The notes under the pieces: generated by a model | Databases searched by the model: none | Told to the model about the DNA's origin: nothing | The model's input: the letters and a program-made list of their open reading frames with translations, nothing else | Assembly (NCBI GenBank): GCA_025266875.1 | Contig: JALLLT010000006.1 | Location: 372,001 to 436,000, forward strand | Direction: 5' to 3' | Length of the DNA: 64,000 bases | From: Fennellomyces sp. T-0311 | Taxonomy: Eukaryota; Mucoromycota; Mucoromycetes; Mucorales; Lichtheimiaceae | Translations under genes and position numbers: made by a program | Shown: positions 1 through 64,000 of the stretch, one piece after another | Layout: each line of letters starts with the position of its first letter | How positions within the stretch are numbered: position 1 is the first letter of the stretch

Positions 1-379
1 CTTTTTGTCATGCTATTTTTTTTGCGCCAGGGGTAGAAGTGTCTGTGTGTGTGCGTTCCTGGACGGAATATTAAAGAATAGTCTATTACAAAAGTGGCAA
101 GTAGCATGATCATAAAGTTTAAACTCGGTTGCAACAGAGTAATAAAGCTTTAATCACCCCTGTTCATGTTATTGGCGCTCCCAAAGTCCACGAAAGTCTT
201 TTTTATACGTTTGCCTTATCTGTGATCTATCTTTACCCCACGAATTTTCGCTATAGACATCACTTTGTCTAGTTCTAGGTGTAAATAAAATTGCCTATAC
301 CGAGTTGTCTTGCCCAGGTTGTATCATTATTCAACGAACCACGCCCGTCTTGATCAATAACTGGTGGTGGGCACTCTAC
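1..379. other. No gene recognised at left edge
   Basis: AT-rich sequence with no convincing reading frame and no similarity I can recognise to the rest of the window. It precedes a decayed F-box gene fragment and may be flanking spacer. Confidence 0.4.
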
Positions 380-1000
380 TAGTACCATGGCCTTGCTTTT
401 ATCGAAAAATTTCGCTGCCTTGGATGTGCAGCTGTGTAGTCCAGTCAATCCATGTGCTCAAGCTTCTTTATCTTGTTTAAGTACTTCAAGGTCCAATTGC
501 TGACAGTACTCAGATTCGACAAAGCAATAATCCCAACTGTGGGATTGCGCTGCAAAGCTTTGCAAAAGTTGTTCACCTGCATTATATGAGTATATACGTG
601 AAAGTCCACATCGATCTGGTGGATAAAGGTGCTCTTTACTAAAATCAGCAGCCTCGCAATTTGATGGATCGTAAGCGTTTCGCATTTTGTTGTTCCAAAA
701 AGTTTTTCAAATAATTGATTTCTATTATATCGGTAAGCTCGAGATATTTCGGTGGTTTTGCTTCAGTTGCTTGAAGGTGTCATTATGAGCCGAGTGTGGT
801 AATTGGGAGTCGTTCCAGGCTCTGGCGGAATAAAATTCCATACAACATTCGCTAACTCGCAGAGTAGCGCACTCGAGCCATGTAATGATGATAGCGAGCG
901 ATGGGTGCCCTTCTTTTGTAGTAGTAGTGCATTTCATCATACTTAGAAACTGCGGCGGTCCGGATGATCTCGTAAGAGTGAGAGTTGCCATTGGTGTCCG
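380..1000 (-). pseudogene. Decayed partial copy of the neighbouring TPR-F-box-LRR gene
   Basis: On the same strand as the intact gene at 1956-4209, bases about 385-690 align with about 2140-2400 of that gene. Shared stretches include the segments around 'CTTGCTTTTATCGAAAA', 'GGATGTGCAG', and 'GCAAAAGTTGTTCA'. A second block at about 760-1000 resembles the LRR coding region near 2860-3000 more weakly, at the protein level. The middle of the LRR region is missing, so this is an internally deleted, diverged duplicate of the 3' half. No continuous frame survives and no F-box or TPR part is seen. It shows that this F-box family duplicated locally and one copy died. The 380-690 block is well supported; the extension to 1000 is tentative. 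Confidence 0.65.
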
Positions 1001-1955
1001 AGCAGTGGTACAGGAGTAGCTTCGATTTTCCTACGCGAAGTCAGGACGTACTTTCTTTTGCGTCTCTCTTTGTTAGTTTCTCGATCGTAAGCCATATGAT
1101 GCTCGCTTTTACCGCGTTTCTACCTTCTATATGACACACGCTTTAAATAACAGTTGGTAGCAAATATTTCTGATGGTTGGGTCGGGGACACAGCCATTTT
1201 TTTTGTAAGTGTTGGGACTCCATGTAAACTCATATGTTAACTCTTTGTACGAATAACGCCCCTTTTCGATGGTTGATTCTGATCGATGTTTGTTTGACAT
1301 ATGCGTACAATTTGAAGGCAAAAAAGCGTTGTAGGGATCGAAAAGTAGTTGTGAATCTGTAAGATATCCGTAATAATGTATATGGTATCCTTTTTATCAT
1401 TTCAATAAAATCGTGTTTACTCTTGTTCAAATGCATTATAACGTATTTATTTCTTTTTTGTTGGCATTTGCACTTCAACTGGCCGTCTATTTTCAACATA
1501 TAATGGTCAACGTGATGGGTTAAAATAGTATGACGGATGTGTTAGAGAAAGAAAAACAATACCACACGAGCAAAGGCTACAGTGAAACTCTCGTACAGTA
1601 CGTATCGTTGTTTGGTAAGCAGTCTTGTTTTATTGATTATGTAGCGGTAATAGCCGCTATGTGCGTTGAACGGATACAGTGCTAAAGATGAGCTAACTTA
1701 GAGCTAATCACCAGCTACTGCCGCAAACAGAACGCTTTAATTTTACGAAGTTGACACTCTTACTATCGCCGTTGTTCTTTTGCCCCGCTTTCATCAGCTT
1801 GTCATTACGATCTGAGTACATATATTGCTTCAGTGAAGCATATCTGTATATTTGAAAAAATGGCCAGTAGTAACACATAAAGGTACATAAATATACATGC
1901 CATTTTCAACTAAATATACATGCAGCTTAAACTCGGATAATAACTTTAACAACCA
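1001..1955. other. Intergenic, nothing recognised
   Basis: AT-rich spacer between the F-box gene remnant and the stop codon of the intact F-box gene. Short open frames here look random and have no recognisable motif. Confidence 0.5.
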
Positions 1956-4209
1956 CTAGAAATCCCATTCTGTCCAACTACTACCATCTTCATAACCGTT
2001 CCAGCCATCTCTGACAGCAATTTGTCTCATGTAAGGTCCATCACTATCGTTCCAATCTCCTTCATCGTCCGAGGCGCCGACCCACAGAGATTCAAACGGA
2101 TTAAAACCAGGGATGGGTAACGGACGGTCTGTCCACACCAGTTCGACCTTGCTTTTATCGAAAAGTTCTGTGGCCCTGGATGTGCAGTTGGGTAGTCCAG
2201 CCAATTCCAAACGCTTGAGTCCTTTTATCCTGCTTAGATACTCCAATGCCTCGTCGGTGACAACTTTTATATTGGAAAGAGCAATAAACTCGATCGCAGG
2301 ATGATCTTTCAGGGATTCGCAAAAGTTGTTCATGCCTCGTATGCTAACATTCTGGGTATAATTGATATCGATCCGCTGAAGAGAGGTGGTGCTTGCCAAA
2401 GTTTGCAAGAATCCGTCATGAACAAAATTGCAACTTTGTAGCTTGACAGATTGTACACTCGCTTCATCTCTTTGATCTTCAAAGAAACTTCTCATAAAGT
2501 CATAATGCACATGAGTGATGTTGGTAAACTCTAGGTGCTGCAATGGACCGAGGTTCCTCAGCTGTTCGAATGTTTCGTTTTGTTCAAAATGGGAGGCGAC
2601 AAATGCAATTCGCTCCAGCGCCGGTAACTTTGGTATAATAGTACTCAATCCAATCCCTGGCTCGTCAAGTTGGTTGAAAAACGTCAGCGAGCGTACTTCT
2701 GGCAAGATAGGCATCGTCTCCAGTTCATTCCAATCTATCTCGTGATAGCACTGTCCTGACGGTATTTCAAGGAACAGGTTTTCGAGAGTATGGCAATATT
2801 CGTCAAAGAAGAGCATCACAGAATCTTCAAACGACGTAGCAAGGTTGCGTAATCCTTTCACCTCAGGATGACTAGTGTTATCAAAATCATGTCGCATGCG
2901 AGGAACATTGAACCACAGTGACTCCAGGTTCGTACAGTATTCGACGATCGTTACAACTGACATGAGAACACAATGTGTTATGGCCAGCGAGCGCAGGTTC
3001 GGACAAAACATAAGGAGTTTTTCGACGTCATGTGGCTTCATTACCGGTGAAGGAATGTCGCTAGTGAGGCTCGTGAGTGATGGTAGAGCCACGTTTGGCG
3101 ACACTCCAAATGCTAATTCCGCTTGAGGGTATATTCTGCATATAAATGTGAGAGATTCAAGCTTGCGACACTTTCCAAACAGTGACTTGAAGCTGAACTC
3201 TGCTTTCCTTGCTATGTCAATTGAAATCTCCTTTAGACTGCCCCCTGTGCGGAATACCGCTTTGGATAAAAGTGCATCTTCCGCTACATCACATCCTTAT
3301 ATCATACTCAATGTTAATAAGGGATATATGAAATCTAAATTTCAAATGTATACCATGCACATCGAACTTTTGAATTCCAAGATTCTTTCCGTGCAGAATT
3401 TGATCGAAAAGGATCGAGCAAAGAGCGTGATCCTTTAACTTTTCGACTCTGAAACTTGTGATATGATGCAGAATAAAATGAAGCGCTCTGAGGTCCGAGA
3501 TTTGTATCTCCTTTCGACCGTCAAGCGCGATGTTCGACCAGCATTCTGACATTCCAACGATCCGGTTTTGCAACGCTTTACTGACATTCATGAGCGTGAG
3601 TCGTTCCCTTGCTGGAAGGAGTAAAACTATTTTTGATAATATCTCGTATGGTATGCGACCCATAATATCGACACCTTTTTCTCGTAACGCGATTGCTTGC
3701 TCGCGTCGCCGTTCAAGAATTTCCCGGTGTCCATCGGTGACAGCTGCAAGGCCCTTATCGTACATGTGGATAGCCCTGGCCTGGTATCCTTGCATAGAAT
3801 ACAACTCACCAGCTGCCAGATAACCAAGTGCTTGATGTGGCGCAATTTCCTCTATTCTTTGGGTATCCAGAAGTCCATCGTCATATTGGCCGAGTTTACC
3901 ATGCGTCCTGGCGCGGAGATATAGAAGAGCAACTTGCTTGTTCACAAGCTCGTCAAGACTTTTGGTGGTGCTGTTGATCGTCTCAATGAAATTCGCGTTG
4001 TCGAATTGGTTGCGAGCGCGATCGAACGGGGATTCGCCATCGTATTGACGTTCAAGATCGTTTAGCAAGCGATTCTGCCCATGGTATACTTGAGGAACTC
4101 GTGTTTGGGGCTGATGTTGGCTTTGCGATTGACGTTGTGTTTGTAATTCCGTTCGTGTCCGAGGAGCTTGGGTCTGAGGAGCTCGAGATCTGTTCTTTCT
4201 TCGGGCCAT
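1956..4209 (-). CDS. TPR-F-box-LRR protein (Pof3/Dia2-like architecture), copy 1
   Basis: Two exons, 3354-4209 and 1956-3295, join in phase over a 58-nt intron to give about 731 residues. The start is MARRKNR at 4209, chosen as the first ATG of the long frame. Order of domains: a Q/R/T-rich N-terminus, TPR-like helices from about residue 60 to 160 (FDRARNQFDNANF, LYLRARTHGKLGQYDDGLLD, YQARAIHMYDKGLAAV), an F-box near 185-230 (MGRIPYEILSKIVLLLPARE), then leucine-rich repeats to the end, and an acidic, tryptophan-containing tail. F-box proteins of this layout recruit substrates to SCF ubiquitin ligases through Skp1; yeast Dia2 and fission yeast Pof3 have TPR-F-box-LRR order. The substrate is unknown. 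A paralogue lies at 40793-42525 and a dead fragment at 380-1000. Function from architecture, not from a close named orthologue. Confidence 0.85.
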
Positions 4210-4518
4210 GTTGGATAACGCGTAATGGTGTTTTTTTTTTCGTACGTAGCCGGACAAGAAAATATAGATGTCCGAGAGATAAGGTTGCAAGGTTCAATGC
4301 GAGGTGACCATTTTATCACTAGCTCAGTAGCACTAAACATATAACGGCTGTCAACATCATAAAGTAAACTACAGCTGGTATAATCGCTGAATTACTGATA
4401 TATGCCATCCACCTTATTGTTTCTCTGACCACACAACCATTATGTTGTTGACTAATGGTAACACCAGCAGCCACACTTCATCTAGATGGTTTGAAACGTT
4501 ATTTTACCTGTCGTTACC

Positions 4519-4976
4519 ATGTCAACAAAACCACCGTTTGTTTCTATTGCAAATATTGTTAACTCTGATGACGGTAATATGTTCCTATCAAGCCAGCCTT
4601 TCGCTCTCACTGCTAATACAATCGGTGTCTGGACCTGGAAAGCAAATTCATGCAGCGCACGGCTACAACCGCGCCCTTGTATTGTACACTCAGCCATTTA
4701 ACGAGTTGCACACCGATTTTGCTTCCACCTTCTTTACCGCGCAACTACGCACGAAATGTAGTAACGCATCAGAAAGCAGAACCAAAGAAAACTCCGCAAC
4801 ATCAAGGAGACTATTTTGCTCGTAGCAAAGTGCTCATTTTACTAAATAAATTGAGAGACGCGGATTTGACACTCAAAAGGGCCGCGGATTCCGCTTTAAA
4901 ATCGTGCCCTGAGCGTTCCGAGCTGTCTGAAAGATACCAATATGTTCGTTTTGAAATACATAGACAAAATCGATGA
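4519..4976 (+). CDS. Possible small hypothetical gene
   Basis: Two partly overlapping frames look more protein-like than their surroundings: MSTKPPFVSIANIVNSDD from 4519, and a lysine/arginine-rich segment over 4720-4976 (DYFARSKVLILLNKLRDADL, then SERYQYVRFEIHRQNR). They are in different frames and I cannot find a clean intron joining them. This may be a small gene with an unrecognised splice, a remnant, or chance. It is divergent to the F-box gene at 1956-4209 across about 300 bp. No family recognised. Confidence 0.2.
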
Positions 4977-5529
4977 ACATAGGTGAATCTATCGCCATTC
5001 ATATTAAATCATAACATGCATCCTTTCCAACTTGTCTTTTTAAAAAAGAATTTGATTGCCACTGACATATCATTTCTAGAGCAACTTTGTCCTGCGAGAG
5101 CCGCATCTCAAGTGGGGATCTGTTCACCCTCACAGCTTTCTGTTGTCCCATTCCAATGTGACAAGTGCGTTATTGGGGGTGGCCCCACCGGATCAGATTA
5201 AAGGAGCTGACGTGGATTTAAAATATGCCTTTGGTGAAGACTGTAACTAACTACCTTGGGATTTTCTAGCTTGTTGTTAGCCCGCGTCATACTACCGTAT
5301 TCTCTACCATTGGAATCCTCCCCGGCTTAATTTCTTGATTTCTCTCTGAGATTGGTATCTCACAAGTTTATTCGCAACAACTACACCGGTGACAAATATG
5401 TTGAAACTATTGGGATAATCTATGTCCATTGCTGAAGCCTTCAGGAACTCTTCCGGGTTAATAGCCTTCCCACTCACATGACAGGAGGATTTGTGCTACG
5501 TATGCACAACCTCACACTAATACAGGACA

Positions 5530-5755
5530 TTTAGGTAGAAATGGGACGACGCACATAGAGTTTTGCAATACACGTCAACAGCTAAGAAAGTGCCTGAAAA
5601 AACTTAGCTGGCATCGCTCGATAAACTCCAACCTCCACTCGCAAAATTTGGCATGCCTATTTCAACAATAGACTAATTGTCATAGTTACTAGGAAACAAC
5701 TATGTACTCTGGTACTTTCGTGTTGAAGTGCATATTAAAGACGATTCCGTATGGT
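5530..5755 (+). repeat. Decayed dispersed repeat, copy A (inverted relative to 7270-7505)
   Basis: Read on the plus strand this matches the minus strand of 7270-7505. Shared landmarks in order are GGTAGAAATGGGACGAC, an ATAGAATTCTGTAATAC-like block, TTTCAA..AGACT, and GTTGAA.T.CATAT.AAAGA.GA. Identity looks like roughly two-thirds by eye. Both copies have coding-like residues but no intact frame. Confidence 0.5.
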
Positions 5756-7269
5756 CTCTTTATATACCGCTTTTCATTTCAAACGCTTTTTCGCTTTTGA
5801 ATTTTTCATTTTCTTTGCTTTTTAAACCTCCCGTTTCCACATCTTGTTTTTAAGCTAGTTTCACCCAAAATCGGCTTTATCTCAATACCTCGGCCTCGAA
5901 TTATGCAAAATTGTTCCGTATTGCTCCTAAATGGGACTATCCATTACCAGAAGCAAAGAATACCCTCATCTTGACCATGTTTTTTTTATCTCGATAAAAG
6001 ACAAAAATCACACTTCTCGAAATAAATTTTTCCTCAGTTGTTAGTTTGGCTAAATGTTGACGCCATTTAGCCCGTATTTAAATTCTCTACAAAAACACAC
6101 TAATACACTGAGAGATTTCGATCGCTAGATCAGTTTCTATTCAATGAAAAGGGCTATTCAAATGATTCTCCAGGGCAGTGGAAAAAGTAGGAGTTTTATG
6201 TGGAACGCTAATTTGCCTGCCCCTATAGGTATGTCGTCGCTTCCTTGCGATAGAAATGTATAGATGTATAGTGAAGCGAGCTGATGCCATGTATGAATAA
6301 AAGGTTGATATACGATAAAGGGAGGAGAAAGAAGCTTGAAGGCATAAAGCCGAATAGGAAAAGGATGCTTGAGTAAGAGGCGCCACATTGAGTATGGTTA
6401 CCTGTGGGCGCGGATGCTCAGCCTTGTAGGGTATCTTCTGGCGCCGGTTCATCTTTCTCCAAGGCTAGTACCTTTGATTTTTTTTTTCGACTTCTTTGAA
6501 TTTTCTTGATTTCATATCTTATCATTTCATATAGTTTTACTCATGGACGTTTCCGGTTCATATCCTTTTGGCCAATTGACATTCCGCAGGAACTGACCTG
6601 TTTTCCATCATAGCCCGGTCCCAAATACTGCTAGAGGCATAAATTCAACGGCTCCGTAAAGCGAGAGTCTAAGACCATAGACTATAAAACTTAACCAAAC
6701 TTTTACAACGTATAAGCTCATTGTAGATCATGTTTAGACATCAAAAAATGGATCTCTTCCAAGGAAACTTTTTCCTCAGCCGCTACTTTCACAACCGATT
6801 ATTATCACTGAATGCGCCTTATATCTATCTAAAAAAGCACTAGTCAATCAAGGAGATCCAATAGTTGTGTGAGGCAGTGAATGTATTCAAAGACACCGAG
6901 CGAATTACGCTGCTGGTTCGAAACGAAGAACATAAAAAGTTGATGTATTTACTTTTAGGCAGCTCTGCTCAATTCTTTGGAGGTTATTTTATTTAGATAA
7001 TGTATTTATCAGACTTAATATACTACCGACTTGCTATAATCGGCTTGGATGAACTACTGAATTTCACTTTTCCATCTTAATCTCGCCAGTTATCCCGTGA
7101 AGGCCTTCACGTTTGACACTTCGCTTTTGTCATACTCGTTTCTACTGCATTTCTTAACACTCCAAGGCCCGAAAACCACCGGAATGAGCCACAAAGCGAG
7201 ATGACTTTATCTAGTCCCTGGTTTGACCAAGTATGAAAACTATTGGATACGTCTTTGCTTTCTCTACAA

Positions 7270-7505
7270 AGTATACTGCAACATCAAGTAAGTCATCTTT
7301 GATATGTATTTCAACAGGAAAATTCCACAGTATATCGTTATTCATTTAGAACCATGGCACCAGTCTGTCATTGAAACGTTTTTTTCCAAATTTCGAGAGT
7401 GGAGATCCGAGTTTTGAGCGAGGTCCACTAAACGTTTTCCGACACGCACTTAACTTTCGGTTAGTATTACAGAATTCTATACATGTCGTCCCATTTCTAC
7501 CGAAA
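7270..7505 (-). repeat. Decayed dispersed repeat, copy B
   Basis: This copy keeps a longer open stretch on the minus strand (61 codons ending at 7346, containing RNGTTCIEFCNTNRKLSACR). It is followed after a stop by PVEIHIKDDL, which corresponds to VEVHIKDDS in copy A. The pair looks like two fossils of one mobile or gene sequence of unknown family. Confidence 0.5.
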
Positions 7506-8638
7506 ACCCTGTGCTTTATGTAGAGCTGCATAGAAAGGGCATGACAAAATAAATTTCTTTCCTACAATATCGTGACACGAAGCTTTTTGGGTGTAAAGTG
7601 GATTCCAAAGACCGGATCTTCAGAGGTTAAAAGAATATCACATAATTCACTGGAAAACCAGATAAAGTTAGTCAGCCATAGTTCACCAATAACTCCAGAT
7701 GACATTAAAGAATTCCTAGGTTTCACGATTAATTAACTCACCAGTATATTCCACGAGAGTTATCGTTATTATGTACGTGCAACATCATATTTGCAACACC
7801 AATGATCGATACCCACGTTTTGATTTTTTCTCTTATCTTGTCCAACAGTAAACTAATTCGCTTGATCCCAATAATTCAGAAAAGACCATCGGTAGTAGGA
7901 TATTTCGGTATGTACTGCTATATTTTATTCGATTACTAATTAAGAATTTGTTCCTAACCGGTACATGTTTTTATAAAAAAAGTAGCAGTGGCCAACTTAG
8001 TATACGGGAAATATACTCGTGGATAATGCATGATTTCTTTTCCATGACTAAAATATGCGCTGCTAATGCACAAAGTGCATTTTTTCATTGTCCATTCGAT
8101 AGGTGACACGTATCGAAAGCGGAGATCTCCATCTGTCGATCGCTGTAATGCACCTAGCAACTAAAAATAGGGTCCGATTCCCGCGGCACGAAGGGTTTGC
8201 AATGGTGTATGAAACCCAGTGAGAACGTGCATTTACGCGGGGTTCATCGTCGCAGGTAATTTAGATTTGACATATCAAGTGGCTACCCGCCAACATAAAT
8301 GGTAAAATGCCGCTTACTTTTCAAAACATTAAAGAAGCTCGAGAAGCATATAGATCAGCGATACTTAAATATACCCATGTATTGTCCGAAAAGTATAATT
8401 GACTTGGCAGCCCCCAGTTTCAGAAACACAATTGTGACACAGGACCTTCAAACAGGGTCCCAACAGACAGGGACTCTGTGTGACTTGGAATACCCCGCTC
8501 AACATTTTTAGATCAAAAGAAGGAACGAACGCAATTCTCTATTGATAGAAATTGGATATGAACAATACGAAATCAAGCGGTGATAAAGAATAAATAACGG
8601 AGGGGAGGCGTGGTGTTACAGTCGAAAAGAGGAAGAGT

Positions 8639-9881
<1,243 letters not shown>

Positions 9882-10122
9882 GTTGTATAAAGTTTGTATG
9901 TTCGGAGATAAAGAGACGAAGGAATTGGGCTTCCCTGCTCGTCCCTTTTATGTGTCTGCGCTCCGCTTTGATTTTCCGTGTTTTGGGCTCAATTCTTACA
10001 TAACCGCTGTCTTCCGCGGAATGCTGGTGGATTTGATCCGTTCTTACATAAGTTTAGCGGCAATAACGTAATCCAATTGGAATTTGGCAGAGAACCCTTT
10101 CATGCTATTGCTTTTAGATTTA

Positions 10123-13100
10123 TTATTGAGGGATTTTTACAGGTGGCGACTTTGGCCGTTCTGGCGCCTTTGATGATGATGATGCGTCATTTACAGTGGG
10201 AACATCCAGAGAGTTCACTACTCGCTCGACCGTTTGTCGACCTCCCGATTGCATATGGCTGTCGGGCTGGCTCTTGTATCTTATCTTGCGGTCCAGGAAT
10301 GCCTGGGCATAGAGGAATCTGAGGCTGGTGGGTTCTGTTTGGATTTTGAACTTGTCGAGCAGATCGTGAACGGCCTGATCGTCGACTTGATGAGATAATT
10401 GGGCTGACTCAGGTCCCAATAAACACACATTGTTCCGCGAACTGTGTGTAGCTTTCTCCAGTTCAGTCAACGTGTCCTCCAGAGTATGGCTCACACCCTC
10501 CTGGATCTTCTCCGAATGCGATGGTGTGACGCACGTCATGGTGGGTTCCTTGCGCAATACGTGGTCGATGTCCACGGCGGAAAAGAATGCCACGGACTTT
10601 GTAGTGCATTAGTAATCGCTTCGACACAAACAAACCAATCAGCGTTACCTGCGGCAATCCTTCCACGCTTAAACGTGCGCTGAATAATGCGCGGGTCCAG
10701 ATATTCGCTACCTGCAAGGCCAAGGCGGTGCGATGCTGATCTTCTTCCGTGGATAAATAGCGGACTTCATCATGGACGGATATCATAAACCGCGCGTTGA
10801 TTTTGTATCGATTGATCAAGTGATTCATCGACACGATCAATAAATGGAGGTAATCGACACCCGAGCTCTGCACCACCCAATTGATGCGCGACGGTAAAAA
10901 GCCATCGCCTGCGTAACGTGGCTTCAGTGCATCCGTTATATGGCACCCCAAAACCGGTGTTTTTGGTTCGCCTGACAATGCGATGGATTCAAGCGCATTG
11001 AACATATAACTCTCGATACCACCGTGCCAAAATTTTCGCAGGAACTCATTAGTGTCAGTTGGGAACCGCTTGCCCTTGGTTGACTTGTATAGTTTGGACG
11101 CAAGTTGCTCGGCTTCTTCGGTGGTGATGGCCTGGTTATGCTGTCGCATCAAACTTACGGCATGCTTGAGACCCGCGCCATAAATGCGTGAATAGTTGAA
11201 GATCTTGGCCTTATCGCGACTTATGTTCAAGATGGCAGCCGTCTTTGAATGCAAATCCGTTCCTTCGGCCTTTGTGCCTTGCAACGTCATCCAACCAAGA
11301 GCAGTGGCACCGTGATGACCGAATTGAGCATCGCCCATAAGACTGGATATCCATAATTCTTCCGAATCCACATCGGCTCCGACGATCTTGTAGCCTTCAG
11401 GCGCAACAATCATGGACTTGAGTTCCGATCCAATTCGATTGTTCTTGGCATTACTGGCAGTTAGCCACGTATTTTCTACCGCGCGACGTGTGATAGTCCC
11501 CATCGTTACCATTTGCGGCAAAATGATTCCGTAATTATCATCAAGTCCGATGTTAACATCGGGTTGCTCTCCATACACCACGTACTGATTCAGGATTCGC
11601 TCCCTGGCACTGATCCAATATGCCGACATTGCGTTCAAATTCAATGCTGTTCTAGCTGTTTCGTATTCCGATGTTAAAACCCCCTCTTCGTACGCATTGA
11701 GGTACGATTTCGCGAGTGGGTTGCCGCAGTTTGCTTCAGGGCCATCCTTGTGCGGCACTTTGAAATACGCGTACCCGTTGTCATCGTGGACAGCATTCTT
11801 CATATCATCATCGGACACTTTATCCAGTGGCATCTTGTAGCACCAACCGTATGTTTGCAAGTAATGCAATGGATTGCCTTGCCATTTCAGTCGAAGCAGC
11901 AAGGGAGCGATGCGGGATCGGATGGTGATGCTTAACTTGTTGGCTTTCGAATCATACGCCTCTCTGTACCATTGTGGCATACCCTTCAGCTTCCTTGCAC
12001 GCGGTTTGATGGACCAGTCCAATTGGCTTAGCCATGGATCCTTCGAGTATTCTTCTTCAGACAAAGCTCGAGCCCTTTCCGCCAGCGCAAGCATTTGATT
12101 CTCGATTCCTACGGTCATTTCTAAATGTTTACTAGCTGACCGATCCAAATACTGCTTCCACTTTTCGTTCACCGTAAGGAACGAGTTGCCCATATGGAGG
12201 ATACCGGCAAACGATACGGGATGCGGACAATGCTCACGAAACTTGGGGAAGACGACCGAATACACGTTATGAGTCATGGCCACATCGATGGCACAGTACT
12301 TCATTGACTCTTGAAAGCTCTTTTGGATGTCTTTCAACGTCCCTGACTCAAAATACGAGCGCACGGACTTGTCCATTTCGATACCACAATGGAATTCGAC
12401 AACATCTTTGAGGTTGTTGAGTGTGCTCACGTCGAAAAATGGTAGGGCATCTTGCTTCGGTCTTGGAACGCCGGAAACTCCTTCTTCTTGCTCCTCCATC
12501 AAGGGCATTGATAGTTGATTTCGTTGCTTCAACCACATGGGTCGCTGCTGCGTGCCAAGACCAGAGACGGCAATGTGCAAGCTCATGGTATCAAGATACT
12601 TCAGTGGTGATTTGTGGATGGTGTATTCATCCGCTATCCGTGCTCTATCATAGCCCACGTTGTGCCCAACAATCAATCGCTCTTTGTCACGTCCAAAGGG
12701 TATCAGATGATGAGGCGAGTCGCTGTCACCGGAGAGATAAGGCGACGTCCACGAGTACCAGGCATCCGGTGACACTGCAACTGCCATGACCGGGAAGTTG
12801 CTTGTCTTGACCAAGACTTCCACATCAAATGTAAGCAGCTCTTCCATCGGATAATCGACAGCTTCTGGCTTATCGCCCTGGTAACGCGTCCATCCAGATT
12901 TTTCACTCCACGTTTTAGGCATATCTGGCAGTTCAGCCTGAGCAAATCGTTCTGCTTTCTCCAAAGTGTCGCCACATTGCTCAAGACCAATCCGTATGAA
13001 ATGTTCTTCAATGGAATTTCCGCATAGCTTTGGTAATTTCAAGTTGATGGGTTCTTGGACGGTTGCCGTTGCTGGTAAGCGATGAGAAAGTAAATGAAGT

Positions 13101-13429
13101 TTGGATAGACGTTCGCGAAACACATCGTCATCGTCGTAAGGGCGTGGTTTTGTATTGCCAAACACTTGCTGCTGCAGTTCTTTCGAGAGTAGCTGAATGT
13201 TGGCCGGATTTATTTGTACTAGAGAATGGAAAGACGGTGAATAGACGCGTCCCTTTGTATTGAATGGGAACTAACCATTAGGATCAGTTGGTTTGACAGG
13301 TTCTTCCGCCATAAAGATTTGTGTGGTATGCAGTAATCGTTTGTTAATGGGGGTACGCGAGTGAACAGGGGAGCGCAGAAGTTCAAATTTGCATCGCAGG
13401 CATGCACGCTGGAAGATCCGAGTGGACAT
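10123..13429 (-). CDS. MIP1/POLG: Mitochondrial DNA polymerase gamma catalytic subunit
   Basis: Replicates and proofreads mitochondrial DNA. Exons 13276-13429, 10649-13218 and 10123-10596 join in phase to 1065 residues. I start at ATG 13429 rather than the downstream in-frame ATG at 13312, because the extra 39 residues (MSTRIFQRACLRCK..., rich in Arg and Ser with no acidic residue except one Glu) look like a mitochondrial presequence. Motifs in order: NPANIQLLSKELQQQVFG; Exo I (FDVEVLV), Exo II (GHNVGYDRARI), Exo III (YCAIDVAMTHNVY); Pol A (GADVDSEELWISSLMGD), Pol B (RDKAKIFNYSRIYGAG), Pol C (SVHDEVRYL). The second intron splits the conserved LPQ|SVAFFSAVDID and uses an AAAG acceptor. The C-terminal extension is Ser/Pro/Lys-rich. 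All exonuclease and polymerase carboxylates seen are present, so it should be active. Confidence 0.96.
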
Positions 13430-13523
13430 GAACAACTGTCCTTAAAAGCAACCAAAACATCAACTAGCCACTGAAATGACGGAATCTTAATAAATAATGA
13501 AAATCCTGCGCAGCAACAGAATT

Positions 13524-13838
13524 TCATTGACTTTGCTCATCCAGTTTTCTGCAGACTGCTCTATCAGAAGCAATGATAGCAAAAGGTGACGAGACCGCCT
13601 CATCCGACCGAGTTTCCATTATGCTTTCTTGGTACAACGTTACGGAGCGGCTGGATAATCCTGGGCGCAGTGAAGCCATCAAACTGTCTTCACCTGTACG
13701 CATTCCGATTCGCTCCAATGCTCGCACGTAACACATTCTTGCTATATCGAGTCGTGGTAACTGCATTCCATCCGCATTATATGATGAGCAGCACTTTATA
13801 TCTCGACCCACACAAGCACACATGATCATTGCCATCAT
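13524..13838 (-). CDS. Possible small hypothetical protein
   Basis: An uninterrupted 104-codon frame, starting MMAMIMCACVGRDIKCC, lies between the pol gamma start and the glycosyltransferase stop on the same strand. It is Ser/Arg-rich with several cysteines near the N-terminus. I recognise no family. It could be the last exon of something, a short gene, or chance in a region that also holds the pol gamma promoter. Confidence 0.2.
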   Translation of the reverse strand: MMAMIMCACVGRDIKCCSSYNADGMQLPRLDIARMCYVRALERIGMRTGEDSLMASLRPGLSSRSVTLYQESIMETRSDEAVSSPFAIIASDRAVCRKLDEQSQ

Positions 13839-13919
13839 CCGCTCCCCTTCGAGCCGGTAAAATAAAAGCCTTTTTTATTTGTGACCTGCACCTTGTTGGT
13901 AGTGTCTCCCGTTAAGCAT

Positions 13920-15072
13920 CTAGATAGAAAGATAAGTACATGTGCAGTTCCAGATCGTGCCGTTATCACACGTACCGATAGAAGAGGGATGTAACAAAAG
14001 ACCATTATCTTCAAGGACCAAAAGGCGCTGGTGACAGAATTCGTCCTGGTGGATGGTCAGACCATGGAATTCGGGGTATTCGAAGCAGCGGTAGCCAGCA
14101 CGGATGGCCAGTAGGGTGATTGCGGATTGATCTTGACGATGGTTCGCACGAGAGGAGGAGGGAGGAGCAATGCACTTTTCTTCCAAGGCACAGTGATACC
14201 AAGGATCGATCAATTCATCCACGACGCGTTGATTGTCTGCATCGAAGCCGACAGCAGCACCATTGCAATTCTCGTACATCTCAAAATCCTTCCTTCGCAG
14301 CTTAAAGTAATTGAACATGCCAATATGATTGAACTTGGATCCAATCAAGCCGGTGCTTCGAGGGGACCAGAACCCATACTGGCGGATATATTGCGGGATC
14401 ATCTTCATGAACAAAGCATTGGGCACATCGCCTGTATCCAGCCAGACAATCACACCGCCGTACTTCTCCTGCGCTTCCTTGACAATGCCCGGCTTCCACG
14501 CGTACTGTCCACGAAGAATCTGGACATTCCAGAACGGTGGGTACGCCTCGTAGTTGAAATCGATCAGCTCGTCAAAATACTTTTCCTTGAGCAGATTGTG
14601 AATGATCAACTGCTGGTTGTTGTCGATTCCCAAATTGTATACGACCAGTCGTGGAAAGTCGCCTGGAGAAACATACTTCTTTAATTCGCGGAAAGTGTAC
14701 AGCATGCTTTCCAAAGCACAAAAGTGATTGCTACTGGCTGCCGTGACTATCGTGAATGGAAAACTGTCGTCTTCAGCCGCGGGCTCGATGATTTCGTCGG
14801 GTGCCAGCACGACTTCGTTTTCAGACTCCAATGGTGGTGGTGGTGGTGGTGGTGGCGGCGGTGGCGGCGGGGCGACCGGTTCCTTGCATGTTTCTCCGGT
14901 ACACTCTTCGCTGATTCCTGAACATATTACACGTTATTTTTTGGCGTTACTCGAGTGCGCGTCATTTACCTGATACAGAGGATGCTTCATTGGCTTGTCG
15001 TGCAATGAATATTAAACAGATTATACAAAATGCAAAGATAGATTGTAAGATGATGGATCGTTTGAGAGGCAT
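13920..15072 (-). CDS. Type II membrane DUF1647-like putative glycosyltransferase
   Basis: Two exons (14970-15072 and 13920-14917) join in phase to 366 residues. The start MPLKRSIILQ at 15072 is followed by a single hydrophobic segment (residues about 6-24, SIFAFCIICLIFIA), a signal anchor that would place the rest in the Golgi or ER lumen. A stretch of 12 prolines encoded by (CCA/CCG)n follows at about residue 50. The globular domain begins TIVTAASSNHF and contains PRLVVYNLGI, an aromatic AWKPGIV block, VIVWLDTGD (a possible DxD-like acid pair) and RQDQSAITLLA. These match the DUF1647 family pattern as I know it (nucleotide-diphospho-sugar transferase-like), but sugar and acceptor are unknown. 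The giant element at 15856-30636 ends about 780 bp upstream of this start. Confidence 0.75.
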
Positions 15073-15846
15073 GATTGAAAATGTCTATATGAACATGTAG
15101 AAATTAACGAGTGGATGAGCGGTATATGGGTGAGCAGGTCGAAAGGAGGGAGGGCCAAAAAAAGAAAAAGCAAACGAAGGGGGTGAGGAGAAGCAAACAA
15201 GGTTTGAAGGGCACACTTGCTTCGTCGGAAAGAGCTGACCGTGTCGTCTTTCTTTGTACTACATGCGTTCCTATTTATAGCCATTGACCTTTCTGCCATG
15301 CTAATTGCCCTTGCAACGCCCCTCTCCGTTTAGATTCTCGGCTTTTCCATTACACACAGGCGTCACAACTTGTATCATTCTAGGCTTCAGAATAATCATT
15401 GGCAATCCTCTGAAACTGTGAAAAAGGGGCATGACAGGTTTATTTACATTTTCTTTTTGCTGAAAATGAAAAAATTCTGCATCTTTAAAAAAAATTAAAA
15501 GGCGATCGATCCCATTTACACTAAGAGTGGAAGACGTTCCAGCCACCTGTTTTTTTCACACAGCAGGCCTTTTTTTTTTAGTTTGGATGCGTATACTCGG
15601 GTAACTGGATCGAGATACACATGCACGCAAGCGCTTAATGAGCAAGTCATTGCGTAAGAATCAATGTTGACGTATGCGCCATCACAAATTACGTGTTTTG
15701 ATAAACAGTGTTGTCCTTAACTGGAGTACAATCACAAACATGATACACGTGACAAACAAGAGCTGTCAAAAATAGGACTTAGACTTGTTCTGATCCGCTG
15801 AGCGGGTACAGCTGCTCTCTCAGTAATTAACGCCGGTTACCACGGT
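15073..15846. promoter_or_regulatory. Upstream region of the DUF1647-like gene
   Basis: Non-coding sequence containing CT/GA-rich tracts near 15120-15190 and poly-T runs, typical of fungal promoters. No specific motif can be assigned. Its outer edge was truncated from its original upstream context by the transposon insertion at 15856. Confidence 0.35.
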
Positions 15847-15855
15847 AATGTTTTT
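15847..15855 (+). repeat. Left target-site duplication, AATGTTTTT
   Basis: Nine bases directly abutting the left terminus (GGCGGG...) of the giant element. The identical nine bases follow the right terminus (...CCCGCC) at 30637-30645, in the same orientation. Nine-base duplications are usual for Mutator-type insertion; other superfamilies make 8 or 10-11. Confidence 0.85.
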
Positions 15856-18607
15856 GGCGGGCTTGAAGTATCTGGACTTGAACGCAAGCGAATGAAGGAC
15901 CGAGCTAGTCTCGTTGTCTCACCTAGGCAGCCTATGAAATGTCCAGCTACGCTCAATGTGCTACGTGAGGAGGAACAGCATCACCATAACCGTAAAAGGT
16001 GAATGGCGTATGTCAGCTCATCACGTTCGCCATAAAAATATTATATATGACACTATTGCTATTTTTCTGTATTCCAACGGAGCATCCCTTGTTAGACAAT
16101 TGAATAAATTGCTTTCTATATATAGAAAGAAACAATCGTATTTGTTGTGTACGTGTACGTATACAAAAGACAACATCTCCTACAAAAAAAGAATAATGGT
16201 GCCACATGGCGTTTTGTCATTGATTATACTACATTCTGGCCGAATGATTCCGTTGCAGTAACTCTTGTGCTCTATTTTGGTCAAATAATAATTGCAGTAA
16301 TCATTCCGGTCTTAGGCTTTATGGAATTTGGAAATAAATTACAATGTGTTGTTGGGAATGCGTACGTATGTAGGCAAAAGGGGTTGGATTAATTAAGCCA
16401 GGGGAAAGTTTATCGGCCATGACAGAATGTTGTATACACCATCTGAATTCCGATACGTATTTGTAAAACAATTACTTTGTTGCCACGTACAAAGAAAAAG
16501 AGCACATGATGGTACAGGCGCGCAATGTGATATTTTTAATTGTTATAAATAACGACTTGAAGAGACAGCGTTCAGCATTCTTTTTACTTTTTTTCTGGAA
16601 TCTATGGGTGACAACACCAGTGGTGGGATCACTTTACCAGAAAGACGACGAGGATGAAAGCCTGGTGGATCCAACCCCAATGGTGGACGACGCAAGCAGT
16701 TATTACCTGGTCAAACTCGAATGGACCGTTATCAATTCAGGCCTACAGCAGGCTCTAGTAACACTGTTAGTAAACTGTGAGGGGTTGGCAATCAGCTCTA
16801 GGTTTTTAATACGAAAATGCAAAACATTGTAGGTCAACGTTGTATCGAACGCATCTTCATCTTTCATGGATACAGGCAATCAACAGACAGTTGGCGCGAC
16901 TGATGTAAGCAATCATACGCATACCGTTACTTTCACAAGACATAATGCTTATCGATAAGCCTACTTACGTGCATAGGAAACTCAAGAGGCTGATGACGAT
17001 AATGATCTTGTATCTGGCCTTGGTACATTGATGCGAGAATTGGAAGTTGGCAATATGGAGATTCAATGCGACGACGACGCGAGTCTTCCCGAGGACGATC
17101 AAAATATCGAAGATGACACCACCTACACCGAGCACCCAATTCTTGTCGACTACTTTCGTAAAATCAAAGACGATATCATCGTCCAGTGCAAGAACAAGGG
17201 TGCGCCTGATGTGTGTACAAAGGGCAAAACCTTTTGGATTGAACCACCAGCACCATATTTTGCACTGTATACTGGACCTGCTGACCCAAAAAAGCTCTAC
17301 TATCCTCGCGATTTTCTTTGGCAACCACATCGCTTGTCATTGAGCAAAGATTTGGTTTGCCCCAACTCTAAGTGCACAGGTCGAAAGCTGAATTCCAAAG
17401 GGTACAACCATAAACCGTATGCTCGCCGTGTCGTTGACCTTGACAGGTAATTTATTAATTCAAGAGACCTTGAGAATATAAAATAGCAGACAAACTCCTT
17501 AGTTGCTTCTACATCATGTCCACTAGATACCGTTGTCCCAGAGGAGCTGGTGGTTGCGGCCTTTCACTGAACGCGCGCGACGATAAAATCCTTGAACAGC
17601 TTCCGCCTCAACTTCAAGCCGAATTTCCAGCATACTTGACGCATCGCAGCGCTGTCTCCAAAAATCTCGGTAACTTGCTTCGTGCTGCCGTGCAAAACGG
17701 CCTGGGTGTCCATCGGCTGCAACGTCTACTACGCGAGCTCCATGTTCTACGGTATGCCACCCGCCGCCTGCAGTATGCAAACACACTTGTGCACCGCCAA
17801 GAATATCCCACTGTACACGACACGCCCACAGCACCCGGTAAACCTGTCAAGTACAAGCGTTTCTCGAAATTCAGTGATCCAGAAGGATATTCAGGGTGCA
17901 TTCCGTCCACTGGGTACCTTCGGCTTGTGTACACCGCCTTGATGGATCAGCTAAGGTCGCTAATCGATAAAGAGCTAGCGATACTTGCAGGAGTGATTCT
18001 CAAGGGCGACCATTCATTCAAAGTTCCGAAGCATATGGCGAAGCTTGGAGGTTCATCAGCATTCACTGCCCTATACACCGTTTGCAATGAGTATGAAGAA
18101 ATACGCTTGTAGCTCCTGGCGCTGACAAAGTCCACAGCCCATTTAGAGCAGCCATTGAAGGATATGATCGCGTCGTATAATCTGTACAAGCAGAAACTCC
18201 CTGAATTGCTCTTCACCGATGACGTGAAGGGCGACCGTCGACTCCTAGAGCGCTCCATCCCATCGCTCAACCGGGCAATAGGCAACGAACAGCAAACAGA
18301 CGAGACTCACCAAAACCAACCACGCCAGAATTTCTTGGACCTTCCGCCCACAGTTAACGTTGAAATCGCCCAGACCATCCCTGAAGTCGAGAGCGCCGTA
18401 CAAAGTATTCGCAACCACGCCACCACCCCCACTCAACCATTTGTTGTTGGCTTCGACTGTGAATGGAACTTCGATCGTATCAGCAAGGTTGTAGGCAAGG
18501 TCTCTCTGGTACAACTTGCATGCTTGGATTCGGTGTGGCTCTTTCCACTTGACCCTTCTGGAAACGTTCCGCATGCTTTGGCTTCATTGATCGCTGACCC
18601 CAATATA
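15856..18607 (+). repeat. Left terminal inverted repeat (2752 bp)
   Basis: Runs from the terminal GGCGGG to CCAATATA inside the exonuclease coding region. It contains about 1 kb of upstream sequence plus the first part of the transposase gene including its introns. Compared with the right copy I see one substitution (a Gly/Asp change in a spurious frame near 16000) and one 3-nt length difference near 16130. All other reading frames compared are identical. Confidence 0.9.
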
Positions 18608-21263
18608 TTGAAAGCTGGTCGCAACGTCACTGGGGATCTGAAGAAACTCAATCGTGATTATGGAGTTGTATGGAAAGGTGCTCTAGAGCTTGGCTCGTTT
18701 TGCAGACGTCGACGTGCTATTGAACGCGGAACTATGGGGCTATCCGACATATCTGGTACCGTGCTTGGAGGCTACTTGCGCAAGGACTCGAACATCAGGT
18801 TAAGCGATTGGGAACATCTCGAACTCGACGAGGATCAGAAGACATATGCTGCCTTGGATGCCTGGGCTTCGCTCAAAATATTTGACAAGGTCAAATATCG
18901 CGTGATGTATGGAGAACGTCTGCCAACGCCTACCCCAGCTGGGTTTCCATGCTCACTGTAGTACGCTGGAACTGCCGCCGTATTCGGTCATTTTTACAAA
19001 GTTCACAATTCGCGAGACGCCGTGCTTACTGTTACGAGAATCGGGGTAACAGGTGCAGTTGTCACTGTCATGGAAAAGGATGGCGAAGGACTAAAGAAAA
19101 CAGGGAAAGCACTCTCAGACTATGGTGACCTACCATTTGCAATTCGAGTTCCTATCCTTCCTTATGCGATCCCGTACATGTACATGGTTCTCCAAACAGC
19201 GATGGGAACCTATCATTATCACCATTGTTACAGTCGCCATCGTCATCGTCACCGTTACCATTGCGGCTGTCTCCATCTTCATCTTCATCCGAGGAGTCCA
19301 GCGACCACCAAGTTACCCACCCCATAGTGGAAGCCAGTACAAGGATGGAAGTGGATCAGCAGCCTCAACCTCAGTCCCAAGGCCAACAGGATCGCATTCC
19401 CAGGATCTTGAAAGACGTGTTTCATCTGATGAATATGCCGAAAATCTCAAAGAAGCATGGGCTAGCCAAAGAATTCACTCGGGAGTTTCGTGATGCCCTT
19501 TTCATCCTCAATGACGAAGACAAAGCCAGAATCGAGCGACATCTAGAAAGCACGGGTACGAGTTTGGAATATATGTGGGTGAAGAACCTTGATTGGGTTC
19601 TACGACAATGCCGGCGATCGGTACCTCAACCACAACCACTCTATGATACTGTGCAGCTGCTATTCGCGCAGTATGGTCATATGAAGTGTACGAAAACAGG
19701 ACGAGAACTTTTCGACGATGAATCGTGGCGGCAAGCGCGACAAATATTGACAGCGATCATCTCGGGGGATGTATCAGACCCACCAGGCATATCATTATAC
19801 TTTCAAACCGGTGTAGACCAGCACAATCTTCCTCTTTATCGTTGCTGTCGTGGCACAAAGTCGCTCGAAGGTGGCGTACACCAAAATATCATTCGAAAGT
19901 TTGCCTCATTTGGCGCTGGTCCTCACATGACGGATTGCATGTTGGCCGACTACAGGCTGAGACACAATATTGGCGTAAGTGATTGACAGATCAAAGCTGC
20001 TTAGTTTTTGTCGCTTAACATGTGTGCATCTACTTACCTAGGTAGGCTCCAAGAACCGATATGGCAAGAAACACCTTGGGCATTACAATCCATGGCTCAC
20101 TCAGAACATTTGTCTCTTGGAGGATTGATTGTGGCTCGATGATAAAACGCATATTGATCATCCGTCAACTTCCCTCATTGTTAAGAATGCCTTGCCGCTG
20201 AAAATCCCAACCGAAACCTTCGGTATAGCCCCGTTTCCTGTCCATATCGCCGGTAGCCTCGCAATACAAACATGTCCGGAGTCCTTGGATCTACGTCGCT
20301 CTGATCCTGACTTACCTATAAAGCTGTGTACAAACTTGACGATACCTATTGGAGAAACAAGCAACCCAAGCGGACGCATGTATAAGTATATTGCTTCCCG
20401 CCTTCAGACCCTTCATGCTGTGACTCCTGTGCATACCGACCAAGAGTTTAGACTCTTCTCGCGCCTACTGCGTGAAGATACAACAACCAACGGCCAATCG
20501 ATCAACTGGACTCAAAAGGCTAAATATTGGAGCACTCACCATGCAAATGGAGTTGATGTTTTTTTTTTACCAAACTCCAGAAGCATTGAAAGCGCATTAC
20601 TCTGCCTGGTGTACTAGTCAAGTCGCAACAAGAGCCATAGCGAACTACGAAGTTGATATACAAGCTATGCAAGAGCACCTCCAATCACCAGGAAGAGAAC
20701 CCGTAAACAAGAGCATACCTCCAAATATACCAGCTCCTGCGGAAGTCGTGGAATCGAATGACAACTCGTTCATGTTTGCACCGTTTGATCTTGGAAGTCC
20801 ATATTCATCAAGCTCACCTCAATCGGCGGCCACAACAGCAGCGTATCAAACAGCAGCCTCTGTTCAATCGCCTTCTCATACACCATTACTGCTACCTGCC
20901 CCACATCCACAATCATCAGTGTTTTCCAATATGCCTCCCCATCTGCCTTCACAGCAGCAGCAAATGTATTATAGTATGCCGGCGCCTCCACCACCGCCTT
21001 TACAAAAACACTTTTTTCACAGTATGCCACCGCCTCCACTGCCACAACAGCAAATGTATTACAATATGTCACAACTAGTATTTAACAACATGTCTCCCCT
21101 TCCCCCTCCGCAACCAGTACGTTACGATGTGCCACATCAGATACCACCACCCAAAAAGCCTCGACTTCTTTCAGCAGCACCCAATCCATTCACAGCACCA
21201 ACTTCTCCACTAGTCAGTGCATCGCCCCAAGCAGGTGTTGCATCCAACATGAACACACCCTAA
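16866..21263 (+). pseudogene. Transposase-like gene with DUF6729-like zinc region and embedded DEDDy 3'-5' exonuclease, decayed
   Basis: Exons 16866-16904, 16977-17446 and 17503 onward join in phase. The N-terminal part has a Cys cluster (VCPNSKCTG, then YRCPRGAGGCG), resembling fungal DUF6729. ILKGDHSFKV (GAC at 18008) and LLFTDDVKGDRR (18218-18234) look like the first two acids of a DDE core. A complete exonuclease follows: FDCEW (18455), NVTGDLKKL (18635), YAALDAW (18845). Then RGTKSLEGGVHQNI (GAA at 19867) resembles the E motif, and a Pro/Gln-rich tail ends at 21263. Breaks: in-frame TAG at 18110 and 18959, a frame change near 19150-19225, an in-frame TGA near 20127, and a frameshift at a T10 run near 20560. 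An intron at about 19978-20041 is intact. Known: DEDDy exonucleases are RNase D/WRN-like. Inference: the DDE assignment and the fusion. Confidence 0.7.
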
Positions 21264-21404
21264 CAAGCTTCTTTGTCATCTACGTTGTCCATCAGCGAAT
21301 AAGAGCTTTCCATCCTTACCGCCGCTTCCCACTTCCGACATCGGAACGTTGAGCTTCATGCTTACCAAATACTCAGCCAATCAGGTTACTCATAGACACG
21401 ACCT

Positions 21405-21499
21405 TCCGGTCAACGCGTCTCTTCACGGATATGCTCTGTCAGCATTCATCCTATCGATCATCACGATCCGTAACTGCTCAATGATAATAAGGTTGACAT
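21405..21499 (+). repeat. Dispersed repeat fragment, copy 1
   Basis: Shares CGGTCAACG, a TCTTCACGGATATGCTCTGTCAG-like core, TTCATCCTA, GATCATCACGATC and ACTGCTCAA..ATAATAAGG with the minus strand of 46081-46181. The second copy lies next to an unrelated decayed transposase, so this may be a piece of an interspersed element. Confidence 0.65.
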
Positions 21500-21934
21500 T
21501 ACACATCACTCACGGAAATACCGGCTTAAGGAAATCCCATCATGGATAAGCATTTATTATAAATAGAGAGAGCAAAACATATGAAATAAATCAGTTACCT
21601 TTTTGAGTCTCGTTGACATATTTGTCTTTTACACTTGCTTCTCTCTGATTTAACAGCAGAGGATCATTCGTACATGTACAATATGCAAAAGAACTGACTG
21701 TAAAGGACGCGTAGCCTCAAGATATTGCAAAAACAACCCATAGTTCATAGTTATATGCAATAAAATTCATTATGCTCTAGTGTTCACTACTAAAAAAGTT
21801 CGTACCATCGAAGCGTAATATAGCATTGAAAGCATTTTGTACCGTTCTGGCTTTATTATATTTGATGGAACATGATATGCGATGTATTTACCCACGCATA
21901 TCAATATATACATGCCACTATTTGTACAAAAATA

Positions 21935-21965
21935 CATTTATAGGCGCTGAAAGCGCCTATAAATG
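21935..21965. repeat. Near-perfect hairpin, 14-bp stem and 3-nt loop
   Basis: CATTTATAGGCGCT, loop GAA, AGCGCCTATAAATG. One mismatch further out the pairing resumes for three more pairs. It lies between the transposase-like gene and the tandem repeats, in the element interior. It could be a transcript-end structure, a tiny foldback element, or a relic of an insertion end. Confidence 0.7.
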
Positions 21966-22285
21966 CATTCTTGAAAAATCAAAGAATTAATTCCATCGAG
22001 CCCAGACATGTTATCCGTGCCCATTTTTGAGATGGCCCAAACCTCTCTACTAGCACATTTTTTTATTGTTCTCTCGAATAAATATGGAAAGATGGTAACA
22101 CAATCACTGGATCCATCTGACTCGAACAATGAAATGAAGCCTTCGGCCTACGGCCTCGGCGAAATGGCACAAGCGGTCCATAACAATGCCAAGTCGGGAA
22201 ATGTGTACTTAAACCGTAATCACTTTTTATTCTACTTTGTGTCACCCCATCTATTTATTCTGTATAAACGTTTTGGAAGTCATCC

Positions 22286-22949
22286 ACTATAGAAGCTTGT
22301 TAGACGTTGTCAAAAATGGTAGAGCCATTCACCTTATTGTGCAACGCGCACATACAGTAGGCATACGCTACTCATGATGGTCCATACGCGCGGACAAGTC
22401 CCAGGCGCATGGCAATCAGCGATCCCATCACTTTCACTTAGGGCGTCTGAATACACAAGACTACTACTGGCACCATTCAATCAGCGAACCAGCAGACTCC
22501 TTTGCCTTTTCTGAGTGGTTAGACCAACAGAAGCCGGAAGTACTATAGAAGTTTGTTAGACGTTGTCAAAAACGGTAGAGCCATTCACCTTATGGTGCAA
22601 CGCGCACATACAGTAGGCATACGCTACTCATGATGGTCCATACGCGCGGACAAGTCCCAGGCGCATGGCAATCAGCGATCCCATCACTTTCACTTAGGGC
22701 GTCTGAATACACAAGACTACTACTGGCACCATTCAATCAGCGAACCAGCAGACTCCTTTGCCTTTTCTGAGTGGTTAGACCAACAGAAGCCGGAAGTACT
22801 ATAGAAGTTTGTTAGACGTTGTCAAAAACGGTAGAGCCATTCACCTTATGGTGCAACGCGCACATACAGTAGGCATACGCTACTCATGATGGTCCATACG
22901 CGCGGACAAGTCCCAGCGCATGACAATCAGCGAACCAGCAGATTCCTTG
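22286..22949 (+). repeat. 256-bp tandem repeat, two full units and one deleted unit
   Basis: Units start with ACTATAGAAG at 22286, 22542 and 22798, exactly 256 bp apart, and units 1 and 2 are nearly identical. Unit 3 lacks the segment between two CAATCAGCGA copies that occur within each unit. This is the signature of deletion between short direct repeats. Each full unit also encodes SEPADSFAFSEWLDQQKPEVL then a stop, similar to the first exon residues of the gene starting at 22919. Confidence 0.85.
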
Positions 22950-25450
22950 GTCGTAAAGGACTTTGCTGGATTATTTTTTAGTGCAGATAACGGATTATTT
23001 ACAGTCACGGAGAATCCAAGGATATTTCGTATTGGGCAGCCATACCGCGCACGTGCCACAGTTACCTTGAACAATTCCGGACAATGGACTCTTCAACAAA
23101 GTACAGTGGTTATGAAGGTAGGATTCGGAACACATTCTTGACTTGGAACATGTATTGAATGATCGCACTCTCGGCAGAATTAAAGGCCTTCGTACAAAAA
23201 CATAAGCAACCGATCTTCAAGAATTTTGTAAAGGAGAACCAGAGAAATCTTGTGCTATGGTCTGTTAATCTCTCGGAATATTCCGCTCGAATGCCCAATG
23301 GTATCTGGGTCGAGCGGTATAAGCAAGTCCTAATGGAAGTGCGCGGGAATGCTGTGTGGTAACGGAAAAGTGACGATAATCCTATTCAGTTACTTAAAGG
23401 TGCTCCTTTTATGTAGTGCCAAGAATATCAAGTTCAAAGAATTGCTATGGAATGATATTATGGCAAGTGTATCGAGGCGAGTACGTGAAGATGAAGCATT
23501 CTGTAGAATCACAACGGCGGTACCTTATAATTTTTCAACGCAGAGAAAACTAGCTAGGACGTATATTGATGAGGGCGTCAATGCATTGACCCAGGTAGCG
23601 CCACTTGCAAGTCATGAAGCCAGAGAAACTATTGAACAGTGGTCCAAGTCTTCCTCAAGCAATAGTGGTGCAGTACCGCCGACGACCACACACACAAACA
23701 ACAGTAGTCCCATTGCACCTACAACCGCAACGACAAGTAGCAATCATTCTTATGCAGAACCACAGATAGAAACCAATGAGTTTCTGTTTTCTGTCGCCGC
23801 GAAAAAGGTAAAACGGTCAACAGAGTATATTCATCGATCTTACAGTTTGAATTTTAGCTGAGGAATGAAGTCGATTCACTTGAGACAGCACAGCTGCAAA
23901 CATATGTGACAGAAGGGGATACAATCAGAGATAAAATGACAAACCACGCAATTCACCTGTTGTCAAAGAAAAATCTCACGTTGCTGGAGACTGAATTAGT
24001 CAAGTAAGGACAAGAATGAGATAGGAAAAAGAAATGGAATTTAAGTACTGCGTTCCCTGTAGATTGTTGCTCTGCGGTGTGGTCAATCTGTTGGATCCAT
24101 TAGCACACGAAGCAATGAAAGCAATATTCACTGATAAGCAACTCAAGCACTTGATGAAGAATGACACTTTCGATCGAGAAAGCTACGGCATTGATTTGAT
24201 GGCGCTCGCAAAGCTAAATGAAATTGTGGAAAACTGGTACGAGCCATGAAAATGTCTTCTAGTAAAAGAGCTGGCGCTAAGCGTATGTTTTTGTGTAGCA
24301 AAAGCCTGGAGAATCTACTTAAAACGGTCTTACAAGCCAAAATTGACTTGATTGATAGCAAGGAGCGTGACTCGGATACGTACAAAATGCTATGCATACT
24401 GGGGACAGTGTAAGTCAGCCCCTCAATACTTCCTATCTTCTATTTTACCTTTTCTCTTTTCAACATTAGTGGAGAGTACATGGATATTCCATTGAACGAA
24501 AAGACGAGCGAAGCAACTGTGTATAGACGGTTTGCAGTTCTGCTCGATCTTTTGTTTGCTGGCCTTCATATTGAAATGAAAGAGTAAGAATACTGTATAA
24601 ACTACCTCTGATGTCCTCTGATAATATTCTTTCTACAGTGGCCGCTTTATATAGCGATATTTTGTATAACGATAATTCGATATAACGATACAATTCTCGA
24701 TGCACCAAAACGGTAATCTCTGCCAAATCCCATTTTATATAACGATATTCGATATAACGATAAAGTTTGGGCTGCACCATCGTATCGTTATATAAAGCGA
24801 CCACTGTAGTGGCGAAGTCGTTGCTGATGCAACCAAGTCAGCTATGGAACAGAATGAACACGAGATATCTCAATCGCAAGGCAGGAAAATCGATTTGTTA
24901 CTGGTTACGAAAGGTCGCGAGCTGGAACTGGCATCTAACGAATGGAAGACGTTCCACTCCAAGCATTTGATCCTCCAACAGCAAAGCAAAAATCTCAGGT
25001 GTAACGCGGCCATTCTAAACAACCTGTACATATCCAGCAAAGGCAAAGTAAGCACGGTTATGGCTGTAGATTTCGTTGGTAAGGAGTTAAGTATATTTTC
25101 GAGCTAAAGTGTAACTGACTGCTACTGTTACAGGAACAATCGGGTACATGTACCTTCTCGTGCTAAAGGGGAATGTATACGTGCCAACTGTCATCCAGCC
25201 ATTGTTCCTGCCCACTGACATGAGCCAACTACCAGCATTCATTGGCACCATCAAGGGACTTTTTGTGTGGAAGGATTTTCTTGAGGAGCAAGTTAGGATC
25301 TTAAAATTGACAACTATGAAACAGAAGTTAGGCGATGTTGTTTATATGCCCACGACTGACGATTGTGAAGCACTCCCCATGATCTTCTTCACTCCAAAAC
25401 GTACACGGAAAAGATCAATCGGTGAAGTTTATGATGATGATAATGAATAA
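22919..25450 (+). CDS. Cargo gene with PD-(D/E)XK nuclease-like domain
   Basis: A multi-exon gene, or a slightly decayed one. Likely coding blocks: 22919-23119 (MTISEPADSL...), about 23159-23359, about 23440-23810, 24250-24413, 24472-24583, 24810-25079 and 25138-25450. The last joins are clear: 24413 to 24472 (ILGTV|GEYMDIPL) and 24583 to 24810 (EMKD|GEVVADATK). The C-terminal half contains QGRKIDLLL followed by ELELASNEWK, a D...ExK arrangement expected of PD-(D/E)XK nucleases, and ends in a basic then acidic tail (PKRTRKRSIGEVYDDDNE). The family looks like one of the uncharacterised lineage-specific proteins of Mucoromycota. The N-terminal exon arises from the third tandem-repeat unit. It lies inside the giant element, so it is probably cargo. 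Nuclease activity is inference. Exact 5' exon limits are uncertain. Confidence 0.55.
24636..24806. mobile_element. 171-bp MITE (pogo/Tigger-like) with TA target duplication
   Basis: Inverted termini CAGTGGCCGCTTTATATAGCGATA and (reverse complement of the other end) CAGTGGTCGCTTTATATAACGATA match at 22 of 24 positions. The element is flanked by TA at 24634-24635 and 24807-24808. Internal ATAACGATA motifs repeat several times. It has no coding capacity. CAGTG-starting ends plus TA duplication fit Tc1/mariner-pogo derived MITEs. It sits in an intron of the cargo gene, and its right-hand TA forms the first two bases of the TAG acceptor. Confidence 0.9.
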
Positions 25451-25722
25451 AGAAATGAACAAGTAGTGGATAAATAATGTCACCCATTCATACCCTCTCC
25501 CTATCGATATTCTATCTCTTTAGTACGTATATACGTATTATTATGTGTTATGGTTTTCTAATCGGACTCATACAGGAAAGCTGTAAAAGCTTAGTCATGA
25601 GATTGCTAGCATATAAGAACATCCCCAGCAGTGTCCGCATTCATGTCCGAATCTGTAAATGAAGTCAAAATAGAGATCAGCGGCGCAGGTCCATAAAAGT
25701 TTTATTTACTCTTTCTTTCACT
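25451..25722. other. Spacer before the Harbinger remnant
   Basis: Non-coding, with a palindrome TACGTATATACGTA near 25522 and the sequence CAGTGTCCGCATTCATGTCC near 25630. The latter could be the left end of the Harbinger remnant, but its partner end is missing, so this cannot be confirmed. Confidence 0.3.
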
Positions 25723-26785
25723 ATGTCGTCTTCTGAAAACACCCTCGTCCTACTACTCCTGAACCTGCTATGACTACCAAGAAGTCTAGCAAACGTGCGG
25801 CAACTACCGAGTCTGGCGCACCTGATAAAAAGGACGTGGTCGAAATTTCAACACGAGAGACAAGCAACTTTGTGCTTCGTTCCTGGAGAAATCGGTCGAC
25901 CCGATCGTTGGCCATGACAAAAAGCTCATCGTTCATTGGGAGCAAGTCACCGAGCATTTCAACTCGGAAAGACAGTCTGCTGTCGATAAAGCAAACGAGA
26001 AGTTGAAGAAGAAGAAGTTCACGGAGCGCAGTAGAAAGTCATTGATGCATCGATGGAGTGCTATACACCCTAAAGTGAGAAGCTTCTGCTCGTATTACGA
26101 GAGGGAAGTGCGTACCATTGGAAGTGGAAATAATAATCCTGATACGCCGGTAAGTTCTTAATAGCTAGTTTACATTTATAGCCCTATATTCATATTATCA
26201 ATAAATGCAGATGATTTCTCAGCTCGATAACGTACTCAACACGTATCTCGAGGTGTTGGGCGAAGAATTCGAGTTTCTTGAATGCTGGAAGATCCTGCGC
26301 GAGTGCCCAAAGTAGGAATTGCACTGCGAGGAAGAGACTGAGAAGGAAGAGGCGAAGAAGCACAAAAGGAGCGAAGGAGGTGAAGAGGAGGGCGATGCGG
26401 ATGATGAGGGTGCGCAAGGCTCCATGCGCCCTATGGGAACCAAAAAAGCGAAAGACTCGGTTGCCCAGGCCCGTCTCATCGAGATGAACCGCTGTGCTGA
26501 CCTTGAGCTGCAGAAGCAGCATGTTGATTGGCTGCTAAGCACTACGAGCTATTGAAAAGAGCAGACGAGCGCGAGGCCAAGCGTGATGCAATGATGAGAG
26601 ATGCTGATGACAGAGAAATTATGTCGAAGGATCTCACCAACATGACCCAGATCCAGCGTCAATATTTTGAGATCGTTCAAAAGGAGATCCTTGAAAGAAA
26701 ATTGGCGGAAATGAAAGCGAAGACTGTTGCTATTCAGGTCGAAGGCGTTAGTTCTGATGATGAAATGCACGATGAAGAAGAATAA
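25723..26785 (+). pseudogene. Myb/SANT-like accessory protein of a PIF/Harbinger transposon, frame-disrupted
   Basis: Begins MSSSENT at 25723, then changes frame twice. The recognisable domain is FNTRDKQLCASFLEKSVDPIVG with HWEQVTEHFNSERQ and KSLMHRWSAIHPKVRSF, the pattern of the Myb/SANT-like (NAM-associated type) DNA-binding partner that Harbinger elements encode. An intron at about 26152-26209 is intact. A further in-frame TAG (near 26313) and a frame change near 26535 follow, then a Lys/Glu-rich coiled region ends at 26785 (SSDDEMHDEEE). In active Harbinger elements this protein carries the transposase into the nucleus and binds subterminal repeats. Convergent with the transposase remnant at 26870-27881. 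Confidence 0.7.
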
Positions 26786-26869
26786 AGGAAAGATGAAATC
26801 TATGCCGATGAAAACTATGATTAAAACTTGTGATACTTTTTGTAGAACTTTTAAAAGTTTATCAATTAT

Positions 26870-27881
26870 TTATTTTCCTAATGCATCGTAGCGCGACCAC
26901 ACATGCTCGATTAAATCGTTTTTTAGCTGGTAATGCGTATCACTGTTCATGATCGCTTTATGACGAGCAACACGTTCGCTTACGGCAGCATTGTGTTCAC
27001 GCGATGCAGGACTTCCGATAACAAAGCCATACGTTTCTTGTATTTTTTTTATGTAGTTTTCGTTGTCATCATCGTCGTCATCGCCGTCATCGTTGTCGTC
27101 ACTATCATCGCTGTTTCTGTTTTTGTTGTTACGATCATCTTCAATGATCATATTATGTAGGATGATACAGGTCATCATCACCGTCTTGAGGTCCTGTTTC
27201 ATCCAAAATCTTGCTGGTTGCTTTACAATTGCAAAGCGACCCTGCAACACTCCAAAGGCACGTTCGATATCCTTACGAAAACTTTCTTGCATTTTCGCGA
27301 ATCGCTATACAATATTTCATTACATTTGATTAGAAAATTCGTTGGTTTACATATTCATTAGCAGTTTCTTACTTGGTTTTTGGGTGCCTGAGGTTCTGGG
27401 ATACTTTGAATCAGTGTTGCCCATTTTGGATATATATCATCAGCAAGGTAATACCTCATTTCGCACTGATTGCCATTGACAGTGTACTTGACAGTTGGTG
27501 CAACGCCATGAATAAGCTGGTCAAAAAGGGGCGAGCGATACGGCTGCGTAATGTTATTGAAGGTACCAGGAAGGCCAAAGTCTGCATGCCAGAACCAAAG
27601 GTCCTTGGATGCAACTGCTTCAAGGAGGATCGTTGCTGCCTTTTCTTTGCCAACGTACAATATGCCATGCCTTGAGGCAATTCTTCCATTCTAGTGCATA
27701 CAGTCCAGTGACCCGAGCATTCCTGGAAAGCCGCGCTTTTCATCAGCTGCCAATAGCCTTACTATATCATGTTCGTTGGGCGCACGAAGATAGTAGTCCT
27801 TGAACACCGCAACAACTGAATCATCAGAATCGCTTCAAAGGTTCGATTGCTGTGCTTTCATTGATCTTCAAATACACTACG
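26870..27881 (-). pseudogene. PIF/Harbinger transposase, 5'-truncated and with a stop
   Basis: Reading leftward: YLKINESTAIEPLKRF, then after a frame change VAVFKDYYLRAPNEHDIVRLL, GFPGMLGSLDCMH (first catalytic D), a TAG where Trp is expected, ILLEAVASKDLWFWHADFGLPGTFND-like residues (second D region), YYLADDIYPKWATL, an intron near 27290-27370, then ERAFGVLQGRFAIV (catalytic E) and CIILHNMIIEDDR. This is the DDE_Tnp_4 superfamily. An Asp-rich run (about residues 60-75 of the last exon) interrupts the C-terminal part. The N-terminal portion is absent: homology begins within a few bases of the inner edge of the right terminal repeat at 27882, so the repeat cut the gene. Confidence 0.85.
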
Positions 27882-29623
27882 TATATTGGGGTCAGCGATC
27901 AATGAAGCCAAAGCATGCGGAACGTTTCCAGAAGGGTCAAGTGGAAAGAGCCACACCGAATCCAAGCATGCAAGTTGTACCAGAGAGACCTTGCCTACAA
28001 CCTTGCTGATACGATCGAAGTTCCATTCACAGTCGAAGCCAACAACAAATGGTTGAGTGGGGGTGGTGGCGTGGTTGCGAATACTTTGTACGGCGCTCTC
28101 GACTTCAGGGATGGTCTGGGCGATTTCAACGTTAACTGTGGGCGGAAGGTCCAAGAAATTCTGGCGTGGTTGGTTTTGGTGAGTCTCGTCTGTTTGCTGT
28201 TCGTTGCCTATTGCCCGGTTGAGCGATGGGATGGAGCGCTCTAGGAGTCGACGGTCGCCCTTCACGTCATCGGTGAAGAGCAATTCAGGGAGTTTCTGCT
28301 TGTACAGATTATACGACGCGATCATATCCTTCAATGGCTGCTCTAAATGGGCTGTGGACTTTGTCAGCGCCAGGAGCTACAAGCGTATTTCTTCATACTC
28401 ATTGCAAACGGTGTATAGGGCAGTGAATGCTGATGAACCTCCAAGCTTCGCCATATGCTTCGGAACTTTGAATGAATGGTCGCCCTTGAGAATCACTCCT
28501 GCAAGTATCGCTAGCTCTTTATCGATTAGCGACCTTAGCTGATCCATCAAGGCGGTGTACACAAGCCGAAGGTACCCAGTGGACGGAATGCACCCTGAAT
28601 ATCCTTCTGGATCACTGAATTTCGAGAAACGCTTGTACTTGACAGGTTTACCGGGTGCTGTGGGCGTGTCGTGTACAGTGGGATATTCTTGGCGGTGCAC
28701 AAGTGTGTTTGCATACTGCAGGCGGCGGGTGGCATACCGTAGAACATGGAGCTCGCGTAGTAGACGTTGCAGCCGATGGACACCCAGGCCGTTTTGCACG
28801 GCAGCACGAAGCAAGTTACCGAGATTTTTGGAGACAGCGCTGCGATGCGTCAAGTATGCTGGAAATTCGGCTTGAAGTTGAGGCGGAAGCTGTTCAAGGA
28901 TTTTATCGTCGCGCGCGTTCAGTGAAAGGCCGCAACCACCAGCTCCTCTGGGACAACGGTATCTAGTGGACATGATGTAGAAGCAACTAAGGAGTTTGTC
29001 TGCTATTTTATATTCTCAAGGTCTCTTGAATTAATAAATTACCTGTCAAGGTCAACGACACGGCGAGCATACGGTTTATGGTTGTACCCTTTGGAATTCA
29101 GCTTTCGACCTGTGCACTTAGAGTTGGGGCAAACCAAATCTTTGCTCAATGACAAGCGATGTGGTTGCCAAAGAAAATCGCGAGGATAGTAGAGCTTTTT
29201 TGGGTCAGCAGGTCCAGTATACAGTGCAAAATATGGTGCTGGTGGTTCAATCCAAAAGGTTTTGCCCTTTGTACACACATCAGGCGCACCCTTGTTCTTG
29301 CACTGGACGATGATATCGTCTTTGATTTTACGAAAGTAGTCGACAAGAATTGGGTGCTCGGTGTAGGTGGTGTCATCTTCGATATTTTGATCGTCCTCGG
29401 GAAGACTCGCGTCGTCGTCGCATTGAATCTCCATATTGCCAACTTCCAATTCTCGCATCAATGTACCAAGGCCAGATACAAGATCATTATCGTCATCAGC
29501 CTCTTGAGTTTCCTATGCACGTAAGTAGGCTTATCGATAAGCATTATGTCTTGTGAAAGTAACGGTATGCGTATGATTGCTTACATCAGTCGCGCCAACT
29601 GTCTGTTGATTGCCTGTATCCAT
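27861..29623 (-). pseudogene. Truncated duplicate of the transposase-exonuclease gene in the right repeat
   Basis: Start codon at 29623 mirrors 16866. It contains the Cys cluster, ILKGDHSFKV, the TAG at 28377-28379, FTDDVKGDRR and FDCEW, then leaves the repeat at 27882. The frame runs a few codons into the Harbinger remnant and stops. If transcribed it could give only a protein ending at the TAG, about 200 residues into the third exon. It has no Exo II, Exo III or E motif. Confidence 0.8.
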
Positions 29624-30636
29624 GAAAGATGAAGATGCGTTCGATACAACGTTGACCTACAATGTTTTGCATTTTCGTATTAAAAACCTAGAGCTGATTG
29701 CCAACCCCTCACAGTTTACTAACAGTGTTACTAGAGCCTGCTGTAGGCCTGAATTGATAACGGTCCATTCGAGTTTGACCAGGTAATAACTGCTTGCGTC
29801 GTCCACCATTGGGGTTGGATCCACCAGGCTTTCATCCTCGTCGTCTTTCTGGTAAAGTGATCCCACCACTGGTGTTGTCACCCATAGATTCCAGAAAAAA
29901 AGTAAAAAGAATGCTGAACGCTGTCTCTTCAAGTCGTTATTTATAACAATTAAAAATATCACATTGCGCGCCTGTACCATCATGTGCTCTTTTTCTTTGT
30001 ACGTGGCAACAAAGTAATTGTTTTACAAATACGTATCGGAATTCAGATGGTGTATACAACATTCTGTCATGGCCGATAAACTTTCCCCTGGCTTAATTAA
30101 TCCAACCCCTTTTGCCTACATACGTACGCATTCCCAACAACACATTGTAATTTATTTCCAAATTCCATAAAGCCTAAGACCGGAATGATTACTGCAATTA
30201 TTATTTGACCAAAATAGAGCACAAGAGTTACTGCAACGGAATCATTCGGCCAGAATGTAGTATAATCAATGACAAAACGCCATGTGGCACCATTATTCTT
30301 TTTTTGTAGGAGATGTTGTCTTTTGTATACGTACACGTACACAACAAATACGATTGTTTCTTCTTTCTATATATAGAAAGCAATTTATTCAATTGTCTAA
30401 CAAGGGATGCTCCGTTGGAATACAGAAAAATAGCAATAGTGTCATATATAATATTTTTATGGCGAACGTGATGAGCTGACATACGCCATTCATCTTTTAC
30501 GGTTATGGTGATGCTGTTCCTCCTCACGTAGCACATTGAGCGTAGCTGGACATTTCATAGGCTGCCTAGGTGAGACAACGAGACTAGCTCGGTCCTTCAT
30601 TCGCTTGCGTTCAAGTCCAGATACTTCAAGCCCGCC
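27882..30636 (-). repeat. Right terminal inverted repeat (2755 bp)
   Basis: Reverse-complement copy of 15856-18607, with one 3-nt insertion and one visible substitution. It carries a 5' fragment of the transposase-like gene with start at 29623, the same introns, and the same in-frame TAG (28377-28379). The coding copy ends after Exo I, before Exo II, with an added RSVFEDQ and stop contributed by Harbinger sequence. Confidence 0.9.
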
Positions 30637-30645
30637 AATGTTTTT
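30637..30645 (+). repeat. Right target-site duplication, AATGTTTTT
   Basis: Identical to 15847-15855 and directly abutting the right terminus. The COG8 stop codon lies 58 bp further right, so the insertion fell in the COG8 3' flank. Confidence 0.85.
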
Positions 30646-30702
30646 GCTGTCCAGTATGTTTCACAAGTTTCAAACATTGTGACATGCCAAAAATAAAAAG
30701 TA

Positions 30703-32535
30703 TTACGCATTTGCTGCTTTATTATCATTCTTTTGCTTTTCGGTACTGTCATCAACTAGATCCGATTCCTTGGATTCATCTTTAGAAACTTTTTTCTCGT
30801 CACTTGATTTTTCGCTCAGTGGTTGTCCATTTTTGCCGTTGACTTGTTCCGTTGGCTTTTCATCATCCTTCTGCTGTTCGGTACTTTCGACCTGTTCATC
30901 TGTCTTTTCAGTACTCTCGCCTGGTTCATTTGCGTTTTGTTCCGTGCCCTCGGGTTGTTCATCCGCCTCTGCCACCGAATGCTCTTCTGCCTTGACACCA
31001 AGCAATTCCTCCAAATCCTTATTACTGATGGCCGATTCGGGAAGTTGGATATTGGCATAAATCACGTCCAGCAAACAGCTCTTGAGGAAGGGCACACAAC
31101 AACGCACATAGGCCAAGACGAATGATCTCACCATGGGATCACTGCTGTCTTTGGTATATTGTTTGAGAGCATTCCCAATCTCCAGGAAACAGGCATCCAA
31201 ATGACTCTGGATGGGTCTTTGGAGGCTGACAGCAGGTAACAACCTCAATGCATTGAATGCGGATAAAATGGCGTTGGTATAAATGGCCAAAGGCGGATAA
31301 TTGACAAGCAGCATGGGTGGTTGACTGGGATGTCTGCTGTAATCGTCGGCATCTTGTGTCGCACGCGTACTGCTTGCTGACATCCATGACTTGTCTGTTG
31401 AAATGGCGGCGATAAGTTGCTCCGTTGCTTGGTCGATCCATTTCAAGATAAGCGGCCGCAAGGTATCTTCGAAGGCGCTGACGAACAGGTGGCGGAAATC
31501 CAGCCCGATTCTTCCGAGCGACATGCCGCAATATTGGATCTGAGTGAGGAGTGAAGCGAGCGAGGAGGTGTCTGTTATCTTGGCAAGTTGAGCTTTCAGG
31601 GTGCTTTGGAAATGATCCGAGATCAAGCGAACCATATAATCGGAAAGGATCAATATGCTCTGTTGTTCCTGGTGTGAAAACACCGACATGTACTGCGTGG
31701 CGATTTCAAACATTTGTTCGCGCATGACATCAATGTATCGCTTCATATACTCGAACGCTTCCTGAGCACCCACATCCTCCTTGCGCGTCTTGATCCGGTC
31801 CAGCCGTTGCGTCAAATAATCATGTCGACAGCGCAAAAACACCATCCTCAGTTCCATTTCGGATTCAAACACGTCCATTCGTCTCAAATGACCAATAACG
31901 TTCATAGCAGCTGCCAATTTAATCGGCTGACGAAGATGTTGGACCAGTTGGACCAGCATCAGGTCGGCCGAAGCCTGGACTTGCTGCTGAATACTGCGGA
32001 CAATCGGAAGCGGGTATCGCACCAGCAATAATCGGACATGGGATGCCAGATCCATGGCTTCGGAATAGTATCCGTTCCATACGCACGTTTCCATCAGTTG
32101 AGGTATTTCCAACAGATCCACAAGCACATTTTGGTGCTCCAGCACGTGTGTGATCTTTGATCGTTCGTCAGCAATCGTTTGAGCCGACTGACCAAACACT
32201 TGACAAGCATCGTACAGCCCAGGGACAGTGTCCAAAAAATCCGTCAACTGGTCTTGCAGGTCATCAAGCGTCGAATCAACTCGCTGACGACAATTGTTGG
32301 CAAGAATAAACGCTGGATAGTCATTAAACGCAAGTTGTTGAGCATCTCGTCTCATCTTTTCTTGTTCGACGCGAAGTTCGTTGGGTTCACGCAGGAGTTC
32401 ATCCAATGGTAATGACGTGAGTCGTGTTAAATAGTCGCGCGTCCATTTGGAAGTCTCGATGGATTGACACTGTTGCTGGTCCCAGGATTCAGATAAAAGT
32501 TGGAGTAAAGCGTCATTGCCGTCGAGATCAGTCAT
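30703..32535 (-). CDS. COG8: Conserved oligomeric Golgi complex subunit 8
   Basis: COG8 is a lobe B subunit of the COG tether that recycles Golgi glycosylation enzymes by retrograde vesicles. A single exon gives 610 residues from ATG 32535 (MTDLDGNDALLQLL); the frame is open further upstream but has no ATG. The Dor1/COG8 core runs over about residues 20-430, with LPLDELLREPNEL, FILANNCRQRVDSTLDDL, LLEIPQLMETCVWNGYYSEAMDLA and GLDFRHLFVSAFED. The last about 90 residues are a Glu/Lys/Gln/Asp-rich low-complexity tail unlike the core. The gene is divergent from SNF8 across only 92 bp. Its 3' end is 58 bp from the giant transposon, so its polyadenylation region may lie partly within the terminal repeat. 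Confidence 0.93.
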   Translation of the reverse strand: MTDLDGNDALLQLLSESWDQQQCQSIETSKWTRDYLTRLTSLPLDELLREPNELRVEQEKMRRDAQQLAFNDYPAFILANNCRQRVDSTLDDLQDQLTDFLDTVPGLYDACQVFGQSAQTIADERSKITHVLEHQNVLVDLLEIPQLMETCVWNGYYSEAMDLASHVRLLLVRYPLPIVRSIQQQVQASADLMLVQLVQHLRQPIKLAAAMNVIGHLRRMDVFESEMELRMVFLRCRHDYLTQRLDRIKTRKEDVGAQEAFEYMKRYIDVMREQMFEIATQYMSVFSHQEQQSILILSDYMVRLISDHFQSTLKAQLAKITDTSSLASLLTQIQYCGMSLGRIGLDFRHLFVSAFEDTLRPLILKWIDQATEQLIAAISTDKSWMSASSTRATQDADDYSRHPSQPPMLLVNYPPLAIYTNAILSAFNALRLLPAVSLQRPIQSHLDACFLEIGNALKQYTKDSSDPMVRSFVLAYVRCCVPFLKSCLLDVIYANIQLPESAISNKDLEELLGVKAEEHSVAEADEQPEGTEQNANEPGESTEKTDEQVESTEQQKDDEKPTEQVNGKNGQPLSEKSSDEKKVSKDESKESDLVDDSTEKQKNDNKAANA

Positions 32536-32627
32536 TGTAGCGAAAGAGCCAAAAGCGTGCGCGGTCAACTTAGTCCGACGGCCTCTTTCGCTTTCTTTTT
32601 TCTCGAACTAGGAATTACTGTCTCATT
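32536..32627. promoter_or_regulatory. Shared divergent promoter of COG8 and SNF8
   Basis: Ninety-two bases separate the two ATGs. The sequence is CT-rich on the plus strand (TTTCGCTTTCTTTTTTCTCG), typical of a TATA-less fungal promoter. Both products act in endomembrane traffic, so co-expression is plausible but not shown. Confidence 0.5.
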
Positions 32628-33704
32628 ATGCGACGTAGACCTGTTGGATATGCTCTTGGAAAAGAACGTGAGCGACGCGAAGTAATAAATGGAAGTTGTC
32701 GAAAAAAAAGGGATCATTGCTTAACATGAATTGTTCTTTAGAAAGAATTCCAGGTGCTCGGCGACACTATTGCTGCCAAGGAACTTGAACAGGTAACACG
32801 CTGCACCGTATGACGAGGGATTTGCATAATAACTGCGGGATAGCTTCAAAAACAACTGGAGATGTTCAAAGCAAACCTTCAAGACTTTGCTCGAAAGCAC
32901 CGCAAAGATATACGCAAAGATCCAACGTTTCGAACGCACTTTCAACGCATGTGTGCCAATATCGGAGTGGATCCTCTTGCATGTAAAGAAGTCAAAAGCC
33001 ATCCCAGTATCCATTTGAACTAAAGTACAACAGCCAATAAGGGTTTTTGGGCAGATCTGTTGGGCGTAGGCGACTTTTATTACGAGCTTGGCATCCAGAT
33101 TATCGATAGCTGTATCGCGACTCGGTCACGCGATGGCGGGTTGACAGAGATAACTGAATTGCAACGGCGGTTGGAACTGATGCGACGTAACAACAAGGGT
33201 GGAAAACAACAGGATATTACAGAGTGAGTTGGTATCGCATAAGGCTTCTACCAATTATTCATAATGCTTAGAGATGACATTGTTCGAGCAATCAAAACAC
33301 TCAAGCCTCTAAGTGGTGGGTTCGCTGTCATTGAGATAGGAAGTCGAAAAATGGTACGGTCCGTGCCAAAGGAATTGGATAAGGATCAGTCCACACTGCT
33401 TGTGCTTGCCCAGGTAACGCGCATCAGTTGCTAGGGAACTGAAAAGCGTAACTAAATTATGTCTGTTGCCACGCTATAGAAAACCGAATACTTGGATTTA
33501 AAGGTCATCCGCGCGGAACTGGGATGGAACGATACGCGGACCCAGAATGCGCTCGTAAGTTGGCATGACGCTAGAAAAAGAGGGAACAGGAACCAACATT
33601 GCGATTAGGATCATCTGCTGCAGGATGGGTTAGCCTGGATCGATAAACAAGGAGATAACGGCGATACGTATTGGATACCCAGTTACTTCCACTTGGATGA
33701 ATAA
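32628..33704 (+). CDS. SNF8: ESCRT-II subunit SNF8/VPS22 (EAP30)
   Basis: SNF8 forms ESCRT-II with Vps25 and Vps36 and sorts ubiquitinated cargo into endosomal multivesicular bodies. Seven exons (32628-32681, 32742-32792, 32844-32982, 33034-33223, 33272-33413, 33480-33554, 33609-33704) join in phase to 248 residues, close to the usual 230-260. Family signatures: MRRRPVGYALGK at the start, LQKQLEMFKANLQDFARKH, FRTHFQRMCANIGVDPLA, KGFWADLLGVGDFYYELGIQII, then two winged-helix regions (LSGGFAVIEIG, LQDGLAWIDKQGD..TYWIPS). Small phase-shifting introns throughout. Convergent with the eIF3c gene; 73 bp separate the stops. Confidence 0.96.
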
Positions 33705-33777
33705 TGCATTACAAAAAAAAGAAGGAGTAACTTTTTATTTTCTACCACACATACACACAAAAAAGAAGAGAACATAA

Positions 33778-36330
33778 TTATTGTCGATCACGGCCGGTGG
33801 TCAAAAGGCGCTCGTTCTGGTCTACCAGGTTTGCAGCCTTCTCCGCAAACTGGAGAGACAGCACCTGGAGTCGAGAGGGTTCTACCCGATGCAAGACAAC
33901 AGATTGGGAGACTTGGTCAAGGGATGCGGATAACTCCTCGTTCCAGATAAGTTTGGCGACAATGGCAGAAACGCGAGTAACAGGCAAATCAAACATGCTG
34001 GCAAGTTGTGCTAAGCCAATGGTCGAGTAATACGAGGCGTAAGTGAACAAATAAGTGCGTAAACCTTCTTCCTGGATCTTGTGAACAAGCATGTCCTTGA
34101 TCTTTTGCGTCTCGGGCATCAAGTTCCAGATCTTGATGGCCAAGATGTAATCGCGAGCACGCTCCCACTCGCCACTTGCCAAAGCCTTAGCAGCGCTCAT
34201 AATGTGGTCTCTCGTGTTCTCGGGAGGACCAGCAAATGCCTGGCGCTCGTTATAATCTAACAGTCGACGGAACGGACGGGAGATTGTACGCTTGTTGTTG
34301 GGACCAGCTTGGGCCTGTGCAGGAATCTCCAGCAACATGGAGCACGTCAAGAAGACGCATTCGAGAAGTTCGAGGTTGATGTGCATATGGAAAGGCAGTT
34401 GTCGCTGTCGTTCCAATTGTTCAAGTTCGGGCGTGGTTTGTTGGCCATAGCGCTGTGCCTGGACACCTTGTGCAAGCAATTCCTTGACTCGGCCAGAGCC
34501 TTGGATCTCTTGCAAACATGCGTGGGCTTCCTTGATCAGTCCGTCGCGGAAGGCGCACAGACCGATCTGAACGACGGTGCGGTTGTACAGGATTTGCGTG
34601 GAAATGTCGGCTTGATGAATCGAGTCTTGCAAATGCGACATCAACAGCATGTCGCGAGCGGTGTGGAAGTGCTTGTGGAGAGCGTAGTGGTAGATGTGAC
34701 ATAACATGGCGCGGGTGCGCAGAACAGACATATCTTGCTTGTACAGGTATGTGCACAACTGATGAATCAGCTGTGAAGGTTCCTCGGCAGTGATCACCTT
34801 GGACTGGATGTAGTCGGGCAGCACCGCCTTTGCAATCTTTTCAGTGGACTGGATCACTTGTTCAGGCTACAACACATCTGGTTAGTACCCGCTCACTAGC
34901 CGCGCTGTCAAAGGTGCCTACCTTGTAGTACAAGTGTTCTAATCGGCGGATGATGATTCTGGGCAGGATCGGGAACATCTCGTATTTCTCAATGTAAGCT
35001 TGCGCTCTCACCAACACGGCGTAAAGACCGGGCTCGTCGCGGAGACGGTCGATGTAGTCGGTGGTGTGAGGGTCGATGCTCTGAAGTGACTTTGTAAACT
35101 CGTCATCCAAACGCTCGACCAAACTGATGATGGAGCCGCGGATATTGATGACCTGGCCCTTTTCGGGGACAATGTCCTTATCCTCGTGATCGAGTTCCTC
35201 GGCATCTTCACGGATCACGAACGAAGGCACGGTTTCCAGAATCTCCAGCAACATGTTGACTTCATTTTCGACCTTCTTCCACACGTCGATCTGCATATGC
35301 TCGACCATGCTGAGGTTGATATCGAAGCGCGAGGGAATCAGTGCGAGCAAAACGAGGATCTTTTGGAATGGCGATTTGGCTGCTTCAAGAAGACGCTCGA
35401 GCGTGGCGATTTGCTCATCACGGTCGGTGTTCTATGCACACAAAACATGCGTAAATCTCTTGCATTGCTTTTTCTGAACAACGCCGGCTTACCTTCTTTC
35501 CTCGACTTTCCATGACCTCGCGCAGCTTGACAAAGATGTTGTCTGCCGTGACAGGAACAACGGTCTTGCCACGCTTGCCAACTGAGGTGAATCCATCCAA
35601 CTCGGACTCGTCGATGGTGGCGCTGGCCTGAGCCTTGGCCATCAAACCCTTGGCGGGCGTGGGGCTCTCTGGCTTCTCTTCCTTCTCCTGCATGAATGCC
35701 TCGGGATCCTTCTTGTATTCCGCGATCTGTTGATCATACTGCTTGGTGATCTTTCGCATCTTCTGCTTCATGTTGGTCAGACCCTTGGACGCCGCACCGC
35801 TCATCTTCTTCTTTCCGGCCTTGTCCTTGGCGGGGGCTTCCTGCAACATGGCTTCGATCTCGACAATGATCTTGATATAGAATTTAGGGGTGGGAATGGC
35901 ATCAAAACCTGACGTGGCCTTGTTCACGCTGGCCGTCAGCTTGTCGAACTCTGTAGTACTTTGGTAAACAACCGGTAAAACTCTTTACACGCTTTGACAG
36001 GACGTTACCAGCTGAAATAAGACCCCAATCGCTGTTCTTTTGACCATTTTCGATCGCCAAAACAGACTTGTTCATTTCGTCCACACGCTTGTCGAGAGCC
36101 GATTTCACTTGGCGTTTGCGACCGAATTCCTCATCGGAATCTTCGTCCGAATCGCTGCCGGCATCTTTTAAGAATCGCGATTTCTTGGGTGCTTCTTCTT
36201 CTGCTTGAGCTTCCTCATCCGAGTCTTGCTCAGCCTCAGAAGACAATTCGGCATCGGAAATGTAGGACTCGTCATCAGAGGTATCGGTCTCGGATTCACT
36301 GTCAGACACGGAACGGAAGAAGCGAGACAT
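33778..36330 (-). CDS. NIP1/eIF3c: Eukaryotic translation initiation factor 3 subunit C
   Basis: eIF3c is a scaffold of the eIF3 complex that binds the 40S subunit and contacts eIF1 and eIF5. Four exons (36009-36330, 35493-35950, 34922-35431, 33778-34866) join in phase to 792 residues; yeast Nip1 has 812. The start MSRFFRSVSDSESETD at 36330 is the conserved beginning, followed by the acidic Ser/Asp/Glu N-terminal region. FDKLTASVNKATSGFD.IPTPKFYIKI begins the folded body. Later signatures are SRFDINLSMVEHM, CHIYHYALHKHF..ARDMLLMSHLQ and the PCI domain (TYLFTYASYYSTIGLAQLASMFDL) at about residues 650-720. All key segments are present. Confidence 0.96.
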
Positions 36331-37385
36331 GCTGGCTGAATTATATGGGTGATCCCGTTTGCAAAGCGCAGACTCAGTTCCTAAAAACCTACTCGAAAAA
36401 TAAAAAGTTTGCACAGTCACGTGGCGACCGCGCGAGGGCTTAAAACGAATGTCCGCATTTCTTTACTGCCGACAAGGTCATGGACTGTCGGGAGCCTCTT
36501 TTCACTTTAGAGCCCACAGTAATTATGCTTTTGTTTTCTTCCTTCGTTGCTGTTGAATCCAATGAAGAAACTGGCACCATTGATATTGATAGGTCAATGG
36601 GCCATCAATTGGATTGTCAGATAATCGTTGTCCAAGCGGAACCGACGATATCCGTCCCTTCAAACGACCGTGACGATCCGCCTACATATACAGTATCTTG
36701 GAGTACTAATTATCATGTCGCAGAATAATGATCACTGCTACAATTTCAACAATTGCTATGGAGCCAATTATTACGCGTTTATCCAACTATGTAGGCAGAC
36801 GTTGTGTTGAAACAAGATCTGGATACATATTATCATAGCAACGAATTGTAGTACATAGCACATCTGTAATTAGAAACTGATATACAATACGTTGTACTGT
36901 CGGTCATATCTACATATCATTATCGTCAGTACTACGTAGGCGCTACCGCTGTCAGATTCCGTTTATAAATTACTGGATGGCGACGGTACATCGCTTACAT
37001 ACTTACTTCAAATCATTATTGGATTAGACGAACCTGCAAAAACGAGGCCGACGTGTATCTTGACCGTCTATCACTTTTATAGGCCATGTCAATTACTGAT
37101 TCAGTTATAAACATTAGTATAGCAGCTAAAAAATAAGTCGTTACATACATATTATCAAACAGTGAATTGCAGCAACTAAACCGTGTCGTACTTGATGTCG
37201 CTGTACCATCCCAACAGACACTCAACATACAAGTACAGTGTTAGGTCAGCGAAAAAAAGTACACATACCCTTAAAAGAAAACTAAAGGGTGTACCAAGCT
37301 TTCCCAAGCAAAACAGTTTTGCATGGTAGCACAGAGATCGTAAATGTGGCGGCATGGTAATTGTGCAGAAGCTTTTCCTCCGACC
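36331..37385. other. Intergenic, no gene supported
   Basis: AT-rich region upstream of both eIF3c (minus) and the zinc-finger gene (plus). An 82-codon open frame at 36480-36728 lacks recognisable features. The stretch includes both promoters. Confidence 0.45.
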
Positions 37386-40300
37386 ATGTTTTCAAGAGCA
37401 TGGCAATCTGTCACCTCGTTACTAAGCGGCAGCTCGTCCACTAACTTAAAGCCTGCCAAAGAAAAGAATGAATCCACTGCTGAACCATCGGTCACCGTTC
37501 CTACCGAAATTAAAGGTAAAGAGGCATTGTCAACATTAATTTTTAAATCTAACCCCCCGATCGATTTACTTTATCAGATTCTACTGAAGAGGCGGAATTG
37601 CAAGAACAATTAAATGAAACGCCAAAAACTTCTACACCGAAGGCTCCATCTCGAATGCAAACGCGATCGCAAAAGAAACTCCTTAGGTGTACTAGTGAGT
37701 TGGAAGCTCCTGCGAAGGATACTGCACTGAGTAATCGCTCCGACGTTTCCCAGAAGGGTATATCCTTATAAGATGCTATCGTGAAACTGTATTGTCTAAC
37801 ATATATGTGTAATAGGTGGTGGTCGCGGTGGTCGTGGTGCTCGTGGTGCTCGTGGCCATCGTGGTGGTCGTGGTTTTCGTGGTATTCGTGGTATTCGTGG
37901 TATTCATGAGAAACACAGGGAAGAACGATCGACGGGGGAGCGAGGTATGTGAATTTCTACTGCAATACAGGGCTTTTATTTTCATCTCTTTAGTAACAAA
38001 CAATCGTAGGGCGCCAATACTATTGTCCGTACATTGGATGCCGTAACACGTTTCGTCTTCGCCTTAATACGTTCGAGCATATCAGGAACAGCCATGACTA
38101 TACATTTTATCCTGAACGATCTTCGAATATCACGTTTACAGATCCAAATGGAAAGCCCATACTGTTTGATCGTAAGTGGTATATCATTTTAATTTAGTGA
38201 AACATGATCTAACAAATACAACTAGAAACCTCGCAAGATACAATGGAAGAAAATGAGAGTATCATAATACACGATGGGACTGAGATCCGATCCTATCCAC
38301 GAAAACAACGCCATCCAAAAAGCCAATCCCCTTCACAAGGTCAATCGAGTAAAGTGACAAATGCAAGCCGTAAACGGAAAGCTGCAACACCAAGTGCAGA
38401 AAAAAGTGGAGATGGTAATTGAGTACGTCTGGACCTGAGCAGTCGACTAAGCAGATGTTATTCCTATAGATAATGAGGGAGCAGGACCATCGAAACGTCG
38501 TATCATTGATTCTGATTCTGACAAAGGTTAGCAAAAGTACAGTGGTGACGATGTACCTATTCTGACAGGGGCAGTAGAGCAATTTTATTGTCCTTACGAA
38601 GGTTGTGATGCTAGCTACCCAGAAACTACCAGGGTGCATTATCATATCAGAAAAGTGCATTACCCTGAATTGACCAAGGTGGGAGCAGGTCGCCCGAACA
38701 TACACAAGACAGCAGATGGTATACCGATTCATTTCGACGGTAAAAACAATCTGATATGTTACTGTATCTTGCAAACTAAAATATCGGTAACAGAAAAATC
38801 GCGCAACCTACTTCGAAAAGGCGACAAATTATTCAGGGAACGAGTTTTGCCAGAAGAAGGTATAGTGAGACTATTGATAGTCACGAACAAGTAGGCTGAT
38901 ATTTCTACATGTTTATAGAAACTTATCACTACTGTCCCTACAAAGGCTGTCTTAGTGCATGTCGTACGGAAACCCACTTCGTCAAGCACATTCGTAAATC
39001 TCATAACAGAGCATTCCCACGCTTTACTGCGGAAAATGTCCTTATTGATAGCTCAGGAGCTCCATTTGACGTAAAAGGTATGCTGTAGACATGTTACTGT
39101 GTTATTATGTAATCTAATCTATATACTTATAATAGCTGGTGTTCGTGATGTACTGGAAAATGGAGAAGTACTCCTGGTATTGGAAAATTGTATGTGACCT
39201 ACTAGACTGGCTTTTACTTGATTCTGTCTAACAAACTACTGTAGGTCCTAAATATTACTGTCCATACGTTGGGTGCAAGTATTCGGGTGTTCGCAATATG
39301 GCTTTTGAACACATCAGAAACTATCATGACGATACGTTCCAGTCTAATAAATCCTCAAATTGCATGTATACACGGCCATCCGGGGAGGCTATATTGTTTG
39401 ATGGTTAGTAATTTATGAGAGTCCAACGAGACATTCTAATATGAAGATTTTTAGAAAAGTCACGAAATACGGTTGAAGCGAATGAGAAGATCATAGTGTC
39501 AGAAAAACCCGAGATCGAGACGTGCTCAGGAAGCCAATCACATGCAGCGTTTAATACTAGCCGCAAACGAAAAGCTGTTGGGATTAGTGCAGAACCAGGT
39601 GAAGACGGTGATATAGCGTCAAACACAAGCTGTGCACAAGATGATACCGCAACTACGGAAACATTCGCCAACGGTAAGATTATTCCATATGAAAAGCAAT
39701 ATGTTGCTGAATATAAATTATTGCTGTTGACAATGAAGGGTCGGATCCATCGAATCATGATCCAGAGAAAGGTTAGCAAAGCACAGGATGCAGATGAGTT
39801 TTCGCTGACAAAAGTAATAGGCCGGTTTTGGTGTCCATATAAGAATTGCAACACGTCCTATGTGTTCCTCCGCGATGCATACAAGCACATCCGCGCCAAG
39901 CACTATACGGGGCTGTCCAAGATAGCAGGAGGGCGATTCTGTCTTCACAAAACAACGGACGGAACTATAATCCAGTTCGACCGTAAGGGAAATTTGATAT
40001 ATAATCCTATATCATGAGCTAATATTGCTTCTCAGAAACTTCCCGGGACCTACTCGAAGATGGCGAAGCAATTGTTAGAGAAATAGGTCTGAGTGGAAGT
40101 AAGTACAAAAGCACAAGGGTTACGGGAAAGCATTCTTATGTTTCTACATTCACAGACTTCTATTACTGTCCGTACAAGGATTGCCTTGCCGCGTATGTCA
40201 AGCCAGTAACCTTACTTCGCCATTTAACGGGAACGCACTACACAACATTTCCACGCTTTGATGAAAATACCATACTGACAAGTCGCTCAGGAATTAAATT

Positions 40301-40601
40301 TAACTTGAACGGTATGCTTTCCTGGACATTCACTATCATAACACCATGTCCTCTAATCTGTAGACCTATAGCTGGTACGCGCGATATACTACAAGAAGGG
40401 GAGGGCCCGCAGCTCGTGGATCACGGAGAGGGACCTTTGCCGGTGGAAGTTGGAGAGAAACCGGTACCAGGGAATAATGAGGAAGAATCTTCTGTACCAG
40501 CGAATGATCGAGAAGGACAGTTGCCAATGTTTATTATGGAAGGACCGTTCCAAGAGGATAATGGGGAAGGTCTTTCTGTGCCAATGGAAAACCGTGTGTG
40601 A
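37386..40601 (+). CDS. RGG-box protein with six C2H2-like zinc fingers, one per exon
   Basis: At least 16 exons. Most joins are checked and share phase 1: 37386-37515, 37578-37757, 37816-37944, 38010-38171, 38226-38414, 38470-38526, 38569-38739, 38794-38859, 38919-39077, 39136-39189, 39245-39403, 39455-about 39610 (end uncertain), 39821-39982, 40036-40098, 40156-40311, 40372-40601. The second and third exons give a basic Ser/Thr region and an RGG domain (GGGRGGRGARGARGHRGGRG) suited to RNA or DNA binding. Six fingers follow, each (Y/F)(Y/W)CPYxGC...H(I/L)R..H, then an exon ending in FD or similar. Fingers 4-6 repeat the order of 1-3. The tail is Glu/Gly-rich with PVP motifs. No named family recognised; nuclear nucleic-acid binding is inference. 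The exon around 39600-39780 needs transcript support. Confidence 0.7.
38010..39189 (+). repeat. Finger cassette 1 of an intragenic duplication
   Basis: Seven exons: finger (YYCPYIGC), linker (QTSQDTMEENE..ASRKRKAATPSAE), short acidic exon, finger (FYCPYEGC..IHKTADG), linker (EKSRNLL), finger (YHYCPYKGC), linker (AGVRDVLENGE). Each element has a counterpart in the same order in 39245-40431. Confidence 0.75.
39245..40431 (+). repeat. Finger cassette 2 of an intragenic duplication
   Basis: Counterparts in order: finger YYCPYVGC; linker EKSRNTVEANE..TSRKRKAVGISAE; finger FWCPYKNC..LHKTTDG; linker QTSRDLLEDGE; finger FYYCPYKDC; linker AGTRDILQEGE. Intron sequence is also partly alike (GGTTAGCAAA near 38527 and 39772), so the duplication copied genomic DNA, not cDNA. 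Confidence 0.75.
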
Positions 40602-40792
40602 GGCGCTTCCAGAAACTGTATACTGGAGCACATCGTTGGATACTCGAATTGTACATATAGTTTTAAAGAGTACAAGCTGCAGATGAATATAAAGATGACC
40701 TTCATGCTGGATTACGATAATAAATAGATGGCAAACACGCTACATAAATTTACGCCACATCATTTTTTTCACGCGTCTTTTATTCCAATCTA

Positions 40793-42525
40793 ATGCAAAA
40801 ACGCGCCGCTCCTTCTGCGCAACAACCTGCTCCCAAGCGACGCACTTACCATCCCTGGGCAGAATCCTTTGAACGCGGCAAAACCGCATTCGCTCAAGCC
40901 AACTACACCAATGCCATTAAGCATTTCTCAGACGCTATTGCTCTCAACAGCACGAACATTACCCTCATCGATTGTCGAGCGGCTGCCTATGAAAAGAATG
41001 GTGATCTGGCCAAAGGACTTGAAGACGCATTGGCAATGATCAAAGCAAGTCCCACACAATCCAAAGGCTACTTGCGTGCCGGAAAGCTCTTTTCGATCCA
41101 AGAACGCTACTCAAAGGCACTAGCCATTTACAATCGTGCTCTGGAAACCGTATCACACACCGACACACGTTATGCCCAACTGACTGAAATGAAAAGGTCA
41201 ATACTGATGCAACGCAGAAAGCAGAAACAAGTTCCCATGGATTTCTTACAGATATTGCCGTTTGACATTGTCGCACACATATTCGAATTGCTTTCGTTTG
41301 ATCGACGGATCCAGTGTATGGCCGTATGTCAATCGTGGAGAAATACGCTGAAGAGTTGGCCGGGTATGTGGCGTGAAATCGACTTTTCCTCGGCAAAAAT
41401 GTCCATACATTCGTTGAAGCAGTACATGTCATATGTCAATGGTCGTTATGTTCGCAAGTTTACGTTACAAGGCAATCGAAATCGAGCCACCAAGATGCTT
41501 CAGCTGTTAATGGAACGTGATTGTCATTATATTGAGTCTCTTCGTAAGTGCGGCCGTGTACCGAGTAATGAGCAGCTGTTAATACGACTTTCTCATCAGG
41601 ATTCATCGACTGCGACCTGCCCGGCGACTTGCTGCTTCGTACACTGCGGTTAATGGGCAAGCACCTGTATCATCTTGAACTCGTTGACACCGGGTTTTCA
41701 TTTGCCAACTTGCCACACATCCTAAAAACATGCCCAACCATCACTCAACTTGTATACAGCGATGACGCAGCAACCGATCTAACCATCGACCATCCTCTCG
41801 CATTGACGCATCTATCACTATCATTCTCGAGCAAAGCTATTCCTTTCGCAACGCTGAAAAACCTACTCGCACATTGTCCACAACTGACGCACCTTTCTCT
41901 CTACCCACCAAGTGGCGATACTGTGCTTGCGTTGGCATGGCAATCGTGCCCTGAGTTGACAAGTATAGGTTACCAGCCACACCAAGGAAATACCATGACA
42001 ACCGAGAAAAAACGTGGGATTTCAGAACTTGTGTTTCCCACGTTCTGCGAGATCAGCGACGACACTTTAGCAACAGCCATCCAAACGAACCACGACACGC
42101 TCGAGATTCTGGATATTCGAGGATGTCCAAGGTTAACATCACGTACACTGCACGCGCTGACAACCGATGGCGCAAAGCAATTGCGCGAAATATATCTGGA
42201 GAACACCGCAGAGTTCGATGAAGACGTGCTATGTTGTGTGATGCAGCAATGCCCGTCCTTGCAGATCGTTCATATGCAGTCCGTGGTCTCGGTCACAAAC
42301 AAGGTTCTTGAAGCATTAAGCGGAGCGACAATGCTCAAGCATCTCAATATATCCAACTGCCCCAATGTCACGGGAACAGGCATACGGCGTTTAATCGACG
42401 ATATGGAAGGTCTGCAACGCTTAATACTCAACGACTGTCATGCAGTCAATCAAGATGCAGTCAGTTATGCACGCGAAAAACTAGGTCGACACGGAGTAGA
42501 ATGCAGATATACAACGTACAGATAG
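40793..42525 (+). CDS. TPR-F-box-LRR protein, copy 2
   Basis: Two exons (40793-41543, 41600-42525) join in phase to 558 residues. The start MQKRAAPSAQQPAPKRR is basic and probably disordered. TPR helices cover about residues 20-130 (ERGKTAFAQANYTNAIKHFSDAI, DCRAAAYEKNGDLAKGLEDAL, YSKALAIYNRALETV). The F-box is at about 150-200 (FLQILPFDIVAHIFELLSFDRR..CQSWRNTLKSWPGMW). LRRs follow to the end (LEILDIRGCPRLTSRTLHAL, LKHLNISNCPNVTGTGIRRL), of the Cys-containing AMN1/Skp2-like type. Probably a substrate receptor of an SCF ubiquitin ligase. It is a paralogue of the gene at 1956-4209, with similar order but substantial divergence and a different intron position. Confidence 0.9.
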
Positions 42526-42908
42526 TACTTGTATTTCTCAGAAAGATAGAAAAAATATAATCCCCCACTCTTATCTTGGAGTTAATCGAATCGAACTCTA
42601 AAAAGCTCAGCTTACGATCCCGCGGTCGCGGTTACACAGACGTTGAAAAGCTTGTTTGCATATCAAAATAATGGAAAGACGTTGTTGTGCGATAAGATCA
42701 TTTCGAAAATGGATTTTACGGCAGGGGAATACAATAGACAATGTGATATCCCGTATTTTGATTGGAAGGATTCGTCACAGTGGAGTTCTTTATGTCCGGA
42801 AGGCCGGTGACTTAAACCTCGATCCACCCTCCGCTTGCCGCGGCTCTTTTTTTATTTCTCTTTTGAGCAAAAAAAAAGGAAAACTGAAACAGCTCTTTCT
42901 TTTTCGTC

Positions 42909-45096
42909 ATGAGTAGTGATGAGACAGCCCCTTTGCTCAGCAACCGATCTATATCTAATCAAACCTACGTCGAAGAGAATGATCATATCAGCGTTATCTC
43001 ATCCAGCTCATCGTCGACGGAGGGCAGTGCCCGGACGAAAATGGAGGACGTTGTTGCCCGGAGACTGAACGGTGCTCATCTTTTTGTGATTCTCACGGGG
43101 TAACCTATGAAGAATACAAGGCAACCAAGAAACTCATATGGTTTCCAAACTAGTTTATGGATTGGTGTGTTTTTGTCATCGTTGGATTCGAGTATCGTTG
43201 CCACCATTTACCCAGAAATCGGCACACAGTTTCAAAAGTAATTCCGGAAATATACGAAAAAAAAGGGGTTCACGCGCTAATCCTTCTCTCGCATTTTGCA
43301 GGTCAAATGAGGTCATTTGGGTGGCAACGTCGTATTTGTTGAGCTACACAGCATTGCAACCGCTTTGTAAATATTGATCGTGGCACAAGTCAATAACATT
43401 TGGGAAACTAACATTTGCGCATTTAGATGGTCGGATCAGTGACGCATTCGGCAGAAAAAATGCCCTTGTGTTTGCTGCCATTGTCTTTTTCGTCGGATCG
43501 TTCCTCTGCGGTGCTGCCAATAGTTTGTGGTCTTTGGTTATCGCTCGTGGTATTGCTGGTATCGGCGGCGGTGGTCTGAATACCGTAAGAACAATTAACC
43601 TAGATTTAAAGTTCGTGCACGAGATAACGGCTTTCATTTAGATGTCGGCCGTAATCACGTCAGATTTGGTTTCCCTGCGTGAACGAGGCAAGTTCCAGGG
43701 CTACGCAAACATTGCCTTTGGTGTAAGTGATAGGTTGTATGCTAGGAGATGAGCGTATTTACTTTTTTTTCTTATTCTATAGCTTGGATCGGTTGTTGGC
43801 GCTCCTCTGGGTGGCTTTATCACTGGTAAGAAACTTGAAGACTGAAAGATATATGCCCAAATATAACTCATCCAAAATAGATACGATTGGATGGCGCTAC
43901 TGTTTCTACATTAACCTTCCTATTTTGCTATTGACCCTGTATGTGTCCGTTGGTATTTTGACAAACTACAATTTGCAGGAGCAAGCCGGTTCATCGACCC
44001 TCTGGGAACGGTTCAAGAGAATCGATTATGCAGGTTCTTTTACCGTTGTCATGTCGGTTGTGTCGTTCATGTTGGCAACTTCACTTGGTGGTAACACGCG
44101 CTCCTGGACCGATCCAGTTGTTTTGGGAAGTCTTGGTGCTAGTCTTGCATTTGCTATCCTGTTCTGCATTGTCGAAGCCAAGGTTGCAACTCACCCCATC
44201 ATGCCAATTCACATTGTCACAACACGTACACCACTCGCTTGCTCTCTGGCCAACTTTTTTGGTATTATGTGCAGCTATGGTATGACATTTAGTACACCTC
44301 TTTTCTTCCAGGTAAATATAAAATGCGTACAAAACGACAAGGGGGACTAATCGATGGAATAAGGGACTTTTGGGTTATACCGCATCACAAGCTGGCTTGT
44401 TTTTTATTCCCAAAGTCATTGGTGTGTCGATTGGTTCTCTGACATCCGGTTTCTACATGTCTCATACTGGTGAATACCGTCACTTCTTGTTATCTGTATC
44501 ATCCTTGGCTCTTGTTGCCATGATTTGCTATGCTCAATGGACACCAGAGTCGTCGTTTTGGTTTATTATTCCAACAACCGTCATGGACGGTTTTGCTTCT
44601 GGCGCAATTCTTACATCAGCCCTCGTTGCCATGTTATCGTGGGTTGAAGAACATGGTAATATATTATTGAATGTACAAATGAAGTCATTTTCTAACCAAA
44701 AATCAGAGATGGCAACCATCACATCCATCTCATACTTGTTTCGATCTGCCGGTGGTGTCATTGGTATTTCTGCAACTGCTGCCATTTTCCAAGGTGTCGT
44801 CAAAAGTATTCTTACCAAGAAAATCACTGGTCCCGACGCAGAAAAGGTATGATTTGAAAATGATACAGAGAATTGAGTATTAAGTTTTTATGTGTTAGAT
44901 CATTGATATTGCACGTAAATCCATGACTGATATCCGAAACAAACTCCCACCGGATGCTTTAGAGATCGTATTAGATGCATATCAGACTGCACTCAAGGGT
45001 TCATTCTTGTTCTGCGTGGGTGTAGCTACATGCGGCGTCATCGCTTGCTTGTTCATCCAGCAAAGAAGTCTTGACGGCAATGCCAGAAAGAAGTAG
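42909..45096 (+). CDS. MFS transporter, DHA2-type, Vba/Fnx-like
   Basis: A proton-coupled 14-helix carrier. Homologues are vacuolar basic amino acid (Vba, Fnx1) or multidrug transporters. Ten exons (42909-43099, 43154-43237, 43302-43366, 43427-43584, 43642-43722, 43783-43825, 43881-44311, 44364-44655, 44707-44846, 44899-45096) join in phase to 560 residues. An acidic Ser-rich cytosolic N-terminus begins MSSDETAPLLSN, whose dileucine-like ETAPLL fits vacuolar sorting. Signatures: LDSSIVATIYPEIGTQF in TM1, GRISDAFGRKNAL (motif A loop), ARGIAGIGGGGLNT, GSVVGAPLGGFIT (motif C-like), WRYCFYINLPI. All conserved membrane segments are present. Vacuolar location and substrate are inference. Confidence 0.9.
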
Positions 45097-46475
45097 ATAT
45101 GAACATACCTTATGTATATTACTTTTTTATATCGACTGTGAATTTAAACATATCTATTGACCAAGCGTCATGCTCTGTAAAGGAGCACCCTGTTCTGCTA
45201 TTTTGCACGAAATTACCAGTGTTTACGTACGAAACGACAATTCTGTCTACGTCCATCGATAATGCCATATACGAATGGCTAGGTACTACTTAACGCATTG
45301 ATAGATGGGATAATGTGACAGGTCAGGTTACGCTAAGGCGTATAAAATTAATCGAGTTCCGGTTAATTCCATGTGTACCAAATCAGATTCATACATATGT
45401 ATATCAGATAGGGCACAAGCCTGATCTTGTGATAGTACTCGTCATTTGATTACTTTTCATGGGCCCAGTAGCCCCTAACTTTTTCGCAGATGGCTTAAAG
45501 TTACATATCACCGCGTACCATTTGTAATATCCCTTATTTAGGTGCACCTTTTTTATCTTATGGGAGGCAACAGTGTACCCCTAATCTGTAATCCAAAGTC
45601 ATTCCCTAAAGTGTTACATGCGATTGGGTGAAACTCACGAGTATAAGACTGCTAATCAGACATATGTCTGTAAAACTACAGTAATATTTTATCGCTTGTT
45701 TCGATACCAAAGCCGTCACTTGCAATACAAGGGAAACATAAGCCTACATATTACTTTAGACAATTCCACATTTCAATAATACTGCATTTCGTTACGTACT
45801 CACTCATGTAAATGAAAGGCTTAATTTTATGAGGAAATGTTTTAAGGTAGTGGTGACTGCCACAACGGTAGATACCAGCTTTAATTAATAATGTCCGGCC
45901 GGATCATCAGAGTATATATATTTTCAACAGCTGGCTTTTTGTACGTACAGTACACATTGTTCCGGATTTCGCTACAACATCCAATCAAGAGAATGGCTAC
46001 TACGAACATTACATGGTCAACCACAGTATCAGCCGAGATAGTTGGAGTGAAAACAAGAGAAGAACAAGTGTAGAGGTGAATATGTTAGCCTTATTATTGT
46101 TGAGCAGTGACAGATCGTGATGATCGATGTGTAGGATGAACGCTGACAGAGCATATCCATGAAGAGTCACGTTGACCGACACAATGCCAGTTGTCATATT
46201 GTAATTAGCCCCTTTCTCCTGTTTCTCTTCCATTTTTCATATATATTCAACATGTTCAGTTATGCTGAAATTCTTGACCAGAAACTTGTCAATCTTCAAA
46301 CTCTCTTGGTACGGAGTATTTATAGACAGTCTGCTGCGAGAGAACCGAGAAAGACATTCAACTTAGATAACGTTACGGGCGAAAAGTGTCTCAAAAGTTT
46401 CGTTTTATAAAGACGTAAGTACGTAAAAACAAAAATCATGAGCTAGTTCTCAAGCTATATAAGTTCCTTCAAATA
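45097..46475. other. Intergenic, with one dispersed repeat fragment
   Basis: AT-rich, with no gene supported. It contains the second copy of the dispersed repeat (46081-46181) and borders a decayed transposase. Confidence 0.5.
46081..46181 (-). repeat. Dispersed repeat fragment, copy 2
   Basis: The minus strand matches 21405-21499 through CGGTCAACG, ATGGATATGCTCTGTCAGCG, TTCATCCTA, GATCATCACGATC and ACTGCTCAACAATAATAAGG. Confidence 0.65.
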
Positions 46476-47613
46476 ATGACTCGTGAGTGGATCAACAGAT
46501 CAGAAGTGATGGAGCTACCGCCATCTCTCACTTTCAGTGAAGAAACCATATATTCTCGTTTTCCAGTCCCAATCGAAGAATCAATGGCTGTTTGTCTGAA
46601 TCTACTTGCGTATCCACAACGCAACTTGACATGGACGACATGGACGACTTGTTTGGTCGATCAGAGGCCTCTCTTTCCATCATCTTCAACGGCGTTATCG
46701 ATTAACTCGAGACAAATATTGTTGGAATTTGCACAGTGCTAATTCACACCGCACAACCTTTATCGCTTCGCGTATGCTATCCACAGCAAAGGTAAATTAT
46801 TTATAATTAAAGAGAAGTGGCTATTATAGAACATGAATAACCGATGCTCGTATTTTGAAGGAGCACCAATTGAGAATTGCATTGGCTTTCTTAATGGCAC
46901 GGTTAGAGGTATCTATAGACCACTTGAGAATCAGGTACAAAGTAAGCATGCAACTGAAATCAATATTTTGACAACATAACGGTGTTATATAACGGAATAG
47001 GTATGTAATTTATTTTACAGCATAAGCACGCGCTAAAGTTTCAAGCTCTTACCACACCTGATGGTATAACAGCATGTCTTTATGGCCCAGTTTATGGTGC
47101 CCATCATGATGGATATCTTCTAACTGACTCTGTCTGCTTGAGCGCTTTGAGAACTCACTGAATTTTGATAGTGAGCCGCGATACATAGTGTATGGTGATC
47201 TTGCATACCGCCAACACCCAAACCTGGGTTCGCCTCATCGTGTCCCTCGAGGTACGCATATCTTTTGGTATAAATGCACAGCAAATTTACCATGGTTCAA
47301 AGCTTACATTAATTCTATAGAGGATCCTGTTAGCCCTGAACCAGTTCAAAATTGACAGATGTCAAAGATCAGAATTTCAGTCGAATGGGAACTTGGAAGA
47401 ACCCTCAACCTTTTTGGGTTTGTTGACTACGCAAAGTGTCAAAAGATACTGCTGAGTCCAGTTAGGATGCACTGTCCCATTGCCGTCTTGTTCACGAACA
47501 TAAGCGTTTGCTTCGGAGGAGGGCAATCACCAAAATACTTCTGTATCCAACCTTCCACTCTAGAAGAGTATCTTAGTGGAGCAAATCAAGCGTTCCATCA
47601 ACGTAATAACTAA
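46476..47613 (+). pseudogene. Decayed DDE-superfamily endonuclease/transposase
   Basis: Scattered over three frames are the pieces of a Harbinger-type DDE nuclease common in Mucoromycota: a conserved start (SEVMELPPSLTFSEE..RFPVPIEESMAVCLNLLAYPQRN), LDMDDMDDLFGRSEASLSIIFNGVID then a stop, ENCIGFLNGTVRGIYRP (catalytic D replaced by N), HALKFQALTTPDGITACLYGPVYGAHHDG, YIVYGDLAYRQHPNLGSPHR (second D), and a C-terminal portion ending near 47613. Multiple stops and frameshifts make it inactive. The related Harbinger remnant inside the giant element belongs to a different subfamily. Confidence 0.65.
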
Positions 47614-47668
47614 TTCTAATATGAATACTTCTATCGACATATTTATGCGTTTATTCATACATATATTA

Positions 47669-48063
47669 TTATTTGTGCGGAGGATACAAGGCGTTGAAAA
47701 CGTATTGGATTGTCTCATCTTGCCTTTCGACAATGTCATTTAGGCTTGCAACTGCGGCTTCCAGGCTATCAACCTTGCTTTGCATCGCCTTGGCGTTCTC
47801 AACGTGCTGGCGGTGTGTTTTGTGCAGTTCGGCAAGTTCCTTGATTTCTTCGGCAAGGGGACCATCAGCCATATTTCTTGGATTGCTCTTCTTTTTTTAA
47901 GAGCAGAAGAATTAGCAATGCTGCTGCTGCTACTCTTTTCATAGTCTTGTGGACGACAAACAAGTGAGACGGCTATCATATCCTTCTCTGCCTGACCTTT
48001 ACGCTCCTGTTTTTTATCCTTTACTGCCTTCTCAAAATTCACCTTCGTCTTCTGATCGTTCAC
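47669..48063 (-). pseudogene. Short coiled-coil protein remnant with homopolymer frameshift
   Basis: Two frames meet at an A7 run near 47897. Upstream, MNDQKTKVNFEKAVKDKKQERKG..SSSSIANSSALKK; downstream, ADGPLAEEIKELAELHKTHRQ..DETIQYVFNALYPPHK, a coiled coil with heptads. Joining them needs a one-base frame change, so it is a pseudogene or a sequencing error at the homopolymer. It may be an accessory protein of the adjacent transposon. Confidence 0.4.
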
Positions 48064-48382
48064 CTATGCAATTGGATTGGTTTTTCTTGTTTGGGAACGA
48101 TATTAAATATACTTGTTATCGATGCTATGCATACCATTTGAATGAAACATGATATGGTTTAACAGCCGGCCATTATAAATGCCGGGCGCGAGATGGAATC
48201 AAATCGATGACGACAAGATGGCACATTTGCGCGAGTAGCAGGAGATTAACCGGTTGTGGTTGTGGGTTATCTTCCGAAGGAACCGTGAGTGGCAGATACA
48301 AAACTGAAGGCCCATTCTGGACGAGTATCGAATATAGCAATGGGCGTGGTGTATGCGTCCGCTGCGATTTGAGCGACGATTG

Positions 48383-51010
48383 TTAGTAATCTCTGCCACA
48401 TGACGTAATGTGTGCTGTTTCTGGTGCATTACCATACTGCAGTCTCTCGATCGTGTTCTTCATGATATTTGTGCGCCCATTGAGCAGGCAATCAAGGTAG
48501 AAGTCATGATTACGAAGCAGATGGCTCAGTATCCTTTCCTTGAGCTCCATATGCTTGTCTTGATCCCCCAGAATTTGTAGCGCAAGTGCACGATATCCAC
48601 AGAACCCGTCTGCTTTCATATCGCTGTTACCAGTTGAGCAATCCTCTGGTACACCTCTATGAACAAGTCTAGTTACTACAGTATAAGTACCACATTTTTC
48701 AGTATACACTTGATCAAATTTACTCTGTTGCCCTTATGTTGTTCGGTCTTTTTGGCCGAAGATCTTCCTGGCTATATTCGGGCGCTCGTCTTTTCTTTCT
48801 TTCACCAGCATGGTCTCCCATTTTCTTGCCCTCGAAATTTTCTTGCAACTTGTGCATAGCCTCATCGGATTTTTCTTTAGATGGTCCTATGCTTTGGCCG
48901 AGAATTTCGTTAAGTCGCTGTTCAGTACCGGGTTCCAGGTTTTCTCCCATGCGTTCAATCTCTGGAAGGGTGAATGGGTCGTTTTCGGCGTCCAGGAGTC
49001 CAATTGCTCGCTCACCAATGTAGTGCATTGTGTCTTCTTCATTATGGATGTATTCGACATCCTCTTTCGAAAGCTCTTTGTCGTCATTACTACGTCGGCT
49101 GCCTTGCTTACATTTACTGGGTTTCGAACCTTGCGTGCTGGGCTCAACCTTTGCTACTTCGCAATCATCCTCATGGTATGACAGGTTTAACCCATCATGT
49201 ACAGCAGCAACAGTGTCAACAAGCTGACTTGCTACATCTGGCGGACGACCATCATTTACATATTTTTTGAATCTTGGGCGCCGCTTCGATTTCTGTCGAG
49301 TTGTTCTGTCGTAAGTAGGTCGTAATCCATACTCTTGATAGTTTGTCAGAGCATTCTCGGCTGTTGCAATGTAGTTGAGATCATGCCGAAGCCCTAGGGT
49401 TAAACCTGGGTACTCGTCGATGTTACGATACAGGTCTCTGTGATAAGCCTCAACAGCATTTGTTGTGCGTGATGGGTGACTTCGTAGAGCGTTGTTCGTG
49501 GTGGAGGGATGCTGAAAAATCATGCTGCTTTTAGACGGCTGGAATCACCATTTAAGCCAGCTTAACGCACGTTAGTAGTTTGTTGCCAGTTCTCTGCAGC
49601 TTTGGCAGAACACATCAGCATCCTAGGTTGTCAGAATGATCCTTGCCAGTTCCCAAAACCGCTTGGATTTTTCTGGTGGGACGGTTTGATGATTGCTGCT
49701 GGCGCGTTGCACAAATTGCATCCAGTGCATGTAGCCCCCTTTGACGAAGCGTGCTCCATCTGTTTTCCTGGTGTATGCAGTATAGGCCTTTAGAAATCCA
49801 TTTTTCTGCGCCAGAGAAAAATCCAACAGCATTCCGAGAAACTGATTTTGTCCGTCGAAGTTCAATCAATACTCGTTCATGAAAGCAAAGAAGTACTGAG
49901 AGAAGTTTGCTTCGGAAAGACCATCAATAACAGCTTGGAAAATTACAGCATGTTTTTTGAGTTGTCGGATATAGATTACTGTGGCGCAGAGGTAATAGCT
50001 TTTGTCGATTGCCTTGAAAGTGACATCGGTCACTGCTGGAAATGCTTAGAAGTTGACATATTCCTTGATGAGTGGCGCGCGATAAGCAATGAAGAATGAC
50101 CCAGGTAAGACATTTGCATGAAGGAAATAGCCGGGATACTCCTTCATGATTGTTCCAAATTCACTAAGAAACGTAGCCTTCTTAGGAATGCCTTGCTGCT
50201 CGCGCACTTTCCTCATGTGATAGTTTGCGATGTCATTGCAGCCAAGGATGGTATTAATAGTATCGATTGGCGCTGTTTTTGTGTTGTCTTTTTTTCATCA
50301 TGCCCTGCATAGCAGCTGTCGGCATCACCGTTGGGTTGTCTGGTATTATCGTCGTAAGCTTTTCCTCCTCCTTCTCAGAAAGGTGCTTAGACAGGTGCTT
50401 TTTATGATTATGTTTGCCGACCTGTTTCACAGTGCACTTGTCGGTCCTGAAGAAGTAAAGCGCCTCGACACTTACTGAATATGTGCCAACACGCATCCAC
50501 ATTCGTAGCATCCCTTTTCACGAATCTTCATCGTGCTTTGCTCGTCGTGGCCAGGGCGCAAGTGCGTGTCCTTGTTCTTCAGGCCTCATTTGGACAGTGT
50601 AAGGCACCATTGCATTTTTTCTTGTAACGGTGCACGTTATTTGCCAACCTTTTTGGACCGTTGATCTTTTTCATTGACCACTCAATATCCAATGTAAAAC
50701 GCTCATATATGTGAAGTTGAAATTGCTTAGCCTTTTCACACTTAGTGAAGGCTTTATTGGTCACGTGTATGTACTTCTTTTCTTCAGAATTATAGTATAT
50801 ATAAGCAGGTACTGTTTCCTCGTAGCTATCCAGCTGAAATCTTTTCAGAAAGTACGTGACATATGTGGGCATGTATTTCTGCACGGATTCAGTTTCGGAA
50901 TCGGATGCTCTTTCGAAATCAAGATCGGCAGGGTGCGCGACAGGGCGATCGACATTCGTTGAGAAATTTGACATTTTGCCTCGAGGTTTAAGATGAAAAT
51001 GCGAAAACAC
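48383..51010 (-). pseudogene. Decayed MULE-type transposase with C-terminal OTU-like protease segment
   Basis: Read leftward from 51010: MFSHFHLKPRG, then an N-terminal DNA-binding region with Cys/His ligands (CNGALHCPNE, CYECGC, FFRTDKCTVKQVGKHNHKKH) of the FLYWCH/WRKY-GCM type; scrambled frames through 50200-49600 (SLAQKNGFLKAYTAYTRKT); then RTTNAVEAYHRDLYR at about 49450, the E motif of MULE transposases; a long basic/acidic linker; and NSDMKADGFCGYRALALQILGD at 48600-48550, the DG-CGYRAL motif of OTU cysteine proteases, with the downstream part. Several stops and frame changes. MULE elements carrying OTU domains are known in other eukaryotes. Termini were not found. Confidence 0.6.
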
Positions 51011-51289
51011 ATGAAAACAGGAACTCGGTGTACTGTACTATTTTGCCGTCACACTGACAGAAGTTGACCTTTTGCTCAATTTCATAGGGGGCACCCGAAT
51101 TTTACAAAAGGCGCTGTGAGGAGGCACCTTTTTTCATGTTACCCCCACAAACGCAGTCAAGTCCATTCGCGAAGCCTCGGCCCAGAGGCTTGATCCCCAC
51201 CGTTGTTTACTGTGCGTCATTATTTGCGGTTGGGTTATTTAAAGCGCTTTGAAACGGATAAAATTTTTCTTTCTTCCAATCCAACCTTC

Positions 51290-51620
51290 GTGGTTTTCGC
51301 CTTCACCGGCTTCAGCCTTTACGGCTTACCCTTGTGGATTCAGCCTTTATGGCTTATCCTTGTGGATTCAGTCCTCGTGGCTTCAACCTTCGTGGTTTTA
51401 GCCTTTACGGCATCAGCCTTTACGGCTTCAGCCTTTACGGCTTCAGCCTTTACGGCTTCAGTCTTCGTGACTTCAGTCCTCGCGACTTCAGCCCTCGTGG
51501 TTTTTTTTTATTTTTATGTGCCTCGTGGCTTTTTTTTATTTTTATGTGCCTCGTGGCTCCAGCCTTCGTGGTTTTGGCCTTTACGGCTTACCCTTCGTGG
51601 TTTTTTTCCTTTACTACTCT
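51290..51620 (+). repeat. 15-bp minisatellite (CTTCAGCCTTTACGG-type units)
   Basis: About 18 degenerate units; the core is four near-perfect repeats around 51415-51465. All three plus frames stay open, one reading GFSLY/GFSPR pentapeptides, another TASAF. Whether it is translated is unknown. Confidence 0.75.
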
Positions 51621-51640
51621 TTCATATTTCAATCACCATG

Positions 51641-52453
51641 TTCATACCTCGAAATTGTCAAGTCAGAATCAGAAGTATCACCCTTGCGGGCAAAAAAGAA
51701 AGCGATATTTTAAATGAAGTGAACAAATGCAAACCAGCTGGTTTGAAAGGGATTGTTAAGCTTAAAGATGCCGAGTATGTTCAGCTCAGAATATATGTAG
51801 GGCTTATTAGCTCCCGTACTAACGTGTTCTTAATAGCTACTGTTGCTTTCATGTCGACACTCATGTTAATGCATCAGTCTTCTGCAACACAAACAATAGG
51901 CCTCACTTGTCATTGTTTGGTTTGCAGGATGTTCAAGTTTTTACCGGCCAAAAAAAATGGCAGAAACATTACTTACAGCCAGCCGCCGGTTAGCTTTCAA
52001 CCGCAACCGCAATCGTCGCCTGCTCATGGCTCTGGTGTGCTGTCTTTGTCACCAGAACCATCATCGTCACCAGAGCCATCATCTTCACCCGAACCGGAAC
52101 CGCAACCGCCATCTTCTCTGCTACCAACAGCAGAACTGCAGGTCATTTCATGGAAAACGTAAATTATAATATTGTACGTGATGATCTTTGTTAATTCAGT
52201 ATAATTTTTTAGGCCGTTTGAAGAAGGCTTGGACCTGCTGGAACGAGAATTGCAGGTGAAGTTGGAGAAACGCCAGCGGTTGGATGCTGAGATCGCTGAT
52301 ATCGACGAAAAAATTAAAAATGACAAAAAAAATTCTAAATGTATAAATATTATAAATATATTATTCAATCGATACAATCATAAGAACCTTACAAATGTGG
52401 AGAAAGGTGCTCGATTTCCAAAGCGCTTTTGTCATTGTCAGCAGAATATATAA
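51641..52453 (+). CDS. Hypothetical protein, Pro/Gln/Glu-rich with coiled coil
   Basis: Possible exons: 51641-about 51799 (MFIPRNCQVRIRSITLAGKKESD..LKGIVKLKDAEYVQLRIY), about 51929-52160 (Ser/Pro/Glu repeats SSSPEPSSSPEPEPQP), 52213-52453 (PFEEGLDLLERELQVKLEKRQRLDAEIADIDEKI, a coiled coil). The first and second join only if a frame change at an A8 run near 51955 is allowed, so it may be decayed. No family recognised. It may belong to the neighbouring transposon debris. Confidence 0.35.
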
Positions 52454-52626
52454 TGGATTAGGATCTAAACGCGTAACCTCGCTCAATATAATTATACCAT
52501 AAAGCTTATAGATATACATGTATTCTTTGACAGTGCTTTCGTATATACTGCAGTTCCTCTTGGTTGAATACCCACTGCAGCAACCAATCCACGTGATTAC
52601 CTTCGTTTTCAGATCATCACGCAATC

Positions 52627-52956
52627 ATGGATTTCGTTAATCCGACCTACCTGAAGCACCAGAACGCAATCACTGGACTGTTACACGAAACGACTTTTCA
52701 CGATCCAATGGAGGATCCACTCGCGCTTGCTGTGTGCGTTGATGCGCTCGTGGCTCTCCGCAATATAGTAAATTATACACCCAGCGAAAGATGCGTTCTT
52801 GCCGAGGTTTTCTATGAACGTTGCACAAACAAGTTTTTCGATATGTATGACGATCCAACCAAAAAAAAACTCCAAATCGTTGTTATCTCAAACCTGTGTC
52901 CAATGTATGTTGGAGACGTGATGCTGAACTACCTGGGAGCAAACCGCATAGTTTGA
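52627..52956 (+). CDS. Hypothetical protein, possibly first exon of a decayed gene
   Basis: A 109-codon frame starts MDFVNPTYLKHQNAITG and contains YTPSERCVLAEVFYERCTNKFFDMYDDPTKKK. Composition is protein-like and the ATG is in good context after a short leader. Beyond the stop, scattered coding-like pieces appear in other frames, so this may be the surviving start of a larger lineage-specific gene. Function unknown. Confidence 0.4.
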   Translation: MDFVNPTYLKHQNAITGLLHETTFHDPMEDPLALAVCVDALVALRNIVNYTPSERCVLAEVFYERCTNKFFDMYDDPTKKKLQIVVISNLCPMYVGDVMLNYLGANRIV

Positions 52957-54829
52957 CAAGACCACTCCCGTGGAAGCAGTTTACCAGCGAAACTATTTCC
53001 ATCTGGAAACTTGCAATCGAACGCATAAATGCTTTATGAAGAGAAGGTCGACGTTGCGTAGTCCAAGTACACTTTGACCTCAAAGACTTAGATGACGAGA
53101 AGGAGAAAACAAGACTGTTCATGTGCCTGTATAGCCATATCTTCCGCCTAATCGGGTCACGCTAATTTTCAGAAATCACCCCGCCCCCTGGTGCTGATGC
53201 ATCCCAATCAGGGAAAGTTCAGTGACAAGTTTTATGGTTGGCCCGGTGAGATGCTCCTCCAGGATATATTGGAGTGCGAGCCAGGTGATTAAGGACTGGC
53301 GATGATCCTTTTAGCCCAGATGGGCTCGAGCTTGTCCAAGAAAGGCTGCCATAGGAAAAGCTGCTTCCATTCACCGTTGACCGTCTCTTAACATCTATTT
53401 TCATGGCTTCAATCCTGCAGCCTCAAGCCATGCCAGCATCCGACGATAATGTTACTGCTGGAGCAATTCAGATAATCAGAGCGAATTCTGTGTCATTGGC
53501 CCTCCATTTCTGTTGAATCCTTGAAAATGCGGTGGAGAAGAATTGGGGTCCACATACATCCGATCAGCCAAACGGTAAGATATGCGGGTACGTAGTAGTG
53601 CAAAGGCCAACTTTCTAACTTGGAACCTAGTCTCATTTGCTACAATGTATATATTTTATAAATATTGTCATTGCTAATATATTGGCTTTATCTGTAGTAA
53701 ACTGGTTTGGTCATGCTATGGATAAAATTCAAGTAATCCAGGGCACACGATCCAAGTGTGATTATGATGCAATGATCGGTGTGGGACATAGCATCCGGGC
53801 CGATATCATGTGCGTAGTAAGATGATCGATTGAATGCTCGATATGTATAAAGACCAACGCGGTATATCTCCTACTTATTTAATATCATATGGAAAGTTTT
53901 CTTGCGGAATTTGTCCAGCCAAGATTTGTGCGATAGAGCCAGTAGTCCGAAGCAAAGTGTTGGACAAAGAGACAAGACACTTGGCCTAATCGGTATACAT
54001 GGTATGTGAATGAAATTTGGTCCATACACTCACTTCTTTTGTATTTCAAACTAGGACCACATGCAAGAGCGGTTTCGTTAAAGAACCATTTTGAAAAAAA
54101 AATTCAGCCAGATGCTTTAGATAATTGTATCGTAAGATGCCACCGTGGGTTCATATTTATATATTCAATACGGCACACATTACTATACTATAATACTGGA
54201 TACGTATATGAAAAGATTATGGGTTATACAATACTGAAAACGGTAATGTAAAACTCAAGTGTCGGAAATGGCAAGAGCATGTATGTTTTTCAAACTGTAT
54301 ATACACTACTATACGTATCTACTCATTTTAGTATAGCTACTTAATATTGCGGAAGCCTACAACACCTTTATAACTTTTGTACCTTTGAAATCGATTACAA
54401 TCCAATTCATTTTGTATTCGGTAAAGAATCATCATAGAACTACGTTCATGTGTATTTTTTTATTGACACTTCTTGAATACTAGAAGTTGAGTCGTCCACT
54501 GAGAGAGTTCTGTCTCGCAAAGTAATGAACAGGGTTATACCAAAGCTATAGATTCAGTATACTAATAACTAGACTGACGTATAGCTATCGTACTTTTCCC
54601 CAGTTTTTAATTATATTATTAAGAAGGCATTACTATATTTATGTAGTAACCCATATATACATAGGAGAACCTTCGTGATATCCATCCGGTTTGTTGATCA
54701 GAAGAGCATTGTTCACATGTATTTATTGGTACTGTGGTGCTGGCTGTCATAAGATGAATGTAAGGAGGTCTCGGTATAAAAGAATATGTATGTACATAAA
54801 GTAGCCTTTCACGGCGACAGAATGCCATA
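52957..54829. other. Decayed coding debris and spacer
   Basis: Fragments such as LVQERLP, FTVDRLLTSIFMASILQPQAMPAS, NWGPHTSDQPNGKICG (53160-53590) and FGHAMDKIQVIQGTRSKCDYDAMIGVGHSIRADIM (53715-53815) look coding but are separated by stops and frame changes. From about 54260 the sequence is plain AT-rich spacer. Consistent with a dead multi-exon gene. Confidence 0.4.
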
Positions 54830-55792
54830 TTAACAGCTGCAGTAATCTTGGGAGCTGGAATTATTGTTTGTCGCAACGACACGAACGTTTGCAGAGGGAG
54901 ATGATTGCTTTTGCCAAAGATTTGGGGTTTCTATGATCTTTTTAAATGTTTTTATCAGCTGATACAGAACCCATGTGTCTAGCGCGACTTTTTTTTTTTT
55001 TACCTTTTCCACAAGTTCCTCAAATGCTTCCTTTACTCCAACCTTGGTCTTTGCGCTGCATTCGATGAACAGTGTCTTTAGCTTTCGAGCTAAGGCAGCT
55101 CCTTCTTGATATGAGACCACCCGTGAACCATCCTACGCATAATTCATTTTAGTATAATGGATGGGCATAGTGTTGTGCTCGCAAACCTTATCCACTTTGT
55201 TTCCTACGATCATCTTGACTACATCCTGACTCGAGCAGTATGTGTTTATTTCATTCCACCAAATCTTAAGTGCATCGAATGTCTCACGGTTGCATACATC
55301 GTACACTGCAGTGACAGCGATTAGTGACTATCACTAAGCTACGCTTATCTATAGATACCTAGAATCACGCCTTGAGCGCCTCGGTAATATGAGGATGTAA
55401 GCGTTCGAAAACGCTCTTGGCCTGCTGTATCCTAGTAACGACACTCAGCCCTCATTCACAAACTGCCCACTCACTCATACCCAAATTGTCAACTTGTACG
55501 TTTTGCCATTCAGATTCATCAAGCTCACTTTAAAGTCAACACCTAAAGCAGACAGTTAATGCGAAGCCTCTTTTCTACTATAAATCTCTCTCGCATACCA
55601 ATCGTCGCGGACACTTCGTCTGGAGGAAGAAAGGTGTCGTCCGTAAAGCGTAAGAGGAGCGAGCTGTTGCCAAGCAATTCAAAGAAATTCAATGAGCTAA
55701 TCAGACATGCATTTCGAATATATGCGCAACCTTTTTCCCACTCCGGAATTGCCGATTAACAATAGTTTTAGCGTCGCTGTTTCGTGTGCCAT
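54830..55792 (-). CDS. RAB18-like: Rab GTPase, Rab18 family
   Basis: Small GTPase acting on ER, lipid droplet or Golgi membranes in other organisms. Seven exons (55731-55792, 55599-55663, 55481-55542, 55359-55431, 55187-55305, 55004-55132, 54830-54937) join in phase to 205 residues. P-loop GNSGVGKSS, with the intron splitting the Ser codon; switch I ending [48 protein letters not shown]. The tail ends CSC, a CXC double-geranylgeranylation signal instead of the single-Cys ending of animal Rab18. The sixth intron begins GTA followed by a 13-base A run (T13 on the plus strand), a likely site of sequencing or splicing slippage. Confidence 0.93.
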
Positions 55793-56825
55793 GGAGAGGG
55801 AAGAGAGGAGTTCTCAAATGCATAAACGTCGTACACTTTGGTAAAAACTCAGAAAATCCTGTTTTGGAAATGGTGACGACACTTTGAGCAGAGACATATG
55901 CCTGCGCTAACATGACGTTTTCTTCCACCCTCTACTACCGACGGTCCAACAAAAAGTTCTCTGTTTACCACCGGACCATCCATGAGAATGTCTATACGGC
56001 TTGTTATTGAAAACTAGTGATAAGGTATAAGGAGGATAACTTTCTCCTTATACAACATTACGTAATTCCTAGGTTACAAAGTAGGCATGTAATACGCTTA
56101 CGAGCTGCAAAATGCTAAATATGCATCGTTTTATGGCACTGATATTTTTTGTCAGGCGTTTATTGCAAAATTGCTGTTATAAAAAAGCAATTATTACGTG
56201 AATGGTGGATATGATGTGTCGATAATACAATAGCCTAGTCCCATAACGGAAAGCATAATGACCTCTTGGAACGAATTATGGGATGCTTATATATTGACAT
56301 TGTATCGGTATTCAGCAACTGACCAGCGACTACGTACGTACCTACCATTAAAGTCTTGATTGTTCACGTAGGGCAGCTGCAAACTATAGAATATCTTAAC
56401 AATTTCATGAACAGCGTACCACTCAAATAGATTGTCCGTGGATCTGTACTCGAATGAAGTCATCTGGCCAAGGCTATTGTATCAAATGTAAATACGAATG
56501 AAGACAAGTGCCTTAAACATTTATAAAGCATTCAATCAATAATTGTGAGCAAATGGATCTGCAAACACTCCCCGCGACCCGATAGCATTTGCATGAATGT
56601 ACAGTGTTACACAAGTGTTGGTGTTTCCTGTATTGGCAATGCTGCATCTGCAGTAGATGCCATCTGTCATTTTTCTTGTAAAAAATTGTCATCCAGTCAA
56701 TGCACCATAGTACTACATATGACTTAAATCCACAGTAAACTCAAACTGTATATACTTTGACGAAAGCGAATATTTACGATTACGAGGATCTTTTTTGAAT
56801 AATAACAGTTGTAGTTTGGGATGCT
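55793..56825. other. Intergenic, nothing recognised
   Basis: AT-rich spacer upstream of the Rab18 gene and downstream of the exonuclease gene. No motif or gene supported. Confidence 0.5.
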
Positions 56826-58196
56826 CTATGCGTCTGAGCTGGCGCTCGCTCGGGTCCTTGAGGTGCGTGTACCTAATCGAAATAGTCTACTGAGTATATA
56901 TAGTTTCTCATTGTTATTAGTAAACAATATTACTTCAGATAAATGTAAGATGAACGATGTGATGTGAGATTTTTGCTGTGAAAGTAAGGTGTCTCGAAAA
57001 AGTATACATAGTTTGTACGACGCCTGCAAGAAATGTGGTCAGTACATTATCATCGACGAATTTAAAAAAGAAAACTTACATAGGCGTCTAATGCTGCATA
57101 TTTTTTTTGTACCTCAGTTAATGAGTTTCTAGCCCAGTTGCTTACGCGGACTTTCTTCTCCTTTGGTAGTTTGCATTCGAGCTAAGAGAAAACAACATCA
57201 GTAACTGCCAGAATTCATTAAGTAAAAGCGTACGAATAGGTTTGTTAAAACGGCCAATGATCGTATTCTTGTCTTTTCAAGTAACGGTGAATCAATATGT
57301 CTTGTCATGCCCTCGAGTTCCACCAGACCGTCGGTTATCAAGGCATAATCCCGGTATAGTTTGTTGCCGTCGCCCCGAATATTCACCCCTGACTTGAAGA
57401 GAAGGGGATTCTTCAAGAAGCGGACGAGCTCTAACGGAAATTCTAAAAAAATACCATATGATTGGTTTTCCAGGATGTGTGTTTTCTATAAAAGTCTTAC
57501 TTTTGAGCTTTGATACCTGGAACAAGAGGATGGTATCCTGCCCGCAAATCTGAATAAGAGCAACTTTGCCTTGTGGTCGACCTTTTTGGAAAGATACAGG
57601 CCATTCTATATCCAAGCCAAACACGGTCTCTCCCTTGCTAATCAACGAGTTACTATGGTAGCACATTTTCATGGATACCCAAACCTTAATAAGTTGGTGA
57701 TATGTGCATTCATTTCATCTGGATCGGCTGTACAGAAGACTTTATAATGACCAGGCCATTGGAGAATGGGTAGGTTTGCTTCTAGTGCATTTTTCTCTTC
57801 CTCCAAGGAAAAATATGGAGCTTGTTGTCCTGCCGACGATTTCTGGAAGGAACGCGGTAGCATTCGCTTTGGCGCTTTGCTCTTTCCGTCGTCGTCCGTT
57901 CTGGCAAAGAAATAAAAAAAATACATGAAGTTATTGTTGAATCGACATAAAAAGAGCACGAACCCGTCTTCCTCCACAGCAGTTTGGGAGGAATCAGTCT
58001 CATTTTGAGAGGATGAAGCACTACTTTGTTGCGACGAGGAACCAGCGGTAACTGTGGCAACGGTACGGATCTCGTGCAATTGGCGACTATATGCGGGAGC
58101 AGATGCCGTTGGCTCTACTAGGCGGATTGCTACTTGCTTGGAGATGGGAATACGCATTGACCGAACTTTATTGATCAAATGAATGAGACGATACAT
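56826..58196 (-). CDS. Werner-type 3'-5' exonuclease, possibly mitochondrial
   Basis: Six exons (57964-58196, 57679-57900, 57501-57637, 57234-57442, 57080-57181, 56826-57023) join in phase to about 366 residues. The last exon's end is uncertain because its C-terminal residues look unusual. The DEDDy core is intact: Exo I FGLDIEW, Exo II FKSGVNIRGDGNKL, Exo III KKYAALDAY. The N-terminus is Arg/Ser-rich with few acids (MYRLIHLINKVRSMRIPISKQ), compatible with a mitochondrial presequence, followed by a Ser/Thr/Gln linker. Resembles the exonuclease half of WRN without the RecQ helicase. The start lies 58 bp downstream of the Ariadne stop codon on the same strand, so its promoter is very short or it is co-transcribed. 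Domain architecture parallels, but is not derived from, the exonuclease in the giant element. Confidence 0.85.
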
Positions 58197-58254
58197 GCAA
58201 AAGTCATTGGCGACATTGCAACCAGCTTAATCCCTATTTTGACGGTTTTCAAGT

Positions 58255-60223
58255 TCAGCTGTCCAGGTCAATGAAGAACTTCCACCTTCCATCCTGCAGT
58301 CCATTGAGCGTGTCGTCAAGTAACACCTCTCGCCGCTGCTTGACATACACGGTCTTGTCCAATACGTTCTGTCTGAGCTGTGCAATGTTTTCTTCATCTA
58401 GCGGCTTATCGAGCAGTTCCGACAGCTGCTCGGTGGCCATTTCCAGGTCTCGTTGGTTGTCCTAAAGCGTCGCTTGCATTAGACAAACGCACAGGCGCAC
58501 GGGATCGCAAACATACCTCAAATATCTCTGTTTGATGCGACTTTTCCAGATAGAATGCAAAAGCATACGTCCATTTGAGTGTCATGCGGCACTCTACTGT
58601 CACATCCACTGCCTTCTTCAAGAACTGAACCTCGATCCACGAAAGGTCGCTTGACTTTTGCATCTCCTCCATCTTACGCTCTGTCTTTTTATATAGGTCC
58701 TGGTCCAGTTTGGCAGATTGTTCGTGATTTGCGAATCGGTTGTAATACTGAAAGCAGCGGGTTAGATTGGCTTGGAGCCAGCAACGCATAAACTTACATG
58801 CAGGTAACGTTCCAAACTGGCACGTGATTTGGCTTGGTTTTCGCGAGCCGAGGCGCCGCTTTTTTCATCGTATCGGTTGCAGGCATAATAGGAAGACCGG
58901 TGTTCGGACCACGGGCCTGTGGCGGGGTTAGCTGTGCGGTGGCAGTGTACGGCAATAGAAAGACTTACCCATACACACCCAGCAGAACTCGTATCTGCAC
59001 TTGCGGCACGTCATGTGATTGCATCCACCGTTCTTTTCAATGGCGGACTGGCACTTTGGACAGTCCTTGGTGTGAGCTGAGATCCAGTTTGCGGTTTCCG
59101 AGTCGTCTTTGCACTTTTGCAGCCACTTCTTGACGAGCGAGCAGACGGCAGGCTATCCGCTTTGGATCAGAACTGACTGCGCAAACCAACAAAAAAAAAA
59201 CTGTCGATCCATACCTGGTGATCGGGAAGCGAGCAACCGAAGCAGAACTTGTGGCCCTCACCGCATTCCACAGTGGGTACGGTGGCTGTGAGGGACACAC
59301 CGGGTATATGGCATTCTATGGCGTATTCGCAGTCGGGAGATGGGCACCAGCGGAACGCATCATTGTCGTCCACAAAGGTGCGGCCCAACAATCGAGCGTA
59401 CCTTGTCTTTGTTTTGGTATCCACCAGCCGCGCGACGACGCTTTCATCGACCACCATATGGCACTTGTCCTGCGGGCATTCGATCCGTCTGCTCTCGCCC
59501 TCGTCCCAGATCTTCTGATTCAGGTAGTGGCCGTAGCATGTGTTGCAGAAACGATGGTAGCAGTCCAGCCAGGTGAACTCCATGTCGGCGTCGTCGTCGA
59601 AGCAGATCTCGCACGTATACCGGTTTTTGACACGTTTGGCTGGTAGCGTAGGAGTGGCCCCATCGGTGTTGTCATTGGGTGGTTTGAGACCTGCCATTTG
59701 CATCACTTTGTCGGGTGCCTCGGTATACCGTTCAAACAGCTTCTCTTTGTTCCACAGAAAGTATCGCAGGAGCGTCGCCGCCTCCGCACTCGCAAGCCCT
59801 GTTGTTTTGTTTGTCAGTGCCGGCGCCGCCCCTCGTCCACGCTCAACTCACCCAAGACGTTGGAAACCTGGGAAATGTGATTATCTTGGGTGTCTTGAAG
59901 GTCTTTGGCGCTGTAGGACACAAAGTCAACCTCGTAGGCCTTCTTCTGTGGCGCCTCCGTTTCGCTGTTTTCAAAGTACGCATCGTCTTCCTCATCTAGA
60001 ACGCAACCAGATATGCATTGGAACAAGTCAAAAGGCAGTAGCCTCAGGGTTTTCATTTACCAGATTCGTACACGGAGTTGCCAAAGAGCGATTCGTCCAT
60101 GACGCTCATGCTATCCTCAAACTGAGAGCCGAGCATTGAATGGGGGCGACGGTGAGAAAATGGCGGCATGAATGGTCAGGGTGCGCTTACCACTTCAAGG
60201 TCGTTATCACTGCATTCACTCAT
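58255..60223 (-). CDS. ARI1-like: Ariadne-type RBR E3 ubiquitin ligase
   Basis: Transfers ubiquitin from an E2 via a RING2 cysteine thioester. In animals, Ariadne works with neddylated cullins. Eight exons (60191-60223, 60061-60121, 59852-59995, 59215-59798, 58969-59152, 58798-58916, 58517-58747, 58255-58461) join in phase to 520 residues, the usual length. Acidic start [10 protein letters not shown], a UBA-like segment ([22 protein letters not shown]), RING1 [54 protein letters not shown]2 [19 protein letters not shown] with the catalytic Cys in GGCNH, then FCWVCMGPWSEH and the helical Ariadne domain ([18 protein letters not shown]). All zinc ligands seen are present. Divergent from the gene at 60653. 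Confidence 0.95.
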
Positions 60224-60652
60224 TGTGGAAGAAGGTCGGTTTGAAAAGCAGCAGGCCAAATTTATGCTCGTCTTGATTCTGCTGCGGATACTCAAAAACG
60301 AGTGGCGTACGGCTTGCATTTATCCTGGCGATCCAGCCTGTGGAAAAAGCCAATGACTTGCAAGGTGCGGGACTCCAACGTCGAAGCCAGATGCTGCGCC
60401 GGAGTGGCATGATACCTCGTTGGCTCAGCGTAGAGTCCTCGCTGACCTTCTTGCGCCACGTTCTCCTTCTTTTAGCATATAAAGTCCAAGCTGTGTAACA
60501 CAGTCATCAAGGACTATGGTGGTCAACCGCTGTTGAGAAGACGGTGACGCCAGTTGCACTTTGATTTTGGTGATTGATCTGCAGTCCGTGTTCTGTTTAT
60601 CTTTCTTTTCCCTCCGCAAAACACTTTCTTCGCATCATGTACGGGCACAATC
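60224..60652. promoter_or_regulatory. Divergent promoter region
   Basis: 429 bp between the ATG of the Ariadne gene and the ATG of the membrane-anchored gene. CT-rich near 60595-60630. No known operator recognised. Confidence 0.4.
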
Positions 60653-62982
60653 ATGTTGGCCATAAGCGCAGTAACCGTTCTCACACTTTACTATAGGGAG
60701 ACACTGCGCCAGCACATCCAAGACCCTTCGTCATCGACATCGAACATTGTATGTCACACAAGCATCTTGCGTTTGGAAGAAATCCAAAGCTAACCGATGT
60801 TTGCTTATAGAATCCATCCAGCGCAAATGACCCGCTGAGTCATCAAGATCTTCGGCATCAAATTGACCGGATCTTTAGCGATCAGCATGTTAGAGACCTT
60901 GGCTTCATGAATCAAGTACGCGACTTTGTCCTCACATGGAGTCGTGTCATCAAGGCTAAGCGCGCGCATTACGCTGAGCGCGAGCAAGACCTGTGGCGTC
61001 GAATCTATCAGGGTATGACTATGGAAAGCAGCATTCTGGGCCCAACCACGACAGGTTAGTTAGTAAACGTGATAAATTGCTGTGGATCTGACTAACAACG
61101 CTTTACAATGCGTAGACCTGCTGCCTGTTGAGCGCGAATTGGATGAACGCTCATGGCGTATCCTGCGGGCGTTCACGGGTGAAACTCATTTGCATGAATT
61201 CCTCGGAATCGTCATTGACGCAATTTACTCCTTGCTTGCCTGTGCCCGACCACTCGTGCTGGACCCTTATTTGGAACCTGATATGCCTCAACTCACGTTT
61301 GGTGAATCCAGTGCGTCAAGTCAGCAGCAGCCTGTTGAAACCGTTCCTTCTGGCTCAAACTCAACGGCTGTCGGTGCCAATCCATACATATTGAGCAGCC
61401 CTGATCCTATTGGCGGTGGACCCATGGAGGCCTTGAACAATGACACTCCTTTGACGCCACCGGCCAATAATACCTTTGCTGAGCTGACTCCTCCTCTCCA
61501 AGAGCAGCCGCATACCCCACAGCACGGCAACCTACCTCGTACTACCTTCTTTGAGGCAGCATCCGACATGTATCAGCCAACAATAAGCGAGCAGCACTGC
61601 ATCAACGAATTCATGCGTCCGTGCCGCAAAATACTTTACGAAATGATTTGGCACTATCTGCAAATCACGGACGAACATGACGTTGGCATGCTCGGCATTG
61701 TCGAAGACTTGGTGGAAAGCGTTGCCCATGTTGTCGACGAGGCTGCAAAACCAGCTGCAGAAACGACATCCGCGACCGAAATGTTTCATAATATGATGTT
61801 GGGTTTGGCTCAAGATGACGACGGCCGTAAGCATATGGACCCCTTGATTGACGCCATGAAGAAAATCAGTATCGGTACTATTACCAAGGACCGGATTGGT
61901 CGTGCTTGGCAATCCCTCGTCACCGAGTGTCGACGCGAACGTGAGCAGGAGTTCAGAGTCCACGAATTAACACAACCCATGAAGGATAAGGCCGATGAGC
62001 TGCTCGAATCGATCGCAAAAATGATACTTATACACGACAAGGATGTCATGGACGTGTTGAACCACGCCAGCGCTATCGTTATGCCTTACTCTGGCGGATT
62101 CTCGTACACTTTAGCAAACATGGCAAAAAGCGTCGCTTTGGGCATCTTTTGGGATGCGAACCGATCCGCCCCAACGTTTGATAAGGCCCGATGGCATGAC
62201 TTGCAGCACGTCTTTCCTTACCTGTGAGTCTCCTTTTTTTAATCCTATCCAAGATTACTAACTGCTTATAATAGGTGCGATTTACTTGGCCCTCTCACCC
62301 TTGGGCGCACTGAGATGTAAGCTAACCTTATTCAACACTTTGTCATATATTCATCAATACATCCTAGAACCACAACTGATTTTGAAATTGTGCTCGAGAG
62401 CGTTAAAGTAAACTTGACCAACTTTTTGCCCAAGAGTGTGACGCACACTGCAGAAGGTCGGTTCAAGTTGGCCGCGCAAGAAGATCAGTTCAAGGCTGGT
62501 CAAAATGTATACCATATGAGCGACGTCTCTTTGTATACTTTGTAAGCGACTACTTTTTTTTAAGCAAACGTATTCTCACATGTGATTACACGCAAAGCAA
62601 CTCGATGGCATTGGTGCTTGATGCCAGCTACGTGTACAAGAAGCGAACTGGTGTGCCGCTTTACATGGATTATGGTCGAATACACTCAGAGGCCCACGAC
62701 GTGGCTGTGGCTGTGGATATCATATCGACGGAGGACAAGCCTCTTTCTGTTCGCAAGTCAGAGTGTACCATAGGTGACCTGGTCCTTCGTTTTGATGAGA
62801 CGCAGCATGGGTAAAGTTCTAGAGTTAGTTCATATGGAAACAGTGGAGCTAATGACAAGATTAGCTTCCTGAACACGCTCCAAAAGGCAGCCTTCAAACG
62901 CAAAATCACTGCAGTTCTCAAGGACATGGCATCCAATATCATCGAACGCATGATATCTCAAGTGGAGCTTGCTTTGCTGTAA
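60653..62982 (+). CDS. Membrane-anchored protein of uncertain family (HAM1-N/TULIP-like?)
   Basis: Seven exons (60653-60748, 60811-61054, 61116-62223, 62275-62316, 62368-62541, 62598-62810, 62865-62982) join in phase to 664 residues. The start MLAISAVTVLTLYYRETLR gives a short hydrophobic N-terminal segment. Helical region SHQDLRHQIDRIFSDQHVRD..FVLTWSRVIKAKR, then a Pro/Ser/Asn-rich linker (about residues 170-260), then a long conserved-looking domain (GFSYTLANMAKSVALGIFWDANR, TTDFEIVLESVKVNLTNFLPKSV, YVYKKRTGVPLYMDYG). The beta-rich C-terminal half with alternating hydrophobics recalls the lipid-binding HAM1-N/BPI-like fold, but I cannot establish it. It might bind lipid at the ER. Exon 6 uses an AAAG acceptor. 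Confidence 0.7.
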
Positions 62983-63795
62983 CATAGCAACGTACATATC
63001 TCAATCCACATCAACATCCAACGTTTGCACACTCTCACATGCCATAACTTGCTCATTAAAGTACTTTCTAGTTGATTATACTTATGAATGTTGATATAGG
63101 CCACTGGTGAACCAGGAACACCTTGCATAAGATTGACATACTTGTGCTCGGTTCAGCTACTCTACACTCAAATAAAAAAAGAAATACCATCTGCGGAACA
63201 CCATGTGATGCGTCGTATACGAGCCGTCAGGTTCGAAGCTGGTCTCTCCACAGACGCTCTCTACTACCGTGGAAAACGCATCGGTCGCACCGACTGGGGT
63301 GGGCATAATGTAAAGAAAAAGGTCGGGGGAGCAACAGTATATTGACTCCCCACGTTTGCAAGGCGCCGCAGAAGTTTATATCGTTTTGGTGCAACGAAGC
63401 TAACGAAGCTTCTTTTCCTGGAATTCTAGAGTCAATCCAAACTCTTCGACAATTGAACACAAAATCGTCAGTGCCTCCACGACCATTATCTTTAGACGCA
63501 TGACTCCCATCCCAACAATTCCGTCGGCCATCCACATCATAGCTCCGTTCGTTCAAATGTATAAATATATTAAGAGTATTTTGCTGACTACGCGATAAGA
63601 GGAAGAGGAGACGAAGAACGGCGAGCGAGCGAGATAGACAATAGTCAACTCAGTACGGAGGTTGGTAGACGTTTAGACGGCCACACGTTCCACATTCGTA
63701 CAGATTCTTTGTTGGCCCGCATGGAACGAGTGGAATGAAACTATGTTCAAGAATGAGTCGTCCGGTTTAATAGAGAGCATTCATCATCTCTCGTT
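62983..63795. other. Intergenic, no gene supported
   Basis: Contains an open stretch (63150-63345, QIKKEIPSAEHHVMRRIRAV...) without start or recognisable domain. Otherwise AT-rich spacer. Confidence 0.4.
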
Positions 63796-63908
63796 TTACC
63801 AAAAAGTGAAGCATTCGTTCGACTTTACAAAGTAGACATCGCGGGCTGAACAGTTTGGACAAGTCCAAACCTGGTTGCCAGATCTACGTTTGAAATTCTC
63901 AAAGCCAA
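63796..63908 (-). CDS. Last exon of a gene running off the right edge
   Basis: Minus-strand exon reading GFENFKRRSGNQVWTCPNCSARD then VYFVKSNECFTFW and TAA. It is preceded by TATAG acceptor and, further right, another possible exon (about 63960-64000, CKKNMFFCF). CPNC suggests half of a zinc ribbon, with partners outside the window or upstream. Too short to name. Confidence 0.35.
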
Positions 63909-64000
63909 CTATACAAAGCAGTGTATCAGTAAATGTTGGTCATCATTCATTTCAAAGGACACCCACATGTAAAGCAAAAGAACATATTTTTTTTGCAGGA

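Follow-up and report, generated by a model that had tools for sequence, protein, structure and literature searches.

Which kind of mobile DNA begins and ends in inverted arms of 2.75 kb, spans 14.8 kb and carries a 9-bp duplication at its borders? The question is posed by a unit in the window (the whole stretch of DNA analysed, 64 kb long), which the initial annotation took for a giant transposon with the arms as its terminal inverted repeats (TIRs) and with Mutator-like integration. Mutator and Foldback elements have long TIRs and 9-bp duplications, and the duplications of Mutator elements (MULEs) are mostly 9 bp long. The unit resembles Mutator and Foldback elements in appearance, by its long inverted ends and its 9-bp duplication; unlike theirs, its long inverted ends are not the normal termini of its family. 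The best reading is a composite insertion much like the maize Ac/fAc type, and we consider this reading likely.

Organization of the unit

Comparison of the window with itself gave an inverted match of 15854-18607 with 30638-27882 over 2757 alignment columns (99.855% identity, one mismatch and one gap). The two columns farthest out are part of the duplicated target, and the arms were trimmed to 15856-18607 (2752 bp) and 27882-30636 (2755 bp). They differ by a substitution at 15999 and by 3 nt missing from the left arm at 16126, which bears out the near identity noticed initially. With the relative on contig C71 as the reference (176 substitutions in 2725 aligned bases), both differences are changes in the left arm.

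The same nine bases, AATGTTTTT, adjoin the outer ends of both arms (15847-15855 and 30637-30645), as had been noted; elsewhere in the 64 kb they occur once more on the plus strand and not at all on the minus strand. The probability of a 9-mer matching by chance at two given places is ∼4e-6. The claim of a true insertion with a target duplication is supported. The unit is composed as follows.

15847..15855, no strand: target duplication AATGTTTTT, left copy
15856..22021, plus strand: element A (6166 bp), a complete copy of the family, bounded by left end GGCGGGCTTGAAG and right end GTGCC
15856..18607, plus strand: left inverted arm, the first 2752 bp of A
21998..22021, plus strand: the family's normal right end GAGCCCAGACATGTTATCCGTGCC
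22022..22285, no strand: DNA just past the right end of A, containing stretches common to dispersed repeats
22286..25617, no strand: low-copy segment, 90-95% identical to C150:1338341-1341562
24634..24808, no strand: short high-copy element, TA-CAGTGG...CCACTG-TA, missing in the C150 paralog
25624..27874, minus strand: Harbinger-type transposon, incomplete
27875..27881, no strand: filler of 7 nt at the inner junction, joining the cut Harbinger to B
27882..30636, minus strand: B, the inverted first 2755 bp of A's element, with its left end outward
30637..30645, no strand: target duplication, right copy

On one side of the unit lies a COG8 gene (Dor1 family, E 2.1e-74), whose stop codon is 57 bp from the unit's end, and on the other a DUF1647-like gene (E 0.0003, below the cut-off). 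Two further repeats were seen in the window: a 97-bp stretch, at 21407-21499 in A, recurs inverted at 46082-46178 with 86% identity, and local direct repeats, 78-92% identical, are clustered at 51282-51587.

Copies of the family in the genome

The assembly to which the window belongs (45.6 Mb, 182 contigs) was searched with the unit's first 300 bases, and many copies of the left end were found. Where the family stops is revealed by copies of ∼1.5 kb: their right end, ..CAGACATGTTATACGTGCC, is followed by a repeat of the eight bases that precede the left end. Thirteen copies other than A begin with the left end GGCGGGCTTGAAG.. and finish with a right end unlike it, ..CAGACATG..GCC. The left-end pattern has 37 sites at up to three mismatches (two in the reversed control) and the right-end pattern 22 sites (none in the reversed control). 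They form 14 left–right pairs in the same orientation, including A of the window; in the 13 other pairs the right end lies 1.5 to 5.9 kb from the left end. Over the first 30 positions, the two ends of the family agree at 16 to 19 in 10 copies (17 in the window); in most copies both ends carry a GGC tip and, at positions 16-22, TCTGGGC.

A perfect 8-bp duplication flanks eight of the 13 copies (those on C150, C117, C111, C140, C6, C94 and C133, and C139:1312k). Counting the terminal C extends the match by a ninth base in two of these, C94 and C139:1312k, whose duplication is then readable as 9 bp. The five both-ended copies lacking a clean 8-bp duplication are one on C1 (no duplication), one on C99 (six of eight bases, in tandem) and three on C135 (a tandem pair and a copy without a clear duplication). 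A genome search of the kind proposed in the initial annotation did return many left ends; the duplications of the clean copies are of 8 bp.

The tandems are arranged head-to-tail, with a 6-base spacer TTTTTC in one (L006/L007, C135:129990-133013) and a 5-base spacer TTTTC in the other (L061, C99 near 323163); both spacers equal the last bases of the 8-base flank past the downstream copy. On C71, inverted repeats of 551 bp, 99.8% identical (L051/L052, 7552-8102 and 11135-11685), enclose two open frames (429 and 215 aa), downstream of a shortened family member. One-ended insertion was considered as a habit of the family, because several copies resembled left ends cut at variable 3′ points, and rejected: among them, the copy on C94 is a both-ended one split by other DNA. 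For the interrupted copies on C66 and C112 we do not claim LTR retrotransposons: all that is seen is one sequence shared by both breaks, directly past the break on C66 and inverted ∼1.1 kb beyond the break on C112.

The ends of the family differ from each other and its normal right end is internal to the unit, at 22021, which speaks against the arms being the TIRs of the element. On this comparison of copies, the unit very probably consists of a complete element A, other DNA and an inverted partial copy B, and is not a transposon with 2.75-kb TIRs.

Transposase gene and superfamily

As the initial annotation had stated, the 5′ part of the transposase gene lies within the arms. In A this gene is broken: in-frame stops stand at 18110-18112 and at 18959-18961, and the reading frame changes before 19129. 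The features recognised in it are listed below.

16977..20621, plus strand: recognisable transposase coding sequence in A, approximate span
17358..17557, plus strand: DUF6729 cysteine pairs, CPNSKC and RYRCPRGAGGC
18002..18235, plus strand: putative first and second catalytic D, KGDHSFK and FTDDVKGD, by eye
18452..18865, plus strand: DEDDy 3′-5′ exonuclease motifs FDCEW, GRNVTGDL and YAALDAW
19411..19884, plus strand: putative DxxH (KDVFHLM) and catalytic E (SLEGGVHQ), by eye

The early stop, at the place of 18110-18112, is common to both arms, and hence the window copy was probably no source of full-length transposase before A and B split. The unit itself probably moved in trans, by a transposase from another copy. 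The transposase frame is open across 725 aa in the C71 relative, and long open frames are carried by other copies (ten seen, the longest of 790 aa).

Profile matches in pieces of the window were to DUF6729 (E 1.7e-9 and 1.6e-9) and DNA_pol_A_exo1 (E 1.1e-16), and the exonuclease domain matches WRN. Alignments of relatives and A, read by eye, have the motifs in the order cysteine pairs, KGDHSFK, FTDN, exonuclease, KDxFH and SLEGGVHQ; the spacing of the second DUF6729 cysteine pair differs between relatives. At the C terminus a CCHC motif was not recognised in A, and a basidiomycete relative (P0032) is cysteine-rich there.

The C71 frame matches 38 proteins at E ≤ 0.001 among 7999 scored candidates. 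Those named come from Mucorales (Circinella, Fennellomyces, Mucor, Apophysomyces and Blakeslea) and from mushroom-forming fungi (Mycena, Tricholomella, Suillus and Armillaria), and the last of the 38 is a vertebrate mut-7 homolog. A structure model of one relative (P0001; 25-sequence alignment, mean pLDDT 65.7, pTM 0.37) resolved the exonuclease and not the DDE core. The best 50 fold matches listed for this model all align to the exonuclease region, and nothing follows from them for the fold of the DDE core. A search of a phage collection gave no match and is uninformative. In the open-licence literature we found no paper on DUF6729 and none combining Fennellomyces with transposition terms.

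This architecture resembles Dada rather than Mutator. In the part of the published description available to us (PMC3706591), exonuclease-bearing Dada elements of Laccaria and Ectocarpus have a DEDDy exonuclease between the second D and DxxH, and Dada transposases have N-terminal CCCC and C-terminal CCHC zinc fingers. The window family has the motif order given there for the exonuclease-bearing group; both the position of the exonuclease, between the second D and DxxH, and the N-terminal CCCC zinc finger were found. As in Dada, there are N-terminal cysteine pairs and putative DDE and DxxH motifs (the latter two assigned by eye), the ends carry short subterminal inverted motifs and no long TIRs, and copies may stand in tandem with a short spacer, an arrangement also described in that account (PMC3706591).

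Two features differ. Published Dada elements make target duplications of 6-7 bp, in contrast to the 8 bp of the clean copies here, and all members with clear termini covered by the text at hand insert into small RNA genes (PMC3706591), whereas no such target was seen for the window family: no tRNA was found in the window, in 24 loci or at nine joined empty sites, and Rfam had no match in 15000-31500 of the window or in 20 loci. As the duplication length and the target are different, we term the family Dada-like without assigning it to Dada. Superfamily features were also taken from the accessible parts of PMC12730594, PMC8869645 and PMC9587614.

The Mutator-like integration suggested initially is not supported: duplications in clean copies measure 8 bp, and the architecture of the protein matches exonuclease-bearing Dada. 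We therefore abandoned the Mutator assignment. The MULE profile had no match in the window pieces and matched one of the four relatives scanned (P0020, E 0.0034, below the Pfam cut-off); this weak match is the sole Mutator-like signal seen and counts against the rejection. What emerges is a Dada-like group of Mucorales whose duplications measure 8 bp and for which no RNA-gene target was seen.

DNA between A and B

Directly past the right end of A stands CATTTTTG, a sequence other than that of the outer duplication. From here to the filler, 5.85 kb of other DNA (the low-copy segment and the shortened Harbinger included) separates A from B. Stretches common to dispersed repeats lie at 22047-22171 and 22226-22290. 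The low-copy segment opens with ∼2.5 copies of a 256-bp tandem repeat. It has one paralog of 90-95% identity and few protein matches, and for this reason we do not regard it as the body of a high-copy transposon. Its 111-aa frame is 94% identical at the C150 paralog and has three weak matches elsewhere, and the segment may be a captured fragment of a host gene. A donor locus with an identical flank was not found in the assembly; the C150 locus is a diverged paralog of a part only. Within the segment, the 175-bp insert at 24634-24808 has TA on both sides and is 95-99% identical to at least 27 other places. A fuller copy of the Harbinger, on C179, continues for ∼500 bp beyond the point where the one in the window is cut off, up to its inverted end.

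Origin of the unit

Since the perfect duplication lies outside both outer left ends, we infer that these two ends inserted together; insertion through two left ends is probable on the sequence of the locus. Since the DNA from 22022 onward directly follows the right end of A, and filler marks the other side, the interior appears to have been joined from two broken pieces. That the Harbinger is cut inside and linked to B via filler is what end joining gives. If the DNA from 22022 onward is the flank of an earlier insertion, an intact right end of A followed by a sequence unrelated to the outer duplication is expected. A and B are taken for recent copies of one element, as they have the early stop in common and differ by one substitution and 3 nt, against ∼92-93% identity of the nearest other copy seen.

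In the proposed mechanism, transposase from another copy would have brought two left ends together and integrated both at AATGTTTTT, which lies between the COG8 and DUF1647-like genes. We favour, tentatively, a one-step origin: one element, present on both sister chromatids, would have been cut at its two left ends and these inserted together. A with 5.85 kb of donor flank would have come in on one side and 2.76 kb of A on the other, before the broken ends within were joined. Copies of one element on sister chromatids would account for the near-identical arms; an inverted pair formed beforehand explains them equally well. Against this explanation stands the outer duplication of 9 bp versus the 8 bp of the clean family copies, although it could be 8 bp with one added base, and the use of two left ends is read from one locus only. 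The five both-ended copies lacking a clean 8-bp duplication, and the search of the assembly that met no donor with an identical flank, count against it too. It is possible, though we hold it more loosely than the origin in one step, that a Dada-like transposase with a WRN-type exonuclease would accept two left ends of sister chromatids, with a stagger longer by one base, and would so capture low-copy DNA. Were that so, a single event would capture kilobases of low-copy host DNA between near-identical arms, and DNA capture by composite insertion would occur naturally in transposons other than the hAT and P groups.

The same two-left-end insertion, and a share of the probability given to it, belongs to a two-step course that differs only in order and timing. 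Here A would have hopped locally to give the inverted B, a deletion would have fused the Harbinger to B, and the finished unit would have moved as a macrotransposon by cut-and-paste. The anatomy would be identical, the clean outer duplication suits simple insertion of a finished unit and the near identity of A and B is as after a recent local hop. However, this course takes a copying event of its own, then a deletion and finally a move, and two queries from the middle segment found no second copy or donor of the whole unit; we consider it unlikely.

It is distinctly improbable that A inserted normally and a later break on its right side was repaired by template switching, with copying of the sister left end and capture of the 5.85 kb. 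The filler at the inner junction does show end joining, and a template switch of one base in the run of Ts could account for the extra base by the right arm, but the junctions of A's right end with CATTTTTG and of B's left end with the duplication would then have hit transposon termini by accident.

A family with the 2.75-kb repeats as normal termini would agree with the unit's anatomy in isolation and with its duplication, and eight left ends (at up to one mismatch, B left out) have no nearby right end; three right ends have no left end, two of them (C90 and C162) near contig ends. This explanation is nevertheless highly improbable given the 13 other copies with a left end and a distinct right end, the family right end inside the unit and the spacing of left ends, for the next convergent pair on one contig after that of the window, among the 37 sites, is ∼347 kb apart. 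Least probable of all is an assembly artefact, near-identical inverted arms being a known hazard for assemblers, because the flanks lie outside the inverted repeat, each outer junction coincides precisely with a transposon terminus beside a duplication, and two differences separate the arms.

The preferred reading, a composite insertion with two left ends outside, bears on annotation in general. Judged from one locus, such units may be catalogued as long-TIR transposons, while the comparison of copies shows that an ordinary transposon can build up a larger, mobile-looking unit carrying low-copy DNA. If the two-left-end insertion is right, the unit records, in natural sequence, an alternative transposition in a fungus and makes a testable claim on end recognition by a little-studied exonuclease-containing transposase.

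Comparison with known systems

In Tn7, a pair of right ends is competent whereas a pair of left ends is not, according to the portion of the source at hand (PMC10201428), and so competence of a two-left-end pair cannot be assumed. In hybrid element insertion of P elements, as proposed for the unit, the termini of two separate copies take part in one insertion; two identical left ends are not stated in the accessible text of that account (PMC3744419).

The closest parallel is with maize, as far as the available part of the report goes (PMC4270019). Its Ac/fAc composite insertions have transposon termini and a duplication outside, flanking DNA inside and an end-joining junction; a solo insertion of 14,287 bp has a target duplication and a junction with 3 bp of microhomology. 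In the maize events one terminus is the 5′ end of Ac and the other the 3′ end of fAc, whereas both outer ends of the window unit are the same left end; we therefore say that the unit would work like the maize type and do not file it there. The two also differ in the kind of transposon and in the host, here a fungus, and the window event is read from sequence, not seen arising. The interior of the maize type is a copy of the donor flank (PMC4270019); for the window interior, a 90-95% identical paralog of a part was found and no identical donor. As in maize (PMC4270019), the outer transposon termini of the window unit abut a target duplication, and its inner junction, with the 7-nt filler at 27875-27881, is of the end-joining kind.
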